Of a stretch of DNA of 64,000 bases, positions 1 through 64,000 are shown piece by piece (positions within the stretch are counted from its first letter, which is position 1; every line of letters begins with the position of its first letter). Position numbers and translations under genes: made by a program. Source of the stretch: Sphingobacteriales bacterium 44-61. GTDB taxonomy: Bacteria; Bacteroidota; Bacteroidia; Chitinophagales; Chitinophagaceae. The notes below the pieces were generated by a model. That model saw only the letters and a program-made list of their open reading frames with translations. It searched no databases and was not told the DNA's origin. The stretch covers positions 1 to 64,000 of the forward strand of contig MKTW01000009.1 in NCBI GenBank assembly GCA_001898405.1, in the 5' to 3' direction.

Positions 1-23
1 CTTTTTCATATCTCAGTTTAAAT

Positions 24-278
24 TTAAGCTTTTCGCTCTAACTTTAAACTGTCTGTTATATAGGGGCACTTACAGTACAGATCAAGATTATGCCTGATGG
101 ATAATCCTGCCAGTTTTGGATTATTCAGGTATTCAGCCTGTTTTTTATTGATCACAGTTACTTTGATTGTTACCCGCATCCTGTCCAGTGTGTCAATCCT
201 AATACCTCCTAACAGTTCTATCAGGAGTTCATCTGTTTTGTAAGTAAAGCAGTGAGAGTTTGTTGTTTCTAATATCAT
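24..278 (-). pseudogene. N-terminal fragment of a mobile-element primase/helicase-like protein
   Basis: The 84-residue product starts best at the internal Met (MILETTNSH...), because the 22 residues before it look like read-through of a terminator region. It contains the segments LLGGIRIDTLDRMRVTIKV and LSIRHNLDLY, which resemble from memory the extreme N-terminus of large DNA primase/helicase-like proteins carried by Bacteroidota mobile elements. After HNLDLY the sequence runs into an unrelated Cys-rich tail and stops, so only the first part of such a protein remains. It is AT-rich and lies beyond the end of the toxin operon. The family link is recollection, not a search result; a short intact hypothetical gene is the alternative. 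Confidence 0.35.
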
Positions 279-296
279 AGTATAAAATTTTGGGCA

Positions 297-321
297 TAAA
301 AAAACCATTCGCAAGGAATGG
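297..321 (-). terminator. Rho-independent terminator ending the accessory operon
   Basis: On the minus strand a 6-bp stem (CCATTC/GAATGG, loop CTTGC) is followed directly by a run of seven or more T. It lies about 95 bases beyond the stop of the membrane-protein gene at 416-808 and is the natural end for minus-strand transcripts arriving from the RHS operon. Confidence 0.6.
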
Positions 322-415
322 CTGCTCTTTAGAAATGTGTCCACACGGTAGCTCCGAAGAGTGGCAGTGTTTTTTTAGAGCGTTATTTGTCAAACCGGGT
401 ATTACAAGGCTTTAC

Positions 416-808
416 TTAATTTTGATTTGATATTGCAATATTTGTTAGTCTAATCGCAATTATTAAGGGCACTACTATCAATAAAATTACGAAGATTATA
501 TTCTTAGGTTCAGAAAATTTATTTTCTTTTCGACTCTCTAAAATTTTATCAGCTCTTTTCCTATAAAAGAAATGATATAAAAAATAAAACCAAAGAATCA
601 CCACCGGCAACAAGATTAATCTATTGTATCCATAACTATTACTAAAAACCCCAATTGTAAATCCTGTGAAGTACCTGACAATTGAATGAATTAAACCAAT
701 ATGTATCAAAATTACTAATCCAACCATTGCAGATGCTATCAATGGCGATTTAAACCCTTTACGCCATTCAAAAAATTTATAAAAAAACCAGAAAAGATAG
801 TCATACAT
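416..808 (-). CDS. Small membrane protein, unknown function
   Basis: The 130-residue protein has three hydrophobic stretches long enough to span the membrane: about residues 22-50 (SPLIASAMVGLVILIHIGLI), 62-82 (RLILLPVVILWFYFLYHFF) and 103-123 (NIIFVILLIVVPLIIAI). Two are separated by a basic loop (RKRADK), which suggests a topology with that loop in the cytoplasm. I do not recognise the family. The gene is very AT-rich compared with the rest of the window and lies downstream of the RHS toxin and its putative immunity gene, about 390 bases away. It could be a second immunity protein, since some antibacterial toxins are countered by membrane proteins, but nothing in the sequence proves that. 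Confidence 0.55.
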   Translation of the reverse strand: MYDYLFWFFYKFFEWRKGFKSPLIASAMVGLVILIHIGLIHSIVRYFTGFTIGVFSNSYGYNRLILLPVVILWFYFLYHFFYRKRADKILESRKENKFSEPKNIIFVILLIVVPLIIAIRLTNIAISNQN

Positions 809-928
809 ATTTAATTCGTTTATTTATCAAATGAATTTTCAGTAATACTTTTCCCCGTAGCTGCTTGCTATTTCTCTGACATCCGTCTGCCGGCATTTCG
901 CTTCACAAAATTCGCAACTCATAACACC

Positions 929-1090
929 AGATAATTTGAGACATTAGGGTGAAAAATCGCCTTATTGGCACGGTTAAAAATATTTGACAGATAAAAATCA
1001 GGAGAACAAGTAAACGAAAAGAGCCTCAAGGGCCCTTTAATTCAACATGTTGCTTTGTTCCGAGCAAAAACAGATAATTTGAAACATTAC
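929..1090. repeat. Two spaced direct repeats, possible insertion-sequence terminus relic
   Basis: CAGATAATTTGAGACATTA at 929 and CAGATAATTTGAAACATTA at 1071 differ at a single base and are 142 bases apart in the same orientation. Repeated 20-base terminal motifs of this sort are typical of ends of IS21-like elements, where the transposase binds multiple copies. No transposase gene is in the window, so this would be a relic; chance duplication is possible. Confidence 0.35.
1018..1038 (-). terminator. Terminator-like hairpin after the immunity gene
   Basis: On the minus strand AAAGGGCC-CTTGA-GGCTCTTT forms an 8-bp stem with one G-T pair, followed by a short T run (TTTTC). It lies 160 bases beyond the stop of the putative immunity gene. 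The T-tract is short, so termination may be partial, allowing the downstream membrane-protein gene to be read. Confidence 0.45.
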
Positions 1091-1197
1091 CTGTTTGGTA
1101 TCTCTATGACACGAAACACAATAGTTCCATATGCATTCATTTCCCATAAGAATACTGCCTAATTTTCTTTATATTCTTTAACGAACTTAATCATACA

Positions 1198-1986
1198 CTA
1201 CGAGCAAGGAATATAATTCGCCTTAACTTTAAATTTCTCCAGTTGTTTCCTTAACTCAGACGATATAAATATATAACGCCTCGCATTTGCTCCAGTCCCG
1301 AAGTATTCGTTGCTTTTAAAGAGATGACGACTTTCATCTGAATGTTCTTCAAATGGAGGGAAAAATCCATGATTAATTAGTGCATATCTTTTCCTCCCGC
1401 ATGATTTACATACCTCAAAAGCATAACTGTCAAGTTGGAGTGAGGCTGATGTTATTGGGATAACTAATTGCAATACACTGTCAATAATTGTATCCTTTTT
1501 ATATAGAAGAACAGGTTTCGCTTCAATCTCATACCCTTTTAGCAAAGTTTCATAAAAGCTCCTTTCAACAAATAGCTCATCATATATCCAATTCAAAGAA
1601 AATATTTTTTTGTTCCCCCAATTAGGCTCCTTCTTTAACCTAAAAGGCTCTTTCTGAAGCAGCCCAACCCCACATTCAGTACAATAATCAGTATCCTCAT
1701 AGGTTAGTTTCTTATACCCTCCATCCCCATCAGGCATTGGATAACTATTTGCCCATACATCTCTTAATACTAATCGGTCTGCATTATTTAAGTCTTGATC
1801 AGAAAATTGAGAGATGGTATCATTCCTTACATGCCATTTATCGAGATATGGCTTTAAGCTGTTGTATACTTCACCCTCTTCTAAAATAAAACTGTCATAT
1901 CCCTCTTCAACTTTAACTCCAAACTTTTCAAGAATAATAATCTGAGTAATATTCCAATCAGAAAAAATCTTATGTATGTTTTTCAT
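1198..1986 (-). CDS. Putative immunity protein, double-CXXCG type
   Basis: This 262-residue soluble protein has two exact CXXCG motifs, CTECG (Cys102, Cys105) and CKSCG (Cys193, Cys196), which should form a zinc-binding site. Two such motifs in a protein of about 240-260 residues are the mark of the double-CXXCG family that includes the SitI6-type immunity proteins of myxobacteria. The gene begins 18 bases after the stop of the RHS toxin gene, the usual place for the cognate immunity gene. I infer that it binds and blocks the C-terminal nuclease tip of that protein. There is no signal peptide, as expected for protection in the cytoplasm. AT-rich codon use matches the toxin tip more than the RHS core. 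A zinc-ribbon regulator is a less likely alternative. Confidence 0.6.
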   Translation of the reverse strand: MKNIHKIFSDWNITQIIILEKFGVKVEEGYDSFILEEGEVYNSLKPYLDKWHVRNDTISQFSDQDLNNADRLVLRDVWANSYPMPDGDGGYKKLTYEDTDYCTECGVGLLQKEPFRLKKEPNWGNKKIFSLNWIYDELFVERSFYETLLKGYEIEAKPVLLYKKDTIIDSVLQLVIPITSASLQLDSYAFEVCKSCGRKRYALINHGFFPPFEEHSDESRHLFKSNEYFGTGANARRYIFISSELRKQLEKFKVKANYIPCS

Positions 1987-2004
1987 TATACTTGTGTGTT
2001 TTCT

Positions 2005-5000
2005 TTATAATCCCAATGCTTTTAAAATATCTGGGTATTCTTTATATATTTTCCTTGCAGCATCTTCTACTTGTTGAGCAGTGGCTGTTGCCGTTGTCAC
2101 AGCAGCCTTTGAACCATTATATCCAATTTCAGCTCTCCATGCATTTGTAAACACCTGATGCTCGGTTTCTGTTACAACTATCGAAAGCATATTATCAGCG
2201 TTTTGCCCTAGCAAACCAGCAAATCGTTTTTCGATCAAATGATGTACTTGGGTCTTTGCAACATCATTAAGAGCTCTTAATGCTTTGTATGATTTAATTC
2301 CAAAACGCCCCGCATGAGTTAACCTGATTATGCCAATCACTTGTTTTACCTTTCTTAAAGTAAAAAGCCACTTAGCAGCCGTGCCTAACTTGGATATGGG
2401 AACAACCCATGAAGCAAACTCTCCCCATTCTTTCAACATTTCAGTTGTGGTTCCGATCTTATTAAATGAATGATCCCACGCCCGATAATTCACATATGCT
2501 TGCCTTTTATAAGGGTCTTCACTCCACGGATTAACATTGTAATTTTTGCGAACCGTCATTCCCGGCCCATTAATAATCACCGTTGCTTTGGGTTTCGGAT
2601 CAGAAGTCACAATTGCATTTTGTCCTACCACTGGATTCAAACTATCCGAAAGAAGACCTGTAGGGTCATTTAAAAGAATGGGATTATTGTTGGCATAATT
2701 ATATGGTGTCCAGTCTTCAAATTCTTCAGCTAATGCATCTATCTGAACAAACCTGCCAATCTGTGAGTCAAACAGCCTAAAATCAGTTTCGTAAAGATTA
2801 ACATCCAAAGATGTATTTAATTCGGTTCCATCGTTAAACTTCTTCTTATTCTTAGGATTCCCAAACTCCAACGCCTTAGAACTGATCCCCGCCATCGTCA
2901 ACCCGAACGGATAATAATGCGTTTCCTCTAAAAGAGATCCCCTGATGTGCGTCACCTGCAAATTATCAAAGAACACATCTATATTCTCCGTCACATTGCT
3001 CGTGTAAATGTACAAATATCCACTCTTCGTCAACTCCCAATCCGTTATATGATGATCTCCCCATGCCCCACTTCCTGCCACTTGCTCCGTCCAGCTATTC
3101 TTTCCATCATTGGTGATCACCGCTTTGAACTGCTCATCCAGCAATAGGCAGTTGATATAAGCTTTAGGCTTGCCGCTTGTATAGCCCTGATTATTCATGA
3201 ATGCATCCGCTGCACTCAGTGGAAGCCCGCTGCTGGCTAATTGAGTACTGGTATATTTACCGCCAGCCAGGTCACCAATACTGCCGGCCAGGGCTGATGC
3301 TACTTCTGCCAGCGGGTTCGGGCTGTTGACCGGGCTGCTGCCACTGCTCCACCAGCTGTTCACCTTCAGATTGATCTTGTCTCCTGCCATTACTTTCAGC
3401 AGGATCGCCGGGCCGATCTTATTGCCATCACCCCGCAGTTTCGCTGCTTTATCGTTAGGATCAGTAGTCGGGTCACTTGGATATCCTGAAGGCTTGTCAG
3501 AGCGGGTAGCGTCCAGGTTGCTGTAAAAAGTATTTTCTGTGGCTGCCTGGGCTGTTTCCATGGTAGCGGCTGGGTAAGCATCCTCTTTCCACTGATCTGT
3601 CAGGACTATCCGCACATTTCCTAAATGGTCTTTCACCATGAAATCATATACAAACCCCGTGATCTCTGTCAGATCGTTGCTATTATCATACAAAGGCCGT
3701 ACACGCCCCTCCTCATGGCCCATGAACTGCAACTTACGGGCATATCCCATTGCAGCATTCACTGTCGCATCATCATAAACCTTACTCTCATATACGGCAC
3801 CCCCGAGGTAATAAGTAGTCGTTGTAATATTGGTATTTACCGGACTGCCATTATATTGTACATCTACATTATTTTCAATCGTCTTTTTTTGCAGTTTGTT
3901 TCCAGCAGCGTCATAGATATAGCTTATCGTCCCCTTATCTGTGGTATTATCATCTTTTTTTACGGCTATCTGCCAGGGCAGGTTCAGATGGTTATACTGA
4001 ATAGCTCCACCACTGGTTACATCCAAACCTGTAGCTCCACCGCCTTTGATACGCTTGTTGAGATCAGTTACCAGGTTACCGTTCTTATCATAACCATAAT
4101 CATCGCCACTTGTATTCAGATCGGTGAAATCGCCTAACTTATGATCAACCGCATTGGTTTCACTTACGCCGCTCAATTTATTGGAATTGGAAAAATAAGT
4201 GTACGCCAGATCATCAATCATTTCGCTGCTGCCTATTTTCAAACCCCATTGCTGCATGCGCTTGATATTACCATTTTCATCATAAGCAGAACCGGCTGTG
4301 CCATCGCCCATGCGCACGTCAAACTTTACAGTATTATCGTCTGCATAAGCAGAGCCATTATACTGGCTGAAATCCGCTTCCATAAAACGATTTACCTGGT
4401 CATAGCTAAACCCAAATGCACGCTTCTGGTCATCGCCGCGGCTGCGCCACTTCACTCCTGCAATATTGCCATTGTACTGGTTGCTGGCAAAGCCCCAGTC
4501 ATAGTTCAACTCCATACCAAACCAACGGGTGTTGTCAAACTGCGTGGCTGAATTGGTATAGGTCTTATTGATGCCTTTCAGCCAGCCGCGGATATTATAG
4601 ACATGATCAAGCGTTTCAATTGGATCGTTAGTGTATACACCTGTATTATCCCGCTTGCGGCCCAGTTTTTTGGTGATTAATTGTCCAAGTTCATCGTATT
4701 CGTTTTTGGCAATAAGGGTAGAGGTTGATGATTCATCATTTATGGTTTTCCAGGTCTCTAGTAAACGGCCAGCATAATCATACTTCATGTTGGTCTTTAT
4801 ACGCAACTCTTCTGCTCCTGGCAAATTGCGTACCTGGTAAATGGTGAGCACCTTACCGCTAAAGTCGTAGCGGCTGGTAATAATATCCTTGCCTCCTTCA
4901 TAAATGTCTGACTGTGTCTGCACCAATCTTGCTTTGTCGTCGTAAAAATTGACAGTGCTGAGCCAGGGACCTGTTGATAATGTAGCCGGATTTTCGATTA

Positions 5001-6660
5001 CCCGGACCTGAATGCCGGTAGTAAGACCTTTTACTTGTGAGGACGCTTGAGAAGGAAGTGTTTCTGCATGCAGGTTACCAAAATCGTCAAGATCACTATT
5101 ATGTGCCGTCGTATAGGTGTTAGAAGTCCACTCGTAATCGTCATAATACGTTTTAGTAAGCGCAACAAAGCTGGCGCCAGTTGGTATAGGGTTTTTGTTC
5201 ACCGCTATTCCATCTATTACAGTTGTTTCACCATCAGCGCCACTGGTACCGGAAATGATCTCAGCAGTGAATTCTCCACCGGTTGTTGTTTCAAAATCCG
5301 GTTGCAGTGTAATAGATTGCAGCGCCTGATATACACCTGTAGTTCCCGATGCATTGAGATAAAGGTTGACAGGAGTAGAAGTATTGGGGCTGGAGGGTGT
5401 CTGCGTTTGCGTATTCACAGATGTTTGCAGTGCAGCAGGGCTTCCCCCGGAATATACCATCATTCCGGTCAGTACCTGCCGGTTCAATCCATCATATAAA
5501 GTGGCCAGCCACTGGTTATTGGGACGCATATTAGCATCTTGCGTAAATACCAACCGGTCCCGTACATCATACACCATGTATACCCAGCCCGAGCCAGGTA
5601 CTTTTTTGGCGATCATACGACCACGCTCATCATACTCATAGCGGAAACAAAGTTCTTTCACAATATCCGAGGCAAACGACCAACCAGGCTGAATTGCTGT
5701 CACAGCTTTGGGAGGTATTACAAACCGCAGCTGATTGAGATCATCATATATATAGTATGTGCATAAGAAACCTGTATAACCACTATAATCACTGGCAACA
5801 GTTCCCGATTGTACCTTTTTCAGAATTAGCTGGCCTTGTTTATCCTTATACTCAACAGTCGCATTGCCTTGTTCATCCAGTATCACGGTTTTGTATAATT
5901 CCCCTGCCGGATATGGATTAGTTTCGGCAGCAGGTATATTCGTTGATGCATCTTCCGTTATATCGTAGCTAAGTGCATTGCTGCTGATGGTCCAGATCTT
6001 CACAGCATCATCCAGGGTATTGATCCTGTACTCTGTTTTAATTGCTTTTTCACTGCTGGGGCTGGATGGATTGTAGGAGCCTGCCCAGCTATTGCCTGCA
6101 GCAAATACTTTCAATGGGCGATTAAGAGGAGAAGCTTCAAATTCAGTCCGGTTGTAAAAGGCCTGCTCTCCGGCATACTGACTATTTCCCGTATAAAAAC
6201 TATTCTGCTCCTCGAATGCATTCGTTTTAAATGTACCTGTATTGTTATTGGTTGAAGATTGTACATACGGCAGATATTTAAATGTTTCCCTGCCAAACTC
6301 ATCATATACCACTGGTGTTACCAGGTCATGCACACCAGGGCTTATCTGTCTTACTATTGTTTGTAGTGGACGGCCAAGACCATCCAGGTATTGCGTGGTT
6401 TGTTTCGCATGCTGATAGCCTGCATTTACAAGATCCGTAGAGTTCTGGTAAGGACCTGCAGCGTCCCAGATACGTACATAATTTAGTGGGATCGTACCCG
6501 AATAATCACCAGGTCGTGTAGCTATCTGACCTGTGGGTGCTGGGGTCTGAACAACGGAAATAGATGGCTTATTGGATAGCTGGCCCAGGGCAATACCGGT
6601 ATAATTTATCAGTATCCCTAATACTATACTTTTAATAAAAAGCTTCCTGGTCTTTGACAT
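2005..6660 (-). CDS. RHS-repeat polymorphic toxin with C-terminal HNH-like nuclease tip
   Basis: The 1551-residue protein starts with a signal peptide (residues 1-27, ending IALGQ), then a DUF6443-like N-terminal region rich in YD motifs (LDGLGRPLQ, YDEFGRE, YDDLNQL, YDERGRM). The RHS core lies at about 1245-1335, with YYPFGLTMAG, LYETDFRLFDSQIGRFVQID and NNNPILLNDPTGL; the last matches the DPxG-type motif at which RHS shells cut off their tip. The final 215 residues are the variable tip. From residue 1471 it reads QVHHLIEKRF...TEHQVFTNAWR, with His1473, His1474 and His1501, which resembles HNH/EndoVII-fold nuclease toxins. I infer a DNase-type contact or secreted toxin. Base composition becomes AT-rich inside the last ~800 bases of the gene, a sign of tip exchange. 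Confidence 0.82.
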   Translation of the reverse strand: MSKTRKLFIKSIVLGILINYTGIALGQLSNKPSISVVQTPAPTGQIATRPGDYSGTIPLNYVRIWDAAGPYQNSTDLVNAGYQHAKQTTQYLDGLGRPLQTIVRQISPGVHDLVTPVVYDEFGRETFKYLPYVQSSTNNNTGTFKTNAFEEQNSFYTGNSQYAGEQAFYNRTEFEASPLNRPLKVFAAGNSWAGSYNPSSPSSEKAIKTEYRINTLDDAVKIWTISSNALSYDITEDASTNIPAAETNPYPAGELYKTVILDEQGNATVEYKDKQGQLILKKVQSGTVASDYSGYTGFLCTYYIYDDLNQLRFVIPPKAVTAIQPGWSFASDIVKELCFRYEYDERGRMIAKKVPGSGWVYMVYDVRDRLVFTQDANMRPNNQWLATLYDGLNRQVLTGMMVYSGGSPAALQTSVNTQTQTPSSPNTSTPVNLYLNASGTTGVYQALQSITLQPDFETTTGGEFTAEIISGTSGADGETTVIDGIAVNKNPIPTGASFVALTKTYYDDYEWTSNTYTTAHNSDLDDFGNLHAETLPSQASSQVKGLTTGIQVRVIENPATLSTGPWLSTVNFYDDKARLVQTQSDIYEGGKDIITSRYDFSGKVLTIYQVRNLPGAEELRIKTNMKYDYAGRLLETWKTINDESSTSTLIAKNEYDELGQLITKKLGRKRDNTGVYTNDPIETLDHVYNIRGWLKGINKTYTNSATQFDNTRWFGMELNYDWGFASNQYNGNIAGVKWRSRGDDQKRAFGFSYDQVNRFMEADFSQYNGSAYADDNTVKFDVRMGDGTAGSAYDENGNIKRMQQWGLKIGSSEMIDDLAYTYFSNSNKLSGVSETNAVDHKLGDFTDLNTSGDDYGYDKNGNLVTDLNKRIKGGGATGLDVTSGGAIQYNHLNLPWQIAVKKDDNTTDKGTISYIYDAAGNKLQKKTIENNVDVQYNGSPVNTNITTTTYYLGGAVYESKVYDDATVNAAMGYARKLQFMGHEEGRVRPLYDNSNDLTEITGFVYDFMVKDHLGNVRIVLTDQWKEDAYPAATMETAQAATENTFYSNLDATRSDKPSGYPSDPTTDPNDKAAKLRGDGNKIGPAILLKVMAGDKINLKVNSWWSSGSSPVNSPNPLAEVASALAGSIGDLAGGKYTSTQLASSGLPLSAADAFMNNQGYTSGKPKAYINCLLLDEQFKAVITNDGKNSWTEQVAGSGAWGDHHITDWELTKSGYLYIYTSNVTENIDVFFDNLQVTHIRGSLLEETHYYPFGLTMAGISSKALEFGNPKNKKKFNDGTELNTSLDVNLYETDFRLFDSQIGRFVQIDALAEEFEDWTPYNYANNNPILLNDPTGLLSDSLNPVVGQNAIVTSDPKPKATVIINGPGMTVRKNYNVNPWSEDPYKRQAYVNYRAWDHSFNKIGTTTEMLKEWGEFASWVVPISKLGTAAKWLFTLRKVKQVIGIIRLTHAGRFGIKSYKALRALNDVAKTQVHHLIEKRFAGLLGQNADNMLSIVVTETEHQVFTNAWRAEIGYNGSKAAVTTATATAQQVEDAARKIYKEYPDILKALGL

Positions 6661-6684
6661 ATAATAATAAGTTGCTCTTAAAAA

Positions 6685-9600
6685 TCAGTTTGAACAGTCC
6701 TCCTGCTGGCCTTGAAAATTGTAACAGAACTTTTTCAGAACATTCTTATCCTGATCCCTGATAAGGCTAAGTCTGCCTAATGCATCATATTCATAATAAC
6801 TGATCCGGTTTGCAGCATCGCAACTACTGCTTACGCCTATCAATGGATTATAGGTATTAGTCAGCATATTTGCCGAAGCAGGATAAAGCCTCAATTCATC
6901 AATGTATCCTGAACCATTTATCGTTATGGATGTAATACCTGCTAACTGGTGCTTAAAAAGAGTCCAGCCATTTTTTGTAACAATAGCCGTACCTGTAGCA
7001 CCATTTACTGAAGGGGTGCCTGAACCGTTTTTACGCCAATAAGTGACAATATAATCGTTACCGGTAAGAAGACCGGACTTTGTAACAGGGCCTGAACCCA
7101 GGCTATAATATTTGGTTCCCGTAGGAGATGTCGGGTCATCAGCAGGAACACCTGTATAGGACCAGTTGCCTTTCCCATCTGCTTCAAAGGAAGAATAAGC
7201 AACCGATGCACTATCTGCACTTGTTACAGATGCGACAGCCAATTCTCCATTATAATCCCATAAGTACACCATCTTATGATCATCGTTCTTTCTTAATTCA
7301 GAAAATTTTCCTTTTGATGTATATCTATTCTGAACGATATAGGGTTTATACGTGTTGAAGAATATAAAATTATTACTTCCGTCAACCGAAGAGTATTGAT
7401 AACTGCTGAGTGAAGTGGTCCCTTTCTCTTCCAGCGAATAAACAGTATCGATCAGAGGCAAATCGTTCCGGTAACTATTAATGTTACCATATAAAACATA
7501 TTCCGAACCTCCTTTGATCTTTGTGACAAGGCTTTCTATCGGGGCAGAAATAATGTTTTTGCTTTGCAAATTCCAGAGAGATCTACCCCTGTTGTTATTA
7601 GCAGCTGTTGCCCCATAATCAAGTGAATATTTAAAGTTTTGTGCAAGTTGCTCTCCCTTGCTGTCAATGCTTTGTTTCCGCTTTAACTGAAAATTCTTAG
7701 AGCTAAAATTATATGTATTAACTACCTGAAGGATGGGTGTTCCGGCAATAGCGTCATAAGCAATGGCCGTATCACGAGATAGGTTAAATGCCTCGGCCAG
7801 TACGTCGTAAGAGGCAACTTGCAATTGGTATAGAATAGATAAGCTATCACCCATGTTATTATCGTATAACTTACCCAGTACGACACCGCGTGATATTCTT
7901 TTTGTAGTATCAGATGAATGAAAATCATATTCATTAATAACCCGCTTAACTGGCAGATAGCTGGTGCCTTCATACTTATAATCTGTTGATTTCAACAGCA
8001 ACCCTTTTTTCCAATCATATTCACTCGCAAAAAAGAATGGAGCACTATAGCTTGCCTGATCGGGGTAATCAGAATAAGATGTATAGGTATATTCCTGCTT
8101 CCCACCTGATCCATCAGGGCCAAAAAACACTGTAACATTTTTATAACCGACCGGGCTTCCGTTGGAATAAAGTAATGGATAATTGGATACTGAATTGTAT
8201 ATCTTATAGGAGCAGCAACTGCCCGGATTTCCAGGAGGCGGGCAATTCATTTTTGTATAAGAGTAATAAAGATTATCCGGGTTCCCGGCATATTCCCCTG
8301 ATGAAATTGTAGTAGGTATTCCGGCTATATCGAACGAATTATATTTATACGTTTTTACATCAGCCAGGTGATTGCCAAAGTCATAATCTTTAATTTGCCC
8401 TATCCTGATCCCTCCGTAAGCTTTATTGTAGTAAGTAAGAGGATTGTAGGGAATCTTGCTTAAATAAAGCGCAAACTCACAATATGGGTTGCCGGCATAT
8501 TCTGTCTCAATCGTTCCTGTTACTGTATAATTACCGGCATCAAGATGTAAAGAATCTCCATCCTGTATTACTTTATTATATCCGTTGCTGCCTGTAACTG
8601 TAATGGTGATAATGCTGAGAACATTAGGGTCTGCAATATATTTGGACAAACTGGCAGTAGCCCATACGTACCCGGACGGTGAGAGGTCTCCGGAAGCGAC
8701 TGAAAAAGTGGATTGAAAAGTCAGTAAATAATTCCCTCCATGATTACTATTGTTACCCGTCAACCCTGCTATCGTTACTGGATGACCAGGATCAAAACCA
8801 GCAGGAACAGAATAGCTGGTCGTGTTTCCTTCGTAAGTAAATTCAGTCCGACCTCCAGTTGGATACGTCATAACGGTTAACAGGCCTGTCTTTGCAGCTG
8901 CTGAATCAATCTCTTTGTCAGCTCCATACCACGGACCATTATCGCCATACTGATAGCGAACGAATTGAATATTATTCTTCGCGTTATAATATCCCCAGTG
9001 ATCTTGGGCATTGGAAAGGCGGCAGGGTAGAACGTCAGCATTGTATGTAAACTTATATGGGTTGGCGCTTTTGCCGTTTTTACCAAATTCTTTCAGGCTA
9101 TCGAGGCGTAGCCGGTATCCATAACCGTCTTCACATCCTCCAACCTCGTTCGTTGTATAGTACCCTGTATAAAGTCTGAAATATTTTACAGTATCGTTAT
9201 TTAAGTTTAGCAGGGTTATCTGCCTCATTGCAGTGTCTGGTGCATCTAACCGTTTTACAGCTTCATAATCAAACCTGATTTTACCGGTTGAGAAACTTAT
9301 TTCTTTAATGGTCGGGCGCTCCACACTCACGAGGTTATAAGAATCACTAAAACTATCCTGGCAACCGAATTCGGCTCCGGTTAAAGCACGGCTGAATGTA
9401 GTGATGGCCTTTGTACGGAAGTATGTATATACATTATTGTAAGTGAGATCAATTTGATTCCCGAGAGGATCTTCAATCTGGGTAAGATACCAGGATGTGT
9501 TCGATTGAAATTGATCATTATTTCCTCCACCGATATACGGTTCGGTAGTAGTCAATTCACGGGTTGAAAATTTGTACGTAATGCCTTTACCGTCAACAAT

Positions 9601-10200
9601 AGTAAAATTGGAGCTATTATAAGTGATCTTAAGGTCCGTTCTTGGGCTGGTGTACAATTTTCCATCATCTGCACAAAAGAACTTTCCCGAAACACCACCA
9701 AAGTTGTAGTAAAAAATATCCGGTTCTGAGTCCGCATATTGATTGTATACATTTACTTTAAAAGAGTTTTGTTCCGACTGAGTAAGCCCTCCCAAAATAA
9801 ATTGTTTAACCTGGTTGTAGTTATTGAAATAGCCTGTTTCATCATCTTGCCCTTTCTGTGTTCTGGTAATAACACCACCGGCACTTAAGGCCCATGAAAG
9901 ACCTACCGTGGAAGCCATTTCCTCAACTTTAATGCCTCCTGCGTGATAACTAAGCTGAACAGGCAAATCTATCTGCCCCTCTTTCACTTGAAATAAAGGG
10001 ACCGATATATTGGGCACACCACGATAATAGCTGACAGGTATCTGGCCGAACTTACCAAGCGAGGCAGCTTCCGGTGACACAGGCATGATCTTAGGTAGAT
10101 TAATTGTCCTGTCAATGTCTGTTTGCCCCATAACATTACTTGAAATCAAGCCAATAAGAAATGAAAGGCTCAATACATAAATACGTTTTGGCAAAAACAT
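6685..10200 (-). CDS. Large YD/RHS-type secreted protein, partner of the RHS toxin
   Basis: The 1171-residue protein has a signal peptide (to about residue 25, ending NVMGQ). Its N-terminal part (LGKFGQIPVSYYRGVPNISV, then VQLSYHAGGIKVEEMASTVG) resembles the opening strand region of SpvB/TcdB-like and YD-repeat shells. A carbohydrate-binding-like beta domain lies near residues 1010-1090 (YSLGSGPVTKSGLLTGNDY...GYIDELRLYP), and the C-terminus holds a YD motif (YYEYDALGRLSLIRDQD). It has no RHS core and no toxin tip. The gene lies 24 bases upstream of the RHS toxin gene and 17 bases downstream of a barrel/coiled-coil gene, so the three are probably made together. I infer that it forms part of the shell or of the surface assembly that carries the toxin; this is not proven. 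Confidence 0.75.
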   Translation of the reverse strand: MFLPKRIYVLSLSFLIGLISSNVMGQTDIDRTINLPKIMPVSPEAASLGKFGQIPVSYYRGVPNISVPLFQVKEGQIDLPVQLSYHAGGIKVEEMASTVGLSWALSAGGVITRTQKGQDDETGYFNNYNQVKQFILGGLTQSEQNSFKVNVYNQYADSEPDIFYYNFGGVSGKFFCADDGKLYTSPRTDLKITYNSSNFTIVDGKGITYKFSTRELTTTEPYIGGGNNDQFQSNTSWYLTQIEDPLGNQIDLTYNNVYTYFRTKAITTFSRALTGAEFGCQDSFSDSYNLVSVERPTIKEISFSTGKIRFDYEAVKRLDAPDTAMRQITLLNLNNDTVKYFRLYTGYYTTNEVGGCEDGYGYRLRLDSLKEFGKNGKSANPYKFTYNADVLPCRLSNAQDHWGYYNAKNNIQFVRYQYGDNGPWYGADKEIDSAAAKTGLLTVMTYPTGGRTEFTYEGNTTSYSVPAGFDPGHPVTIAGLTGNNSNHGGNYLLTFQSTFSVASGDLSPSGYVWATASLSKYIADPNVLSIITITVTGSNGYNKVIQDGDSLHLDAGNYTVTGTIETEYAGNPYCEFALYLSKIPYNPLTYYNKAYGGIRIGQIKDYDFGNHLADVKTYKYNSFDIAGIPTTISSGEYAGNPDNLYYSYTKMNCPPPGNPGSCCSYKIYNSVSNYPLLYSNGSPVGYKNVTVFFGPDGSGGKQEYTYTSYSDYPDQASYSAPFFFASEYDWKKGLLLKSTDYKYEGTSYLPVKRVINEYDFHSSDTTKRISRGVVLGKLYDNNMGDSLSILYQLQVASYDVLAEAFNLSRDTAIAYDAIAGTPILQVVNTYNFSSKNFQLKRKQSIDSKGEQLAQNFKYSLDYGATAANNNRGRSLWNLQSKNIISAPIESLVTKIKGGSEYVLYGNINSYRNDLPLIDTVYSLEEKGTTSLSSYQYSSVDGSNNFIFFNTYKPYIVQNRYTSKGKFSELRKNDDHKMVYLWDYNGELAVASVTSADSASVAYSSFEADGKGNWSYTGVPADDPTSPTGTKYYSLGSGPVTKSGLLTGNDYIVTYWRKNGSGTPSVNGATGTAIVTKNGWTLFKHQLAGITSITINGSGYIDELRLYPASANMLTNTYNPLIGVSSSCDAANRISYYEYDALGRLSLIRDQDKNVLKKFCYNFQGQQEDCSN

Positions 10201-10217
10201 GTCTCTTATTTAAGTAT

Positions 10218-11651
10218 TTAAAAACTATACCCGATCCTGAACACCACTGCATTCGCCTTCGGCACCTGCCGGTAACTCAACATATCCCACATCAACTGCA
10301 CTTTCGTCTTCTTCAGGATCTTTGACCGAAGGTCCAATACCTTGCTCACACCAATCAAACCACTCTCCTGCCAACCACTCCTGTCCCTCAACTCCGCAAA
10401 CCGCCTGAACCCGCTCCGGTAGTTCATCTCATAACCTCCCGCCAACCAGAATGAACCCTTCAGCTTCCATTCGATGAACGACCGCAGGCCGATCCCCTGA
10501 TGCGTGATCCGGATGTTCCGGATATTCTCCCCCCAACCCATCTTATAGCTGGCCCCGATACCCAGCACACTTTGGTCATTCAGCCTATAGCCTGCCGATA
10601 AACCGATATCACTCGTTACCGGGAAAATACCATTGGATTGCTGCGACTGGATATTTGCACCCAGTTCTATGCGTTGCAAAAAACTTTTCGTTCGCTGTTC
10701 ATTGGGTTTAAAACCTTCCGGCATCTCCATATCCTCACCGCCGCTGTTGCCCAGTTTGCCGAGCTTGTCTTTCAGCTGGTTCAGTTGCGCCTGCGCCTGT
10801 TGCATGTGCTGGCTGAACTGTGCCTGCGCATTCGGGCCGCCGGCCGTAAGCTGTTGCTGGACCAGGTTGTTTACCTGTGCCCGGGTTTGCAGACCTGCCA
10901 GGCTGGTTGCACCGGCGTTGCCGGCACTACTGCCCGGAAGGCGGAACAGGGAAGCCAGCTGGCTGTTGTTGCGCATAAAATCTTTGAACAGCTGGGTCCG
11001 GCTCAGCAGTTCGATCGCTTTTTGTTCGGCTTTCTTATGGTCTTTCAGCAGTTGCTTGTATTCGTTTACCTGCGCACTGTAGTAATAAGCCTGTTTGTTC
11101 AGCTGCTTTAATTGTTTGCCCAGTCCCAGATTGTTCAGTTGGCCTTTCAGGTATTCTTTTCTTTCCCGCAGGAACTTTTTGATCTCTTCCGCTTTTTGGA
11201 ATTGCGTTTGCAGGCCGTTCACTTTGGCCATCGCTTCTTTCAGTTTGGCAGGGCCCTCTCTGGTGATGGCCATCAGTTGGGGATTGGCCTGTAAAAATTT
11301 AAGCGAGCTGCTGAGGGTGTCAAGGGAAGGAATATACTGCCTAAGCTTATCGGCCCTGGCCAGCTTGTCCTGTAATTGTGCATACTGTTGCCCCGCACTG
11401 CCAAATACCTGCTGAGCTTTAGCAGAATCTTTGCGCCCCAGTTTGCGTTGCAGCTTTTGCTCTGCTTTTAAAAACTTCGACAGAATCTTTGCTGATTGCC
11501 TGTCCAGCTTTTGTTCCAGTTCACCAGCTTTGCTACTTACCTGGTCGAGGTATTTAGCAGAAATCGGTTGTGATAGTGTATCGCTTTGTGCCCACGCTCC
11601 TACAGATGCACATAATATCCCAATAAGCAGTATTGACTTTAGGAAAGGCAT
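10218..11651 (-). CDS. Outer-membrane barrel protein with long N-terminal coiled coil
   Basis: The 477-residue protein has a signal peptide (cut near residue 21, GAWAQ), then a highly charged helical region at about 30-220 with heptad-like patterning, a Gln/Ala-rich stretch at about 250-300 (QAQFSQHMQQAQAQLNQLKD), and from about 325 alternating beta strands that end in GYSF. A terminal Phe after alternating hydrophobic residues is the usual outer-membrane barrel signature. It is the first gene of the RHS operon (17 bases before the YD protein gene). I do not recognise a named family. A role in holding or exporting the YD/RHS proteins at the surface is an inference from position and shape. Confidence 0.65.
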   Translation of the reverse strand: MPFLKSILLIGILCASVGAWAQSDTLSQPISAKYLDQVSSKAGELEQKLDRQSAKILSKFLKAEQKLQRKLGRKDSAKAQQVFGSAGQQYAQLQDKLARADKLRQYIPSLDTLSSSLKFLQANPQLMAITREGPAKLKEAMAKVNGLQTQFQKAEEIKKFLRERKEYLKGQLNNLGLGKQLKQLNKQAYYYSAQVNEYKQLLKDHKKAEQKAIELLSRTQLFKDFMRNNSQLASLFRLPGSSAGNAGATSLAGLQTRAQVNNLVQQQLTAGGPNAQAQFSQHMQQAQAQLNQLKDKLGKLGNSGGEDMEMPEGFKPNEQRTKSFLQRIELGANIQSQQSNGIFPVTSDIGLSAGYRLNDQSVLGIGASYKMGWGENIRNIRITHQGIGLRSFIEWKLKGSFWLAGGYEMNYRSGFRRFAELRDRSGWQESGLIGVSKVLDLRSKILKKTKVQLMWDMLSYRQVPKANAVVFRIGYSF

Positions 11652-11734
11652 GAAGAGTGGTGATGGTTACGCATACGAATTTGACGGAATTAGCAATAAG
11701 AACCAATAAGGCTTAACACTTAAAAGGATATATC

Positions 11735-11752
11735 AACAGTTATCTTACTGTT
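11735..11752. promoter_or_regulatory. Candidate operator upstream of the RHS operon
   Basis: AACAGT-N6-ACTGTT is a perfect 6-bp dyad located 84-101 bases upstream of the first gene of the RHS operon (start 11651). It may be a regulator site; only the symmetry and place support this. Confidence 0.25.
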
Positions 11753-11770
11753 ACATAGTAATTTTTTAAG

Positions 11771-11789
11771 CTCTAACAGGGTGTTAGAG
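11771..11789. terminator. Hairpin overlapping the stop of the tail-fibre-like gene
   Basis: CTCTAACA-GGG-TGTTAGAG is a perfect 8-bp stem with a 3-base loop that includes the stop codon of the gene at 11784-12896. No T-run follows on the minus strand, so it may act as an mRNA 3'-end stabiliser rather than a full terminator. Confidence 0.35.
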
Positions 11790-12896
11790 GCTCTTCTTCT
11801 GGCTATTCAGTAATTCCTGAATCTGCTTCTTAATGACCTCTACCTCTTGTTGTTGTTGATCCAGCTTTTGCTGCTGTAGGGCCAATTGTTGTTGTAACTT
11901 CTTTTCATTCACCGTGAATTCCTCGAGGCGTTTATCTTGATCAATAGCGTATAAGGTCAGCTCTTCGATCTTTTTTAAAAGATTGGCCTGACCATCTCCC
12001 AGGTCAAGGCCCTCTTTTTCTATTTCCCTGGCAGAGGGAATACCCGGTAGGTGCTTATTTATCTTAATAAAGTATGCTACTTCTTTCAGCGTTGGCAATG
12101 AGTAGTCAGGTTCAAATACAAAGTCCGGCCAGGGTTGTTGCTGTACTTTTATTTTTTGAGCAATTACATTACCCGCAACAGCAAGTTGATATCCCGACGG
12201 AATATTTGTGCTGCCAATAGCTACGCGACCGCCATTGCGGTTGATATAAGTATCCGTGTTGTCAAAATTCAGGGAAAATGGAAGTGGGGTGTTTGTATTG
12301 TAATCATACGCAGAAGAGCCGTAGTAACCAGCATCAGCATATAAATAGACGACTCTATTGGAGGTCGCTTCTATTGCTCCAACCCCTTGCTGTCCAAGTA
12401 TCTTAAATTGGCCATTAGTAGAATTAGGCATAGTTCCGGCTCTCAAATATGTATTCACCATTAAATCTCCATTCACATGCAGTTTAGCTTCTGGAGAAAT
12501 AGTCCCTATACCAACCCGGCCGCCACGTTCAAAAGCCATTACAGCCTGCCAGTTGACTGGTTGATTAATTCCTGTAGAAATTCCACCATCATAAAATGCA
12601 AATGTGCCTCCATTGCCAATGAGCCCAAAAGAAAAAGCGCCAAATCCATATGCCCCTGCATTCTGGGAATAAACAGCATTTGAATTTTCCCACAGATTTC
12701 CCGATCCGCTATAATTGATCTTTGAACCAAAGAAAAGGCCATGAGAAGCACCCCATGCAGTCGTCACCATTTCTGCATGGGTGTTTCCATCATCAACAAT
12801 AACTTTCTCGGAAGCCTGAACTGTAGCTGGCACCTGCCCATAAGAACGGCTTATTACCAGAAGCGAAATAAGAAGAAGAGAGTTTTGAAGGCGCAT
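11784..12896 (-). CDS. Tail-fibre-like secreted surface protein
   Basis: The 370-residue protein has a signal peptide (to about residue 20, SRSYGQ). The middle contains the motif GRVGIGTISPEAKLHVNGDL, a repeat seen in phage tail fibres and in many Bacteroidota surface proteins. From about residue 255 it has the block WPDFVFEPDYSLPTLKEV..KHLPGIPSA..LDLGDGQANLLKKIEELTLY, followed by a Gln-rich coiled coil to the end. This C-terminal block is common in Bacteroidota proteins and resembles the intramolecular chaperone ends of fibres. It probably forms a trimeric surface fibre. It lies 132 bases upstream of the RHS operon, in the same direction, and might be co-expressed with it. Confidence 0.7.
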   Translation of the reverse strand: MRLQNSLLLISLLVISRSYGQVPATVQASEKVIVDDGNTHAEMVTTAWGASHGLFFGSKINYSGSGNLWENSNAVYSQNAGAYGFGAFSFGLIGNGGTFAFYDGGISTGINQPVNWQAVMAFERGGRVGIGTISPEAKLHVNGDLMVNTYLRAGTMPNSTNGQFKILGQQGVGAIEATSNRVVYLYADAGYYGSSAYDYNTNTPLPFSLNFDNTDTYINRNGGRVAIGSTNIPSGYQLAVAGNVIAQKIKVQQQPWPDFVFEPDYSLPTLKEVAYFIKINKHLPGIPSAREIEKEGLDLGDGQANLLKKIEELTLYAIDQDKRLEEFTVNEKKLQQQLALQQQKLDQQQQEVEVIKKQIQELLNSQKKSL

Positions 12897-12994
12897 AGAT
12901 TTACTTTTATTGATGAAATATATCCACCAATCTGTTTTGTACGATCTATTGATCCCGCCTAAAACAACTACAAAAAAGTCCGGTTAATCAGAGA

Positions 12995-13020
12995 GCGTAA
13001 AATGGTGGTCTTACAAATTT
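12995..13020 (-). promoter_or_regulatory. Promoter-region motif shared with the YDG-repeat protein gene
   Basis: On the minus strand this reads TTTGTAAGACCACCATTTTA, about 100 bases upstream of the tail-fibre-like gene. A near copy occurs at 34551-34570 upstream of the large YDG-repeat protein. The preceding bases form CAAATTTG, close to the -7 box TAnnTTTG, with a TTG 20 bases further upstream. Confidence 0.4.
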
Positions 13021-13075
13021 GCATTAATTACTAACACAAGACAATAAGACCAAACTCTTAGAAATGCCTGTTCGC

Positions 13076-13639
13076 TTAAGCAGCAATAAGAAATTTTTTC
13101 TTATTGCGCAGCAGGTTTAATGCGGTCTGCCGCTGATGCTGTACTGTATCACAATTCTTTTGCAATAATCTTCCTATCTCAACCGCACTCTTTTCTTCCA
13201 GGTAATACAATTGCACCACCTCCCGCATTTTTTCCGGTAATCGCCCAATATGTGCATATAACTCATAGGCAGTTTCTGCACATATCATTTCCTGCTCAAT
13301 CGATGGTGCCAGTTTGGCTGCAGCTTTTTCCAGATAAACCTCCCGTTTCTTATTTCTAATTGATTGCTTCCTGAGATAACTGATGCAATCGTTTTTCACC
13401 GCAGCATATAAATAAGATTTCAATCCACCCGGATCAGTCAGTTGCTTATACCGCTTCCACACCTTAATAAAACATTCCTGCACTATATCCTGTGCAAACA
13501 ACTCCTGTCCGGTGATCGAACGTGCAAAAAAAGAAAGTGCACTGAAGTGTTCATTGAATAATTTATTAAACGTTGATTCTTTATCTTCCTGTATTGATTG
13601 AACGATCATCGATCCAATATCTTTATAGTTGTTTTCCAT
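13076..13639 (-). CDS. ECF-type RNA polymerase sigma-70 factor
   Basis: The 187-residue protein has the two ECF sigma domains. Region 2 lies at about 22-95 (FNKLFNEHFSALSFFARSITG...AQDIVQECFIKVWKRY, then LKSYLYAAVKNDCISYLRK), which contacts core polymerase and the -10 element. Region 4 lies at about 125-180 (LPEKMREVVQLYYLEEKSAVEIGRLLQKNCDTVQHQRQTAL), a helix-turn-helix for the -35 element. This is the Bacteroidota sigma-70 family usually paired with a FecR-type anti-sigma factor and SusC/D genes, but no such partner is adjacent here, so its signal input is unknown. The downstream genes on the same strand are the tail-fibre protein and RHS operon, which it could control. Confidence 0.85.
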   Translation of the reverse strand: MENNYKDIGSMIVQSIQEDKESTFNKLFNEHFSALSFFARSITGQELFAQDIVQECFIKVWKRYKQLTDPGGLKSYLYAAVKNDCISYLRKQSIRNKKREVYLEKAAAKLAPSIEQEMICAETAYELYAHIGRLPEKMREVVQLYYLEEKSAVEIGRLLQKNCDTVQHQRQTALNLLRNKKKFLIAA

Positions 13640-13807
13640 TAATAGAATTATGACTAATGAAACAATAATACATTCATTGGTTGCTGAGAGTAGCCTCTAG
13701 GTCCCTATGAACCCTTGCACTAACCATCATTTAAAACTACTGAATTTTTATTGATAGTATCCGAACGAATACCAAAAAAGATTTTGAATCATTGGACTTT
13801 GAGCCAT

Positions 13808-14137
13808 ATGAACGATAATCAGAAACTGATCATCCGGCATCGCCTGGGGTTGGCCATCCAAAAGCTATTGGAGCAAAATAAACAAGCTCCAGCTAAAAAT
13901 GCTGTCAATAGCCTGCATCAGCTGGCTACTGCTGCTGATATCGAATACTATATTGTACAAAATGTGTCGGCCGGAAAAAAAGATCCTCAATTCACTACAC
14001 TTGTTTCCATCGCTTCAGGATTCAATATCCCATTATCAGAACTGATCACACATTTTGAAACAATAACAGATGAAGCCGCACTAAAACAAATAGAACAGCA
14101 AAAAAAGAACGCAAAGAAAAAAGCGAAGAGAAAGTGA
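13808..14137 (+). CDS. XRE-family helix-turn-helix regulator with basic tail
   Basis: I chose the ATG at 13808 (MNDNQKLIIRH) over a TTG 57 bases upstream because the extra residues are not like the family. The 109-residue protein has an XRE/Cro-type helix-turn-helix at about 10-75: LHQLATAADIEYYIVQNVSAGKKDPQFTTLVSIASGFNIPLSEL, where the second helix and the KxxPxxxTL pattern are typical. The C-terminal end is Lys-rich (QQKKNAKKKAKRK) and may help DNA binding. The gene stands alone, divergent from the ECF sigma gene, with 168 bases between their starts. Its target is unknown. Confidence 0.7.
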   Translation: MNDNQKLIIRHRLGLAIQKLLEQNKQAPAKNAVNSLHQLATAADIEYYIVQNVSAGKKDPQFTTLVSIASGFNIPLSELITHFETITDEAALKQIEQQKKNAKKKAKRK

Positions 14138-14176
14138 CCAGGCTTCATTGACCAGAAGCAAATGCAGTGCGGAGAA

Positions 14177-14230
14177 ACCCCGGCTCTTATATTCTTTAAA
14201 TCTGAATGCTTACTGAACCAGGGCCGGGGT
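14177..14230. repeat. Short spaced inverted repeat
   Basis: ACCCCGGC at 14177-14184 and GCCGGGGT at 14223-14230 are perfect complements with a 38-base loop. It lies just beyond the XRE gene. No T-run follows, so it does not look like an ordinary terminator. Confidence 0.3.
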
Positions 14231-14318
14231 GACAATGGAAAAGGAACTACTGGCTTCAGGCTTGCGTAAAAATTCGGCTATCGACCAACGGACAACGCTC
14301 AACCACCAACGCTTAACA

Positions 14319-14347
14319 ATAAAAAAGCCCAACTTTTACGTCGGGCT
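14319..14347 (-). terminator. Terminator of the L,D-transpeptidase-like gene
   Basis: On the minus strand AGCCC-GACGTAAAAGTT-GGGCT is followed by TTTTTTATT. It lies 33 bases beyond the stop of the gene at 14380-15099. Confidence 0.7.
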
Positions 14348-14379
14348 GTTGTTTGTCCATCCTTGTTGTCTGGGTCCAA

Positions 14380-15099
14380 TCAGTCGTTGAGTATCTTTGA
14401 TCCCTGCAGGTATTTTTTTGAAGGATGATAAATGAACAGGCAATGCCCGTTCTTGATAGTATTGATGATGCGGGAACTTTCTTCTTTGGGTACAGCCGGG
14501 CAACCAAAACTTCTGCCCTTCTGCCGGTTGCCGATATAATCAGCTCCATGGATTACAATAGCACGGCGGTACGCTTTATCATTGATCCCTCTCTCCAATC
14601 CTGCCACACGAAGAGATAAGCCATGCTCTCCATAATATGTTTGTTTGGTTACATAAAAACCAAGACTGCTTTGCAATGAACCGGCACGGTTGGAAAAATA
14701 ACGGGCAAACTCTCCACCGGAATTTTTACCATGTGCTACATAAGTATTCATCACCACGCTTTGATTCACCATATCGATAACATATAAACGCTTTTTGGTT
14801 GATGACTGACTGAAGTCACAAATAGTAAGGTATCCTTCCTTTGCAACCAGCTTTTTCTGCAGCAATACCTCGTATCCTTTATATGCATAGCTGAATGCAG
14901 CTTCAGAAAGACCCATTTCTTTAAGCTCAAGTGAGAGATACAGGGAATGTGCTTTGGTATTTACCGCAGAAGAAGGCTTGCCAATGGTGGCAGGGGCGGT
15001 TTTTCCAGTGGTCCTGTCTGCTTTGGCAACAGGCTTCCATGATAAGGAGAGTGTTGCCATGCACAGACAATAGAAGGTAATTGTCAGTGTGTGTTTCAA
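14380..15099 (-). CDS. L,D-transpeptidase catalytic-domain protein (YkuD_2 type)
   Basis: The 239-residue protein has a signal peptide (cut near residue 27) and a C-terminal catalytic region. The key motif is IVIHGADYIG (His184) followed by GRSFGCPAVP (Cys200), the HG...SxGCP pattern of L,D-transpeptidases of the YkuD_2 family. These act in the periplasm on peptidoglycan peptide stems, joining or trimming them, with the Cys as nucleophile. The gene stands alone with its own terminator. Length fits the family. Some members with this compact domain have no proven cross-linking activity, so the exact reaction is inferred. Confidence 0.8.
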   Translation of the reverse strand: MKHTLTITFYCLCMATLSLSWKPVAKADRTTGKTAPATIGKPSSAVNTKAHSLYLSLELKEMGLSEAAFSYAYKGYEVLLQKKLVAKEGYLTICDFSQSSTKKRLYVIDMVNQSVVMNTYVAHGKNSGGEFARYFSNRAGSLQSSLGFYVTKQTYYGEHGLSLRVAGLERGINDKAYRRAIVIHGADYIGNRQKGRSFGCPAVPKEESSRIINTIKNGHCLFIYHPSKKYLQGSKILND

Positions 15100-15258
15100 T
15101 TCGATACGGATTTCAGGTTATTAACGCGGACTTATGCTAAAATAGTATGGGCAGGCCCTCAATGCAAGAAAGAAAGTTTTGTTTTTCAAATAACTACGCA
15201 GATATACGCATATAGAAAAGAAAAAATACAATATGGGCATAACGTAATAAAAACAGAA

Positions 15259-15345
15259 GCAAAGGATTTTAAGAATTATGGAAAATGATCATAATAATCC
15301 AACGCCATCCTGCGTTGCGCTTCCGAATTCCTTAAAATCCTTTGC
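15259..15345. repeat. Nested inverted-repeat element (REPIN- or MITE-like)
   Basis: Outer arms GCAAAGGATTTTAAG (15259-15273) and its perfect complement (15331-15345) are separated by 57 bases. Beyond this core the pairing continues with small gaps (AATT and GGAA on the left, TTCC and AATT on the right). Inside is a second stem, CAACGC (15300) with GCGTTG (15312). Two nested stems in a gene 3' flank (16 bases beyond the MATE stop) resemble REP-pair elements mobilised by RAYT-type transposases. Confidence 0.55.
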
Positions 15346-15360
15346 CCTGTTCAGCTTCTT

Positions 15361-16782
15361 TTATACTACCACTCTTTTCCATCGTCCCTTTTTAAACAAT
15401 ATGAACGATACGATCGTGATCAGCGTTTCTGCCACCGGCACAGCAATAAACACTCCGGTAGGTCCCCAGTTGAGATACTTCGCCAGCACATAAGCCAATG
15501 GTATCTGGAATAACCAAAACCCGAATACATTCACCCAGGTTGGCGTCCATGTATCTCCGGCACCATTAAATGTATTGATCAGTACCATACCTATACCATA
15601 AAAGATATATCCTGCACTGATAATGCGTACGGCCAGCACCGCTTCTTTCCTCACTTCGGGATCCGGCGTGAAGAATGAAACAAACCATTCTCCCAACACC
15701 AGGAACAATACCGTAACAAATGCCATAAAAATAACATTGTACTTCATCGTTTTCATTACTGATGCTTCAGCACGGTCCAGCTGCTTTGCTCCCAGGTTTT
15801 GCCCTACCAGTGTTGCTGCTGCATTGCTCATACCCCATGCCGGCAGAATAAAGAACATCATTAAGCGCAGTGCTGTTTGATATCCTGCTGATGCATTTTC
15901 TCCACCCGTAGTTGCTACAAGGTTGGCTAAAAAGATCCAGCTACAGGAAGCGATCAGGAACTGGAAAATAGCCGGTGTTGCAATTTTTACCAGCGAGCGG
16001 ATCACGGTCCAGTCTGTTTTCCAGTAACTGGCCTGTATTTTCAAACTGTGCTTCTTTCCAAATAAATGATAAAGCTGGTAACAAACGCCTATGCCGCGGC
16101 CAATAGTTGTTGCAATAGCTGCTCCATTCAATCCCAGTGCAGGGATTGGTCCAAAGCCTCTTATCAGCAAAGGACAAAGAATGATATTGCAGATATTGGC
16201 AACCATCAGGCTTTTCATGGCAATGGCCGCGTTCCCTGCTCCGCGGAATATACCATTGATCAGGAAAAGCAATACGATCACAAGACTGCCGCCCATCATG
16301 ATGCGGACGAAAGTGGTACCCTTTACAGCAGTCTCCTCCGAAGCACCCATCCATCGCAAAATATTAGTGGCATTGATAAACCCGAAAATACTGATCACAA
16401 TGGCGACCGCCAGTGATATCAGCATTGACTGGATGGCTGCATGACCTGCTTCCTTAAAATTCTTTTCTCCCACCCGGCGGGCAACCGTTGCGGTAGCAGC
16501 CATACTCATGCCCATAGCCAGTGAATAGATAATTGTCAGCACCGATTCCGTTAAACCTACGGTTTGGATGGCATGACTACTATCTTCCAGGTGGCCGACA
16601 AAATAAAGGTCAACCAGTGCAAACACTGATTCCATGATCATTTCGATCATCATAGGAATTGCCAGCATAAATACTGCTTTGCGCAGGCTTCCTGTTGTAT
16701 AATCCATTTCTTCGCCGCTAATAGCACGACGGATAAAAGCAAAAGCATTCGATGCCCTTGTTGTATAGGTCTGTTCAGACAT
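15361..16782 (-). CDS. MATE-family multidrug/cation exporter
   Basis: The 473-residue integral membrane protein has about twelve hydrophobic segments, with MATE-family features such as the N-terminal AIPMMIEMIMESVFALVDLYFVGHL and the repeat-half motif LVGQNLGAKQLDRAEASVMK. MATE proteins expel cationic drugs or metabolites from the cytoplasm in exchange for Na+ or H+. The length is normal. The first 27 residues before the first segment are unusually long and hydrophilic but show no known domain. It is a single gene; the substrate cannot be told from sequence. Confidence 0.88.
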   Translation of the reverse strand: MSEQTYTTRASNAFAFIRRAISGEEMDYTTGSLRKAVFMLAIPMMIEMIMESVFALVDLYFVGHLEDSSHAIQTVGLTESVLTIIYSLAMGMSMAATATVARRVGEKNFKEAGHAAIQSMLISLAVAIVISIFGFINATNILRWMGASEETAVKGTTFVRIMMGGSLVIVLLFLINGIFRGAGNAAIAMKSLMVANICNIILCPLLIRGFGPIPALGLNGAAIATTIGRGIGVCYQLYHLFGKKHSLKIQASYWKTDWTVIRSLVKIATPAIFQFLIASCSWIFLANLVATTGGENASAGYQTALRLMMFFILPAWGMSNAAATLVGQNLGAKQLDRAEASVMKTMKYNVIFMAFVTVLFLVLGEWFVSFFTPDPEVRKEAVLAVRIISAGYIFYGIGMVLINTFNGAGDTWTPTWVNVFGFWLFQIPLAYVLAKYLNWGPTGVFIAVPVAETLITIVSFILFKKGRWKRVVV

Positions 16783-17350
16783 GTAAAAATTTTGAATAGT
16801 AAAAAACTCCAGCAGCTACCAGGCTGGTAAAATTTGAATCATTAAAATGTCAGGTTCTATTTACAATGGGGGCGAACCTTAGCAGATTTTCATATTCTTT
16901 TGCTTGAAGAAGCACAAATATACAGGCTTTGTTTTATTTGAATTACTTCATTCCCGACGAAGCTGGATTTTTTGCCGATGAAAAAGGGAGTCATGCTTAC
17001 TGGTAGTTATTATTTAAAACAATTAAGAGTATCTTCTTAAAAAGAGAAATTCATACTTATTTTTTTGATGAAAATCAACAGATACGTTGCAAGAAGTGTT
17101 TTTTTTACCTTTCTTTAGGTATTAAATCTTATCCACTGTAAAAAAGGGATGAATTCCCCATCGCTTGGCCTACAATATCCTATCCAGCAAAGGAGCATAT
17201 GCATCGTGCGCGAACCCCGGAGCTGACCACAGAAGGATGTACTACTGTAAGCAAGCAACAAAAACACCAATCAGTAAAGGAAATTTAAACCGGTAATCAG
17301 TTAATAGCTGCCTGCCTGAAAATGTTTTACAACCACCTTCCAATATCTGT
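16783..17350. other. Divergent intergenic region, no gene seen
   Basis: This 568-base stretch separates the MATE gene (minus) from the first sensor kinase (plus). The only open frames are short (20 codons or fewer). It contains the palindrome at 17023-17040, and downstream of it TTGCAAGAAGTGTTTTTTTT (17097 onward), which resembles the sequence upstream of the second kinase. Promoters for both flanking genes must lie here. Confidence 0.5.
17023..17040. promoter_or_regulatory. Palindrome shared by the two sensor-kinase promoters (copy 1)
   Basis: TTAAGAGTATCTTCTTAA is a perfect 6-bp dyad with a 6-base spacer, about 310 bases upstream of the first kinase. The second copy at 18752 matches it at 16 of 18 positions. 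It is probably the site of a dimeric regulator. Confidence 0.45.
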
Positions 17351-18733
17351 ATGCAGCACATTTTCTGTCTGGCCTGGGTAATAGATGAGGATACAAAACT
17401 CGTATTCGCCAGCGATTCTTTCTACAAACATTTTAATCTATCCGCAGATCAATGCGTTGGGAAACGTGTCACCACATTTATTCCTTCCGCTTTCACCAGG
17501 GCTGTTTATGACAAGCATATCCAGGCGCTGGAAACAAACAAACCGATCAGCACTACCCAGCAGATACAATGGGTGAATGGAAATACCTTCAATTTTTATA
17601 TCAATATTTTTCCTACAAACTGTCCTCATTCCGGAAAAAAATTGCTTTCCGGCCAAGCCGTTAATATTCCCGACATAGGCCATATCGAAAAAGAGTTACG
17701 GCAGGCAAAGGAACGCATCCTTCATCTTACCCGTGCCACTTCAGATGCCATCTGGGAATGGGATATGCAAACCGGCCAGATATTCAGGAACGAAGCACTG
17801 ATGCAAATGATCGGCTATCAATGGGACAATTCAAAAGGGCTTTCCTGGTGGCTGCGCCGCATTCACCCTGAAGACCGCGACCGCCTTGCCGATAAAGTAA
17901 GGGACGCCACGGACCGCCATAAAAAATCATGGGAAGATGAATACAGGTTCAAGTGTGCAGATGGCAGCTATAAACATGTACAGGACAAAGGATTTGTGGT
18001 GTATGAAAATGACCTGCCGGTGAAAATGATCGGATCATTGCAGGACGTGTCTCCATTGATACAATTGCGCAATGAACTGGCTGATGAGCGGCTGCAACGC
18101 CAGAAAGAAATTGCAGAAACCGTGATCCGCGCCCAGGAAAAAGAAAAAACACGGATCGGCCACGAGCTGCATGATAATGTGAACCAGATATTACTGACTG
18201 TAAAATTGTTCATTGATAAAATAGAGGCCTGTAAAGAAGAGCAGCAGGAGATAAAACAAAAAAGCAGCGAGTATATCAGCCTTGCTATTGAAGAGATCCG
18301 CAAGCTGTCCAAAGAACTTGTAGCTCCCCAACTGAAAGAGGAAAGCCTTATTGGCAATGTGCAAACACTGGTGAAAGACATTGAACTGGCCGGGGCCATG
18401 AATGTCCGTTTCACTCACGAGCAGGACGGAGGCATTGAACAATTATCATCCGGAAAAAAGATCACCCTTTTCAGGATAGTGCAGGAACAATTAAAAAACA
18501 TCCTCAGACATAGCCAGGCATCGCTTACTCAAATTGCATTAACCAGCAAAGAAGGGAAGATCGAATTGCTTATTAAAGACAATGGCAATGGCTTTGACCC
18601 GCGCCACACTTATCAGGGTATCGGCTTTTCCAATATCCGTGAGCGCACCGAATTTTACAATGGTGCCGTTCAGGTAGACTCTGCTCCCGGCAAAGGATGC
18701 ACATTGAAAGTGCTGTTGCCAGCCTTTGAGTAA
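17351..18733 (+). CDS. PAS-domain sensor histidine kinase (HisKA_3/NarL type)
   Basis: The 460-residue protein is soluble. Residues about 5-110 form a PAS-like sensor (WVIDEDTKLVFASDSFYKHF), and about 125-245 a PAS_3-type domain (TSDAIWEWDMQTGQIF...WWLRRIHPEDRDRL). The HisKA_3 dimerisation box is EKTRIGHELHDNVNQ, with phospho-acceptor His274. The ATPase domain follows with RIVQEQLKNILRHSQ (N box) and DNGNGFDPRHTYQGIGFSNIRERTEFYNG (G boxes). Kinases of this type phosphorylate NarL/FixJ-type regulators; the nearest is the LuxR-type protein at 21249. There is no membrane segment, so it senses something in the cytoplasm. The N-terminus starts directly in the PAS fold, and the frame is closed by a stop upstream at 17294, so ATG 17351 is the first possible Met. 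Confidence 0.85.
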   Translation: MQHIFCLAWVIDEDTKLVFASDSFYKHFNLSADQCVGKRVTTFIPSAFTRAVYDKHIQALETNKPISTTQQIQWVNGNTFNFYINIFPTNCPHSGKKLLSGQAVNIPDIGHIEKELRQAKERILHLTRATSDAIWEWDMQTGQIFRNEALMQMIGYQWDNSKGLSWWLRRIHPEDRDRLADKVRDATDRHKKSWEDEYRFKCADGSYKHVQDKGFVVYENDLPVKMIGSLQDVSPLIQLRNELADERLQRQKEIAETVIRAQEKEKTRIGHELHDNVNQILLTVKLFIDKIEACKEEQQEIKQKSSEYISLAIEEIRKLSKELVAPQLKEESLIGNVQTLVKDIELAGAMNVRFTHEQDGGIEQLSSGKKITLFRIVQEQLKNILRHSQASLTQIALTSKEGKIELLIKDNGNGFDPRHTYQGIGFSNIRERTEFYNGAVQVDSAPGKGCTLKVLLPAFE

Positions 18734-18751
18734 CACTTAAACAATGGCTTT

Positions 18752-18769
18752 TTAAGAGTATATTCTTAC
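18752..18769. promoter_or_regulatory. Palindrome shared by the two sensor-kinase promoters (copy 2)
   Basis: TTAAGAGTATATTCTTAC lies 105-122 bases upstream of the second kinase and matches the site at 17023. About 40-70 bases downstream of each copy comes TTGCAA(G/C)AAG followed by a T-rich run. Confidence 0.45.
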
Positions 18770-18873
18770 ATATTGATCATTTCATAATATCTCTCCGCTA
18801 AAACTTTTGCAACAAGCGTGTTTTTTGTTTTATTTTTATTTACCTCAGCGTCTTATGTAGTAAACACGGATGT

Positions 18874-21246
18874 ATGCAATTACCATCGGATATCTTTTTG
18901 CAACAACGGCTGCGCCGCTGGTCCAGGTATCTTATATATATTATCCTGACGATCGCGCTGCTCGTGCTCGCCGGGTGGGAGTTTAATATTACCTTACTCA
19001 AAAGTATCTCCAGCCAAACGGCAGCAATGAATCCGGCATCAGCCGTATGTTATATACTCCTTGGTCTTTCATTTCTTTGGAGCAACCGCACAAAGAAAAC
19101 AAAACAGACAGTTATTGCAGGGTATGCATTCGCTATTCTTGTAATGTTCACCGGCCTGTATATCCTTGCTGGCCTTTCATTTGATATGGGTTTCCACCCC
19201 GATTCAATTCTGTTTATTAATAAGCTTGGAGAAAACACCAAAGGCGGTCAACCCAATCAAATGGCGCCTAACACGGCAGCTTGTTTTTTATTGGCAGGGA
19301 TTTCTTTACTGCTTCTGCAATATGAAAATAAAAAAGGGCTTATAGTTACTCATTTCATCGCGCTCGTTATTGCCTTGCTGAGTTTACTTTCCCTGTTAGG
19401 TTATCTGTACCAGGTACAGGAGTTTTACGGCGTGTTCAATTATGTAGCCATGGCATTGAACTCGGCGATCTGTTTTTTTCTTTTTGCCATCGCTCTTCTT
19501 TTCGCCAATCCCGGGATCGGGTTCATGAGGGAGTTCACTTCTTCATTAAATGGCAGCCTTACAGCAAGATTATTAATACCTGTCGCCATCATCGTGCCTG
19601 CAGCTTTAGGCCTGCTGCGCTTGTGGGGCAATTGGGCCGGAATATACAGCTATGAGTTTGGTGTGGTAGTGTATGCTTCCATCACCATACTTATTTTTAT
19701 AGGCATTGCCTGGTACAATACGCATTCACTTAACCGACGGGACCTGCTGGAAAAGCAGATGGAAAACAGACTCAAATCTTTTAATGAAGAACTGGCGCTT
19801 AAGGTAGAAGATAAAACCACCGAGTTGCGGGAAGCAAAAGAGCTGGCCGATAAACTCATCTTCAGCCTTCCCGGTGTATTTTATTTCTTTGACCACACCG
19901 GTAAATTCATCCGTTGGAATAAACAACTTGAAGCGGTCACCGGCTATTCAGCCGAAGAGATCGCGGATATGCATCCCTCCGACTTTTTTGTTGAAGAAGA
20001 TAAAGCCTATATCATTGAGCGCATTCAGGGTGTGTTTGAGATGGGAATGAACGACGCCGAAGGGCGGTTCCTGACCAAAAGCGGCAATATATTGCCTTAC
20101 TTCTTTAAGGCCGTTAAGATAAATTACGAAAGCGGCCCCTGCCTGCTTGGAACTGGCATTGACATCACTGAACTGAAAAAGATAGAGGAAGATCTTCGAA
20201 ACTCAGAGCAGAAATACAAATTGCTGTTTGAAAGCAACCCACTGCCCATGTGGATGCTCAGCCTTCCCGACTATACGATCATTGAAGTGAACACTGCTGC
20301 ATTAAAACAATACGGCTATACGCAGGAAGAGTTTTTACATCTTGACATATTCATGCTCAGGCCTGATGAGGATATTGAGCGGCTGAAAGCAGCTACCAAC
20401 CGGCAGTTCAGAGGCATCTATTACGCCGGTATCTGGCGCCATAAAAGGAAAAGCGGTGAGATCATTTATGTGGATGTGGTAACCCATGATATCTATTATG
20501 AAGGAAAGCCGACGCGTTTGGTACTTGCCAATGAAGTGACGGAGCAATATCTCGCCGAAGAAAAATTGAAAGAATCATATGACGCAACAAGAAAATTGAC
20601 AGAGCATCTGCAAAACGTAAGGGAAGAAGAACGTCTTCATATTGCCAGGGAAATACATGATGAACTGGGGCAGTTGCTCACTGTTTTAAAAATGGATGTA
20701 TCATGGCTCAACAGAAAACTTCAACCTGCCAGTGAGCCGGTAAAAGAAAAAATAACCGAGCTTCTTTCGTTGATCGATGTGACAGTAAAAAAAGTACGGC
20801 ATATTTCTTCTGAACTAAGGCCCAGCCTGCTGGATGATCTCGGCCTGATAGCCGCGATAGAATGGCATACCGAAGAATTTCAGAATCGATCGGGTATCGG
20901 TATCGAAGTGACCCTGCCTCCGGCAGAATTATTATTGCCCGAACCGGTCAAGATCGGTTTGTTCAGAATACTGCAGGAAGCGTTGACGAATGTGGCGCGG
21001 CATTCGGGAGCAGATAAAGTAGTAGTGACCTTGTTACAAAAAGAGAATAGCTTAATTTTAACCATCAAGGATAATGGTAAGGGTTTTGATGCAGAAAACG
21101 CAAAGAAAAAAACCTTAGGCTTACTGGGAATGAAAGAAAGGACCCTGATGATCGGAGGAGAATATAAAATAACAGGCGTGCAGGGCGAGGGTACCATCGT
21201 GGAAGTGATAGTTCCATTACCTGCTTTTGCCAAAGAAAACCGTTGA
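18874..21246 (+). CDS. Membrane-bound PAS sensor histidine kinase (HisKA_3 type)
   Basis: The 790-residue protein begins with about seven membrane segments between residues 18 and 290, a MASE-like input region. Two PAS domains follow, about 325-435 (SLPGVFYFFDHTGKFIRWNKQLEAVTGYS) and 450-565 (LLFESNPLPMWMLSLPD...EVNTAALKQYGY). The HisKA_3 box EERLHIAREIHDELGQ places the phospho-His at 595, and the ATPase domain has RILQEALTNVARHSGA and DNGKGFDAENAKKKTLGLLGMKER. The gene is followed after 2 bases by a LuxR-type response regulator, so the two are a clear pair. The long linker (MENRLKSFNEELALKVEDK) is a signalling helix. The ligand is unknown. Confidence 0.88.
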   Translation: MQLPSDIFLQQRLRRWSRYLIYIILTIALLVLAGWEFNITLLKSISSQTAAMNPASAVCYILLGLSFLWSNRTKKTKQTVIAGYAFAILVMFTGLYILAGLSFDMGFHPDSILFINKLGENTKGGQPNQMAPNTAACFLLAGISLLLLQYENKKGLIVTHFIALVIALLSLLSLLGYLYQVQEFYGVFNYVAMALNSAICFFLFAIALLFANPGIGFMREFTSSLNGSLTARLLIPVAIIVPAALGLLRLWGNWAGIYSYEFGVVVYASITILIFIGIAWYNTHSLNRRDLLEKQMENRLKSFNEELALKVEDKTTELREAKELADKLIFSLPGVFYFFDHTGKFIRWNKQLEAVTGYSAEEIADMHPSDFFVEEDKAYIIERIQGVFEMGMNDAEGRFLTKSGNILPYFFKAVKINYESGPCLLGTGIDITELKKIEEDLRNSEQKYKLLFESNPLPMWMLSLPDYTIIEVNTAALKQYGYTQEEFLHLDIFMLRPDEDIERLKAATNRQFRGIYYAGIWRHKRKSGEIIYVDVVTHDIYYEGKPTRLVLANEVTEQYLAEEKLKESYDATRKLTEHLQNVREEERLHIAREIHDELGQLLTVLKMDVSWLNRKLQPASEPVKEKITELLSLIDVTVKKVRHISSELRPSLLDDLGLIAAIEWHTEEFQNRSGIGIEVTLPPAELLLPEPVKIGLFRILQEALTNVARHSGADKVVVTLLQKENSLILTIKDNGKGFDAENAKKKTLGLLGMKERTLMIGGEYKITGVQGEGTIVEVIVPLPAFAKENR

Positions 21247-21248
21247 AC

Positions 21249-21878
21249 ATGTTGAACATTCTTATTGCAGATGATCACGCTGTTGTCAGAAGAGGTTTAA
21301 AACAAATTTTACTGGAAGAATATCCATCCGCCAGGATAGGAGAAGCCGCCGATGCAGAAACATTGGTTGCGCAGGTCATAAACGATAAGTGGGATATTGT
21401 GATCTGCGATATGAATATGCCGGGACGGAGCGGACTGGATGCATTGAGCCAGTTGAAACAGGTAGCTCCTCATGTTCCCGTGCTGATCATGAGCATGTAT
21501 CCGGAAGATCAATATGCCTTGCGCGTACTGAAAGCCGGAGCTGCAGGCTACCTTGGAAAAGACAGTATCCATGATGAGATCATTCGGGCAGTGCAAACAG
21601 TATTGTTAGGCAAAAAATTCATTACTCCTTCAGTAGCAGAAAAGCTGGCCAATGCCTACCGTGATGATACAGGTCAGCAACCCCATGAATTGCTTTCAGA
21701 CCGGGAATTTGATGTGTTCAAATTACTGGCAGCCGGCAAATCTGTATCTGAAATTGCCAGCCAGCTTTCCCTGAGCAGCACTACGGTAAGCACCTACCGT
21801 GCCCGGATCATTGAAAAGATGAACCTTCGCTCCAATGCGGCACTTACACGGTATGCTATTGAGAAGAAGATAATTTAG
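21249..21878 (+). CDS. NarL/FixJ-type response regulator, LuxR DNA-binding domain
   Basis: A TTG at 21243 overlaps the kinase stop, but the ATG at 21249 gives the family N-terminus MLNILIADDHAVVRRG. The 209-residue protein has a receiver domain (about 1-120, phospho-acceptor Asp54 in DIVICDMNMPG, acidic pair DD at 8-9, Lys in YLGKDS) and a LuxR-type helix-turn-helix at about 140-205 (LSDREFDVFKLLAAGKSVSEIASQLSLSSTTVSTYRARI). It is the partner of the kinase just upstream and should bind an inverted-repeat site when phosphorylated. Candidate targets are the palindromes in this window. Confidence 0.92.
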   Translation: MLNILIADDHAVVRRGLKQILLEEYPSARIGEAADAETLVAQVINDKWDIVICDMNMPGRSGLDALSQLKQVAPHVPVLIMSMYPEDQYALRVLKAGAAGYLGKDSIHDEIIRAVQTVLLGKKFITPSVAEKLANAYRDDTGQQPHELLSDREFDVFKLLAAGKSVSEIASQLSLSSTTVSTYRARIIEKMNLRSNAALTRYAIEKKII

Positions 21879-21897
21879 ACCGTTGAGCCCGTCAATT

Positions 21898-21915
21898 TGT
21901 AGTATAAAATCTACA
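21898..21915. promoter_or_regulatory. Operator-like dyad upstream of receiver gene 1
   Basis: TGTAGTATAAAATCTACA has TGTAG/CTACA arms and spans 18 bases. It is 104-121 bases upstream of the receiver gene at 22019. The matching 18-base dyad at 22440 is at the same distance from the next receiver gene. Confidence 0.5.
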
Positions 21916-22018
21916 CCATTTGAAAATCCTGTGCTACAAGCCGTTCGGTCGGAAACAGGTATTTTGCATAAGGCGTTGTGTTGGGCGTGTGTTAAAAAAG
22001 ATCGGCGCCTCCACGGCT

Positions 22019-22384
22019 ATGCTACGTATCATTATTGCAGATGACCATATTCATATACGCAAAGGGATCGTTCAATTGCTTGAGGATGAATTCGGTGCAT
22101 TACATACCGAAGAGGCAGAGAACGGTATCGAGCTATTTGATAAGGTAATGACAGGCCCCTGGGACCTGGTTATTTCCGATATGGTAATGCCTGGTGGCAA
22201 TGGCCTGGAAGCGTTAAAGAAGATCAAAAAGGAAAAAAAGGAATTGCCGGTCATTATTGTCAGCACTTATCCCGCAGAGCAATATAAATCAAGGGTTATG
22301 GAAGCTGGCGCTGACGACTTTATCAGCAAGGACGCATTTTCCACTCACCTTATCCCATCGATAAGGCGGATATTGAAAAATTAA
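22019..22384 (+). CDS. Stand-alone receiver-domain response regulator
   Basis: The frame is open for 33 codons upstream, but the ATG at 22019 gives the canonical start MLRIIIADDHIHIRKG. The 121-residue protein is a receiver domain only: DD at 8-9, phospho-acceptor Asp54 (DLVISDMVMPGG), a Ser/Thr switch residue (VIIVSTYPAEQYKSR) and Lys in DDFISKDAF. No output domain follows, so it must act by protein contact, for example as a phosphate sink or shuttle for the nearby HisKA_3 kinases. Its sequence is close to the receiver of the LuxR-type regulator upstream, which suggests a duplication that lost the DNA-binding part. Confidence 0.85.
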   Translation: MLRIIIADDHIHIRKGIVQLLEDEFGALHTEEAENGIELFDKVMTGPWDLVISDMVMPGGNGLEALKKIKKEKKELPVIIVSTYPAEQYKSRVMEAGADDFISKDAFSTHLIPSIRRILKN

Positions 22385-22439
22385 CACTCCGTATTCAACC
22401 AACTATACCCCATTCCTGTTCCTAATTGAAACAATAAGA

Positions 22440-22457
22440 TGTAGTGAAATCACTACA
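22440..22457. promoter_or_regulatory. Operator-like dyad upstream of receiver gene 2
   Basis: TGTAGTGAAATCACTACA has perfect 8-bp arms around a 2-base centre and is 107-124 bases upstream of the receiver gene at 22565. It shares the TGTAGT...CTACA frame and the 18-base length with the site at 21898. Confidence 0.55.
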
Positions 22458-22564
22458 GCCTTGCCTATGTAAGCTGTACGCCATTATTATGGTTGACTCT
22501 ATTTTTTAAAGGCTCTGTTGATCATTACTTTGTTGTTATGATGTACTATCGAAAAACCAGTAAG

Positions 22565-22930
22565 ATGCTCTCCGTTCTTATTGTTGATGATAATGAGGAG
22601 TTTGTTGAACGCATGATCGATCTTCTCGTTGATGTGGAAAGCATCAGCAGTATTCAAACTGCCAGTGACTATAATGAAGCATTCCGTATGCTCGATAATA
22701 AAGCACATGATGTTGTGCTGTTAGATATAAATCTTTCTGGAAAAAGCGGCATCGATCTGCTGCAAAAGATCCAGGAACTGGGCTGGAACTGCAACGTGAT
22801 TATGATCACGAACTCATCCGGCAGATATTATAAGAGAGAATGCAAAAAGCTTGGAGTTACTCACTTCCTGGACAAAACGAATGAGTTTGAAAAAGTGCCG
22901 ATGATCATTACGTCCATTAGCCCAAATTAA
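22565..22930 (+). CDS. Stand-alone receiver-domain response regulator
   Basis: The ATG at 22565 (MLSVLIVDDNEEF) is chosen over one 72 bases upstream, which adds residues not typical of receivers. The 121-residue protein has DD at 8-9, phospho-acceptor Asp54 (DVVLLDINLSGKSG), Thr in VIMITNSS and Lys in FLDKTNEFEKV. It has no output domain. It is more distant in sequence from the LuxR-type regulator than the receiver just upstream. It likely works as a phosphorelay intermediate or partner-binding switch in the same circuit. Confidence 0.82.
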   Translation: MLSVLIVDDNEEFVERMIDLLVDVESISSIQTASDYNEAFRMLDNKAHDVVLLDINLSGKSGIDLLQKIQELGWNCNVIMITNSSGRYYKRECKKLGVTHFLDKTNEFEKVPMIITSISPN

Positions 22931-22941
22931 CTAATTGTACT

Positions 22942-23075
22942 GTTTGCCGTTCTTGTTTGCGGTTTACAGTTCTTATCAAGCAATGTCCTAACAAAATTAT
23001 TGCAGGTTTAAGTGTGTATGAGATTACTACTTAAGGATAAGATAAACTGTAAACCGCAAATAATCAACGGCAAAC
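22942..23075. repeat. Long imperfect inverted repeat between convergent genes
   Basis: The left arm (22942-22971, GTTTGCCGTT then TTTGCGGTTTACAGTT) and right arm (23045-23075) are complementary over about 26 of 30 positions with a small internal mismatch. The stem is extended inward by CTTATC (22972) pairing with GATAAG (23036). The loop is about 60 bases. It fills the whole space between a receiver gene and the convergent LytTR gene and could serve as a two-way terminator or be a dispersed repeat. Confidence 0.55.
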
Positions 23076-23079
23076 TTTT

Positions 23080-23853
23080 TTACCGGTCGAACCATTTCTT
23101 GAATGCCGGCGCTTTCTCCCGGCTGATATCCATTTCAATTTTCAATGGCGCTTTCAGCGTGATGGTCAGCTTCTGATTTTCATGCGGCTTTACGCTTTGT
23201 ATGGCATCTGCATGAATGATGCTTTGCCGGTTGGCCCTGTAAAATACTCTTGGGTCAAGCAGCTCTTCCACTTCTTCCAGTGTGGCATAATCCAGGATAT
23301 ATTTTTCTCCATTAAACGTATAGATATAATTGAGGTTATCACGCATAAAACATGCAATATCCCTGGTATTGACCGGGATCCAGTTGTTCCGGATACTGAC
23401 AATGAATTTCTCTTTATATAATGGACTGGATGATTGAGGATGTTGCAGCACATGCATTAACTCCCTGATATGTACCGGTGGTGCTGCTTTATTTTCCAAC
23501 AACTTACGGCATTTGTCAACGGCAGATCTTAATTCATCAGTATCCACTGGTTTCAGCAGGTAATCAACACCGTTTACTTTAAACGCCCGTATCGCATATT
23601 CATCATATGCTGTTGTAAAAATGACCGGACAATTCAACTGAAAATGATCAAACAGTTCAAAGCTGACACCGTCACTGAGCTGTATATCCATAAACAAAAG
23701 ATCCGGCTCTGCATTTTGCATAAACCATTTTTTGGCCGTCTTGAGGCTGGGCAATACCTCTGTTACCTGCACATCCGGGGCCACAGCAGCGATTTTATTT
23801 TGCAACTCCCGTGCAATCAGGTTTTCATCTTCTACTATAACTGCTTTGATCAT
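23080..23853 (-). CDS. LytTR-family response regulator
   Basis: The 257-residue protein has a receiver domain (about 1-120, MIKAVIVEDENLIARE, phospho-acceptor Asp56 in DLLFMDIQLSDG, Lys in DYLLKPVDTDEL) and a LytTR DNA-binding domain at about 155-255 (FIVSIRNNWIPVNTRDIACFMRD...VFYRANRQSIIHADAIQSV). LytTR domains bind direct repeats rather than dyads. The start codon overlaps the stop of the upstream kinase gene in an ATGA, so the two are translationally coupled and form a two-component pair. It resembles the AlgR/LytR regulators usual in Bacteroidota. Confidence 0.92.
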   Translation of the reverse strand: MIKAVIVEDENLIARELQNKIAAVAPDVQVTEVLPSLKTAKKWFMQNAEPDLLFMDIQLSDGVSFELFDHFQLNCPVIFTTAYDEYAIRAFKVNGVDYLLKPVDTDELRSAVDKCRKLLENKAAPPVHIRELMHVLQHPQSSSPLYKEKFIVSIRNNWIPVNTRDIACFMRDNLNYIYTFNGEKYILDYATLEEVEELLDPRVFYRANRQSIIHADAIQSVKPHENQKLTITLKAPLKIEMDISREKAPAFKKWFDR

Positions 23854-26846
23854 AACAAAGGAATTTTAACCATGAAAGAATTGGCATCTTCGATTATCTC
23901 CACATGTCTGTCAGACAGGTAATGATATAATGATTGCAGATTGATAAGACCTTGCCGGTTGCTCGTTTCCACAAAATTCTTTTTCTGCATATTGTTCTTC
24001 ACCACGATATAGTCATCCTCTGTATAAATATCAATCACGAGGGGACTCTCTTCATCAATAATATTATGCTTGATTGCATTCTCGATCATGTTCTGTAAAG
24101 TAACCGGTGCAATTTTCCTGTGGTTATATTCCTCTTGCACTGAAAAATTCACCTGTAAGCCTCTTTCAAATCTTGTTTGCTGAAGAAGTACATAGGTTTC
24201 AGCAAATTTTATTTCACTGATCAAAGAAACGGTTTCACTATCCCTGCTCTTCAATATATACCGGTAGGTCTTGCTCAAGCTTTCCAGGAATTCGCCTGCC
24301 AACCGGGGGTTCACTCTTATCAGGCTACTGAGAGAGGTAAGAGAATTAAAAAGAAAATGCGGGTTCAGCTGTTGTTTCAGGTTTTCATACATCACCTGTG
24401 CCTTTTCCTTTTCCAGCAACTGCGATTTGTTTTCCAGCCGCAATAGCTTTTCTCTTTGTTTAATACGGTAACGGTAAATAAAAAAGATGAGCCCAATAAG
24501 GAGTGCAACCGAAGTAATACGGAAGATCCAGGTTTTATAAAAAACAGTGTCGATCTTGATAAGGATCGCTTTTTCTTCGGTATTCCAGTTGGTAGGGTCA
24601 GAAGAAGATTTATAGCGGAAAGTGTATGCCCCTCCCGGCACATTCGTATAATTAGCCTGCCGGTTCTTCGTGTGTATCCAATCCTTATCAAAACCTTCCA
24701 GTTTGTACGCATACCAGGTTTCGCGGGGGTTGGAATAATTGAACGCTGTCAATTCAATGGTAAAAAATCCTTGCGAAGCTGAAAGGTGTATTTCTTTTTT
24801 ATCAGTAGCGTCCAATACTCTTGGTGCGGGATTATCCGGGATAGTGAAGGAGGAAATAATCGTGTTACTGGCAATATTCTTTTCGCTGTATTTTAATGGA
24901 TCAAAGGAAACAAAGCCATCGTAAGTAGGATAAACAAACATGCCATTCTTCAATGTGTATGAACCCTGGTCATTGAACTGTATATCAGGAAGCCCGTCTT
25001 CCATATTAAAGCGCTTAAAGGTCTTCCTGTCTTTATCCAGCATCAGTATCCCTCTTGTAGTAGCCAGCCATAAACGGTCCTCTCCATCTACATTAAGGCC
25101 AGAGATCTGCAGCGACTCCATGGCATGTATATCCGAATAGGTGGTAAACTTTCCTGTTGTATAATCATAAGAAGCCAGGCCATAATAACTGCTGAACCAG
25201 ATAATTCCTTTTTTATCTTCAGCAATCGAAGTAATGATATTACCAATAGGGTTGTCTTTTGTTCCTAATGCTTCCCAGTGTTTAACCTCTTGTTGCCTGG
25301 TATCATAAAGAAGCAATCCGCGTCCATTCAATCCCAGCCACAGGTTGCCCCGGCTGTCTTCCAGCATGTAACGGGCTCCATAACCTGCATACGATTTTAA
25401 TACCGGATGCTGATGAAGGCTATGAAAAGTGTAGCTGCCCGGCGATTTATAATAGATGCCGCCATTGCTTGCAAACCACATGTTTTTGTTCCGGTCCTGC
25501 ATTATCTGCCAGTAAAAGGAATTGGGTAAGGAATCTTCTTTATTAAAGAATCTCATCTTACCCGAAGATCTGTCATACAGATTAATACCTGTAGCGGTAC
25601 CTATCCACATATTACCATCATCATCACAAAAAAGCGCGCGGATAGAATTATTATGGATCATTTTATTTCCCGTCACTTCATTCCTGTTGAACAGGACGTT
25701 CTTTTTGGAATCAGCAGATTGTTTCACCAGGCCCGTCCCCGTACCCATCCATAAATTGCCATCTTTATCTTCTGCAATGGTCCGGCACCATACATGCGGC
25801 CTGATATGTTTCAGTGGTTCCGGGAAAAAAATATTGAAGAGATTATAATCCGGTTGGAAATAAGCCGCACCAGAACCCTCTGTACCCAGCCACATAAAAC
25901 CCTGCCTGTCCATAAATATCTTGTTGATATGATTCTCCGGTATGCTTGTGGCTATCCGGTGATCATTTACAACAGCGGTGAACGAATTGTCTGTAGTGTT
26001 CACTCCAACCAACCCATTCCATATAGTACCGAGCCAAAGCCGGTTGTTGCGGTCAACATATATATCAATGATCCGGTCGAATGCACCGGCATCTCCATAA
26101 CGGTGGCTGGTGATTTCCTGGAACGACGTGTTATTATTAATTCCTTTATACAACAGCGCTCCTTTATCATACCGGGTGGCCCATACAACTCCGTTGCTAT
26201 CGATCACTACCTTATGCACTCCCAGCTCTTTTCCAGGACGCACTTGCAGCATATGGCTGGTCCTATCCACAACATTATATACCAGTATGCCGGTATTGGT
26301 TGCGATGTATGCTTCATGCCGGTAAACATATCCCTCATACATCGGCACCCTTACCATCGGGTCGTTATTGGAAGAGCTGCCAAACGAAAATCTTTTATGT
26401 ACGGTGTTATAAAAAGCGATTCCTTTTTCAGTCAGCAGGCAAAGGCTGTCACCCGATGGCCGGATTTCATTTACACCAATGCCCCTGGTAGCGGCTATCA
26501 GTTCAAAATGCCTGGTAGGATAGTCAAAACGGTAAAGGCCATTGCCATAACCAAACCAGATATCGCCATATACGTCGCAAAAAATGGTGCGGACAAAATC
26601 GGTGGGAATGGAAAAGCTGTCTTTATTATTGACGAAAAAATTGGTGACGCGGTAGCCATCATAGCGGTTAAGGCCACTCAATGAACCAAACCAGATATAC
26701 CCGTACTTATCCCTGGCAATCGGGCTCACAACACCATCGCCCAGTCCGTCTTTAGCACTAACCCGGCGGAAGTTATAAGATGGTGTTTGCGCCAGGCCGC
26801 TGAAGCAGGTCAGAAAAAGCAACACTGACAGGTATACTAATCGCAT
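23850..26846 (-). CDS. Two-component propeller sensor histidine kinase (LytS-like)
   Basis: The ATG at 26846 gives a proper signal peptide (MRLVYLSVLLFLTCFSGLAQ); 22 codons upstream are open but unlikely to be used. The 998-residue protein has many Reg_prop propeller repeats in the periplasm up to about residue 690 (DKYGYIWFGSLSGLNRYDG, DKDGNLWMGTGTGLVKQ, DDDGNMWIGTATGINLYD), a Y_Y_Y domain at about 705-770, one membrane helix near 780-800, and a His_kinase domain with LNPHFLFNSLTSL (His at about 829). The ATPase part has QNMIENAIKHN and ends RQGLINLQSLYHYL. Such sensors respond to external carbohydrates or similar signals, and their LytTR partner is the overlapping gene. Confidence 0.9.
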   Translation of the reverse strand: MRLVYLSVLLFLTCFSGLAQTPSYNFRRVSAKDGLGDGVVSPIARDKYGYIWFGSLSGLNRYDGYRVTNFFVNNKDSFSIPTDFVRTIFCDVYGDIWFGYGNGLYRFDYPTRHFELIAATRGIGVNEIRPSGDSLCLLTEKGIAFYNTVHKRFSFGSSSNNDPMVRVPMYEGYVYRHEAYIATNTGILVYNVVDRTSHMLQVRPGKELGVHKVVIDSNGVVWATRYDKGALLYKGINNNTSFQEITSHRYGDAGAFDRIIDIYVDRNNRLWLGTIWNGLVGVNTTDNSFTAVVNDHRIATSIPENHINKIFMDRQGFMWLGTEGSGAAYFQPDYNLFNIFFPEPLKHIRPHVWCRTIAEDKDGNLWMGTGTGLVKQSADSKKNVLFNRNEVTGNKMIHNNSIRALFCDDDGNMWIGTATGINLYDRSSGKMRFFNKEDSLPNSFYWQIMQDRNKNMWFASNGGIYYKSPGSYTFHSLHQHPVLKSYAGYGARYMLEDSRGNLWLGLNGRGLLLYDTRQQEVKHWEALGTKDNPIGNIITSIAEDKKGIIWFSSYYGLASYDYTTGKFTTYSDIHAMESLQISGLNVDGEDRLWLATTRGILMLDKDRKTFKRFNMEDGLPDIQFNDQGSYTLKNGMFVYPTYDGFVSFDPLKYSEKNIASNTIISSFTIPDNPAPRVLDATDKKEIHLSASQGFFTIELTAFNYSNPRETWYAYKLEGFDKDWIHTKNRQANYTNVPGGAYTFRYKSSSDPTNWNTEEKAILIKIDTVFYKTWIFRITSVALLIGLIFFIYRYRIKQREKLLRLENKSQLLEKEKAQVMYENLKQQLNPHFLFNSLTSLSSLIRVNPRLAGEFLESLSKTYRYILKSRDSETVSLISEIKFAETYVLLQQTRFERGLQVNFSVQEEYNHRKIAPVTLQNMIENAIKHNIIDEESPLVIDIYTEDDYIVVKNNMQKKNFVETSNRQGLINLQSLYHYLSDRHVEIIEDANSFMVKIPLL

Positions 26847-27001
26847 AACCCTGAAAGTAAACCACCTGTCACTATCTTCAAAATTTAGCCGGCGAAGTGT
26901 AGTAAATGTCAATTGGAACGTATGAGGTACGGAAGGATTTGCGCCTGCCAGTGTTGCTGAGAAAAGGGTACGGTACGGTTAGGGTATTGTTATGTAAAGC
27001 A

Positions 27002-27433
27002 TCATTTGTGTTGCGTCTTGGAATACGAAGCGTTGATCATCGTATCAGACAGAATGGTATAGCAAGCAGTCCACGCCTGTTTCACTTCAGGCACCCAATC
27101 CCTGCCCATGCCCTGCTCAAGCGTCCAGAACAATGCATTGCCTACTGCTGTATAGTGTTCTGCCTTCACACCATAACGGACATGGCGGCGTGCCATTTCA
27201 GAAATGTCATCTGTCAGTTTATCTATCTGGTGCAACCGGCCTACGATCAGGTTGACCATAGCCAGTAATTTCTGATATTGCTCTCCCATGTCTTTAGGGA
27301 AGAGACGGCGCAGGCCGGGATGCTCCATGAACAGCTTACTGTAAAACACATCACCTACTAATTTCGGGTCAATTCGTCTGAAAGGCCCCCAGGTATTTTT
27401 TACCAACTGTATTTGTTCTACTGTTAAACCCAT
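27002..27433 (-). CDS. Single-domain bacterial globin
   Basis: The 143-residue protein is a globin of the flavohaemoglobin-like type without a reductase domain. It has the CD-corner pattern YSKLFMEHPGLRRLFPKDMGEQYQKL (Tyr31 in helix B, Phe45 at CD1, Gln52/54 near E7) and proximal haem ligand His84 in ARRHVRYGVKAEHYTAVGNALFWTL. The Tyr/Gln distal pocket is typical of globins that handle NO or bind O2 tightly. Expected role: cytoplasmic NO detoxification or O2 sensing, with an external reductase. The gene stands alone. The exact gas chemistry is inferred from the family. Confidence 0.85.
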   Translation of the reverse strand: MGLTVEQIQLVKNTWGPFRRIDPKLVGDVFYSKLFMEHPGLRRLFPKDMGEQYQKLLAMVNLIVGRLHQIDKLTDDISEMARRHVRYGVKAEHYTAVGNALFWTLEQGMGRDWVPEVKQAWTACYTILSDTMINASYSKTQHK

Positions 27434-27524
27434 ACATCGTCTTTACACATATCAAAAATCATACATCGCGGCTGGCCCGACAATATTGTTTATACCAGGC
27501 GTAGCAAAAGCTGGTTAAAGCGTA

Positions 27525-27555
27525 ATAAAAAGCCTGCATTCAAGAAGTGCAGGCT
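27525..27555 (-). terminator. Strong terminator of the 44-codon mini-gene
   Basis: On the minus strand AGCCTGCA-CTTCTTGAA-TGCAGGCT forms a perfect 8-bp stem, followed by TTTTTATTAC. It ends 24 bases after the stop of the short frame at 27579-27713. Confidence 0.8.
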
Positions 27556-27578
27556 TATTTATATTAGTCACCGTCCTG

Positions 27579-27713
27579 TTATGAAACGTCCAGGCTGCCA
27601 ATGTCAGCACAGCAGCACATATCATCAATAATTGCTGAGAAAGAACCCGGATCGCTGGCTTCTGTTTGTTGCAGGTGCGATAAACCGGCAGTTAGCAGAA
27701 GCCGAAGGTTCAT
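27579..27713 (-). CDS. Small peptide gene (44 residues), possible peptide natural-product precursor
   Basis: The frame has ATG at 27713 and stop TAA at 27579. The product begins MNLRLLLTAGLSHLQQTEAS and ends with three consecutive Cys (DDMCCCADIGSLDVS). It has its own likely promoter (27755-27784) about 40 bases upstream and a strong terminator 24 bases after the stop, so the whole unit is an independent mini-gene of about 230 bases. The N-terminal half is leader-like, and the C-terminal half is rich in Ser, Thr, Cys, Gly and Asp, as in precursors of modified peptides. No modifying enzyme is adjacent. I do not recognise a family; a small RNA with an incidental frame is the main alternative. 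Confidence 0.45.
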   Translation of the reverse strand: MNLRLLLTAGLSHLQQTEASDPGSFSAIIDDMCCCADIGSLDVS

Positions 27714-27754
27714 AGTAAAGGTTTAAGGTTAATGGTCATTATTGATTGACAACA

Positions 27755-27784
27755 CAAAGATGAGGTGGTACAGTCTTTTCAAAA
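27755..27784 (-). promoter_or_regulatory. Likely promoter of the 44-codon mini-gene
   Basis: On the minus strand TTTTTTG (-33-like) is followed after 17 bases by CATCTTTG (27755-27762), one base from the Bacteroidota -7 box TAnnTTTG. The start codon is about 42 bases downstream. Confidence 0.5.
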
Positions 27785-27980
27785 AATAGAAACCGGTGAG
27801 GTGTAGGAAATAGCTGATGAAATGTAGATACTTTGTAGTAGATGACAAATCAGCGATAACAAATAACAAGTGTTAGTCAACAATATAACAGCCAAAACGG
27901 TTTACTTGACTTTTGATACGTTTCACTCAGTTTGGCTTTTTATCAGGGGACTCCGTTTGTAGCTTAGCTATTTTTTAATT

Positions 27981-28625
27981 ATGAAGCATCGCATTTATCT
28001 TTTTCTTTTATTAAACCTTAATACCTATATGATGCAGGCACAAATCTCTTCCACGCTCACAGGTGAATATCAGCTGCGTGGAGTAATGGAAATGGCTTCA
28101 GGCCTTTTATTGAAACCCGACAGCAGTTTTGAATTCTTCTTTTCTTATGGAGCTATGGACCGCAGCGGTAGTGGCAAATGGCAATGGATCGAAAAAGACA
28201 GCCTCCTTGTTTTAAATACTCCTGATCGCCATGCCGCAGATTATACCTTGTTGCAAAGCCGGAAAGACACCGGTGATCTTACAGCTATTCACATCAATGA
28301 TAAGAATGTATATTTTCTCAGCTACACACAGGTGCGCGTGCACACGGATTCCGGAATAATAGAAGGAGTAACAGATAATAAAGGCTTTTTTACGATCCCC
28401 CGGCAGCCTGTCAAAAAAATTGAATTATTGTTTGAGCTTTGTCCGGAGCGTTTTTCTTCTTTTACCATTACCAACAGTAATCATACCTATTTTGAGTTCC
28501 GCTTTGAGCCATGGATCACTGAAGTGTATTTCAATAACGTGATTCTGAAACCTACAAAGGGTGGGCTTGAAGGTGGACATCCGCTGCTGCAGGGCCAGCA
28601 ATACAAATATCAAAAACTGGAGTAA
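27981..28625 (+). CDS. Secreted protein of unknown function
   Basis: The 214-residue protein has a signal peptide (residues 1-21, ending MMQAQ). It contains a beta-rich N-terminal part (TGEYQLRGVMEMASGLLLKPDSSFEFFFSYGAMDRSGSGKW) with the pattern of lipocalin-like or carboxypeptidase-regulatory-like beta domains: a property, then a strength term, then a displayed value. The C-terminal half is less patterned. I do not recognise a family. The gene stands alone and ends exactly at a two-way terminator. The likely site of action is the periplasm or surface. Confidence 0.6.
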   Translation: MKHRIYLFLLLNLNTYMMQAQISSTLTGEYQLRGVMEMASGLLLKPDSSFEFFFSYGAMDRSGSGKWQWIEKDSLLVLNTPDRHAADYTLLQSRKDTGDLTAIHINDKNVYFLSYTQVRVHTDSGIIEGVTDNKGFFTIPRQPVKKIELLFELCPERFSSFTITNSNHTYFEFRFEPWITEVYFNNVILKPTKGGLEGGHPLLQGQQYKYQKLE

Positions 28626-28660
28626 AAGAGAAAGCCTTGCAAATGCAAGGCTTTCTCTTT
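28625..28660. terminator. Two-way rho-independent terminator
   Basis: AAAGAGAAAGCCTTGCA pairs with its perfect complement around a 2-base centre, giving a 17-bp dyad with A-runs and T-runs on both sides. It sits between the convergent genes at 27981 and 28678 and can end transcription from both. Confidence 0.85.
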
Positions 28661-28677
28661 ACAATATCAGTCCTGTT

Positions 28678-29550
28678 TTATTTCAGTTTGAAGAGCACAC
28701 CAACTTCCCATTGCTGGCCATAGCCATCTTTATTGTTGCTGCCATACCCTACATTCACCTCACCCATGTCTTTTACTGTAACACCAAGCATGCCCTGCAA
28801 GCTTCCGGTGTTTTGGTACAGCAAGCTTGCATGGAATATTTTTTCATATTCCAGTTGCAGGCCACCTGCAAACAGGTCCTTCTGGTTGATGAAATGCTTG
28901 AATGATGCCAGCGGTTTAAGGTTGATATCTTCTTCCACTGCGAAAGAATAGGAACTCATCAATTGAAAGATCGGAAGATCACTTGGCCGGATGCTTTCTT
29001 TTTGTACCGCCCTGCGGATATTCAGCAATGAACCGGCAAAAGTGAATTGCTTGCTTTCATATACGGCACCGAATTCTCCATCGAGATAAACGCCCTTTTC
29101 ATTGAATGCCCTTACAGCGGGATCGATCGCACCATCATTACCCAACACTTCATTATTAAGGCGTTCACGGTAGGTATTCAGGCCTACGCCCAAACGGAGC
29201 TTTTGAGTTTCATTAAAATCGATCCGGTAAGAATAATTAAATCTTGCACTCACCCGTTGCAAAGCCCCGGCTTTATTGCTCGATACAACCAACCCGGCAC
29301 CAGAGCGGGTGCTGAAACCAAAATCACCTGCAAAAGTGATAAGGGTGGGCGCTCCGTCAAACCCGATCCAACTCCTGTTGGCCAGGCCATATAAGACCGG
29401 TTTCTTGCTTGCCCCTGCATAAGCCCCGTTCCAAAGATACCCATGCCTGTAATACTGGCTGATCGGGTTATTAGTATAAGTCTGTGCTGAAGCTGAATAC
29501 CCGGTAAACAGGCAGCTCAGCATAACGATACAGATATAAAAGTTTTTCAT
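28678..29550 (-). CDS. PorP/SprF-family type IX secretion membrane protein
   Basis: The 290-residue protein has a signal peptide (residues 1-22, SASAQ) and then the family pattern of PorP/SprF: NPISQYYRHGYLWNGAYAG near the N-terminus, and alternating beta strands to the end (VLFKLK). Proteins of this family are outer-membrane barrels that hold or help export large T9SS type B cargo such as the adhesin SprB. It lies 25 bases downstream of the gene for a huge protein with a gliding-motility C-terminal domain, which is the usual pairing, so it is inferred to serve that cargo. Confidence 0.85.
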   Translation of the reverse strand: MKNFYICIVMLSCLFTGYSASAQTYTNNPISQYYRHGYLWNGAYAGASKKPVLYGLANRSWIGFDGAPTLITFAGDFGFSTRSGAGLVVSSNKAGALQRVSARFNYSYRIDFNETQKLRLGVGLNTYRERLNNEVLGNDGAIDPAVRAFNEKGVYLDGEFGAVYESKQFTFAGSLLNIRRAVQKESIRPSDLPIFQLMSSYSFAVEEDINLKPLASFKHFINQKDLFAGGLQLEYEKIFHASLLYQNTGSLQGMLGVTVKDMGEVNVGYGSNNKDGYGQQWEVGVLFKLK

Positions 29551-29575
29551 TTTATTGATTTTAATAGAATATGAA

Positions 29576-32500
29576 TTATTTAATGATCGTAACCGACCCT
29601 TTTTTGATCACCTTGCCATTAACGGTCAGCACATAGAAATAGGTGTCGTTTACTAAAGCCCTGTTCTGGATCTTACCATCCCAGTTATTGGCATAGTTCT
29701 GTTTCTCATATACCAGTTTTCCTGAGCGGTCAAATACCTGCAACCTGTTGTTCGGGTATGCATCGATATTTTCGATCACAAAACGGTCGTTGACTCCATC
29801 ACCATTGGGAGTAATGATAGCTTTGGGCGCGATCACCGAAAGATCATCCTCAACAGTAATGGAAATGCTACCGGTAGCTGTACAACCTGCATCGCTGGTT
29901 GCAGTTACTGAATAGTCTGTATTTGAGAGTGGACGTGCTACGGGGTTCAGGTTTTGTGGGTCGTTCAGACCGGCAGACGGGCTCCATTGTATAGAAGCTA
30001 TATCTGATCCGGTAATAGTCAACTGGCTGCTATTGCCTTTTGAAAGTTTGTTGCCCTTTTCACTATTGATGGTGAATACCGGGTTGGGGTTCACGGTAAT
30101 GCGAAGGGTTTTCACTACTTCATCTGTACCGTCATGTTCAGTGCCCGCATTATCCTTCACTTTCACAGATACCAGGGCTGTTCCTGCTACATTGGCTTTT
30201 ATCGTAAACCGGATCTCTCCTGTTGCACCTGTACCACTTACGGTCAGTGATTCAAACAGGGAGTTGTTATCGGATTTTACGGAAAGGGTAGTAGTCTGGT
30301 TGGTTTCCGGTCCGGCAGAAATGCCTGCGAGGGCAATAGTCTGCTGCGTATTCACAAAGCAGAGTGTTTTATCTTCCGGCTGATCAAGGGTCGGTATTTC
30401 ATTCACATCGGTGATCACTACTGTAACAGATTTTTCCAGCCACAGGCCATACTGTGTAGTGGAGCGCACCCTCACTGTATAGGTTGATCTTTCTTCATAA
30501 TTGAAAGAGGCGTTCGACATCAACTTGTCTCCATTAATGGTGAACAGTTGGTTATCTGCATCACCGTCACCACTTACAAGAGTGAAAGTGAAAGTCGCAG
30601 ACGGATCATCTGACAATGAGCTTAACATTCCTGCGAGTGTTTCTGCAGGCTTGTTCTCTGGCAACACAGCCTGACTGAAATTAATGGCAGTAGGTGCGCC
30701 GGGTTTAACGGTAAGTGTTCCGGCAGTATAACTGATCTCGTAGTTAGCAGCATCGGCCCCCGACACTTCAATGGGATATTCTCCCATAAGGCTGGCCTGC
30801 GTGGCGGTGGTGCTGAGAACAGGACCAGTGATCAGCACTTCCGGTCCTTCATTACTTACGAAACCGGAATAGCTCTCCGTAAATGCAGGGTTTGGAGTTC
30901 CTGCAAATCTCTCTTTATCGTCAGCAGTTATCATCAGCGCCTTGCGGCTGATGCTGCCTGTTGTGTTTGCACTTTGCGTAGTGAGTGAATAATTTGCCTT
31001 ATCTGCACCTGATAAAGTAAAGCTGCCGGCAGTAACAGTTTTATTGCTACCTGCATTCTTATTGTCAAAATCGGCTGTACCTGAAACCAGTACATCATCG
31101 TTCCCGACAACGCCGCTAAGCTGATAGTTCCCGGCGGCAAGGCTGATGCCTGTGGCACCATCGTACTCTTTACTGATAACAGGAGTGCTATTCAAAGTAA
31201 GGGTGAGTTCGCGGGCGGTAATATTACCAGTGGTTGTGGCAGTTGCTGTGCTAAGTGTATAGTTTCCTGCGCCTGCTCCTGCCAGGATGAAATCCTCCAC
31301 ATTGATCGTTTTGTTATTTCCGGCCTGCGCATCTTCATACTTTGCATTACCGCTTACAGAAACAAGGTCGCCACCGACAATGCCGGTCAGTGAATAATTA
31401 GCTGCTGCAAGGGCCGCATTGTTAGTGCCATCATAGACCCTCGTGATTTCCGGACTGCTGTTGAGCGACAGGGTTATGGGTTTTGCCGTGATATCGCCAC
31501 TGGTGGCGGTTGTTGTGGTAGTCAGATCATAGTTCAGCTTATCTGCACCATCGAGAGCAAGACTGGTTACAGTAATAGTTTTACTGTTTCCGGTGTTCTT
31601 GTTATCATAACTGGCAGTTCCCGATACTTTCACCTCATCGTTATTCAGTATACCTGACAGCGTATAATTAGCTTCTGTGAGAACTGCAGAAGTATTGCCA
31701 TCATATTCTTTGGTAATAAGCGGGCTTGTGGTGAGAGATGCGGTAATGGGTTTTGTGGTGATGGAGCCGCTTACAGCAGCCGATGTTGTAGTAAGTGAAT
31801 AGTTGCTTTGGTCGGTTCCCTGCAATGAAAGGTTGGTAACGGTAATGGTTTTACCGGTTCCTACCTGTTTTGTATCATAGCTGGCCGTGCCACTGGCAGA
31901 AACATCATCGCCACTCACCACTCCGCTCAACTGGAAATTACCGGTTGCCAGCGAGGCAGTCGCAGTTCCGTCATATACCTTCGTAATGACAGGGCTTGCA
32001 TTTAAGGTAATAGTAACTGGTTTTGTAGTGATCTCACCAGTTGTAGAAGCAGTATTGGTAGAGACAGTATAATTGTTCTTGTCTGCACCTGAGAGAATAA
32101 AATTGTTGACGGTTACAGTTTTACCGGTTCCTGCCGTTTCATTGTCGAAAGTGGCTGACCCTATTACGGCAACGGTTTCCCCGCCGATCACTCCTGTCAG
32201 TATATAATTTCCTGCGGCCAGTGATGCAGATGCAACTCCGTTGTATACTTTACTGATGGCCGGCGTTGACTGAACGGCTACTGTCAAGCTCCTGGTTGTA
32301 ATAGCTCCCGTTGTGCCCGCACTGGTGGTGCCAAGCGTATAATTATCTTTGCCTGTTCCTGAAAGGGTAGGATCGGTAACTGTGATCGTTTTACCGGTAC
32401 CGGCATTTTTATTATCGTACGAGGCTGTACCGGTAATGGTTACCTGGTCGCCGCCAACCAGCCCGGTAATACCGAAGTTACCTGCGGCCAGTGATGCTGC

Positions 32501-34369
32501 AGTTGTGCCATCATATTCTTTAGTGATCGCAGGTGTTGCAATCAGAACAAAACTCAGCGGCTTTGCGGTGATATTGCCCGTAGTAGTTGCACTGGTGGTT
32601 GCGAGGTTATAGTTATCTTTCTGAGCACCGGAAAGCGTGATGCCCGAAACAGTAATATTTTTTGCTGTGCCAGCATTCTTATCTGCATAGCTGGCCGTGC
32701 CACTGGCAGACACTTCATCACTTCCTACTATACCACTTAGTATGTAGTTGTCCACTGCCAGTGTAGCGTTCATATTGCCATCGTACACTTTTGTGATAAG
32801 AGGTGTGGCATTAAGAGTAAGAGCAAGGCTTTTGGGCTGTATGGTAAGTGTTTGAGTTTGATCTGCTGCCGGGTTATGCGTAGCATCACCCGCCTGTGTG
32901 GCCGTAATAGTGGTGGTGCCTGCTTTCAGAATATGGACCTTTCCATCCACGATCGTTGCAACAGCCGTGTTGCTGCTGGTATAGGTAACCTGAATAGAAG
33001 AATTATCACTTGTAGCGCCGGGGTCAAAATCAGCATCACCATAAGTAACGTTGTTCGTAGCGGCAAAACTGATCTGTTGATCAATCTTAGTAATGGATGT
33101 TTCGAACATCCAGGTATGCATGCCGCTGATGCCTGCAAAAGAGATATCCCCGAGGTCAAGGAAAGCGCCTGCATCAACGAGAACGTATACCTCCGTTTGA
33201 GAGGGGAGGTCGGCAGCAGGATCGATTGTGACAGTAGAACCGCTGATCGTGACATTACTGCTGTTCACACTGATCTGTTCAATAATGCTGTTATCGTCTG
33301 CTTTGTAAATAGTGATATTGCCTGTCCCTTTTTTGATATCCGTAATGAACTCCATAGTCAGGTTGGCACTTTTGGAGATATCCGATGTATGTGTGGCTGG
33401 GTTAAGACTGGAAACCACAGGACCAGTCAGCCTTTCGATAATATTGGCCGGAGATAATTTCCTGACGCGGAAATTGTCAAAATAAATTACGGCTACGCTG
33501 GTGGCGTATCCCCATACACCTGCACCTGTATTATATACTTTGGGCAGGTCAGCGATCTTGTGATTGTCGAAATAGATTGCAGACCCTGAGCCTGTATGTT
33601 CAATACTCCATTTATACCATATATTGTTGTTATGCGCATAAGACCAGGCTTTCGAATAATTCGCGCCACCTTTCGTGATCAGCGAATGCATGATCTGATT
33701 GGCGGGAGCAGTCATTGAATGGATGGCATAGTAATTGTCATTATCGGTGTATTCAAAAAGAGGGCCGCCCATCGCAGTTGAATTATCATTCAGGTAATCC
33801 ATCTCCACTGCATAATCAGTTAACGAGCCTGTGTATTTTACAGCAGCGGTGCCTGAGCCCGCTACCAACGCAGAGCCTTTCAGCCTTTTGCTGCCGCCAT
33901 AATCAGCAATTGTCCATGAACTGGTCCCGATAGTAGTCCAACCGCTGAGCGCTCCGCTTTCAAAATCATCAAAAGATTCGAAAGTAGCTGCGCCATTGCT
34001 GGCTGCAGTAGCTGAAGGATTACCATAATACATGGTCAGAATGGTAATGGCATTGGCCGGCAGGGAATTTACTTTTACCCAGATAATGGTATTCGCGGTG
34101 TTGATCCCCGATTCGATCCAGTAGCTAAGGTTATTACAGGATGCATCGGTAAACCGTATATCGTTTCCGCTTGCCAGCATCTGCCCTGCACTGATCAGTT
34201 CCTGGGTGTTCACTTCCACTTTCACCTGGAAGTCTGTCAGCGCAGACCCTGTGTTCCTGAAACTGACTTTCTTTGAATAACTGTAAGCAGGATAGCATTG
34301 GGCATATAAATGCTCCTGTGATGCCAACACGAACAGTAAAATGAAAAAGAGTAGAGTTCTTCTAAACAT
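29576..34369 (-). CDS. Large YDG/MBG-repeat surface adhesin with T9SS type B C-terminal domain
   Basis: The start is the ATG at 34369 (MFRRTLLFFILLFVLASQEHLYAQ), a good signal peptide; 22 upstream codons are open. The 1597-residue protein has a DUF2341-like domain and a lectin-like region (about 30-320), a Big-like domain, then seven tandem repeats of about 90 residues (YDGT...LSGVVGGD.V..SGTA.Y..KNAG..KTITV), an MBG-type domain, a cadherin-like region and Ig-like domains. The end (PKAIITPNGDGVNDRFVIENIDAYP...YFYVLTVNGKVIKKGSVTIIK) is the gliding-motility-associated C-terminal domain that directs T9SS type B export. It should be exported and displayed as an adhesin. A PorP/SprF partner follows. 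The repeats are divergent in sequence, so not recently expanded. Confidence 0.88.
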   Translation of the reverse strand: MFRRTLLFFILLFVLASQEHLYAQCYPAYSYSKKVSFRNTGSALTDFQVKVEVNTQELISAGQMLASGNDIRFTDASCNNLSYWIESGINTANTIIWVKVNSLPANAITILTMYYGNPSATAASNGAATFESFDDFESGALSGWTTIGTSSWTIADYGGSKRLKGSALVAGSGTAAVKYTGSLTDYAVEMDYLNDNSTAMGGPLFEYTDNDNYYAIHSMTAPANQIMHSLITKGGANYSKAWSYAHNNNIWYKWSIEHTGSGSAIYFDNHKIADLPKVYNTGAGVWGYATSVAVIYFDNFRVRKLSPANIIERLTGPVVSSLNPATHTSDISKSANLTMEFITDIKKGTGNITIYKADDNSIIEQISVNSSNVTISGSTVTIDPAADLPSQTEVYVLVDAGAFLDLGDISFAGISGMHTWMFETSITKIDQQISFAATNNVTYGDADFDPGATSDNSSIQVTYTSSNTAVATIVDGKVHILKAGTTTITATQAGDATHNPAADQTQTLTIQPKSLALTLNATPLITKVYDGNMNATLAVDNYILSGIVGSDEVSASGTASYADKNAGTAKNITVSGITLSGAQKDNYNLATTSATTTGNITAKPLSFVLIATPAITKEYDGTTAASLAAGNFGITGLVGGDQVTITGTASYDNKNAGTGKTITVTDPTLSGTGKDNYTLGTTSAGTTGAITTRSLTVAVQSTPAISKVYNGVASASLAAGNYILTGVIGGETVAVIGSATFDNETAGTGKTVTVNNFILSGADKNNYTVSTNTASTTGEITTKPVTITLNASPVITKVYDGTATASLATGNFQLSGVVSGDDVSASGTASYDTKQVGTGKTITVTNLSLQGTDQSNYSLTTTSAAVSGSITTKPITASLTTSPLITKEYDGNTSAVLTEANYTLSGILNNDEVKVSGTASYDNKNTGNSKTITVTSLALDGADKLNYDLTTTTTATSGDITAKPITLSLNSSPEITRVYDGTNNAALAAANYSLTGIVGGDLVSVSGNAKYEDAQAGNNKTINVEDFILAGAGAGNYTLSTATATTTGNITARELTLTLNSTPVISKEYDGATGISLAAGNYQLSGVVGNDDVLVSGTADFDNKNAGSNKTVTAGSFTLSGADKANYSLTTQSANTTGSISRKALMITADDKERFAGTPNPAFTESYSGFVSNEGPEVLITGPVLSTTATQASLMGEYPIEVSGADAANYEISYTAGTLTVKPGAPTAINFSQAVLPENKPAETLAGMLSSLSDDPSATFTFTLVSGDGDADNQLFTINGDKLMSNASFNYEERSTYTVRVRSTTQYGLWLEKSVTVVITDVNEIPTLDQPEDKTLCFVNTQQTIALAGISAGPETNQTTTLSVKSDNNSLFESLTVSGTGATGEIRFTIKANVAGTALVSVKVKDNAGTEHDGTDEVVKTLRITVNPNPVFTINSEKGNKLSKGNSSQLTITGSDIASIQWSPSAGLNDPQNLNPVARPLSNTDYSVTATSDAGCTATGSISITVEDDLSVIAPKAIITPNGDGVNDRFVIENIDAYPNNRLQVFDRSGKLVYEKQNYANNWDGKIQNRALVNDTYFYVLTVNGKVIKKGSVTIIK
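30947..32836 (-). repeat. Seven tandem coding repeats of about 270 bases (YDG domains)
   Basis: Each unit encodes about 90 residues with the order TP.I.K.YDG, then SLAAGNY.LSG..GGD.V, SGTA.YDNKNAG.GKTITV, LSG.DK.NY.L.T.SA.TTG.IT. The repeat edges are at constant distance, giving seven units in 1890 bases. Sequences differ at many positions at the protein level. Confidence 0.85.
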
Positions 34370-34877
34370 ATTGGTTTTTTTAATAGAAAGAAATGCCATA
34401 TCACCCCTGTGGGGTGAAACGATAAGAGTATTCACGTAATTAAAATGAGGCGATCGCTGTTAGCTAAATCTTGTAAGACTGTCGAGATGATGCATACAGC
34501 CTGAAGTAATGGATCGGTAAATGAAAGAAGTGTAAAATTGGTTCGTCATACAATGGTGGTTTTTACAAAGATGGTGGTGAAACTATTTGTTTGTATCGAG
34601 GCGAAAACGGTGCTCATCGGATTATATTGTCAATGCAAGAAAAAAATGTAAAAGACTTGAGAATTGTCAAACTCGCATAAAGCAGATTTAAGTGTAAATA
34701 CTGTTGAAGCAAAAGTTATCATATCAAAAGCTGAAATAATTCTTATATGTGTACGCTTCATTTCTTTTAGCCGCCGCTTTATTGGTAAAACACCACACTT
34801 AAGCCTTATTCCTTTTTTCCTGATAAAATGCAGTCGCAATTTTGCGCCCTCATTAAACCTTATTAATATTTTTTATC
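34370..34877. other. Divergent intergenic region with promoter motif
   Basis: This 508-base stretch separates the YDG-repeat adhesin (minus) from the membrane protein (plus). The motif at 34551-34570 (minus CTTTGTAAAAACCACCATTG) is shared with the region upstream of the tail-fibre-like gene. I see no gene; a 69-codon minus frame at 34630-34839 lacks any family signal. Confidence 0.5.
34551..34570 (-). promoter_or_regulatory. Motif shared with the tail-fibre-like gene promoter
   Basis: On the minus strand CTTTGTAAAAACCACCATTG; the site at 12995-13020 reads TTTGTAAGACCACCATTTTA. It lies about 182 bases upstream of the adhesin start and overlaps a CATCTTTG box similar to that of the 44-codon mini-gene. 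Confidence 0.4.
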
Positions 34878-35627
34878 ATGGAAATTCTTCTTTCTGCACG
34901 TGTGAGGAAGTTTTTAAAAGAAACTTTTTTCCTGGGGCTTTTTATCGCAGTAATTGTATTCGCCTGGGTCCGGGTCTTATTTTTTGAAGTACCTTTTTCT
35001 TTACGGGAAGACAGTCTTACCTTATTTAAAACCATTCTTACAGCCTGGATCATTATGGCTGTTTTCAGAATGAGTTGGCATCTTTTGCTGCACTTTATAA
35101 CCGCCCTCCGGCCATCGCTGCTCTACAAGCCTGCAGCCCTAAGGTGGATGATCATTCTTGTATTATCGGTCAGCCTTTATGCCTGCCAGGCACAAACTAC
35201 TGCAAAAGGTTTTACTGTTAATGGAAGCACAGGCCTCAACACCCGCTATACTGGCATGGTGCCCGGGGAAACAAAAATGGTGATGAATGGTGAAGTACTG
35301 AACCATACTGATATCCCGCTTGGTGAAAAATTTACCATCATCAATGAAGGGATCAAAGGATTAACAGCAAAAGGGAAAAAAGTAGCTGTCGGCTGTTCAT
35401 TGCTGATCACAGATACAACCGGTAAGACCATACTATCCGAACCTGATCTTTTTGCCAGGAACCCTGAATTTGATAAGGACAGTGTTCAATACCTTCAATG
35501 CAAAGTGAATACCGGTGCCCCGATGGAATGGGATGAGCTTTATATCGTAAAAGTGATTTTCTGGGACAAATACGGACAGGGCAAAATAGAAAATACTGTG
35601 CGTATCAGGATGATTGATGAGCCTTAA
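34878..35627 (+). CDS. Membrane protein with internal lipoprotein-like segment, unknown function
   Basis: The 249-residue protein has two hydrophobic segments in the first 70 residues (about 15-35 and 52-74). Then at residue 91 comes a Met followed by IILVLSVSLYACQAQ, a textbook lipoprotein signal with Cys103. The remaining part (about 110-249) is beta-rich (FTVNGSTGLNTRYTGMVPGETKMVMNGEVL...) and soluble. The real mature protein could therefore start at the internal Met (base 35148) as a lipoprotein, with the first 90 codons belonging to a separate membrane part. I do not recognise a family. It stands alone between the adhesin and the TonB-plug gene. Confidence 0.55.
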   Translation: MEILLSARVRKFLKETFFLGLFIAVIVFAWVRVLFFEVPFSLREDSLTLFKTILTAWIIMAVFRMSWHLLLHFITALRPSLLYKPAALRWMIILVLSVSLYACQAQTTAKGFTVNGSTGLNTRYTGMVPGETKMVMNGEVLNHTDIPLGEKFTIINEGIKGLTAKGKKVAVGCSLLITDTTGKTILSEPDLFARNPEFDKDSVQYLQCKVNTGAPMEWDELYIVKVIFWDKYGQGKIENTVRIRMIDEP

Positions 35628-35687
35628 TTTACGATTGTAGCAGGATATGATCGGGAGAAACGGATTCATCACCATCTCCTGGTCAAA

Positions 35688-35712
35688 TTCCTTTGTGCCT
35701 CCGTGGGGAAAA
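35688..35712 (+). repeat. Single-arm copy related to the 47.0-kb inverted repeat
   Basis: TTCCTTTGTGCCTCCGTGGG followed by GAAAA resembles the right arm at 47021-47055 (TTCTTTGTGGTCTTCG...CGTGGGAAAA) with several substitutions. Sequences of this type are a dispersed intergenic family. Confidence 0.4.
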
Positions 35713-35776
35713 CCTACACCGCGGGGCTTTTTTGTTGCAAAACTGTTAACGGTTTCGTTTCCTACCTGATCCTGCG

Positions 35777-35784
35777 TAATTTAG
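35777..35784 (+). promoter_or_regulatory. -7-like box next to the start codon
   Basis: TAATTTAG matches the TAnnTTTG box at seven of eight positions and ends 5 bases before the ATG at 35790. See the near-leaderless finding. Confidence 0.35.
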
Positions 35785-35789
35785 GGCCT

Positions 35790-38195
35790 ATGAAAAAGAT
35801 CCTTTTTTTGCAGCAGGCGGCCCTTATCCTGCTGGGTTTGATCAGTTTTACCCCGGTCTATTCACAGAAAACACAGCAGCAGGTAGATGCTGCTATCAAT
35901 GATTTTGCTGACCGGTTCAGTCCCGAACGCGCTTACCTTCATTATGATAAACAGGCCTATTCCACCGGTGAAACGATCTGGTTCAAAGCTTATGTAATGA
36001 GCGAAATATTGCCGGCCACTGACTCAAAAAACTTTTATACCGATTTTCTCGATGATAAAGGCAATCTTCTTCAACATACGGTAAGCCCCCTGGTTGATGC
36101 TGTAACCAATGGACAATTTGATATTCCTGCCGATTACAAAGGCAAATTTATTTTTGTAAGGGCCTATACCCGCTGGATGCTCAATTTTGATTCCGCATTC
36201 TTATATACGCGCCAAATACGCATTCTCGGTAATGAAACCAGTACAAGCAGCCCAAAACAGCCCGTTGTTCCCTCTATCCAGTTTTTTCCTGAAGGTGGGG
36301 ATCTCGTCGCAGGTTTGTCTAATAAAATTGCTTTCAAGGCCAATGATCAATGGGGCAAACCTGTGAAAGTAAAAGGGACCATCACCGATACACAGGGTAA
36401 AGTGATTGATAGCCTTCGCACCATGCATAACGGGATGGGATATTTTATGATAATCCCGAAAGAAGGAATGGTCTATACAGCCAACTGGAAAGATGAAAAA
36501 GAGGTAGGGCATACCACCAAACTTCCCGCTGTCAAAACTTCCGGTGTCAGTTTGCAGGTGTACGTGACCAGTGGCAACCGCCGTTTCCAGTTAAACTATA
36601 CACCCGGCCTGGCAGCAGCTAACGACAGCCTGCATATCATCGGCACCATGTTCCAGCATGAAGTGTTCAGGGTCACGAAATCAACATCCACCACAGAAAT
36701 CAAAGGAACAGTACCAATACAAAATCTGCCAAGCGGGATACTCACCTTTACAGTATTTGATAAAAGCTGGAACCCTTTGGCAGAGCGCATCACTTACTTA
36801 AACAATGAAGAATATCAGTTCAAGCCACAAATGGAGGTGCAGCATTGGGGGCTGAATAAACGGGCACGCAATGAAATAAAGATCACCCTGCCAGATAGCC
36901 TGGAAGGCAACCTTTCTGTAGCCATAACAGATGAAACGATCGGTCGTGATACCACTCAGAATATTATCTCCCATCTGCTGCTGAGCAGCGAGTTGAAGGG
37001 TGATGTGTATAATCCTGCCTATTATTTTTCCGCCAACACAGATGAGATCAGTCAGAAACTTGACCTGGTAATGCTCACACATGGCTGGCGCCGGTTTAAA
37101 TGGGAAGAGGTATTATCCGGAAAAACACCGAAGCCTATTTATGGAAGAGACACAGCTTACATGACACTTTCCGGAACAGTGTATGGAGCAGTGCCGGGTA
37201 TGATACCTCCCGGAGCTGCTGTAGTACTGTTATTGAAGCAAAAAAAATCAGAAGGTCAGGTATTGCTCGTGCCTATTGAAAGCAATGGCACATTCAATGA
37301 CCGCTCTACGTTCATTTTTGATACAGCACAGATCTATTATCAGTTCCAGAACAAAGACCTTAAAAATGCTTCACTCCAGTTTATGACTGATCGCCTGCAA
37401 GTGCCTTCAGTAAGAAAAACTGTGAGCAAATATGGTTTTGTATCCCTTTCAGACACTGTAGGCAACTATCGCCAATGGCTGCTTGCCAATGAAGCAAATG
37501 ATATTGCTGAAAGGAACCGGGTAAAGGTCCTGGAAAATGTGATCGTGAAAAGCAAGGCCAAATCTCCTGTGCAACTATTGGATGAAAAATATGCTTCCGG
37601 TCTATTTTCAGGAGGAGACGGTTATCAGTTCGATCTTGTGAATGATCCTTTTGCTAAAAGCGCCATAGATATCTTTACTTATCTCCAGGGTAAAGTAGCC
37701 GGTCTGCAGATCACCGGCAATGGAGCTAATACCACACTCTCCTGGCGGCAAGGTACGCCCGCACTCTACCTGGATGAAATGTCGAGTGATGTGTCGATGG
37801 TTTCTTCTGTGAATGTGCAGGACGTGGCTTATATCAAAGTGTTCAGACCGCCATTCATGGGAGGATTCAATGGGGGCAGCGGAGCAATCGCCATTTATAC
37901 CCGCCGTGGCAATGATGTGAAAAATGACCCGGGTAAAGGATTGGCCAATAACAAAGTGGAAGGTTATTCCGCTATCAGGGAATTCTATTCTCCCAACTAT
38001 AGCAGTTTTGCCCCGGAAAATGAACAGCGCGATGTACGCAGCACGCTTTACTGGAACCCATCGGTTATTGCTTCTTCAAGCAAGCCGGTGGTGCTCACTT
38101 TCTACAATAATGATGTTACCAAAGCTTTCCGTGTGATCATTGAAGGAATGACAAAAGATGGAAGGCTGGCACATATTGAAGAGTTGATGGAATAA
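35790..38195 (+). CDS. Secreted MG2-like/TonB-plug domain protein
   Basis: The ATG at 35790 (MKKILFLQQAALILLGLISFTPVYSQ) gives a clear signal peptide; 29 upstream codons are open but not needed. The 801-residue protein has an N-terminal macroglobulin-like domain (about 30-150, RFSPERAYLHYDKQAYSTGETIWFKAYV), more beta domains, and near the end a TonB-receptor plug-like region (about 600-700, VNVQDVAYIKVFRPPFMGGFNGGSGAIAIYTRRG). It lacks the 22-strand barrel, so it is not itself a TonB receptor. This protein type is common in Bacteroidota and is thought to work at the outer membrane; its substrate is unknown. It ends with no gap before the convergent amylase gene. Confidence 0.7.
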   Translation: MKKILFLQQAALILLGLISFTPVYSQKTQQQVDAAINDFADRFSPERAYLHYDKQAYSTGETIWFKAYVMSEILPATDSKNFYTDFLDDKGNLLQHTVSPLVDAVTNGQFDIPADYKGKFIFVRAYTRWMLNFDSAFLYTRQIRILGNETSTSSPKQPVVPSIQFFPEGGDLVAGLSNKIAFKANDQWGKPVKVKGTITDTQGKVIDSLRTMHNGMGYFMIIPKEGMVYTANWKDEKEVGHTTKLPAVKTSGVSLQVYVTSGNRRFQLNYTPGLAAANDSLHIIGTMFQHEVFRVTKSTSTTEIKGTVPIQNLPSGILTFTVFDKSWNPLAERITYLNNEEYQFKPQMEVQHWGLNKRARNEIKITLPDSLEGNLSVAITDETIGRDTTQNIISHLLLSSELKGDVYNPAYYFSANTDEISQKLDLVMLTHGWRRFKWEEVLSGKTPKPIYGRDTAYMTLSGTVYGAVPGMIPPGAAVVLLLKQKKSEGQVLLVPIESNGTFNDRSTFIFDTAQIYYQFQNKDLKNASLQFMTDRLQVPSVRKTVSKYGFVSLSDTVGNYRQWLLANEANDIAERNRVKVLENVIVKSKAKSPVQLLDEKYASGLFSGGDGYQFDLVNDPFAKSAIDIFTYLQGKVAGLQITGNGANTTLSWRQGTPALYLDEMSSDVSMVSSVNVQDVAYIKVFRPPFMGGFNGGSGAIAIYTRRGNDVKNDPGKGLANNKVEGYSAIREFYSPNYSSFAPENEQRDVRSTLYWNPSVIASSSKPVVLTFYNNDVTKAFRVIIEGMTKDGRLAHIEELME

Positions 38196-39677
38196 TCACG
38201 GCATCTCTGCGTTTTCGTCTATCCATACAGAGACGGATCGTCCGTTGACAAAGAAGACACTTGTTCCATTTTCATCCAGGGTCACTTTTTCGGTCCGGTA
38301 GCCGCATACGTCCATATAGGTTTTATAGGCATTGCGGCTACCCAACGACATTTCCTCCTGTCCCTCTTCTCCATTGCTGAGCAATACTGCACAACCGCTG
38401 AATGGCTTTTCATCGAGCCCTTCGCGTGTCCATCCTACTATATTGGCGTGATTGAAATAATCCCGTTGCAAACCATACGCTAAATATTTCCTGATCTTCA
38501 TCATCACTCCTACCGCAGGGATGCTATTCAACTCCACATAAACTTCCTCTCCATCCTGTATATCGAAATACTTTGCTTCATACATCGTTGGGTAGAACAC
38601 GCAGGGAATGCCTTTATCCCGCAAAAGGATCATTGCATTGGCCAATGGCTTGAACCAGTATTCAACAGTTGATTGCAGTGCCTGCAATGGTTGCGTATCA
38701 TGATTATCTACAAAAGTGATTGCCGCCTCGGGCTTTTCGCTCACTAAAGAATTATCGAATATTTGCCGCAGATCATAATCATCACTCCGCTGGGAAGCAT
38801 CATAAAAATTATAGTGAAGCGGCACATCAAACAGGCGGACCCGTTCGCCGGTGGTCTCAAAATAATTCAATAGGGTATATACATTGTTCTGCCAGTATTC
38901 ACCTACACAAAAGAAGTCCTTTCTGAAATGATGTTTCATGAAGTCGAGCCATTCAGGAAAAAAATCCGGGCTGATATGTTTGAGGGCATCAAGCCGGTAT
39001 CCGTCAATACCTGTCAGCTTAGTGTACCAGCTGCCCCATTTCTTTAATTCTTTCCGGACATAAGGATTTCTGAACTCGACATCATTACCCATCAGGTAAT
39101 CATAATTTCCGTTCTCTGTTTCCAGCATCTCTTCCCATTTGCCTTTGCTGTATTCATTCAGGATAACATAAATATCATTATTGCTGCAAACACCGGTAAA
39201 CGTATGCCAGTCCCAGGTAAAATTTGAATATTTCCCTCTTCTCGCCGGGAAAGTAAACTTGGTATATGCCTCTATTTTTACCGGATCACTTACGTATTCG
39301 CTCCTGTTATCATTGTTTACTTTACGGGCAGGCACACGTTCTATTTTATCTCCACCCAAACGGTGGTTCAGCACAATATCAGCAAGCACTTTTACACCCT
39401 TGCTGTGGAGCATCTGGATGCATTCAAGGTATTCTTCCTTTGTACCATAGCGTGTGCGTATACTTCCATGTTGTTTGAATTCGCCCAGATCATACAGATC
39501 ATATACTGCATACCCCGGTTCTTCTGTTCCTCCAAATGATTTATATGCCGGAGGAAGCCATACATAAGTAATGCCCCATTCTGCTAATTGGTTTGCTTCA
39601 TCCCTTGCATGCTGCCAGAGATTGCCTTCGGCGCTATAATACCAGTGAAAAAATTGAAAAAGGGTTATGTTTTCCAT
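38196..39677 (-). CDS. Alpha-amylase (GH13, cytoplasmic AmyA-like)
   Basis: The ATG at 39677 (MENITLFQFFHWYYSAEGNLW) matches the family start; the 16 codons upstream do not. The 493-residue protein is a GH13 (subfamily 5-like) alpha-amylase with no signal peptide: VKVLADIVLNHRLGG (region I), GYRLDALKHIS (nucleophile Asp in region II), DFFCVGEYW (acid Glu in region III) and TFVDNHDTQP (region IV Asp). It cleaves internal alpha-1,4 bonds of starch- or glycogen-type glucans in the cytoplasm, probably in glycogen turnover. Its stop codon directly abuts that of the convergent gene at 38195. Confidence 0.93.
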   Translation of the reverse strand: MENITLFQFFHWYYSAEGNLWQHARDEANQLAEWGITYVWLPPAYKSFGGTEEPGYAVYDLYDLGEFKQHGSIRTRYGTKEEYLECIQMLHSKGVKVLADIVLNHRLGGDKIERVPARKVNNDNRSEYVSDPVKIEAYTKFTFPARRGKYSNFTWDWHTFTGVCSNNDIYVILNEYSKGKWEEMLETENGNYDYLMGNDVEFRNPYVRKELKKWGSWYTKLTGIDGYRLDALKHISPDFFPEWLDFMKHHFRKDFFCVGEYWQNNVYTLLNYFETTGERVRLFDVPLHYNFYDASQRSDDYDLRQIFDNSLVSEKPEAAITFVDNHDTQPLQALQSTVEYWFKPLANAMILLRDKGIPCVFYPTMYEAKYFDIQDGEEVYVELNSIPAVGVMMKIRKYLAYGLQRDYFNHANIVGWTREGLDEKPFSGCAVLLSNGEEGQEEMSLGSRNAYKTYMDVCGYRTEKVTLDENGTSVFFVNGRSVSVWIDENAEMP

Positions 39678-39759
39678 ATCAGACACCCGATTACAACAAA
39701 TAATCGTACCGGAAAACCATATCATTGATTTTCAGAGAAAAGCTATCTATACATGACGC

Positions 39760-40959
39760 TTATAATTTGCTGATCGTTTCCTGCACGGCCACACCGCCCA
39801 TCCATCCCATTACAACCACCACTGTCCAACCTGCAAGCTGCATCCACCAGGGATGTTTATAGCCATTCATGATCCGTTTTCTGGTAGCAGCGATCAGCAT
39901 AATGGAAAGTGCTACAGGCAATATCAGTCCATTCACAGCACCGGCCATTACCAGCAATTCCCTGGGTTTTCCCACAGCTACAAATACGATTGTTGTAAGT
40001 ACAATGAATAAAGAAATGCAAAGCCGTTCATATTTCTGAAGAGAAGAATGAAATGTTTTAAAGAAAGACACCGATGTATAAGAAGCGCCTATCACGGATG
40101 AAATAGCTGCGCTCCACAACACAATCCCGAATATCCGCAAACCCGTTTCTCCTGCAGCTACACCAAAAACAGTAGACGCAGGATTGTCTTTATCCAGTAT
40201 AGCACCTTGCGCCAATACACCAACAGTTGCCAGGAATAATACAAACCGCATGATCGTGGAAATAATAATACCTTGCATCGCGCTTTTATTTACCTGCGCC
40301 AGATTAGCTGTTCCTTTAATACCTGCGTCCAGCAAACGGTGTGCACCGGAGAAAGTAAGATATCCACCCACCGTTCCTCCAACAATTGTAACGATAGCTG
40401 CCGTACTGATTTTTTCCGGCAAAATAGTATGATGAACAGCTTCCAGTAAAGGTGGATGTGCACTGAAAGCAATAAACAGCGTAAGCAATATTTTAATTGT
40501 GCCAACGATCTTGGTAAATCCGTCCAGCATTTTCCCGATCTCTCTTATCCAGAACAGCAGCAGTGCGAATGCACCGCTGATGATCGCTCCTTTTTCAAAA
40601 GAAACACCTGTCAGCACATTTAATCCCAAACCGCAGCCTGCTATATTTCCGATATTGAAAGCAAAACCACCCAGCACTACCAGGAATGACAAAAAGTATC
40701 CGAGGCCTGGTAATAATTTATTGGAAATATCCTGCGCCCGCAATTCACTTGCTGCAAGAATGCGCCAGGTATTCAGTTGAGCACCGATATCTATCAGCAC
40801 CGACACAAGGATGACAAAGCCAAAGCTTGTCATCAATTGCTGTGTAAAAACCGTGGTCTGCGTAAGAAAGCCTGGCCCGATAGAAGAGTTGGCCATCAGA
40901 AAAGCGGCACCCAAACCTGCTCCGCCAAAAATCCGGAACTTAGAAAGGCTTGATTTCAA
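39760..40959 (-). CDS. NRAMP-like membrane transporter of the 5-oxoprolinase operon (YcsG-like)
   Basis: The 399-residue protein has about eleven membrane segments and the overall NRAMP fold (AAFLMANSSIGPGFLTQTTVFTQQL in the first segment). The start is a TTG at 40959, since an in-frame stop lies 15 bases upstream and the first ATG is 21 codons inside; it overlaps pxpA by 20 bases. The canonical metal motifs are changed: DPGN in helix 1 is GPGF, and the A-x-x-MPH region in helix 6 is YLTFSGAH. B. subtilis ycsG is the matching gene in its pxp locus. I infer that it does not carry Mn2+/Fe2+ but perhaps 5-oxoproline or a related solute. Confidence 0.72.
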   Translation of the reverse strand: MKSSLSKFRIFGGAGLGAAFLMANSSIGPGFLTQTTVFTQQLMTSFGFVILVSVLIDIGAQLNTWRILAASELRAQDISNKLLPGLGYFLSFLVVLGGFAFNIGNIAGCGLGLNVLTGVSFEKGAIISGAFALLLFWIREIGKMLDGFTKIVGTIKILLTLFIAFSAHPPLLEAVHHTILPEKISTAAIVTIVGGTVGGYLTFSGAHRLLDAGIKGTANLAQVNKSAMQGIIISTIMRFVLFLATVGVLAQGAILDKDNPASTVFGVAAGETGLRIFGIVLWSAAISSVIGASYTSVSFFKTFHSSLQKYERLCISLFIVLTTIVFVAVGKPRELLVMAGAVNGLILPVALSIMLIAATRKRIMNGYKHPWWMQLAGWTVVVVMGWMGGVAVQETISKL

Positions 40960-41680
40960 TAGAATGATTTTTCAGGTTTTGGTAAATGGTTTGAGCAAAC
41001 TCCACGGCATGTTTCCCATCACCGTGTATACATATCGTTTCTGCTGTTACAGGTATCTCTTTTCCTGTAATGGCTATAACTGTTTTATTACTCACCATCT
41101 TCAATACCTGTTCCGCCACTTCATCGGCATCTTCCAGTAAGGCTCCCGGTAGTGAGCGTGAGCGGAGGCTTCCATTCTCTTCATACCGGCGATCCGCAAA
41201 CACTTCGCTGGCTGTTTGCAGTCCCAGGGTTTTTGCTTCATTAATGGAATGACTGTTGCTTAAGCCGACAAGTATCAGGGACGGATCAAAATCATGCACA
41301 ACCCTGGCAATTGTATCAGCCAGTTGTTTATCGCGGGCCGACATATTATATAATGCACCATGTGGCTTCACATGCTTTATTGAAACGGCCTGCGTTTTTA
41401 CTATTTTCTGTAATATTATTAACTGCTGCAGCACCAGCTCATACACCGCATCCGGAGGAAGTTCCATCTCCTTTCGTCCAAAATTCTCCTTATCCAGGAA
41501 AGACACATGTGCACCAATTGCGACACCATACCTGCTCGCAAGAGCTACTGTTTGCTGCATGGTTTCTTCATTGCCTGCATGATAGCCACAGGCAATATTG
41601 ACAGAGCTGATATAAGGCATCAATGCTGCATCATTGTCCATGCCTTCTCCCATATCGCAATTGATATCAATGTAACGCAT
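40940..41680 (-). CDS. pxpA: 5-oxoprolinase subunit A (LamB/YcsF family)
   Basis: The 246-residue protein has the LamB/YcsF start MRYIDINCDMGEGMDNDAALMPYISSVNIACGYHAGN with the typical acidic and His residues, and later VSIKHVKPHGALYN and FADRRYEENGSL...GALLEDADEVAEQVL. PxpA works with PxpB and PxpC to cleave 5-oxo-L-proline (a by-product of glutamate and glutamine chemistry) to glutamate with ATP. It overlaps pxpC by 14 bases and the transporter gene by 20, so all four genes are translated as one operon. The family is universal in this pathway. Confidence 0.93.
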   Translation of the reverse strand: MRYIDINCDMGEGMDNDAALMPYISSVNIACGYHAGNEETMQQTVALASRYGVAIGAHVSFLDKENFGRKEMELPPDAVYELVLQQLIILQKIVKTQAVSIKHVKPHGALYNMSARDKQLADTIARVVHDFDPSLILVGLSNSHSINEAKTLGLQTASEVFADRRYEENGSLRSRSLPGALLEDADEVAEQVLKMVSNKTVIAITGKEIPVTAETICIHGDGKHAVEFAQTIYQNLKNHSIEIKPF

Positions 41681-42662
41681 GAATAAAGTGTTCCAGTTTT
41701 AATTGACAGGCATTTCTTATCTGCTGCAAATGTTTTTGCTGCTGAATAAAAAGTTCTTCGGCTTGCTGATGATCCATTAAACTAAATCGTACGGGTTCAC
41801 CAGGCCGCACCTGCGCAAGTTTTGAATGATGTGCAGATATCACATGTCCTACACGCGGATAACCTCCTGTGGTTTGGTGATCGGCCATCAGGATCGTGAG
41901 TTGACCATTGGGCAGCAACTGCAAAGTGCCGAAGTTCACGGCTGTTGAGATCATTTCTTCTTTGCTTTCAAGCTGTAGCGGCTCTCCCTGCAGGCGATAA
42001 CCCATCCGGTCTGACTGCGGCGTAAGGGTAAATGTTTGCTGCAGTAATTGCTTTTGTGAGGCTTCTGTGAGGCGTGCCCATTCTTTACCCAGCAATATGT
42101 TTATTTCAACTCCCGGTTGCTTTTCCCAATCAGTGGATGCCTGCCAGGGCAACAGGCAAAATTCTTTTCCATGCAGATAGGGCCCCCAGTTTAGGGAAGA
42201 GCTTAACCTGATCTCATCATCTGTTTGCAAAGACCGTCCCGAGTAGCCGCCTGCCGCGGCTTTGAGGTGGGTGCTGTAGCTATTCAGCCATTGGTTCATT
42301 TCCAGGCCACCTTCAATAGCGAGGTAAGCCCTTGCACCTTTATTCAACCGTTGAAACTGTAGAACGCTGTATTTATTCACCAGCACAGGTTGGTTCACCG
42401 GAATATCTTCTCCATTCAATGCCGCGCAAAAATCAGCTCCGGTGATAGCGATCAATGCCGGTCTTTCAAAGAAAAAAGAAGCAGCAGGGAAATGCAGCTC
42501 TATTACCGGCTGCCCGGGATCATTTCCTACCAGTATGTTGGCCAGTTGTGCTGAAAACCGGTCCATCGCCCCTGCAGGATTGATGCCGAGATGCTGCCAG
42601 CCATAACGGCCCAGGTCCTGGATGGTGTCCAGTACGCCTGATTTAATAATCCTTAAATTCAT
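41667..42662 (-). CDS. pxpC: 5-oxoprolinase subunit C (KipA family)
   Basis: The 331-residue protein has the family features GVLDTIQDLGRYGWQHLGINPAGAMDRFSAQLAN at the N-terminus and DRMGYRLQGEPLQL and ILMADHQTTGGYPRVGHV further on. It is the partner of PxpB, forming the carboxyltransferase-like part of the 5-oxoprolinase. In B. subtilis the same protein was first named as an anti-kinase partner (KipA); the enzyme role is now favoured. The reading frame overlaps pxpB by 20 bases. Confidence 0.93.
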   Translation of the reverse strand: MNLRIIKSGVLDTIQDLGRYGWQHLGINPAGAMDRFSAQLANILVGNDPGQPVIELHFPAASFFFERPALIAITGADFCAALNGEDIPVNQPVLVNKYSVLQFQRLNKGARAYLAIEGGLEMNQWLNSYSTHLKAAAGGYSGRSLQTDDEIRLSSSLNWGPYLHGKEFCLLPWQASTDWEKQPGVEINILLGKEWARLTEASQKQLLQQTFTLTPQSDRMGYRLQGEPLQLESKEEMISTAVNFGTLQLLPNGQLTILMADHQTTGGYPRVGHVISAHHSKLAQVRPGEPVRFSLMDHQQAEELFIQQQKHLQQIRNACQLKLEHFIHALH

Positions 42663-43350
42663 CTTTGCTGATTGATACGAATTTTACACTGTCTCCCGGC
42701 TTTAATAAAGTAAGCGGGTCCCGGGTTGCATCAAATATTTTCAATGGCGTACGGCCAATAATATGCCACCCGCCGGGTGAGGACAAAGAGTAAATACCTG
42801 TTTGTCTTCCTGCAATGCCGATGCTGCCGGCACTTACTGACGAGGGTTGCATTTTGCGTGACATAGCTAGCTTTTCATCTGTTTCTCCCAGGTAAGTGAA
42901 GCCGGGTAAAAAGCCCAGCAGGTACACACGGTAGGGAACAGATGTGTGTAAATGCACAACCTCTTCCATAGACATATTTTTTTCTTTTGCCAGCAAAGGA
43001 AGATCAGGGCCAAAGAAAGGGTCATAACAAACAGGAACGATCATTTCTGTTGCAGATACCATTTCTTCCTGGTCCAGTGCTTTCAAGCGCAGATGCAATA
43101 ATCCTCCCATCCAGTCATATACCGTTTTGCCAACCGGCCTGTGATGGCTGCAATACAGCAGATCATAATGAACAGTAAGGGAGCTATATGCAGGTATGGC
43201 TTCCTTCATCCCCGGAAGAGGAGATGCTTTCAGCTCCTGGTAAAGCTTCATTACAATATTATTCAGGTCAGGACTGATCCGGTTGCCAAAATCAACCGTC
43301 ATGGCGGAATCTCCCAGGGGAAAAATATGATATGGAATAGTACAACTCAT
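42643..43350 (-). CDS. pxpB: 5-oxoprolinase subunit B (KipI family)
   Basis: The 235-residue protein has the KipI/AHS1 pattern IFPLGDSAMTVDFGNRISPDLN, VPYRVYLLGFLPGFTYLGETDEKLAMSRK and SVSAGSIGIAGRQTGIYSLSSPGGWHIIGRTPL. It is the first gene of the minus-strand pxp operon and the ATP-dependent activity partner of PxpC. Its start lies only 39 bases from that of a divergent radical SAM gene, so its promoter must lie in or overlap the other gene. Confidence 0.93.
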   Translation of the reverse strand: MSCTIPYHIFPLGDSAMTVDFGNRISPDLNNIVMKLYQELKASPLPGMKEAIPAYSSLTVHYDLLYCSHHRPVGKTVYDWMGGLLHLRLKALDQEEMVSATEMIVPVCYDPFFGPDLPLLAKEKNMSMEEVVHLHTSVPYRVYLLGFLPGFTYLGETDEKLAMSRKMQPSSVSAGSIGIAGRQTGIYSLSSPGGWHIIGRTPLKIFDATRDPLTLLKPGDSVKFVSISKDEFKDY

Positions 43351-43374
43351 GAAATACGTTTGAAGATACCAACT

Positions 43375-43382
43375 TAACTTTA
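43375..43382 (+). promoter_or_regulatory. -7-like box next to the radical SAM start codon
   Basis: TAACTTTA matches the Bacteroidota -7 box TAnnTTTG except the last base and ends 7 bases before ATG 43390. It lies within the 39-base divergent gap with pxpB. Confidence 0.4.
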
Positions 43383-43389
43383 CTCCTGA

Positions 43390-44421
43390 ATGGCCCGGGT
43401 GAACAGAAACGATAGTATTAATCTTTTATCCAAGCTTACGCTCGGGAGGGCGTGGAATGGCTTAAAAGTACTGAGCAGTTATTATCTCAGCAAATGGACA
43501 AAGAAACCTGTTCAATGGGGCTATCCTGTGTCCATCTCCTTCGAACCTACTACATCCTGCAATCTCCGTTGCCCCGAATGCCCCAGTGGATTAAGAGCGT
43601 TTACACGGCCTACCGGTATGCTGCAGAAAGATTTTTTCAGGGAAACAATTGATCAATTACATAAGGAGCTGCTGTATCTCGTGTTTTATTTCCAGGGCGA
43701 GCCCTATCTCAATCCTTCTTTCCTGGATATGGTGAAATACGCTTCGGAGAAAAAGATCTATACGGCTACTTCCACCAATGCACACTACCTCACCGACGAA
43801 AATGCACGCCGTACTATTGAAAGCGGTCTCGACCGGCTGATCATTTCCATTGATGGCACTACGCAGGAAGTGTATCAGCAATACCGTGTGGGAGGGCAAT
43901 TGAAAAAAGTGCTGGAGGGAGCAGGCAATATTGTGAAATGGAAAAAAGAACTGAAAAGCAAAACGCCTTTTGTAGTATTTCAGTTCCTCGTTGTGCGGCA
44001 TAATGAACACCAGATAGAAGAAGTGAAGCAACTGGCAAAGGAAATAGGGGTGGATGATGTGTGGTTCAAAACAGCCCAGGTATATGATTATGAAAATGAC
44101 CCCAACCGGCTTATACCAACCATCGATAAATACAGCCGGTACCGCAAAACCGGTAATGGCACTGAATTCAAAGGAAAATTATCCAATCAGTGCTGGAGAC
44201 TGTGGCATGATCCGGTGATCACCTGGGACGGGCTGGTAGCTCCCTGCTGCTTTGATAAAGATGCGCAACACCGGCTCGGCGATCTTCGAAAAAATTCGTT
44301 CAAAGAGATTTGGAAGAACGGGGAATACACTAAATTCAGGACACAAATTCTGAAAGGACGGAAAAACATTGACATCTGCGCCAACTGCTCGGAAGGGACC
44401 AAAGTTTGGGGCGATGATTGA
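43390..44421 (+). CDS. Radical SAM/SPASM domain protein
   Basis: The 343-residue protein has the radical SAM cluster motif CNLRCPEC (Cys57, Cys61, Cys64) in SFEPTTSCNLRCPECPSG, and a C-terminal SPASM region with Cys pairs in NQCWRLWHDPVITWDG...APCCFD and DICANCSEG. These enzymes use a 4Fe-4S cluster to split S-adenosylmethionine, and the extra SPASM clusters usually serve modification of peptides or enzymes; the substrate is unknown here. The DinB-like gene follows after 15 bases. It is not next to any short peptide gene, so a RiPP role has no local support. The -7-like box lies 7 bases before the start. Confidence 0.85.
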   Translation: MARVNRNDSINLLSKLTLGRAWNGLKVLSSYYLSKWTKKPVQWGYPVSISFEPTTSCNLRCPECPSGLRAFTRPTGMLQKDFFRETIDQLHKELLYLVFYFQGEPYLNPSFLDMVKYASEKKIYTATSTNAHYLTDENARRTIESGLDRLIISIDGTTQEVYQQYRVGGQLKKVLEGAGNIVKWKKELKSKTPFVVFQFLVVRHNEHQIEEVKQLAKEIGVDDVWFKTAQVYDYENDPNRLIPTIDKYSRYRKTGNGTEFKGKLSNQCWRLWHDPVITWDGLVAPCCFDKDAQHRLGDLRKNSFKEIWKNGEYTKFRTQILKGRKNIDICANCSEGTKVWGDD

Positions 44422-44436
44422 TCCAAAACAGCCAGC

Positions 44437-44925
44437 ATGCTAATACCTTCTTCTATATCCACCCGTTTACAATACCAGCACAAATCCCTTATTGACATAA
44501 TTGATGGTCTTTCAGACGAAGAGATCAGGCGTTCAGTCTATCCCGGCAAATGGTCTATTTTCGAGAATATAGTTCATCTCGAAACCTACCAGCATACTTT
44601 TATCCGGAGAGTGAGGGAAATGCTGGAAAGTGATAATCCTACCTTTGGACGATACACCGCAGAAGCAGATCCTTTGTTCCTTGACCATTGTTCCAAATCA
44701 TCGAGGGAGATTATGCAGGATCTCTTAGGTACCCGGAAAGAACTGGCAGCAGGAATGCTGACCTTTACAGAAAATGATCTGGCCAAAACCGGAAGCCATC
44801 CGGTGTATGGGCCAATGAACATGCTTCAGTGGCTGAATTTTTTCCTCTTACATGAAGCACATCATTTATTTACTATTTTCAAAATGGCTGCTGAACTTAA
44901 AAGAATGCAGCAGAATATTATCTAA
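44437..44925 (+). CDS. DinB-like metal-binding protein
   Basis: The 162-residue protein has the DinB_2 four-helix pattern with the three-His metal triad: His47 (NIVHLETYQ) and the pair near the end in HEAHHLFTIF (His139, His143). Members use the triad to hold a divalent metal, and many act as thiol-dependent S-transferases, for example with bacillithiol, or have unknown activity. It is 15 bases downstream of the radical SAM gene and probably in the same operon. The exact reaction is unknown. Confidence 0.78.
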   Translation: MLIPSSISTRLQYQHKSLIDIIDGLSDEEIRRSVYPGKWSIFENIVHLETYQHTFIRRVREMLESDNPTFGRYTAEADPLFLDHCSKSSREIMQDLLGTRKELAAGMLTFTENDLAKTGSHPVYGPMNMLQWLNFFLLHEAHHLFTIFKMAAELKRMQQNII

Positions 44926-44991
44926 TAAGATGAATATCAGTTTTTTATGTAAAATGGTATGAGATGCCCGGATAAATTTTTAAGAAATTTC

Positions 44992-45012
44992 AATGTTATA
45001 ACATTAAATTTG
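44992..45012 (+). promoter_or_regulatory. MarR-type operator overlapping a -7 box
   Basis: AATGTTATAACATT (44992-45005) is a perfect 14-base dyad, and TAAATTTG (45005-45012) directly after it fits the -7 box TAnnTTTG exactly. The same dyad plus box occurs at 58210-58232 before the OB-fold/YceI operon. Placed here, a bound dimer would block polymerase, as expected for an autorepressing MarR protein. Confidence 0.65.
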
Positions 45013-45077
45013 CAGTAAGGTTATTTGAATCAGTTTCGGCACTACTCTATCATTTTCATTCATTAAACCTTGCGACT

Positions 45078-45530
45078 ATGGGAATCGATCAGGACATACA
45101 GACCAAATTCCGCAATGAATACCAGAAAGCGGCAGTCAATATTATTTATACTTACAACTGGATGACGGAGCGTACCAAAGAGATCTTTGCTGCTGCCGAC
45201 ATCACTCCACAACAGTTCAACATACTCCGCATTCTCCGTGGCAGCCTCCCCAACCCTCTTTCCACCCTGCAGATCCGCGAGCGTATGCTCGACAAAATGA
45301 GCGATACCAGTCGCATAGTAGACCGGCTTATCGCCAAAGGATTGGTGAAAAAAGGCATTTGTAAAACCGACCGCCGCCTCGTTGATGTGATCATTACTGA
45401 AAAAGGCAAAAAGGTCCTGGAAAAACTTGACCTCCAGCAGGACGAAATGGACAACGTAATTGGTAACCTCAGCAAAAAGGAAGCACTCGTCTTAAGCGAG
45501 CTATTAGACAAACTTCGAGGAAGTAAATAG
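45078..45530 (+). CDS. MarR-family transcriptional regulator
   Basis: The 150-residue protein has the MarR winged-helix core (about 45-120): FNILRILRGSLPNPLSTLQIRERM, then SDTSRIVDRLIAKGLVKKGICKTDRRLVDVIITEKGKKVLEKL, with the DRR motif of the wing. The DNA-binding dimer should read a 14-16-base dyad, and AATGTTATAACATT lies 73-86 bases upstream of its start. The likely targets are itself and the OB-fold/YceI operon at 58.3 kb. It may respond to oxidative or small-molecule stress. A shared operator across the window is an unusual and testable clue. Confidence 0.9.
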   Translation: MGIDQDIQTKFRNEYQKAAVNIIYTYNWMTERTKEIFAAADITPQQFNILRILRGSLPNPLSTLQIRERMLDKMSDTSRIVDRLIAKGLVKKGICKTDRRLVDVIITEKGKKVLEKLDLQQDEMDNVIGNLSKKEALVLSELLDKLRGSK

Positions 45531-45625
45531 TGATCAATGGCCGGGTGATCCCAGCTATGAGAATAAAACATAGCAGTTATCCTACCGCAGATAATCATTT
45601 ATCCTTTTCTTAACCCCAGATAAGG

Positions 45626-45633
45626 TATTTTTG
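45626..45633 (+). promoter_or_regulatory. -7 box of the family-10-like glycosylhydrolase gene
   Basis: TATTTTTG matches TAnnTTTG exactly, 26 bases before ATG 45660. No clear TTTG lies 19 bases upstream. Confidence 0.45.
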
Positions 45634-45659
45634 CGCTCATTTATTATTGATTTACAACA

Positions 45660-46868
45660 ATGAAGCTGTTTTTTTCCTGTCTGGTTTGCCTGTTTAGCAT
45701 TAGCTTATTTGCCCAACCCGAATATGAATTCAGGGGTGTTTGGATTGCTACGGTAGATAATATCGACTGGCCCCCTAAAGGTGTGACCAACCCAGCACAG
45801 CAAAAAGCAGATTTTATCCGGCAGCTCGATCTTCATAAGCGTAATGGCATCAATGCCGTGATCGTACAGATCAGGCCTGCAGCCGATGCTTTCTATGCTT
45901 CCCCTTATGAGCCCTGGAGCCAATGGCTGACAGGTATCCAGGGGAAACCTACTTTCCCGTTCTATGATCCGCTCGTTTTCATGATCGAAGAAGCACATAA
46001 AAGAGGAATGGAGTTTCATGCCTGGCTCAATCCTTACCGCGCCAATTTTAATATCCGTACAGCATCCATCTCTCCGGACCATATCACCCGCAAACATCCT
46101 GAATGGTTCCTGACCTATGGTGATAAGAAATATTTTGACCCGGCTAATAAACTGGGGCAGGAGTTTGTAGTAAATGTGGTCAGGGATATTGTAAAACGCT
46201 ACGATATCGACGCCATTCACATGGATGATTATTTCTACCCTTATCGTATCCCGGGAAAAGAATTCCCCGATGCGGCATCTTACCGCAAATCGGGTAGCCC
46301 GCTTTCAAAGGATGACTGGAGAAGAGCGAATGTTGATTCCATCATTGAAAAAATAAGTGTGGCCATTAAAATGGAGAAGCCTTTTTGCAAATTCGGGATC
46401 TCTCCTTTCAGCGTATGGCGCAACCTTTCACAAGATCCGGACGGAAGTAATACCAAAGCCGGCGTCACTAATTATGACGATCTCTATGCCGATATCTTAT
46501 TATGGTTAAGAAATGGCTGGATCGATTATGTAGCGCCACAGCTCTATCTCGAAATTGGTCATGACAAAATCCCATTTGAAACAATGGTGGATTGGTGGAG
46601 CAAGCACAGCTATGGAAGGCATGTCTATATCGGTCACGGTATTTACCGTGTGAATGAAAGAAATGCAGCATGGAAAAAACCTGCAGAATTACCCAACCAG
46701 ATCAAACTGGTAAGAGAATATCCTGAAATACAGGGAAGCATTTTCTATAATAGTTCTGCTTTTGAACGAAATCCCAATGGCTGGAATGACAGCCTGCGCA
46801 ATAATTATTATAAAGAGCCTGCCAAAATACCTGTAATGGAATGGCTGCCGGAGCGGGAAAAGAAATAA
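45660..46868 (+). CDS. Family-10-like glycosylhydrolase (GHL10/DUF187 type)
   Basis: The 402-residue protein has a signal peptide (residues 1-19, SLFAQP) and the GHL10 opening EYEFRGVWIATVDNIDWPPKG, then INAVIVQIRPAADAFYAS, FHAWLNPYRANF, and IDAIHMDDYFYPYRIPG with a conserved acidic pair, FCKFGISPFSVWRN and GWIDYVAPQLYLEIG. This type of enzyme is thought to cleave polysaccharides such as peptidoglycan glycan strands or other glucans outside the cell. It acts in the periplasm or at the surface; the natural substrate is uncertain. It stands alone, convergent with a small secreted-protein gene. Confidence 0.85.
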   Translation: MKLFFSCLVCLFSISLFAQPEYEFRGVWIATVDNIDWPPKGVTNPAQQKADFIRQLDLHKRNGINAVIVQIRPAADAFYASPYEPWSQWLTGIQGKPTFPFYDPLVFMIEEAHKRGMEFHAWLNPYRANFNIRTASISPDHITRKHPEWFLTYGDKKYFDPANKLGQEFVVNVVRDIVKRYDIDAIHMDDYFYPYRIPGKEFPDAASYRKSGSPLSKDDWRRANVDSIIEKISVAIKMEKPFCKFGISPFSVWRNLSQDPDGSNTKAGVTNYDDLYADILLWLRNGWIDYVAPQLYLEIGHDKIPFETMVDWWSKHSYGRHVYIGHGIYRVNERNAAWKKPAELPNQIKLVREYPEIQGSIFYNSSAFERNPNGWNDSLRNNYYKEPAKIPVMEWLPEREKK

Positions 46869-46926
46869 GGGTCACCCTTCTCGTTGTGTAACAGTAATAC
46901 CAGGTTGTGTTCTTTATCAATACTGA

Positions 46927-47055
46927 TATTTTCCCACGAAGACAACGAAGACCACAAAGAATTAATGCTTTAAGGTTTACTCACTCTATGGATTTCGGGT
47001 ATCTCAATAAAGTAAGATACTTCTTTGTGGTCTTCGTTGTCTTCGTGGGAAAATA
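46927..47055. repeat. 35-bp perfect inverted repeat with 59-base loop
   Basis: The left arm (46927-46961) begins TATTTTCCCACGAAGACAAC and the right arm (47021-47055) is its exact complement. The arms are built of the short unit CGAAGACAA/CGAAGACCA. It lies between the convergent genes ending at 46868 and 47100 and could end both transcripts. A related single-arm copy is at 35688-35712. Confidence 0.7.
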
Positions 47056-47099
47056 CCTTACCTGAGGCTGAGTTATTACCCCATCTTCGCGATACTTCC

Positions 47100-47471
47100 T
47101 TATCTTCTCAAAACAGCATTCGGTTTCTGCTCCAGGTAATCCGTATACTCCAATGATCCCAACCGGAATCGCAACGGTATAGAAGTAGCTTTTTCAAACT
47201 CCCATTCTTTCTTACAAAAAAACGTCTGAGGAATATTCGGCCCCAATAAAAACGAGGGCCTGGCGGTAGTAAAGGCCGAGCCGGAAAGCATTCGTTCACC
47301 CTGTTTCAATAAAGCCACTACTCTTAGCTTTTTTTCTTGACTAAAAGAGCTTTTAAACGGGAGATTTGTCTTAAATTCAGGAAAGTTTTCCACATTTTTT
47401 TCCTGTGAAAAAATTTCCCCGTTAAAGAGGAAAATCAATACAACAACAAAGTAAAACCGTCGTTCTGACAT
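47100..47471 (-). CDS. Small secreted protein, unknown function
   Basis: The 123-residue protein has a signal peptide (residues 1-22, FNGEIFSQ) followed by a basic, beta-like body (FKTNLPFKSSFSQEKKLRVVALLKQGERMLSGSAFTTARP). One Cys is present in FFCKKEWEF. I do not recognise a family. It is divergent from rpoN (108 bases) and convergent with the glycosylhydrolase. Its likely site is the periplasm or outer membrane. Confidence 0.6.
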   Translation of the reverse strand: MSERRFYFVVVLIFLFNGEIFSQEKNVENFPEFKTNLPFKSSFSQEKKLRVVALLKQGERMLSGSAFTTARPSFLLGPNIPQTFFCKKEWEFEKATSIPLRFRLGSLEYTDYLEQKPNAVLRR

Positions 47472-47578
47472 GCCGTATCCTATTGTTTTGTAAATTTACG
47501 GCCTGATTTTTGATAAACGGCCGGATTTTTGTCTAAGTGATAAGCTTTTACATAACCAGCCACTAAATCTCTGAATTT

Positions 47579-49066
47579 ATGGCCCTTAGCCAAACATTAC
47601 AGCAGAAGCTTTTACAAAAATTATCCCCGCAGCAGATTCAGTTGATGAAGCTGTTGCAAGTGCCTACAGCAAACCTGGAAGAACGTATCAAGGAAGAACT
47701 GGAAGAAAACCCTGCCCTGGAACTGGACGACGAGAAACATGATGATGCTGCAGATGAACTTAAAGATGAGTTTACTGAAACCGAGGATAATGAATACGAA
47801 GAGAAAAGTGGAAGCGAAGACGAATACGATAATATAGATGTCAGCGAATACGTGCATGATGGAGATGACGATGTTGCTGACTACAAACTGCGCGATGATA
47901 ATTACCCCGACGAAGAGCAAAAACAGATTCCCTTTAAAACAGAAGCCAGTTTTTACGAAACCCTGCTCATGCAACTGGGCTTGCTGAAATTGAGTGAAAA
48001 AGAACAGCGCATCGCCGAGCAGATAGTGGGCAGTATTGACGAGGATGGTTATCTCCGCCGGGAAACTTCGGCGATCGTGGATGACCTGGCTTTCCGCCAG
48101 AATATTTCTGCCACGGAAGAAGAAGTAGAAGCCATTATTCAACGCATACAGCGTTTTGACCCACCCGGTGTAGCGGCCCGTGACCTGCAGGAGTGCCTGC
48201 TGCTACAGCTACAGCGCCAGAAAGATGAAGGCAAGGATGTAGATACTGCCATGCTTGCGATCCGCCGCTACTTCGATGAGTTTACCAAAAAGCATTATGA
48301 AAAGATCCAGCGTGGCCTTAATATAGATGAAGAACAGCTGAAGGAAGTGATGCAGCAGATCATCCGCCTCAACCCTAAACCGGGCGGCAATGTAGGCAGC
48401 ATCAATAAAGCCGAAAGCTATGTGGTGCCTGATTTTTTTATCCTCAATAATAACGGCAAACTGGAACTCACGCTCAACTCCCGCAATGCACCCGAGCTCC
48501 GCATCAGCGAAGGCTACCGTGATATGATGAAGGAATATGACCGCGGCGCTAAAAAAGACAAGCGTCAGAAAGAAGCTGTACTATTCATCAAACAAAAAAT
48601 TGATGCCGCCAAATGGTTTATCGATGCCATCAAGCAACGCCAGCACACTTTACTGAGCACCATGACGGCTATCATGAACCACCAGCATGATTTCTTTCTT
48701 ACCGGTGATGAAACAACCCTGCGCCCAATGATCCTGAAAGATATTGCAGAGAAAACAGGATTGGATATTTCCACTGTAAGCCGTGTAGCCAACAGCAAGT
48801 TTGTACAAACTGAATTTGGCACTTATCGCCTCAAATTCTTCTTCAGTGAATCATTGAGTACGGATAGTGGTGAAGAAGTGTCTACCCGTGAAGTAAAAAA
48901 GATCCTCAGCGATCTTATTGAAGGGGAAAATAAAAAACGTCCGCTCAGTGATGAGCGGCTCACAGAGCTGCTGCAGGAAAAGGGCTACAATATTGCACGC
49001 CGCACTGTAGCCAAATACCGCGAACAATTGAATATACCTGTTGCTCGTTTGAGAAAAGAATTGTAG
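47579..49066 (+). CDS. rpoN: RNA polymerase sigma-54 factor
   Basis: The 495-residue protein has the three sigma-54 parts: the Gln/Leu-rich activator-interacting region (LSQTLQQKLLQKLSPQQIQLMKLLQVPTANLEERIKEELEENPALE), an acidic linker at about 50-125 (DDEKHDDAADELKDEF...), the core-binding domain, and the C-terminal DNA-binding part with the RpoN box ARRTVAKYREQL at about 478. It directs transcription from -24/-12 promoters and needs an AAA+ activator. Length and order are normal. The very acidic linker, nearly all Asp and Glu, is longer than in enterobacteria. Confidence 0.95.
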   Translation: MALSQTLQQKLLQKLSPQQIQLMKLLQVPTANLEERIKEELEENPALELDDEKHDDAADELKDEFTETEDNEYEEKSGSEDEYDNIDVSEYVHDGDDDVADYKLRDDNYPDEEQKQIPFKTEASFYETLLMQLGLLKLSEKEQRIAEQIVGSIDEDGYLRRETSAIVDDLAFRQNISATEEEVEAIIQRIQRFDPPGVAARDLQECLLLQLQRQKDEGKDVDTAMLAIRRYFDEFTKKHYEKIQRGLNIDEEQLKEVMQQIIRLNPKPGGNVGSINKAESYVVPDFFILNNNGKLELTLNSRNAPELRISEGYRDMMKEYDRGAKKDKRQKEAVLFIKQKIDAAKWFIDAIKQRQHTLLSTMTAIMNHQHDFFLTGDETTLRPMILKDIAEKTGLDISTVSRVANSKFVQTEFGTYRLKFFFSESLSTDSGEEVSTREVKKILSDLIEGENKKRPLSDERLTELLQEKGYNIARRTVAKYREQLNIPVARLRKEL

Positions 49067-49079
49067 GTTTCATTTTCTG

Positions 49080-50327
49080 ATGATCCGCCGATTTTTTTAT
49101 ACCGTATCCTTTGTTTGCCTCCTGTTATTTACCGGTATGGCCCAGCCCATCCCCGTGAATGATAATGCGCTTGCAAAACGGTATCCTTTTGTAAGTGCTG
49201 TCTTCAACCGCATTTTCAACAACACAGGGCTCGATTCATTTTATCAGAAATTATATAACCTGAAAAAAGACAGTGCCGGCACAGTCTCCATCGTGCATAT
49301 CGGGGATTCCCATATTCAGGCAGATTTTCTTTCCGGCGTAGTAAGAAATGGATTGCAGGAATTTTTTGGCAATGCCGGCAGGGGGTTGGTATTTCCCTAT
49401 CAACTGGCACTCTCCAATGCCCCGGATGATATCAGCAGCTCTTCCAGCATCCGCTGGCAATTCAACCGGGTAGCGCATCCGGAGATACAGATCAATGCGG
49501 GTATTTCAGGATATGCACTTACAACTACTTCTGCTGCCGCCAATATCCGCCTTTCGCTGCGGACCAGCATTGGTGAAGGCTTGCAGTCTTTCAACCGGCT
49601 GAAGTTTTTTTTAGATACCAGTTACAATACCAGTTGGGTATTCCAACCGGATAACCTTGATTTGCCTTACACGTTAAAAAGACAGGAGAATGACTCTTCC
49701 ATATACCGCGAAGTGGAATTGAAGCAACCTATCACCGGCTTCACACTTTCCTGTCTGCCGACAGATGATGCAAAAGCTTTTTATGGTGTATCCCTGGAAA
49801 ACTCGAGGCCCGGTGTGCTTTATCATACTATTGGGGTGAATGGCGCGCGTTACGACCAATACAATATTGCTCCGTTATTCTGGAAACAATTACCTGCCCT
49901 GAAAGCCGATCTCTATATTATTTCCCTGGGCACCAATGAAGCGCAACGCGCCAGTTTTTTTGAAGCAATGTTTGTAAAAGACCTTTCCGGCTTTCTCGAA
50001 AAACTGAAAGAAATATCACCCGGCGCTTCCATACTCATCACCACAGCACCTGATTCATATAAGCTAAGACGCAGCTCTAATAAGGTACTTCGTCAGCTCA
50101 ACCAAACTCTGACCGATTATTGCAATAAGAATTATATTCCTTTATGGGACCTGTACCGCATCACGAACGGGTACGGATCGGCTTACAGCTGGTCGAAACG
50201 GGGCCTGATGAGCCGCGACAGGATCCATTTCACCGCAGAAGGATACCGCTTACAGGGCTCTCTTTTGTTCAATGCGCTGGCAAAAGGATATAACAGTTAT
50301 ATCAGCCTCTCCGAAACCGGCCGTTAA
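49080..50327 (+). CDS. Periplasmic SGNH/GDSL-type hydrolase
   Basis: The 415-residue protein has a signal peptide (residues 1-21, TGMAQP) and the SGNH block I VSIVHIGDSHIQADFLSG (nucleophile Ser77), with LYIISLGTNEAQRA (block III Gly-Thr-Asn) and RDRIHFTAEGYRLQG (Asp-His pair of block V). Such enzymes remove acyl, often acetyl, groups from cell-wall or surface sugars. Its stop overlaps that of the convergent CsbD-like gene. A function in deacylation of a wall polymer is likely, given the MBOAT and SGNH genes nearby at 52-56 kb. Confidence 0.8.
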   Translation: MIRRFFYTVSFVCLLLFTGMAQPIPVNDNALAKRYPFVSAVFNRIFNNTGLDSFYQKLYNLKKDSAGTVSIVHIGDSHIQADFLSGVVRNGLQEFFGNAGRGLVFPYQLALSNAPDDISSSSSIRWQFNRVAHPEIQINAGISGYALTTTSAAANIRLSLRTSIGEGLQSFNRLKFFLDTSYNTSWVFQPDNLDLPYTLKRQENDSSIYREVELKQPITGFTLSCLPTDDAKAFYGVSLENSRPGVLYHTIGVNGARYDQYNIAPLFWKQLPALKADLYIISLGTNEAQRASFFEAMFVKDLSGFLEKLKEISPGASILITTAPDSYKLRRSSNKVLRQLNQTLTDYCNKNYIPLWDLYRITNGYGSAYSWSKRGLMSRDRIHFTAEGYRLQGSLLFNALAKGYNSYISLSETGR

Positions 50328-50536
50328 GAAGCCCGCCCTTTAGTATGGGAAATACTTTCGATCCAACCCTTCACTTCCTCAGCTGTCTTATTCATTTTTG
50401 CTGCCAGCCTGTTGATCAATTCATCTTCTTTACCCGGCACATATAAGAGATCTGCGTCTGTAAGATCATAATTCACTTCCCTGATCTTTTCCTTCACTTC
50501 TGACCAGGGAGTTTCAAGTTTTAATGTAGTGCTCAT
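50324..50536 (-). CDS. CsbD-like stress protein
   Basis: The 70-residue protein has the CsbD pattern WSEVKEKIREVNYDLTDADLLYVPGKEDELINRLAAKMNKTAEEVKGWIES: a basic helix, LTDxDL, GKxDEL and a second helix. CsbD-type proteins rise in general stress; their biochemical role is unknown. The TAA stops of this gene and of the SGNH gene lie on opposite strands of one TTAA at 50324-50327, so the genes overlap by 4 bases. Confidence 0.72.
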   Translation of the reverse strand: MSTTLKLETPWSEVKEKIREVNYDLTDADLLYVPGKEDELINRLAAKMNKTAEEVKGWIESISHTKGRAS

Positions 50537-50630
50537 AGGTCAAAATTTATAGGTAAAGATCAATATTCACGCCACTCTCCCCAAGACTCGATTCCTACTC
50601 CTGGCTAAAGACTCCAACCAGCACAAGCGT

Positions 50631-50655
50631 CCCCAATCGGGGGTATTGCACCCCC
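50631..50655. promoter_or_regulatory. Competing G/C-run hairpins before the YGDG-repeat protein gene
   Basis: CCCC-AATC-GGGGG-TATTGCA-CCCCC allows the central GGGGG (50639-50643) to pair with either the left or right C-run. It lies 45-69 bases before ATG 50700 and could act as a switching leader or be chance. Confidence 0.3.
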
Positions 50656-50699
50656 ATCCGCAATTGCCTACTTTTCGTCCTATTTACCAACCACCGTCT

Positions 50700-51986
50700 A
50701 TGAAATCGTTATTCTTATCCGTCGCCTGCTTTTTAGCAGCAGTATGTGCCCAGGCTCAACAGTGGTCTGCTGTTATGACCGAAAATTCAGAAGGTCAGGC
50801 CTACGATTCATTTAATTCAATAAGCGACCTGGAAAAGTTTGTCCTGGAGCAGGCCAAAAAGAATCGCGTTATCACCGAAGTGGTGTATGGCGATGGAAAA
50901 TGGTATGCGGTGGCCACCCATACCTCCAGTGCAACAAAGATCGAGTGTAAATGGGGCGCCTCATTTCCTTCAGATTGGGTGGAAGAGCGCTGGAAAGAAG
51001 ACATGTATATCAACAAGATAACTTATGGTGATGGATATTGGTTTGTGGCAATGATCGATAAGGTCCCGTATGTGGACCAGAGCTGGGGCCGGAGGCTCTC
51101 CTGGACTGAGGCAGAAAAATTCATCAAGGAGAAATGGGATGTAAACAACAAATACAATATTACCGATCTCGCTTATGGCAATGGCTATTGGTATATCGTC
51201 ATGTCTGTATTAAAAGAATATGAAGGACAATCATTCAAAGACAGCGAAACATTTCCTAACGATTGGATCAATACAAAATATAAAGACGGCTACAATGTTA
51301 GCTGCATAGAACATGATGGCAAGAAGTGGTACGTGGTGATGACCAAACACACAAAAAATCCTGGCGAGATCATTTTTAATCCCCAGAAAGGTTTTCCTGA
51401 AGCAAAGATCAAGACACAGTGGGACAATTCAAGAAGGATCAGTTCGCTTGTGTATGCAAGGAGCGAAGAAGACGATGATGATTATAGCTGGATGGAGGCG
51501 CTTTTCAGTGAAAAATCCAATAAGGAAAAAGCTGCTGAAAAACTGGCTGCCAAGGACTATCCGGGTGCCATCCAATATTATAAGGCGGCTATCACTGAAA
51601 ATGGCAAAGACGAAGTGCTTTGGAATAATCTCGCCTGGGCAAAATACCTGAATGGCAATTGCTCAGACGCATTAAGTGATGTAGACAAGGCCATCACGCT
51701 GAAAAGTACTTCTTATAATAACCATACCAAAGCATCCATTCTTAAATGCCAGAATAAATGTGCAGAAGCCATCAAATACTTCGACGAGGCCATCCGGCTT
51801 TACCGGAAAGAACAGGAAAAATTCACTTCAGGTGAATATTATGCCGACCGGGCTGATGTAAAAAGATGCATCGGCAACTATTCCGGTGCCATTGAAGACA
51901 TAGAACTGGCTATAGCTATTGAGCCCTACAACAGCAAACTGAAAGACACCTTAAAAGAATTGAATAAACTGGCCGGGAACAAATAG
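50700..51986 (+). CDS. Secreted protein with YGDGYW-type repeats and TPR region
   Basis: The ATG at 50700 (MKSLFLSVACFLAAVCAQAQ) gives a clear signal peptide; 18 upstream codons are open but not used. The first half of the 428-residue protein holds about four repeats with the motif YGDGKWYAVATHT, YGDGYWFVAMID, YGNGYWYIVMS and HDGKKWYVVMTK, spaced about 45 residues apart, as in DUF7477-type beta domains. From about residue 280 are three to four TPR-like helical pairs (AAKDYPGAIQYYKAAITENGKDEVLWNNLAWAKYLNGN). The combination suggests a periplasmic or surface scaffold. Partners are unknown. It abuts the convergent DUF3127 gene with no gap. Confidence 0.68.
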   Translation: MKSLFLSVACFLAAVCAQAQQWSAVMTENSEGQAYDSFNSISDLEKFVLEQAKKNRVITEVVYGDGKWYAVATHTSSATKIECKWGASFPSDWVEERWKEDMYINKITYGDGYWFVAMIDKVPYVDQSWGRRLSWTEAEKFIKEKWDVNNKYNITDLAYGNGYWYIVMSVLKEYEGQSFKDSETFPNDWINTKYKDGYNVSCIEHDGKKWYVVMTKHTKNPGEIIFNPQKGFPEAKIKTQWDNSRRISSLVYARSEEDDDDYSWMEALFSEKSNKEKAAEKLAAKDYPGAIQYYKAAITENGKDEVLWNNLAWAKYLNGNCSDALSDVDKAITLKSTSYNNHTKASILKCQNKCAEAIKYFDEAIRLYRKEQEKFTSGEYYADRADVKRCIGNYSGAIEDIELAIAIEPYNSKLKDTLKELNKLAGNK

Positions 51987-52322
51987 TTAGAACGGCAGAT
52001 CATCATCGCTTGTAAAAGAAGTATTGTGCACATCGTCTTCTGAAACAGGCGCACCCGCTCCGGCCGTTTCGATCTTCCAGGCTTTTACATCTGTATACCA
52101 GCGGCCGTTATATTCGCGGCTTTCAACATCAAAAGAAATGTTGAGGGATTGACCGATCTGCAGTTGACCGGTATTGATCTTATCTCCCCAAACGGAAATA
52201 CATACTTTTTTAGGGTACTGGGCATTGGTTTCCACGATAATGTCCTGCTTTTTCCATTCCCCGTTTTTGCCGGTGCCTGTTTGCAAAGGCAGTAATTGTA
52301 TCAGTTTAGCGGTAAGTTCCAC
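51987..52322 (-). CDS. DUF3127 OB-fold protein with an SSB-like acidic tip
   Basis: The 111-residue protein has the DUF3127 pattern LTAKLIQLLPLQTGTGKNGEWKKQDIIVETNAQYPKKVCISVWGDKIN, an OB-fold-like arrangement of strands similar to small single-stranded-DNA-binding proteins. After a flexible acidic stretch (SEDDVHNTSF) it ends TSDDDLPF, the same type of tip (DDDLPF) that bacterial SSB proteins use to call in repair and replication partners. I infer that it is a nucleic-acid-binding protein that may contact the same partners. Experimental proof is not known to me. It stands alone. Confidence 0.72.
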   Translation of the reverse strand: MELTAKLIQLLPLQTGTGKNGEWKKQDIIVETNAQYPKKVCISVWGDKINTGQLQIGQSLNISFDVESREYNGRWYTDVKAWKIETAGAGAPVSEDDVHNTSFTSDDDLPF

Positions 52323-52388
52323 GTGCTTATTTTTTATGATGTAAGCACAAAATTACGGAAGAGGAGGTTTGATGCGCTGCACTTGATC

Positions 52389-54029
52389 TTAAAATTGTAA
52401 ATAAATCGGCATCACAGGTTCTGCCGATTTGAAATAACCATACAACACTACAAATACGAAGAACACAGCGATATAAGCCGGTAGTGGTATTCTCCTGAAG
52501 CGATTGATCACCCGGTCGGCATAATCATCAGGGATCGCATGCAGCATATAGGCCAGCCCCATCATCACCAGCACCGGCCAGTAGTTATTGGCAAAAGCAG
52601 GCCATACGGAAAGGGTAAAATCATACCCGATCTGGTGAAGCATGGCCAGGGCCGTATCAAAATCGGCCGCTTTAAAAAATACCCAGCAAAAGCATACAAA
52701 ATGAAAAGTGAGCAATATCGCCAGGGCATTATACCACCAGCTATTCTTTACATTTTTAAATGCCCGGCCCGTCAGCAACATCCATATTTTATGAATGGCC
52801 AGCGATATTCCATGTAAAGACCCCCAGATAATGAAATTCCAGCTCGCCCCGTGCCAGAACCCACCCAGCAACATCGTGGTAAGAAGGTTCATGTTCGCGG
52901 CCACGCCTTTCTTTTCCTTGGCAATAATGGCCGGAAGCAGGAATATCAACAGGATGCCCGCACTAAGCAAAACAGCCTGCCACCATTCCATCCCAAACAA
53001 ATGCTGCCCCGCCAGGAAAACACCTGCAAAGAACAGGAGGGAGAATATCCAGGTTCCTACCGAGCTTTTGCGGTTGCCGCCCAGCGGGATATAGAGATAA
53101 TCTTTCAACCAGGAAGAAAGCGAAATATGCCAGCGCCGCCAGAATTCAGTAATGTTCTTGCTTTGGTAGGGCGACAAAAAGTTGGTGGGGATCGTAAAGC
53201 CCAGCCACTTGGCAATGCCGATAGCCACATCACTATAGCCACTGAAATCGCAATAGATCACTACAGCATAGCCGTACACGGCAAAAAGATTTTCAAGACC
53301 GGTATACCGCGAAGGATCATCAAAAATATAGTTGACAAAATTGAGTGTAATAAAATCGGAGATCACCAGCTTTTTGAAGAGCCCTGAAATGATCAGGTAA
53401 AAGCCTTTGGCAAAATCATTATCCGTGATCACATACGGCTTATTGATCTGCGGCACAAAATCGTGCGCCCTTACAATAGGCCCCATTACCAGCTTTGGGA
53501 AAAAGGAAAGGAATAAAAGATAATCGCTGAATTTCTTTGCCGGTTCAAACTGGCCGCGATACACATCAATGGTGTAGCTGAGGTTTTCAAACGTGTAAAA
53601 AGAAATACCCACCGGAAGCAGGATGTTCAATGGGTTGAAGCCCGCATGGAACAGGTCATTGCTGACAGATATAAAGAAATTGGTGTACTTGAAATAAAAC
53701 AGCAAGCCCAGGTTGAAAATAATGCTGCAGATCAGCAGCGCTTTCTTTTTTACTTTATTTGTTTGCCGGAAAATGGCATTGGACAAAACAAAATCGACAA
53801 TGGCCGAAAGAATGACCAGCCCTACAAAATAACCACTGGCCTTATAAAAAAAATAAAGGGAGAAAAAGCAAAAGATATAACGGCGCACTTTAAAGTTGTT
53901 CCGGAAACTGTAATACAGTGCGATGAAAATGGCAAAAAAGAAAACAAAGAACCCGTTATTAAATAACAATGGGTTGTCCTTGTCATATAAAAACTGTTTC
54001 CAAAAAGCATCTAATTCAAACAAAGGCAT
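52389..54029 (-). CDS. MBOAT-family membrane O-acyltransferase (AlgI-like)
   Basis: The 546-residue protein has about eleven membrane segments and the MBOAT motifs: FWRRWHISLSSWLKDYLYIPLGGNRK, and GGFWHGASWNFIIWGSLHGISLAIHKIW with the second conserved His. AlgI/PatA-type members move acetyl (or acyl) groups across the membrane onto surface or wall polysaccharides. Partner SGNH enzymes usually do the final transfer or its reversal, and one lies just upstream in the same direction (54273-55616). The gene is normal in length. Donor and acceptor are not shown by sequence. Confidence 0.88.
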   Translation of the reverse strand: MPLFELDAFWKQFLYDKDNPLLFNNGFFVFFFAIFIALYYSFRNNFKVRRYIFCFFSLYFFYKASGYFVGLVILSAIVDFVLSNAIFRQTNKVKKKALLICSIIFNLGLLFYFKYTNFFISVSNDLFHAGFNPLNILLPVGISFYTFENLSYTIDVYRGQFEPAKKFSDYLLFLSFFPKLVMGPIVRAHDFVPQINKPYVITDNDFAKGFYLIISGLFKKLVISDFITLNFVNYIFDDPSRYTGLENLFAVYGYAVVIYCDFSGYSDVAIGIAKWLGFTIPTNFLSPYQSKNITEFWRRWHISLSSWLKDYLYIPLGGNRKSSVGTWIFSLLFFAGVFLAGQHLFGMEWWQAVLLSAGILLIFLLPAIIAKEKKGVAANMNLLTTMLLGGFWHGASWNFIIWGSLHGISLAIHKIWMLLTGRAFKNVKNSWWYNALAILLTFHFVCFCWVFFKAADFDTALAMLHQIGYDFTLSVWPAFANNYWPVLVMMGLAYMLHAIPDDYADRVINRFRRIPLPAYIAVFFVFVVLYGYFKSAEPVMPIYLQF

Positions 54030-54156
54030 ACAGGCGACCCATTATTCTGCGAATAAACGTCAATTCTCGATAATTATTAAACCGTATAAACAAAAGTATA
54101 CTTAAATTCTTTTTGACACCTATGCTTCCAAATAAGTATGACACCATCTATCCCAA

Positions 54157-54227
54157 ACCACCCTTCCCGTCCTTCCCGCCTTACCGGTAAGTTTTACCGG
54201 TAAGGCGGGAAGGACGGGAAGGGTGGT
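54157..54227. repeat. 34-bp perfect inverted repeat with 3-base loop
   Basis: The arm (54157-54190) begins ACCACCCTTCCCGTCCTTCC and is repeated in perfect complement at 54194-54227 around the loop GTT. The arms are GC-rich and contain the tandem units CCCTTCCCGT, CCTTCCCGCC. It lies after the SGNH gene stop (54273, minus) and before the MBOAT gene start. Such a stem would form a very stable mRNA hairpin or a cruciform. Confidence 0.8.
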
Positions 54228-54272
54228 CTTTTATAGAAAGAGCAAAAATTAATTGTGAAAAGTACATCAACA

Positions 54273-55616
54273 TTACTTTGTGTACTTCTGTAAATCCCGC
54301 ATGATCGCATCAAAAAGGTGGTGTGCCAGCACTTCCGCTCCCCGGTGGTTCGGGTGAACATAGTCCTGGTTGGCAAGGGAAGGTTTCATCCTGGCCCATT
54401 CCACGATGGAATTAGGGCCGCCCATGGCTGCATACTGGTTGTAAAAGCTGCTGTTCGTTTCGTAGGCCAGCAGGGCCTGCACCTTCACCAGTGAATCGAT
54501 ACCGACCGCAGATTTATATTCGTCGCCATAACGGAAAGCCCGGTCGGCCGTGCTGACCAGCAGGAAATCGCTGCTGGGAAAACAATTCCTCAGCTTCTTC
54601 ACCACCGGCAACATTACCCGTGCATACCAACTGAAATTTTTATCATTCGGGCGGAACAGCAGGTTCACGCCATATTGAAAAATGATCAGGTCGTAAGGGT
54701 TGTCTTGTGCAACAGCACTCAGGAAAGCAGAATCGATACGGGCAAACTCGATACCGGTAATACCTCTGAAAGAAAAATTGTCGACGATAACACCCGATTC
54801 GGATTCAAAGGAAATACCGTATACAGGCAGCTGCGGGTCGCTTAAACCCAGTTTTACAAAGCGGCTCGCATCATTTCCCAGCGATACACTGTTAAACGGT
54901 TTGTTTGGATGAATAGTAGTGGAGCTGTTGTTAACAGTTATATTCACCGGTGCGGATACAGGTCCGCAAAGCAATGACTTTTCCAGGATGGCTGTGCTGT
55001 CCTTCACCGTTTGATCAGTCATTTGCACAGAACCGCCACTGGTACGGAAAAGATGGCCGGATAAATAGAGATGGTTGGATTTTCCTTCTTTAAAATTCTC
55101 TTCTTCCCAGTTGCCGGTACTGCTGGTAGAAACAGTTTGCCTGAATTTGGCGACCGGCGATTTAATAGGAACGAAACCCACTCCACTGCCTCCGAATGTT
55201 TGCTGCAGCAACTGCCGGAAGGTTTGAGTGAGCAGATCGCCTTCAATCATACTGTCGCCGAAATAAGCGATCCTTACTTTTCTTTTTTGCCCGCTGCGTA
55301 ATGCCTGCAATTTTTCCAGGAATTCTTGCATGGACGCGATAGTGGTATCGGCATTAAAATCGGTAATAAGTCTTGGTTGCCGGTAAAGCATGAATTCTTT
55401 GCTGGGGATCTTTTCCACCACTACAGGAATAGCATTGCTGTCGGGAGTGGCAATGGTTTGCGTGGTATCTTTTGCCGGCTTTACCAGGTCGCCCACGAGA
55501 TTGATTCTATTGAAGGGCATCCATTCGAATCCTAAAAAAATACCAGCTACGGAAATAAGCAGGAATAATCCGACACTATACACCACAAACAGGAAAACAC
55601 GGCGGCTGCTGTTCAT
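54273..55616 (-). CDS. Membrane-anchored SGNH-type hydrolase
   Basis: The 447-residue protein has an N-terminal anchor (about 8-28, VFLFVVYSVGLFLLISVAGIF), a linker, and an SGNH domain: RIAYFGDSMIEGD (Ser122, block I), DLIIFQYGVNLLF (block III, Gly-Val-Asn) and DYVHPNHRGAEVLA (Asp-His of block V near 420-430). Together with the MBOAT gene downstream and the glucosaminidase gene 7 bases upstream this forms an operon for editing a wall polymer, most likely O-acetyl groups on peptidoglycan. Related enzymes include PatB/OatA-type transferases and Ape-type esterases; the sequence alone cannot decide direction. Confidence 0.8.
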   Translation of the reverse strand: MNSSRRVFLFVVYSVGLFLLISVAGIFLGFEWMPFNRINLVGDLVKPAKDTTQTIATPDSNAIPVVVEKIPSKEFMLYRQPRLITDFNADTTIASMQEFLEKLQALRSGQKRKVRIAYFGDSMIEGDLLTQTFRQLLQQTFGGSGVGFVPIKSPVAKFRQTVSTSSTGNWEEENFKEGKSNHLYLSGHLFRTSGGSVQMTDQTVKDSTAILEKSLLCGPVSAPVNITVNNSSTTIHPNKPFNSVSLGNDASRFVKLGLSDPQLPVYGISFESESGVIVDNFSFRGITGIEFARIDSAFLSAVAQDNPYDLIIFQYGVNLLFRPNDKNFSWYARVMLPVVKKLRNCFPSSDFLLVSTADRAFRYGDEYKSAVGIDSLVKVQALLAYETNSSFYNQYAAMGGPNSIVEWARMKPSLANQDYVHPNHRGAEVLAHHLFDAIMRDLQKYTK

Positions 55617-55623
55617 AAATCAA

Positions 55624-56136
55624 CTAATGATGGGTAGTAGAAAGTTTATTTTTTCGTATGGCGCCGTTAATTCTTTTTTTCCATTCTTCGGGCATTTCAG
55701 AATAACCGGTTTTGCTGATAGCATCAACCCAAACACGGTAATCCTTATTTCCTTTAAGTGATGAATAAAATTTGCGCCGGGAAAGCAGCTGGCAGAAATT
55801 TACATAAGAGTCTGCGATCTTGCTGTACTGCTTATAACGGCTTTTTATCCCCTTTGTTTTGAGCAGGTTGTTTTTTCCCACGATCCCGAAATGATTGTTG
55901 AGCAACCTGGCATTGCGGCTGGTGCCAGAGCCTGATTCAACAATGGCTACGCCGAGTATAACGGCAGCGGGCACTTCATAAACCGCTGCCAGGGAATCGG
56001 CAAGGGGTCTGTATTTTTTTACATATTTCGATTGGGCCTGCAGGCCCTGGACAGCGAAAATGCAAAGAAGGACCAGGAGCCCGGTCCACCACCTGGTAAG
56101 GCCGCTATTCGCATAATTAGCGTTAGGAGGGGTCAT
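55624..56136 (-). CDS. Glucosaminidase-domain secreted protein
   Basis: The 170-residue protein has an N-terminal signal or anchor (residues about 14-34) and the glucosaminidase core KYRPLADSLAAVYEVPAAVILGVAIVESGSGTS with the catalytic Glu, followed by NNHFGIVGKN and YKQYSKIADSYVNFCQLLSRRKFY. FlgJ/Atl-type members cleave the GlcNAc-MurNAc strand of peptidoglycan. It starts the wall-editing operon (7 bases before the SGNH gene), suggesting action on the same wall polymer. Length is that of a single-domain enzyme. Confidence 0.85.
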   Translation of the reverse strand: MTPPNANYANSGLTRWWTGLLVLLCIFAVQGLQAQSKYVKKYRPLADSLAAVYEVPAAVILGVAIVESGSGTSRNARLLNNHFGIVGKNNLLKTKGIKSRYKQYSKIADSYVNFCQLLSRRKFYSSLKGNKDYRVWVDAISKTGYSEMPEEWKKRINGAIRKNKLSTTHH

Positions 56137-56246
56137 TTGGGGGTAAATATAATATTCAGGGGCCTATTTTGCAATCAGGAGCCTTTATACAAAAAACCTT
56201 GCCACGGGCAGCCTGCAATCGTTTATTTTGCAAAAAATTACGTCAG

Positions 56247-56951
56247 ATGGAAACAAGAATGATGGTAAGTAGAGACAGTGAATTGCAGGAATTTGCCATA
56301 CCTGATCATCAGCCGCAGAATAAAGTGGTCCGTTTTGTGGCCAAATTGCTTTCTTATATTTTCCATCCCCTTTTTGTGCCGGTGTATATGATATGGTTCC
56401 TGCTCAGCACACAACCGTATATGTTTGCGCAGTTTTCCCCGGCCGATAAAGCCATTGCTTTACTGCGTTTTTTTATCATTTATAGTTTTTTTCCATTGGT
56501 AACGGTGTTGCTGGCAAAGGGACTGGGGTTTTTGAATTCCGTTTTTTTAAAGACACAAAAAGAGCGGATCATTCCTTACGTGGCTTCCAATGTGTATTAT
56601 TTCTGGATGTGTTATGTGTTGCGGAATCAGCCTGAGTTTCCTAAAGAAGCGATCATCCTTTCAATGGCCATTTTTATTGCATCCAGCGGCGGGCTTATTG
56701 CCAATATATATATGAAGGTGAGCATGCACGCTATGGGAATGGGCATACTGGTAGCTTTTGTGGGCATGCTGGCTTTGAGCCAGGCTACCAATTACACGCT
56801 TTTTCTTTCTATAGCACTTCTTATTGCAGGACTGGTTTGCACAGCCAGGCTGATCGTGTCTGACCATACGCAATCGGAGATCTATACGGGCTTGCTGATC
56901 GGAGTTCTCTCACTGGTAGCCGCCATAGGAGCCGATAGAATTCTACCCTAA
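56247..56951 (+). CDS. PAP2-like membrane protein lacking clear phosphatase motifs
   Basis: The start at 56247 (METRMMVSRD) is preferred because the 26 upstream codons are atypical. The 234-residue protein has about six membrane segments and, near the C-terminus, RLIVSDHTQSEIYTGLLIGVL, similar in shape to the last motif of PAP2 phosphatases. The KxxxxxxRP and PSGH motifs needed for PAP2 catalysis are not visible. It may be a degenerate phosphatase-fold protein or a different membrane family. It lies between the wall-editing operon and recA. Confidence 0.5.
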   Translation: METRMMVSRDSELQEFAIPDHQPQNKVVRFVAKLLSYIFHPLFVPVYMIWFLLSTQPYMFAQFSPADKAIALLRFFIIYSFFPLVTVLLAKGLGFLNSVFLKTQKERIIPYVASNVYYFWMCYVLRNQPEFPKEAIILSMAIFIASSGGLIANIYMKVSMHAMGMGILVAFVGMLALSQATNYTLFLSIALLIAGLVCTARLIVSDHTQSEIYTGLLIGVLSLVAAIGADRILP

Positions 56952-56998
56952 ACTAAAAATAGGGCCGGAAATAATCCAAAAAAAATTAGCAACGTATT

Positions 56999-57013
56999 AC
57001 TAAATCATTTAGT
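56999..57013. promoter_or_regulatory. Palindrome upstream of recA
   Basis: ACTAAATCATTTAGT is a perfect 15-base dyad with a 1-base centre, 56-70 bases upstream of the recA start codon. It could be an SOS-type operator, but no second copy was seen at uvrB or polA. Confidence 0.4.
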
Positions 57014-57057
57014 TTTGCTTTGTTCATAACATTTTTAGCCCGGCACTACGTAAATCC

Positions 57058-57065
57058 TAATTTTG
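57058..57065 (+). promoter_or_regulatory. -7 box abutting the recA start codon
   Basis: TAATTTTG fits TAnnTTTG exactly and ends 3 bases before the ATG at 57069, implying a leaderless or nearly leaderless message if this promoter is used. Confidence 0.45.
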
Positions 57066-57068
57066 GAC

Positions 57069-58100
57069 ATGGCAAAAACAGAAAAAACTACCGATATGTC
57101 AAGCAATAATGAGAAACTAAAAGCTTTAAAGCTTACCATGGATAAAATCGAAAAAGATTTTGGTAAGGGAAGCGTAATGATGATGAATGAGCGGGGTGAA
57201 GTGCAGCAGGAAGTAGTGTCTACCGGTTCTATAGGCCTGGATGTTGCCCTGGGTATTGGCGGTTTACCAAGAGGTCGTGTGATCGAGATCTACGGTCCTG
57301 AATCTTCCGGTAAAACCACTATCGCTACACACGTTATTGCTGAGGCGCAGAAAAAAGGTGGTATGTGCGCGATCATTGATGCTGAGCATGCTTTTGACAG
57401 TTCCTATGCCCAGAAGCTGGGTGTGGATGTGGACAATTTACTGATCTCCCAGCCCGATTATGGCGAGCAGGCATTGGAAATTGCCGACCGCCTGATCCTT
57501 TCCGGGGCACTGGATGTAGTGGTAATTGACTCCGTAGCGGCCCTGGTACCAAAAGGTGAGCTGGAAGGGGAAATGGGAGACAGCAAAATGGGCCTGCAGG
57601 CCAGGCTGATGAGCCAGGCTTTGCGTAAACTGACTGCAACCATTTCCAAAACAAATACCATCTGTATTTTCATCAACCAGCTCCGTGAAAAGATCGGGGT
57701 AATGTTTGGTAACCCTGAAACAACTACCGGTGGTAACGCCCTGAAGTTTTATGCTTCTGTAAGGCTTGATATCCGCCGTAGTTCTCAGATCAAAGACGGC
57801 GACGAAGCAATAGGCAACCGTGTAAAGGTAAAAGTCGTTAAGAATAAAGTAGCTCCTCCATTCAGAGCTGCAGAATTCGATATTATTTTCGGTGAAGGAA
57901 TTTCCAAAACCGGGGAGATCATTGACATGGGCGTGGAATTAGGCATCGTACAAAAAAGCGGGTCCTGGTTTAGCTATAACAGTGATAAACTCGGGCAGGG
58001 CCGGGATGCGGTTAAACAACTTTTAACCGATAATCCCGAACTGGCCAAAGAAATTGAAGCCAAGATCCGGGAGAAAATTAAAGAAGTACAAGCGGCTTAA
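57069..58100 (+). CDS. recA: Recombinase RecA
   Basis: The ATG at 57069 (MAKTEKTTD) is preferred to a TTG 6 bases upstream. The 343-residue protein has the RecA core: Walker [32 protein letters not shown] (Walker B), loop L1 [20 protein letters not shown] and loop L2 [37 protein letters not shown]. It drives strand exchange and stimulates LexA-type cleavage where such repressors exist. A terminator follows at 58154. Its high conservation makes the assignment safe. Confidence 0.97.
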
Positions 58101-58153
58101 AGTTTTCATTTGTAGGCTTTTGGCCTATGGATGGGTTAGTAAAATAAAGCTGT

Positions 58154-58179
58154 CTGCCTTAAAGCAGGCAGTTTTTTTT
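58154..58179 (+). terminator. recA terminator
   Basis: CTGCCT-TAAAGC-AGGCAG is followed by TTTTTTTTA, 54 bases after the recA stop. Confidence 0.85.
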
Positions 58180-58209
58180 ATATATTTTATGAATCGGTTA
58201 ATATATTTC

Positions 58210-58232
58210 AATGTTTAAACATTATATATTTG
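58210..58232 (+). promoter_or_regulatory. Second copy of the MarR-type operator with -7 box
   Basis: AATGTTTAAACATT (58210-58223) is a perfect dyad, and TATATTTG (58225-58232) fits TAnnTTTG. Both, together with the preceding ATTTC, match the MarR promoter at 44987-45012. Further downstream are a second GTTTAAAC (58268-58275) and a hairpin CCGGTGA/TCACCGG (58242-58261) before the start codon at 58283. Confidence 0.65.
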
Positions 58233-58282
58233 TCTACCAAACCGGTGAACCAAGTCACCGGCTAAACGTTTAAACAAACCTC

Positions 58283-58753
58283 ATGACACCTGACAAAAAG
58301 AAAACCCCCTGGATGAAAAGGGTTTTATGGTCCGTTTTTGTGTTGGTAGTGATCGCTGCCGGCATTTATTGGTATGTGGCTTCTGAAAAATTTGCCGATA
58401 CCAATGATCGCGAAGCAGTATACACCGTAAATGCACTGGATTTTATTCGTGAATTCCACGAAAGCGACAGTGCCGCCAATGCGAAATACCGTGACAAAAT
58501 CATTACAGTAAATGGCACAGTTTCTGCCGTAGAGCCCGCCGACTCGGCTACCATGAACATAAAATTTGTTGATACCACTACCGGCTCTTATGTCATTTTT
58601 GCTTTTCAGGAACAACACGTAGCAGAGGCAAAAACCATAAAGGAAGGAGACCTCGTTTCCATTAAAGGATCTTGCAGCGGAGGCACCTATAGCGAAATCC
58701 TCGGTGTAGAAAAAATAGATTTCAAACGAAGCGCACTCAATAAAACCAAATAA
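58283..58753 (+). CDS. OB-fold membrane-anchored protein (tRNA_anti-like)
   Basis: The 156-residue protein has an N-terminal membrane segment (about 11-31, RVLWSVFVLVVIAAGIYWYVASE) and a periplasmic OB-fold domain at about 45-150 (ITVNGTVSAVEPADSATMNIKFVDTTTGSYVIFAFQEQHV...VSIKGSCSGGTYSEILGVEKIDF), the tRNA_anti-like family. These resemble small OB-fold proteins of unknown ligand. It is 29 bases upstream of the YceI gene and shares its operator-bearing promoter, so the two are probably used together. Confidence 0.75.
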   Translation: MTPDKKKTPWMKRVLWSVFVLVVIAAGIYWYVASEKFADTNDREAVYTVNALDFIREFHESDSAANAKYRDKIITVNGTVSAVEPADSATMNIKFVDTTTGSYVIFAFQEQHVAEAKTIKEGDLVSIKGSCSGGTYSEILGVEKIDFKRSALNKTK

Positions 58754-58782
58754 CCAAACACCTTTCTAAAAATAAACAAAAC

Positions 58783-59328
58783 ATGAAAAAAACGATCCTC
58801 GCATTAGCTTTAGTAGCAGTAACCGGCAGCCTGTTTGCCCAAAAGAAAACAACCACTTCTGCTACTGTAGCATTTGATGCAAGCACCGCAATTGATAACC
58901 TGCCTAAAGCAGAGAACAAAACAGTAGTAGCCGCTCTTGATCCTAAAACAGGTTCTGTAGCATTCGAAGCAACTGTTAAGAATTTCGCTTTCGCCAACCC
59001 CACCATCCAACAACACTTTAATGGTGAAAAATGGCTGGACTCCGATAAATTCCCTTCTTTCATTTTCAAAGGAAATATCATAGATCCTGCTAAAGTTGAC
59101 TTCACCAAAGATGGTTCTTACAATACAAACGTTGAAGGCTCTCTTTCTATAAAAGGCGTTGAACAAAAAGTCAAGGCCCCTGCAACGATCGTTGTAAAAG
59201 CCGGAGCCATCTCTGCTACTTCCAATTTCTCCATCAAACTGACCGATTTTGGTATTTCTGGCGCCCCAATCGATGCTGGTAAAGTATCCAAAGAGCCTAA
59301 AGTAACAGTAAGCGCAGATTTTAAATAA
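58783..59328 (+). CDS. YceI-family secreted protein
   Basis: The 181-residue protein has a signal peptide (residues 1-20, TGSLFAQ) and the YceI pattern: a lipocalin-like beta barrel with SVAFEATVKNFAFANPTIQQHFNGEKWLDSDKFPSFIFKGNI, SLSIKGVEQKVKAPATIVVK and ATSNFSIKLTDFGI. YceI proteins bind polyisoprenoid lipids in the periplasm and rise under stress or acid. In many genomes YceI and MarR genes are adjacent; here they are 13 kb apart but share an operator. A terminator follows at 59353. Confidence 0.9.
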   Translation: MKKTILALALVAVTGSLFAQKKTTTSATVAFDASTAIDNLPKAENKTVVAALDPKTGSVAFEATVKNFAFANPTIQQHFNGEKWLDSDKFPSFIFKGNIIDPAKVDFTKDGSYNTNVEGSLSIKGVEQKVKAPATIVVKAGAISATSNFSIKLTDFGISGAPIDAGKVSKEPKVTVSADFK

Positions 59329-59352
59329 GTAGCCCCTTACGATAAATAAAAA

Positions 59353-59385
59353 AGGCTGTTTCATAACTTGAGACAGCCTCTCTTT
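59353..59385 (+). terminator. Terminator of the YceI gene
   Basis: AGGCTGTTTCA pairs with TGAGACAGCCT (one G-T pair), followed by CTCTCTTTT, 24 bases after the stop. Confidence 0.75.
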
Positions 59386-59497
59386 TATTTTAAACCCTGT
59401 ATAACCCCCCGGCCATTTACACGATTCAGATGGTCTCCCTTTCTTCTTGAAACAACTTCTTCCTTTTATTATGCTTCGGTTTTCTTTTAACTCTTGG

Positions 59498-59533
59498 CTA
59501 AAGATTCTAACTTGCTCCATCTTTAATCTTTAG
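59498..59533. promoter_or_regulatory. Inverted repeat just before mgsA
   Basis: CTAAAGATT (59498-59506) and AATCTTTAG (59525-59533) are perfect 9-bp arms with an 18-base loop ending 2 bases before ATG 59536. A stem this close to the start could mask it in the mRNA. TGGCTAAAGA of the left flank recurs at about 50602. Confidence 0.4.
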
Positions 59534-59535
59534 CT

Positions 59536-59988
59536 ATGAGCAGAATATTTAATGCTGTTAAAAGAATTGCCCTGGTAGCCCACGATAATATGAAAGATGA
59601 GCTGATCGACTGGGCCTATTTCAATAGGGAAGCCTTATCCAAACATACTCTTTTTGCTACCGGCACCACCGGCACTTTACTCGAAACCTCCCTGAAACAA
59701 CCTATTTCAAAATTCCTGAGCGGGCCGCTCGGTGGTGATCAGCAAATAGGTGCCAGCATCGCCGAAGGAAAACTCGATGTATTGATCTTTTTCTGGGACC
59801 CGATGGAAGCACAGCCGCATGATCCCGATATTAAAGCATTGCTGCGCGTGGCCGCCACCTGGAATATCCCCACAGCCTGCAATCGCTCAACAGCTGATTT
59901 TATGCTTACTTCTCCGTTAATGTATACAGAATATCAACCCGCGCTGCCAGATTATTCTGCCTATATTAATAGAAAGACCCTACGCTGA
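59536..59988 (+). CDS. mgsA: Methylglyoxal synthase
   Basis: The 150-residue protein has the MGS-fold pattern: RIALVAHDNMKDELIDW, TLFATGTTGTLL (phosphate loop), SGPLGGDQQIGASIAEGKLDVLIFFWDPMEAQPHDPDIKALLR with catalytic and phosphate-binding Asp residues, and WNIPTACNRSTADFMLTS. It converts dihydroxyacetone phosphate to methylglyoxal, a bypass of lower glycolysis under sugar-phosphate stress. Length fits the homohexamer subunits (about 150). It stands alone. Confidence 0.95.
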   Translation: MSRIFNAVKRIALVAHDNMKDELIDWAYFNREALSKHTLFATGTTGTLLETSLKQPISKFLSGPLGGDQQIGASIAEGKLDVLIFFWDPMEAQPHDPDIKALLRVAATWNIPTACNRSTADFMLTSPLMYTEYQPALPDYSAYINRKTLR

Positions 59989-60018
59989 TATAATATTCCA
60001 TTATTAATTTGCCGGGTA

Positions 60019-60153
60019 TCATTCATGCATGTTGGTGCACAAGAACCTCCCTTTTTGCACTGCAGCTTTCAACGCTTCACATCTTTTGGAAGTATCCTTT
60101 TCGCAGCCCAGGGTCAGAAATACCAGTGGTAACATCAGCAAAAGTTTTCTCAT
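60019..60153 (-). CDS. Very small lipoprotein
   Basis: The ATG at 60153 gives a 44-residue protein, MRKLLLMLPLVFLTLGCEKD..., with a lipobox LTLGC (Cys17) and a Lys/Arg-rich tail (SKRCEALKAAVQKGRFLC). Cleavage and lipidation would leave a 28-residue peptide with two more Cys. It is divergent from uvrB. The N-terminus is well formed; the mature part has no family match that I know. It may be a short entericidin-like lipoprotein. Confidence 0.5.
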   Translation of the reverse strand: MRKLLLMLPLVFLTLGCEKDTSKRCEALKAAVQKGRFLCTNMHE

Positions 60154-60240
60154 TTGTTTAGGTTTACCAGCATTGGCCCGACAACCGAACCATCCACGGC
60201 GTTGCATATTTTTTGCTGCTTACCCATTATCCAAATATGG

Positions 60241-60248
60241 TAACTTTG
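60241..60248 (+). promoter_or_regulatory. -7 box close to the uvrB start codon
   Basis: TAACTTTG fits TAnnTTTG exactly and ends 10 bases before ATG 60259, implying a leader of only a few bases. Confidence 0.4.
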
Positions 60249-60258
60249 ATCAACGATT

Positions 60259-62298
60259 ATGGCATTCAAACTACACTCTCCTTTTCCTCCTGCCGGCGAT
60301 CAGCCTGAAGCGATACGTCAACTCACAGAAGGTATTCTCTCCGGTGAAAAATACCAGACACTCCTCGGTGTTACCGGTAGCGGAAAAACCTACACTATTG
60401 CCAACATGATCCAGAACGTGCAAAGGCCAACCCTGGTCATCACGCACAATAAAACCCTGGTAGCACAACTATACGGAGAGTTCCGCCAGTTCTTCCCCGA
60501 GAATGCCGTTGAGTATTTCGTTTCCTATTACGATTACTATCAGCCGGAGGCCTATATGCCGGTAAGCGATGTGTACATTGAAAAAGATCTCAGCATTAAT
60601 GATGAGCTGGATAAGCTTCGCCTTCGGGCCACTTCCAGCCTGCTCAGCGGAAGAAGGGATATTATCGTTGTTGCTTCAGTAAGCTGTATCTATGGTATGG
60701 GTAACCCTACCGATTATGAAAATGGTATTATCCGGATCAATAAAGGCCAGACCATTTCAAGGCAGGGCTTTCTCCATTCACTTGTTAATTCATTATACAA
60801 CCGCACCACACTGGAATTTAACCGCGGCACTTTCCGCGTTAAAGGGGATACTGTAGACATCAACCTTCCGTATGTGGATTATGGCTACCGCATCACTTTC
60901 TTCGGTGATGAAATTGAAGAGATAGAAAGCCTGGATGTAGTAACCGGAAAACGGATTGCCAAATTGGAGAATGCTGCCATATTTCCTGCCAACCTGTATG
61001 TAGCACCTAAAGACATTATGCAACAGGTGATCTACGAAGTTCAGGATGAAATGCAGGCACAGGTTGAATATTTCAAAGCCAATGGAAAACTGATCGAGGC
61101 ACAACGCCTGAAAGAACGGGTGGAATATGATGTTGAAATGATCAAAGAACTGGGCTATTGCAACGGCATCGAAAACTATTCACGCTTCTTCGACCGGCGC
61201 AATCCCGGTACAAGACCCTTCTGCCTGTTGGATTATTTCCCCAAAGATTTTGTGTGTGTAATTGACGAGAGCCACCAAACCGTGCCACAGGTAAGCGGTA
61301 TGTATGGTGGCGACCGAAGCAGGAAACTGATACTGGTGGATTACGGCTTCCGTCTCCCCAGTGCATTGGACAACCGCCCGCTCAACTTCCATGAATTTGA
61401 ATCCCTGCTCAATCAAACCGTATACGTTTCTGCCACACCGGATGACTATGAACTGGAAAAGACCGGAGGCGTGGTGGTAGAGCAGGTGGTGCGCCCTACA
61501 GGGCTGCTTGATCCCCCCATTGATATTCGCCCCAGCGTGAACCAGATCGATGACCTGCTGGATGAAATTGACAAGCGGGTAAAAAAAGGCGACCGGGTGC
61601 TGGTAACAACACTCACCAAGCGGATGGCAGAAGAAATGGATAAATACCTTCACCGTATTAATATCAAATCGAAATATATCCATAGTGAAGTGGATACGCT
61701 GGAGCGCGTGGAGATACTGCGTCAACTGCGTTTGGGAGAAATTGATGTGCTGGTAGGAGTTAACCTGTTGAGAGAAGGTCTCGACCTGCCGGAAGTATCG
61801 CTCGTAGCCATCCTGGATGCGGATAAAGAAGGGTTTCTGCGCAATGAAAAATCATTGACACAAACTGCTGGCCGTGCTGCCCGTAATGTCGATGGCCTGG
61901 TCATTTTTTATGCTGATAAAATGACCGAGAGTATGCAGAAGACCATTGATGAAACCAACCGCCGCCGCGAAAAACAAATCGCCTATAATATCGAACACGG
62001 TATCACTCCAAAGACCGTAGTGAAATCGAAGCAACAGGTATTTGCTCAAACATCGGTACTCGATATCAAGGGATATGACCCTGCCAATCCTTATGCCGTA
62101 GCTCCGGATGAAGACCTGGTGCCGGTGGCCGCTGAAGAACAGGCTGAGTATAAAACCATTCCCCAAACCGAGAAAGCCATTGGCAGAATCCGGAAGGATA
62201 TGGAAAAAGCAGCCCGCGACCTTGACTTTATGGAAGCAGCCCGGTTAAGAGACGAGATGTTTGTGCTCCAGAAAAAGCTGGAAGAAATGAAAAAGTAG
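60259..62298 (+). CDS. uvrB: Excinuclease ABC subunit B
   Basis: The 679-residue protein has the full UvrB order: Walker A GVTGSGKTYT, the damage-binding beta-hairpin region (VSYYDYYQPEAYMPVSDVYIEKD), the DESH box CVIDESHQTVPQ, the helicase motif VGVNLLREGLDLPEVSLVAILDADKEGFLR, and the C-terminal UVR domain (IGRIRKDMEKAARDLDFMEAARLRDEM) that contacts UvrC. It loads on DNA with UvrA and holds the lesion for nicking. Length is normal. The gene stands alone in this window. Confidence 0.96.
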   Translation: MAFKLHSPFPPAGDQPEAIRQLTEGILSGEKYQTLLGVTGSGKTYTIANMIQNVQRPTLVITHNKTLVAQLYGEFRQFFPENAVEYFVSYYDYYQPEAYMPVSDVYIEKDLSINDELDKLRLRATSSLLSGRRDIIVVASVSCIYGMGNPTDYENGIIRINKGQTISRQGFLHSLVNSLYNRTTLEFNRGTFRVKGDTVDINLPYVDYGYRITFFGDEIEEIESLDVVTGKRIAKLENAAIFPANLYVAPKDIMQQVIYEVQDEMQAQVEYFKANGKLIEAQRLKERVEYDVEMIKELGYCNGIENYSRFFDRRNPGTRPFCLLDYFPKDFVCVIDESHQTVPQVSGMYGGDRSRKLILVDYGFRLPSALDNRPLNFHEFESLLNQTVYVSATPDDYELEKTGGVVVEQVVRPTGLLDPPIDIRPSVNQIDDLLDEIDKRVKKGDRVLVTTLTKRMAEEMDKYLHRINIKSKYIHSEVDTLERVEILRQLRLGEIDVLVGVNLLREGLDLPEVSLVAILDADKEGFLRNEKSLTQTAGRAARNVDGLVIFYADKMTESMQKTIDETNRRREKQIAYNIEHGITPKTVVKSKQQVFAQTSVLDIKGYDPANPYAVAPDEDLVPVAAEEQAEYKTIPQTEKAIGRIRKDMEKAARDLDFMEAARLRDEMFVLQKKLEEMKK

Positions 62299-62440
62299 GC
62301 TATCGTAGTTTTACTTTTTCTAACTGAGTGATTCTCCGCGATTTTCCAATTCTTAGACCCTGATTATTGGTAAGGAATCTGGTCCTGTTTACTTTTGGTA
62401 AGTACCAATATCCATTTTAAAACCGGTAATCCAATTTTTT

Positions 62441-62671
62441 ATGAGAAAGCGTATCCATAGGGTTGCGAATTTCCTTGCATTCAATCTTCTTTTTTTCGCC
62501 ATTTACCTGAACTTTATTTACAAAGACCCATCTGTTCCTACCGTTACTGATAAAAACCAGGAAGACGCTGCTGCTTTCAGTGAAACCTTAACAGCTGAAA
62601 AAAGCTTGGAGAAAAAAGAGACACCTGCCATCAGGGTCAACGAAGCAGTGGCAGCAAAAAAAATAAACTAA
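62441..62671 (+). CDS. Small single-pass membrane protein
   Basis: The 76-residue protein has a basic N-terminus (MRKRIHRVAN), one membrane segment (about 11-28, FLAFNLLFFAIYLNFIY) and a charged, disordered C-terminal part (DKNQEDAAAFSETLTAEKSLEKKE). I do not recognise a family. It lies between uvrB and polA with about 140 and 85 bases on each side. Confidence 0.5.
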   Translation: MRKRIHRVANFLAFNLLFFAIYLNFIYKDPSVPTVTDKNQEDAAAFSETLTAEKSLEKKETPAIRVNEAVAAKKIN

Positions 62672-62743
62672 ACCTGCAATCACTTTCCTTCCGGCTTCTG
62701 CTAAGTCTTCCTCATGGCCCTGTCTGTACCCGCCTGAAATAAC

Positions 62744-62751
62744 TACCTTAG
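62744..62751 (+). promoter_or_regulatory. -7-like box next to the polA start codon
   Basis: TACCTTAG is close to TAnnTTTG and ends 4 bases before ATG 62756. Confidence 0.3.
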
Positions 62752-62755
62752 CGGC

Positions 62756-64000
62756 ATGGCAAAAAAAGTCTTTTTACTGGATGCAATGGCACTGGTATTC
62801 CGTGCCTATTATGCATTGATCCGCAGCCCACGGCTGACGTCCAAAGGGAAAAATACCAACGCACAGTTCGGTTTCACCAATACACTTGTAGAGCTTATCA
62901 ATAAGCAAAAGCCATCACACATGGCTGTTTGTTTTGATACATCTGCCCCCACCGAAAGGCATACCGATTTCGAACATTATAAAGCCAACCGCCAGGAAGC
63001 ACCAGAAGATATTATCAGCGCTATACCTGATATTAAAGCGATCATTACCGCTTTCAATATCCCCTGCATCGAGCTTGATGGATATGAAGCGGATGACATC
63101 ATCGGCACATTGAGCAAACAAGCCGAAGCTGCCGGATATGAAGTGTATATGGTAACCCCCGATAAAGATTACGGTCAACTGGTAAGCAATAACATCAAAA
63201 TATATAAACCCGGCTACCAGGGTGGGGATGTGGAAATAATGGGGCCCGAAGAAGTTTGTGCCAAATGGAATATCAAAGATGTGGCGCAGGTAATTGATAT
63301 CCTGGGGCTGATGGGTGATGCCGTAGATAATATACCAGGCATTGCCGGCGTAGGGGAAAAAACCGCTGCAAAACTATTGGCAGAATACGGAACATTGGAA
63401 AATGTTGTAGAAAAAGCTGACCAGATAAAAGGCGCACTTGGTGAAAAAGTGAGAAAAGGAAAAGAAGACGCTTTGCTTTCCAAAAAACTGGCTACCATTA
63501 TTACCAATGTACCAGTAGCTTTTCATGAAGAGGATTTTCGTATAAAAGACCTGGACAAAGAAAAACTCAAAACAGTTTTCGCAGACCTTGAATTTAAAAC
63601 ATTAGGCAAACGCCTGCTTGGCGAAGAAGTAAGCGAAGTAAAAACGGCTCCCGAAGGAGTGCAAACAGATCTTTTTGGAAACATTATTGAACCGCCTACT
63701 GCTAAAGCTGCCGCCAAAACAACAACAGCAAGCGTCTCTTCCGATACAGAAGAGGGAACAGAAGGCACGGTTGATAAAAACATTCATAACACACCGCACA
63801 CTTACACGGCGGTAGAAGGAGACAAAGCTATCAAAGAATTGGTAGCCGCTTTATCCAAACACACAGAGATCTGTTTTGATACAGAAACTACCGGTATTGA
63901 TGCTAATCTTGCTGAGCTTGTAGGGTTGAGTTTTTCTGTAACCCCGGGAGAAGCATTTTATGTTCCCTGCCCTGCAGATCAACAACAAACAAAACACATC
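62756..64000 (+). CDS. polA: DNA polymerase I, N-terminal part (cut by window end)
   Basis: From ATG 62756 the frame is open to the last base, giving the first 415 residues. Residues about 1-290 are the 5'-3' exonuclease domain: LLDAMALVFRAYYALIRSPRL, AVCFDTSAPTERHTDFEHYKANRQ, GYEADDIIGTLS, VTPDKDYGQLV and IDILGLMGDAVDNIPGIAGVGEKTA. After a linker (about 300-345) the 3'-5' exonuclease domain begins with EICFDTETTGIDA, where the DxE of exonuclease motif I is intact, so proofreading is probably active, unlike in some gram-positive relatives. The polymerase domain lies outside the window. Confidence 0.95.
   Translation, partial: MAKKVFLLDAMALVFRAYYALIRSPRLTSKGKNTNAQFGFTNTLVELINKQKPSHMAVCFDTSAPTERHTDFEHYKANRQEAPEDIISAIPDIKAIITAFNIPCIELDGYEADDIIGTLSKQAEAAGYEVYMVTPDKDYGQLVSNNIKIYKPGYQGGDVEIMGPEEVCAKWNIKDVAQVIDILGLMGDAVDNIPGIAGVGEKTAAKLLAEYGTLENVVEKADQIKGALGEKVRKGKEDALLSKKLATIITNVPVAFHEEDFRIKDLDKEKLKTVFADLEFKTLGKRLLGEEVSEVKTAPEGVQTDLFGNIIEPPTAKAAAKTTTASVSSDTEEGTEGTVDKNIHNTPHTYTAVEGDKAIKELVAALSKHTEICFDTETTGIDANLAELVGLSFSVTPGEAFYVPCPADQQQTKHI

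Follow-up and report, generated by a model that had tools for sequence, protein, structure and literature searches.

The window, i.e., the whole stretch of 64,000 nucleotides analysed here, is part of a 5.58 Mb genome (contig C9). On its forward strand lies a cluster of kinase, regulator, and receiver genes with two short palindromes (dyads) between them:

17351-18733, forward strand: second PAS histidine kinase (Pfam), a member of the conserved cluster
18874-21246, forward strand: sensor histidine kinase with PAS, PAS, HisKA_3, and HATPase_c domains (Pfam)
21249-21878, forward strand: NarL/FixJ-type response regulator, receiver plus GerE (Pfam Response_reg, GerE)
21898-21915, forward strand: dyad 1, TGTAGTATAAAATCTACA (TGTAGT-ATAAAA-TCTACA), 11/12 letters of TGTAGT-N6-ACTACA
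22019-22384, forward strand: stand-alone receiver 1 (Pfam Response_reg, 9.2e-27)
22440-22457, forward strand: dyad 2, TGTAGTGAAATCACTACA (TGTAGTGA-AA-TCACTACA), 12/12 letters of TGTAGT-N6-ACTACA
22565-22930, forward strand: stand-alone receiver 2 (Pfam Response_reg, 4.7e-21)

The sensor kinase at 18874-21246 is presumed to be the partner of the NarL-type regulator, and its relatives adjoin the regulator in G001, G004, G013, and G020. G001 is a sister species and the closest relative found in our searches; its regulator is 92% identical to that of the window, and its receivers 1 and 2 are 80% and 85% identical. Both G001 and G004 keep the whole cluster of kinase, regulator, receiver 1, and receiver 2. 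In G013 and G020, the regulator and receiver 2 are present, and the regulator is followed by just one receiver gene. Receiver 2 is 37-45% identical in G004, G013, and G020, and relatives of the second PAS kinase are found behind it in these three genomes. Past receiver 2, the opposite strand encodes a LytTR regulator and then a propeller kinase, which is adjoined by a gene for a globin-domain protein of 143 aa (27002-27433, minus strand; 76% identical in G001). The window also encodes, on its minus strand, a DUF6443-domain protein of about 1550 aa (2005-6660) and a PorP/SprF-type membrane protein beside a 1619 aa protein (28678-34435). The latter has a type IX secretion signal (CHU_C) in addition to seven stretches of the YDG domain.

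The regulator has the NarL/FixJ-type architecture, with matches to Response_reg (8.9e-27) and GerE (6.5e-18), and its nearest solved relatives are DesR, VraR, and NarL. It could not be placed in a named functional subfamily such as UvrY/GacA, NarL, NarP, or FixJ: none of the 25 NCBIfam models listed (of 94) reaches its cut-off, the best being UvrY/SirA/GacA with 170 bits against a cut-off of 280. Pairs of a NarL-type regulator and its operator are already known as such. In one study, NarL sites have an inverted 7-2-7 heptamer layout, as in the engineered site TACCCCT-AA-AGGGGTA (PMC4549865). Dyad 2 can be read in the same way, as inverted heptamers GTAGTGA-AA-TCACTAC about a 2-bp center, although its heptamer GTAGTGA differs from TACCCCT and would imply a different specificity.

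The two 18-mers had been picked out in an earlier note on this DNA, and both are present at 21898 and 22440. Of the distances to the ATG codons given there, the 107 bases behind dyad 2 are correct, while the 104 bases behind dyad 1 are 103 by our measurement (ATGs at 22019 and 22565). Dyad 2 has perfect 8-base arms about its 2-bp center and dyad 1 is less perfect. The words ACTACA and TGTAGT are also used in the BlaI/MecI operator, with the halves pointing the opposite way, ACTACA before TGTAGT. An exact search for TGTAGT-N7-CTACA in the window returned both dyads and no others. When two mismatches were allowed there were 15 matches against a chance mean of 11.2, i.e., no excess, and thus the window alone proves little. 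At most one mismatch to TGTAGT-N6-ACTACA was found at eight places in the whole genome, and the reversed control pattern was commoner (27 places).

Two of these eight places are the window pair, 542 bp apart. The others were considered as further targets and rejected. Three fall within ORFs, at C10:195022 (704 aa), C16:137734 (131 aa), and C1:811330 (155 aa). The intergenic dyad at C1:717204 (TGTAGCAGTTGCACTACA) is located 133 bp before a 444 aa ORF and has a different promoter geometry. The remaining two, on C2, precede an ArsR-type gene. They are near-equal dyads (C2:392363-392406), 26 bp apart and directly before the ArsR-type gene, which is followed by an AHSA1-domain gene. The second of them ends 2 nt before the ATG, which leaves no room for a promoter of either class described below. 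Such a placement would suit a repressor, and the double dyad is probably an ArsR autorepressor site of look-alike sequence. A half-site proposed near 26895, before the propeller kinase, does exist (TGTAGT on the forward strand, 26898-26903), but it is not conserved in the one comparison made, with G001, where the coding strand reads GCCACACTTCGC in place of TACTACACTTCGC. A TGTAGT half-site just before the start of the sensor kinase (18874) is likewise missing from the matching stretch of G001.

The dyad is conserved behind the regulator gene across the family. The G001 copy of dyad 1 is identical (18/18) and the G004 copy is TGTAGTTAAAACACTACA; for dyad 2, the G001 sequence is TGTAGTGCCACAGCTACA and the G004 sequence TGTAGACCTCGCACTACA. 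No full TGTAGT dyad was found in the locus stretches of G013 and G020. Regulator orthologs (E at most 1e-40) are encoded by 152 of 394 Chitinophagaceae genomes. We looked for the dyad in the 200 nt that follow the regulator gene at 90 loci from the top of the ortholog table, comprising the best 30 and 60 later rows, with about 10 rows between them skipped. It is present with at least 10/12 letters at 67 of the 90 loci and with at least 11/12 at 53. In comparison, 59 other arrangements of the arm letters reached a maximum of 7 loci and 1 locus at these two thresholds. The spacing is also specific: a spacer of 6 gave the 53 loci at 11/12 or better, and any other spacer from 0 to 14 gave at most 2. 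When regulators were thinned to below 80% and below 70% identity, the dyad remained at 41/59 and 24/33 loci, respectively (these counts take in one extra locus, in which the dyad overlaps the gene end). The earlier note had held that an absence of conservation in relatives would speak against a functional operator. We found the opposite at most of these orthologous loci, and the operator proposed there is strongly supported both by this family-wide conservation and by the occurrence of the same composite element before other genes.

The conservation has limits. At 23 of the 90 orthologous loci there is no dyad at 10/12 or better. In a second panel of 80 loci from named genomes, which shares many genomes with the first, the dyad by our own count is present at 54 of 65 loci with a regulator identity of at least 56% and at none of 15 with an identity of 50-56%. 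A further 30 loci with weaker matches gave a dyad within 200 nt behind the gene in 3/7 cases at 50% identity or above and in 0/23 below it. Eight of these 23 loci, which belong to more distant NarL paralogs, do carry a similar dyad ahead of the paralog's own start, at a distance of 14-280 nt (in G002, G108, G124, G267, G375, and G404). Several NarL regulators may therefore share the motif. At six loci of distant paralogs the dyad is only 14-61 nt from the start, which suggests autoregulation through a related motif. At the regulator locus itself, dyads go together with receivers: a receiver-containing ORF begins on the same strand within 450 nt at 55 of 68 dyad loci vs. 7 of 22 loci without a dyad, and 50 of these 55 ORFs encode proteins of at most 165 aa.

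Promoter-like elements tend to recur at set distances from the dyad. The following were recognized in the window:

21934-21938, forward strand: half-site CTACA, one 23-bp step beyond the right half of dyad 1
21960-21967, forward strand: putative -7 element TATTTTGC of the TAnnTTGY type (class A), conserved in G001
22475-22479, forward strand: half-site TGTAC in the +36 position, its TAC aligned in this genome, G001, and G004
22499-22507, forward strand: CTATTTTTT in the -33 position, 23 bp beyond the dyad 2 half-site
22525-22532, forward strand: putative -7 element TTACTTTG (class B), from the family alignment

In an alignment of 82 sites from family loci, anchored on the dyad, TACA is found at +37 in 32 sites (mean 0.8 per position), CTATTT at +59 in 17 (mean 0.3), and TTTG at +89 in 22 (mean 0.9), the last with a second peak at +65/66. 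From +88 to +90 there are 37 occurrences of TTTG over the 82 sites. The half-sites step by 23 bp from the dyad toward the promoter. We distinguish two promoter classes. Class B, defined by CTAT near +59 and a TTTG-type -7 element near +89, is found in 32/82 sites and in none of the shifted control windows. Class A, defined by TAnnTTGY near +62, is only weakly supported family-wide, since its 13/82 sites compare with 5.3 in shifted windows. Neither class fits 37 of the 82 sites. Class B is largely a property of the second sites of a locus (23/27 vs. 9/55 first sites).

These predicted elements may in part correspond to known promoters of the phylum. In a study of Flavobacterium psychrophilum, the sigma-A box is TAnnTTTG and a further motif, SM5, is TAnnTTGY (PMC9723704). 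The putative class A element behind dyad 1 fits SM5 and the putative class B element ends in TTTG as the sigma-A box does, whereas class B sites tend to TTnYTTTG at -7 and have CTATTTT in the -33 position. In TTACTTTG, behind dyad 2, the TTTG matches the sigma-A box and the TA does not. The -7 element behind dyad 1 reads TAATTTGC in G004. With the -7 elements set at -12 to -5, transcription would start near 21972 and 22537, and the dyad centers would lie near -65 and -88. The two window dyads thus differ by about 23 bp in their position relative to the predicted promoters.

Equal spacing to the ATG had been taken in the earlier note as a sign of either a functional operator or a duplicated promoter. 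The second gap is indeed steady (107 bases here and in G001), but the first drifts, from 103 bases here to 96 in G001 and 82 in G004, and the distance from dyad to promoter is steadier than that to the start codon. In the aligned sites, dyads tend to keep a fixed distance from promoter-like elements. There is no sign that a duplicated promoter gave rise to the pair: the two intergenic regions show no clear alignment with each other and their predicted promoters belong to different classes (A and B).

The class B composite, i.e., the dyad, 40-43 bases, TATTT, 18-24 bases, and TTTG, was used as a search pattern. This gave 66 matches, distributed over 37 of the 394 family genomes and 19 of 101 genera, compared with a single match for the reversed control. 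Of the 152 genomes with the regulator, 36 have the composite, vs. 1 of the 242 without it (Fisher p 1.9e-15, which overstates the independence of the genomes because they share ancestry). The lone exception, G143, is only 78% complete. The exact composite is missing from 116 of the 152 regulator-carrying genomes. In a sample of 395 genomes from the phylum, none of the 381 outside the family has the composite; the two that match it are among the 14 family members. By our own count from the coordinates, the regulator locus accounts for 21 of the 66 matches and the other 45 lie away from it; among the recognizable genes behind these are orphan kinase ATPase-like domains, an RpoD-like sigma factor, and a few receivers. 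For 59 distinct composites, we took as target the longest ORF with its ATG between 85 and 700 bases downstream, a rule that may pick the wrong gene, and some of the sites come from close sister genomes. Eighteen composites precede ORFs of a single protein family (mostly 130-155 aa), nine precede receiver proteins (several of them at the regulator locus), six precede kinases (in five cases with a receiver ORF first), and two precede a sigma factor. A further 15 precede single unrelated ORFs, and nine have no ORF of at least 50 aa.

None of six scanned members of the 18-member family has a Pfam match above the cut-off. When eight members were combined in a profile, it matched the VanS catalytic ATPase domain (E 1.5e-9) and, more weakly, those of other kinases. 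This match suggests that the family is an orphan kinase ATPase domain, probably a degenerate one. Stand-alone ORFs of the family, of at most 199 aa, are present in all 17 tested genomes with the regulator. In three of three tested genomes without it, matches are confined to ORFs of at least 266 aa. The family is multi-copy and many of its members are under the same type of operator; among 30 retrieved loci, 20 have an upstream dyad with CTAT in the class B position. The single stand-alone copy in the present genome (C3:73876-74253) has no recognizable operator within 650 nt, and the same is true of its relative in G001.

With the left half of the dyad dropped from the composite pattern, a search of the window's own genome returned two places, dyad 2 and C1:55320. 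The latter reads TGTCGA-ATAACG-ACTACA (10/12), followed by CTATTTTT and TTCCTTTG. From the start of its dyad it is 119 bases to the ATG of a gene for a sigma-70 factor of 289 aa. This RpoD-like protein has regions 1.2, 2, 3, and 4 and falls below the cut-off of all 25 NCBIfam models listed (of 54). The same element precedes a copy in G001 that is 87% identical. Most of the family genomes searched contain two to four such sigma-factor matches. Among 22 regulator genomes (our own and 21 others), 12 have a dyad of at least 9/12 together with CTAT in the class B position before a sigma gene: our own, G001, G282, G072 (9/12), G316, G192, G075, G160, G344, G185, G223, and G118. G004, G241, and G340 have only CTAC and CTAT in register, and the other seven have neither element. 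The site was absent from nine genomes without the regulator; this comparison is uneven, since one to three paralogs were viewed in the regulator genomes and only the best one in the nine.

We consider it likely that the dyads are activator sites of the adjacent NarL-type regulator (21249-21878), serving both receiver promoters. An upstream activating site is the most likely function because of the fit to the 7-2-7 layout, the NarL-type protein, the gene neighborhood, and the co-occurrence of composite and regulator. The main rival explanation is that the dyads are operators of another factor, e.g., a NarL paralog encoded elsewhere, with the adjacent regulator a mere neighbor, or that such a paralog binds them in addition to it. 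Candidates are not lacking, as there are 28 receiver matches in this genome and distant NarL paralogs with a similar dyad upstream (8/23 loci). A different binder would nonetheless have to account for a composite that tracks the presence of this regulator (36/152 vs. 1/242 genomes) and for a dyad directly behind its gene at 67 of 90 loci, and we regard it as unlikely. These comparisons showed no link between the dyads and the LytTR regulator. Somewhat less probable again is that the adjacent regulator binds the dyads and represses the receivers. Repressors often use palindromic operators and position is not decisive by itself, but predicted centers near -65 and -88, with half-sites stepping to -33, are the usual layout of an activator.

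Both dyads lie behind a stop codon, a scan listed dyad 2 as a minus-strand stem resembling a terminator, and the region has three terminator-like stems vs. a mean of 0.8 in shuffles. These observations would fit RNA elements, either leader hairpins or transcription terminators between genes. The arms, however, are conserved as letters and covary little; at the sixth pair, only 51 of 107 sites are Watson-Crick (the sites were picked by consensus match, which favors the outer letters). Folding is not clearly above that of shuffled sequence (z -0.51 and -1.45), nothing in the window matches Rfam at gathering scores, and promoter-like elements lie downstream of the dyad. With no stable stem kept by compensatory changes, we do not favor an intrinsic terminator or RNA leader, and RNA elements in general are very improbable here. 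That the two palindromes are alike by chance would agree with the lack of excess in the window at two mismatches; set against 67 of 90 loci, where other arm arrangements reached at most 7, coincidence is scarcely credible.

On the activator reading, an active sensor kinase (18874-21246) would phosphorylate the regulator, and dimers of the phosphorylated protein would bind TGTAGT-N6-ACTACA. The bound regulator may contact the further half-sites stepped 23 bp toward the promoter and would then activate RNA polymerase at the promoters of both stand-alone receiver genes. The receivers, in turn, would probably provide feedback to the kinases, serving as phosphate sinks or adaptors. What sets this apart from NarL systems is the array of half-sites stepped by 23 bp and the fact that the recognizable targets are signaling proteins. 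An undescribed regulon headed by such sites is the best reading of the pattern. In the open-access literature, with subscription journals mostly outside the coverage, we found no description of the regulator, the motif, or the regulon, no account of a promoter design stepped by 23 bp, and no RpoD-like sigma factor or orphan ATPase-like domains under such a site.

More tentatively, the regulon may extend across the Chitinophagaceae. It is possible that the NarL-type regulator switches on receivers, degenerate ATPase domains, and the RpoD-like sigma factor, and that the sigma factor, whose own gene has a promoter of this kind, recognizes the CTATTTT/TTnYTTTG promoters, which would form a self-reinforcing loop tuned by the receivers and ATPase domains. 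As part of the same tentative reading, the promoters of the regulon may have a distinctive design, consisting of the dyad, half-sites every 23 bp, CTATTTT at -33, and TTnYTTTG. Chitinophagaceae genomes encode many two-component proteins, few of which have known targets. In this case sequence alone yielded a regulator with a likely operator, a promoter geometry, and candidate targets, and the geometry stepped by 23 bp is a usable search pattern for annotating more genomes. As the recognizable targets are signaling parts, the system could act as a hub in which phosphorelay capacity and polymerase specificity are adjusted together.
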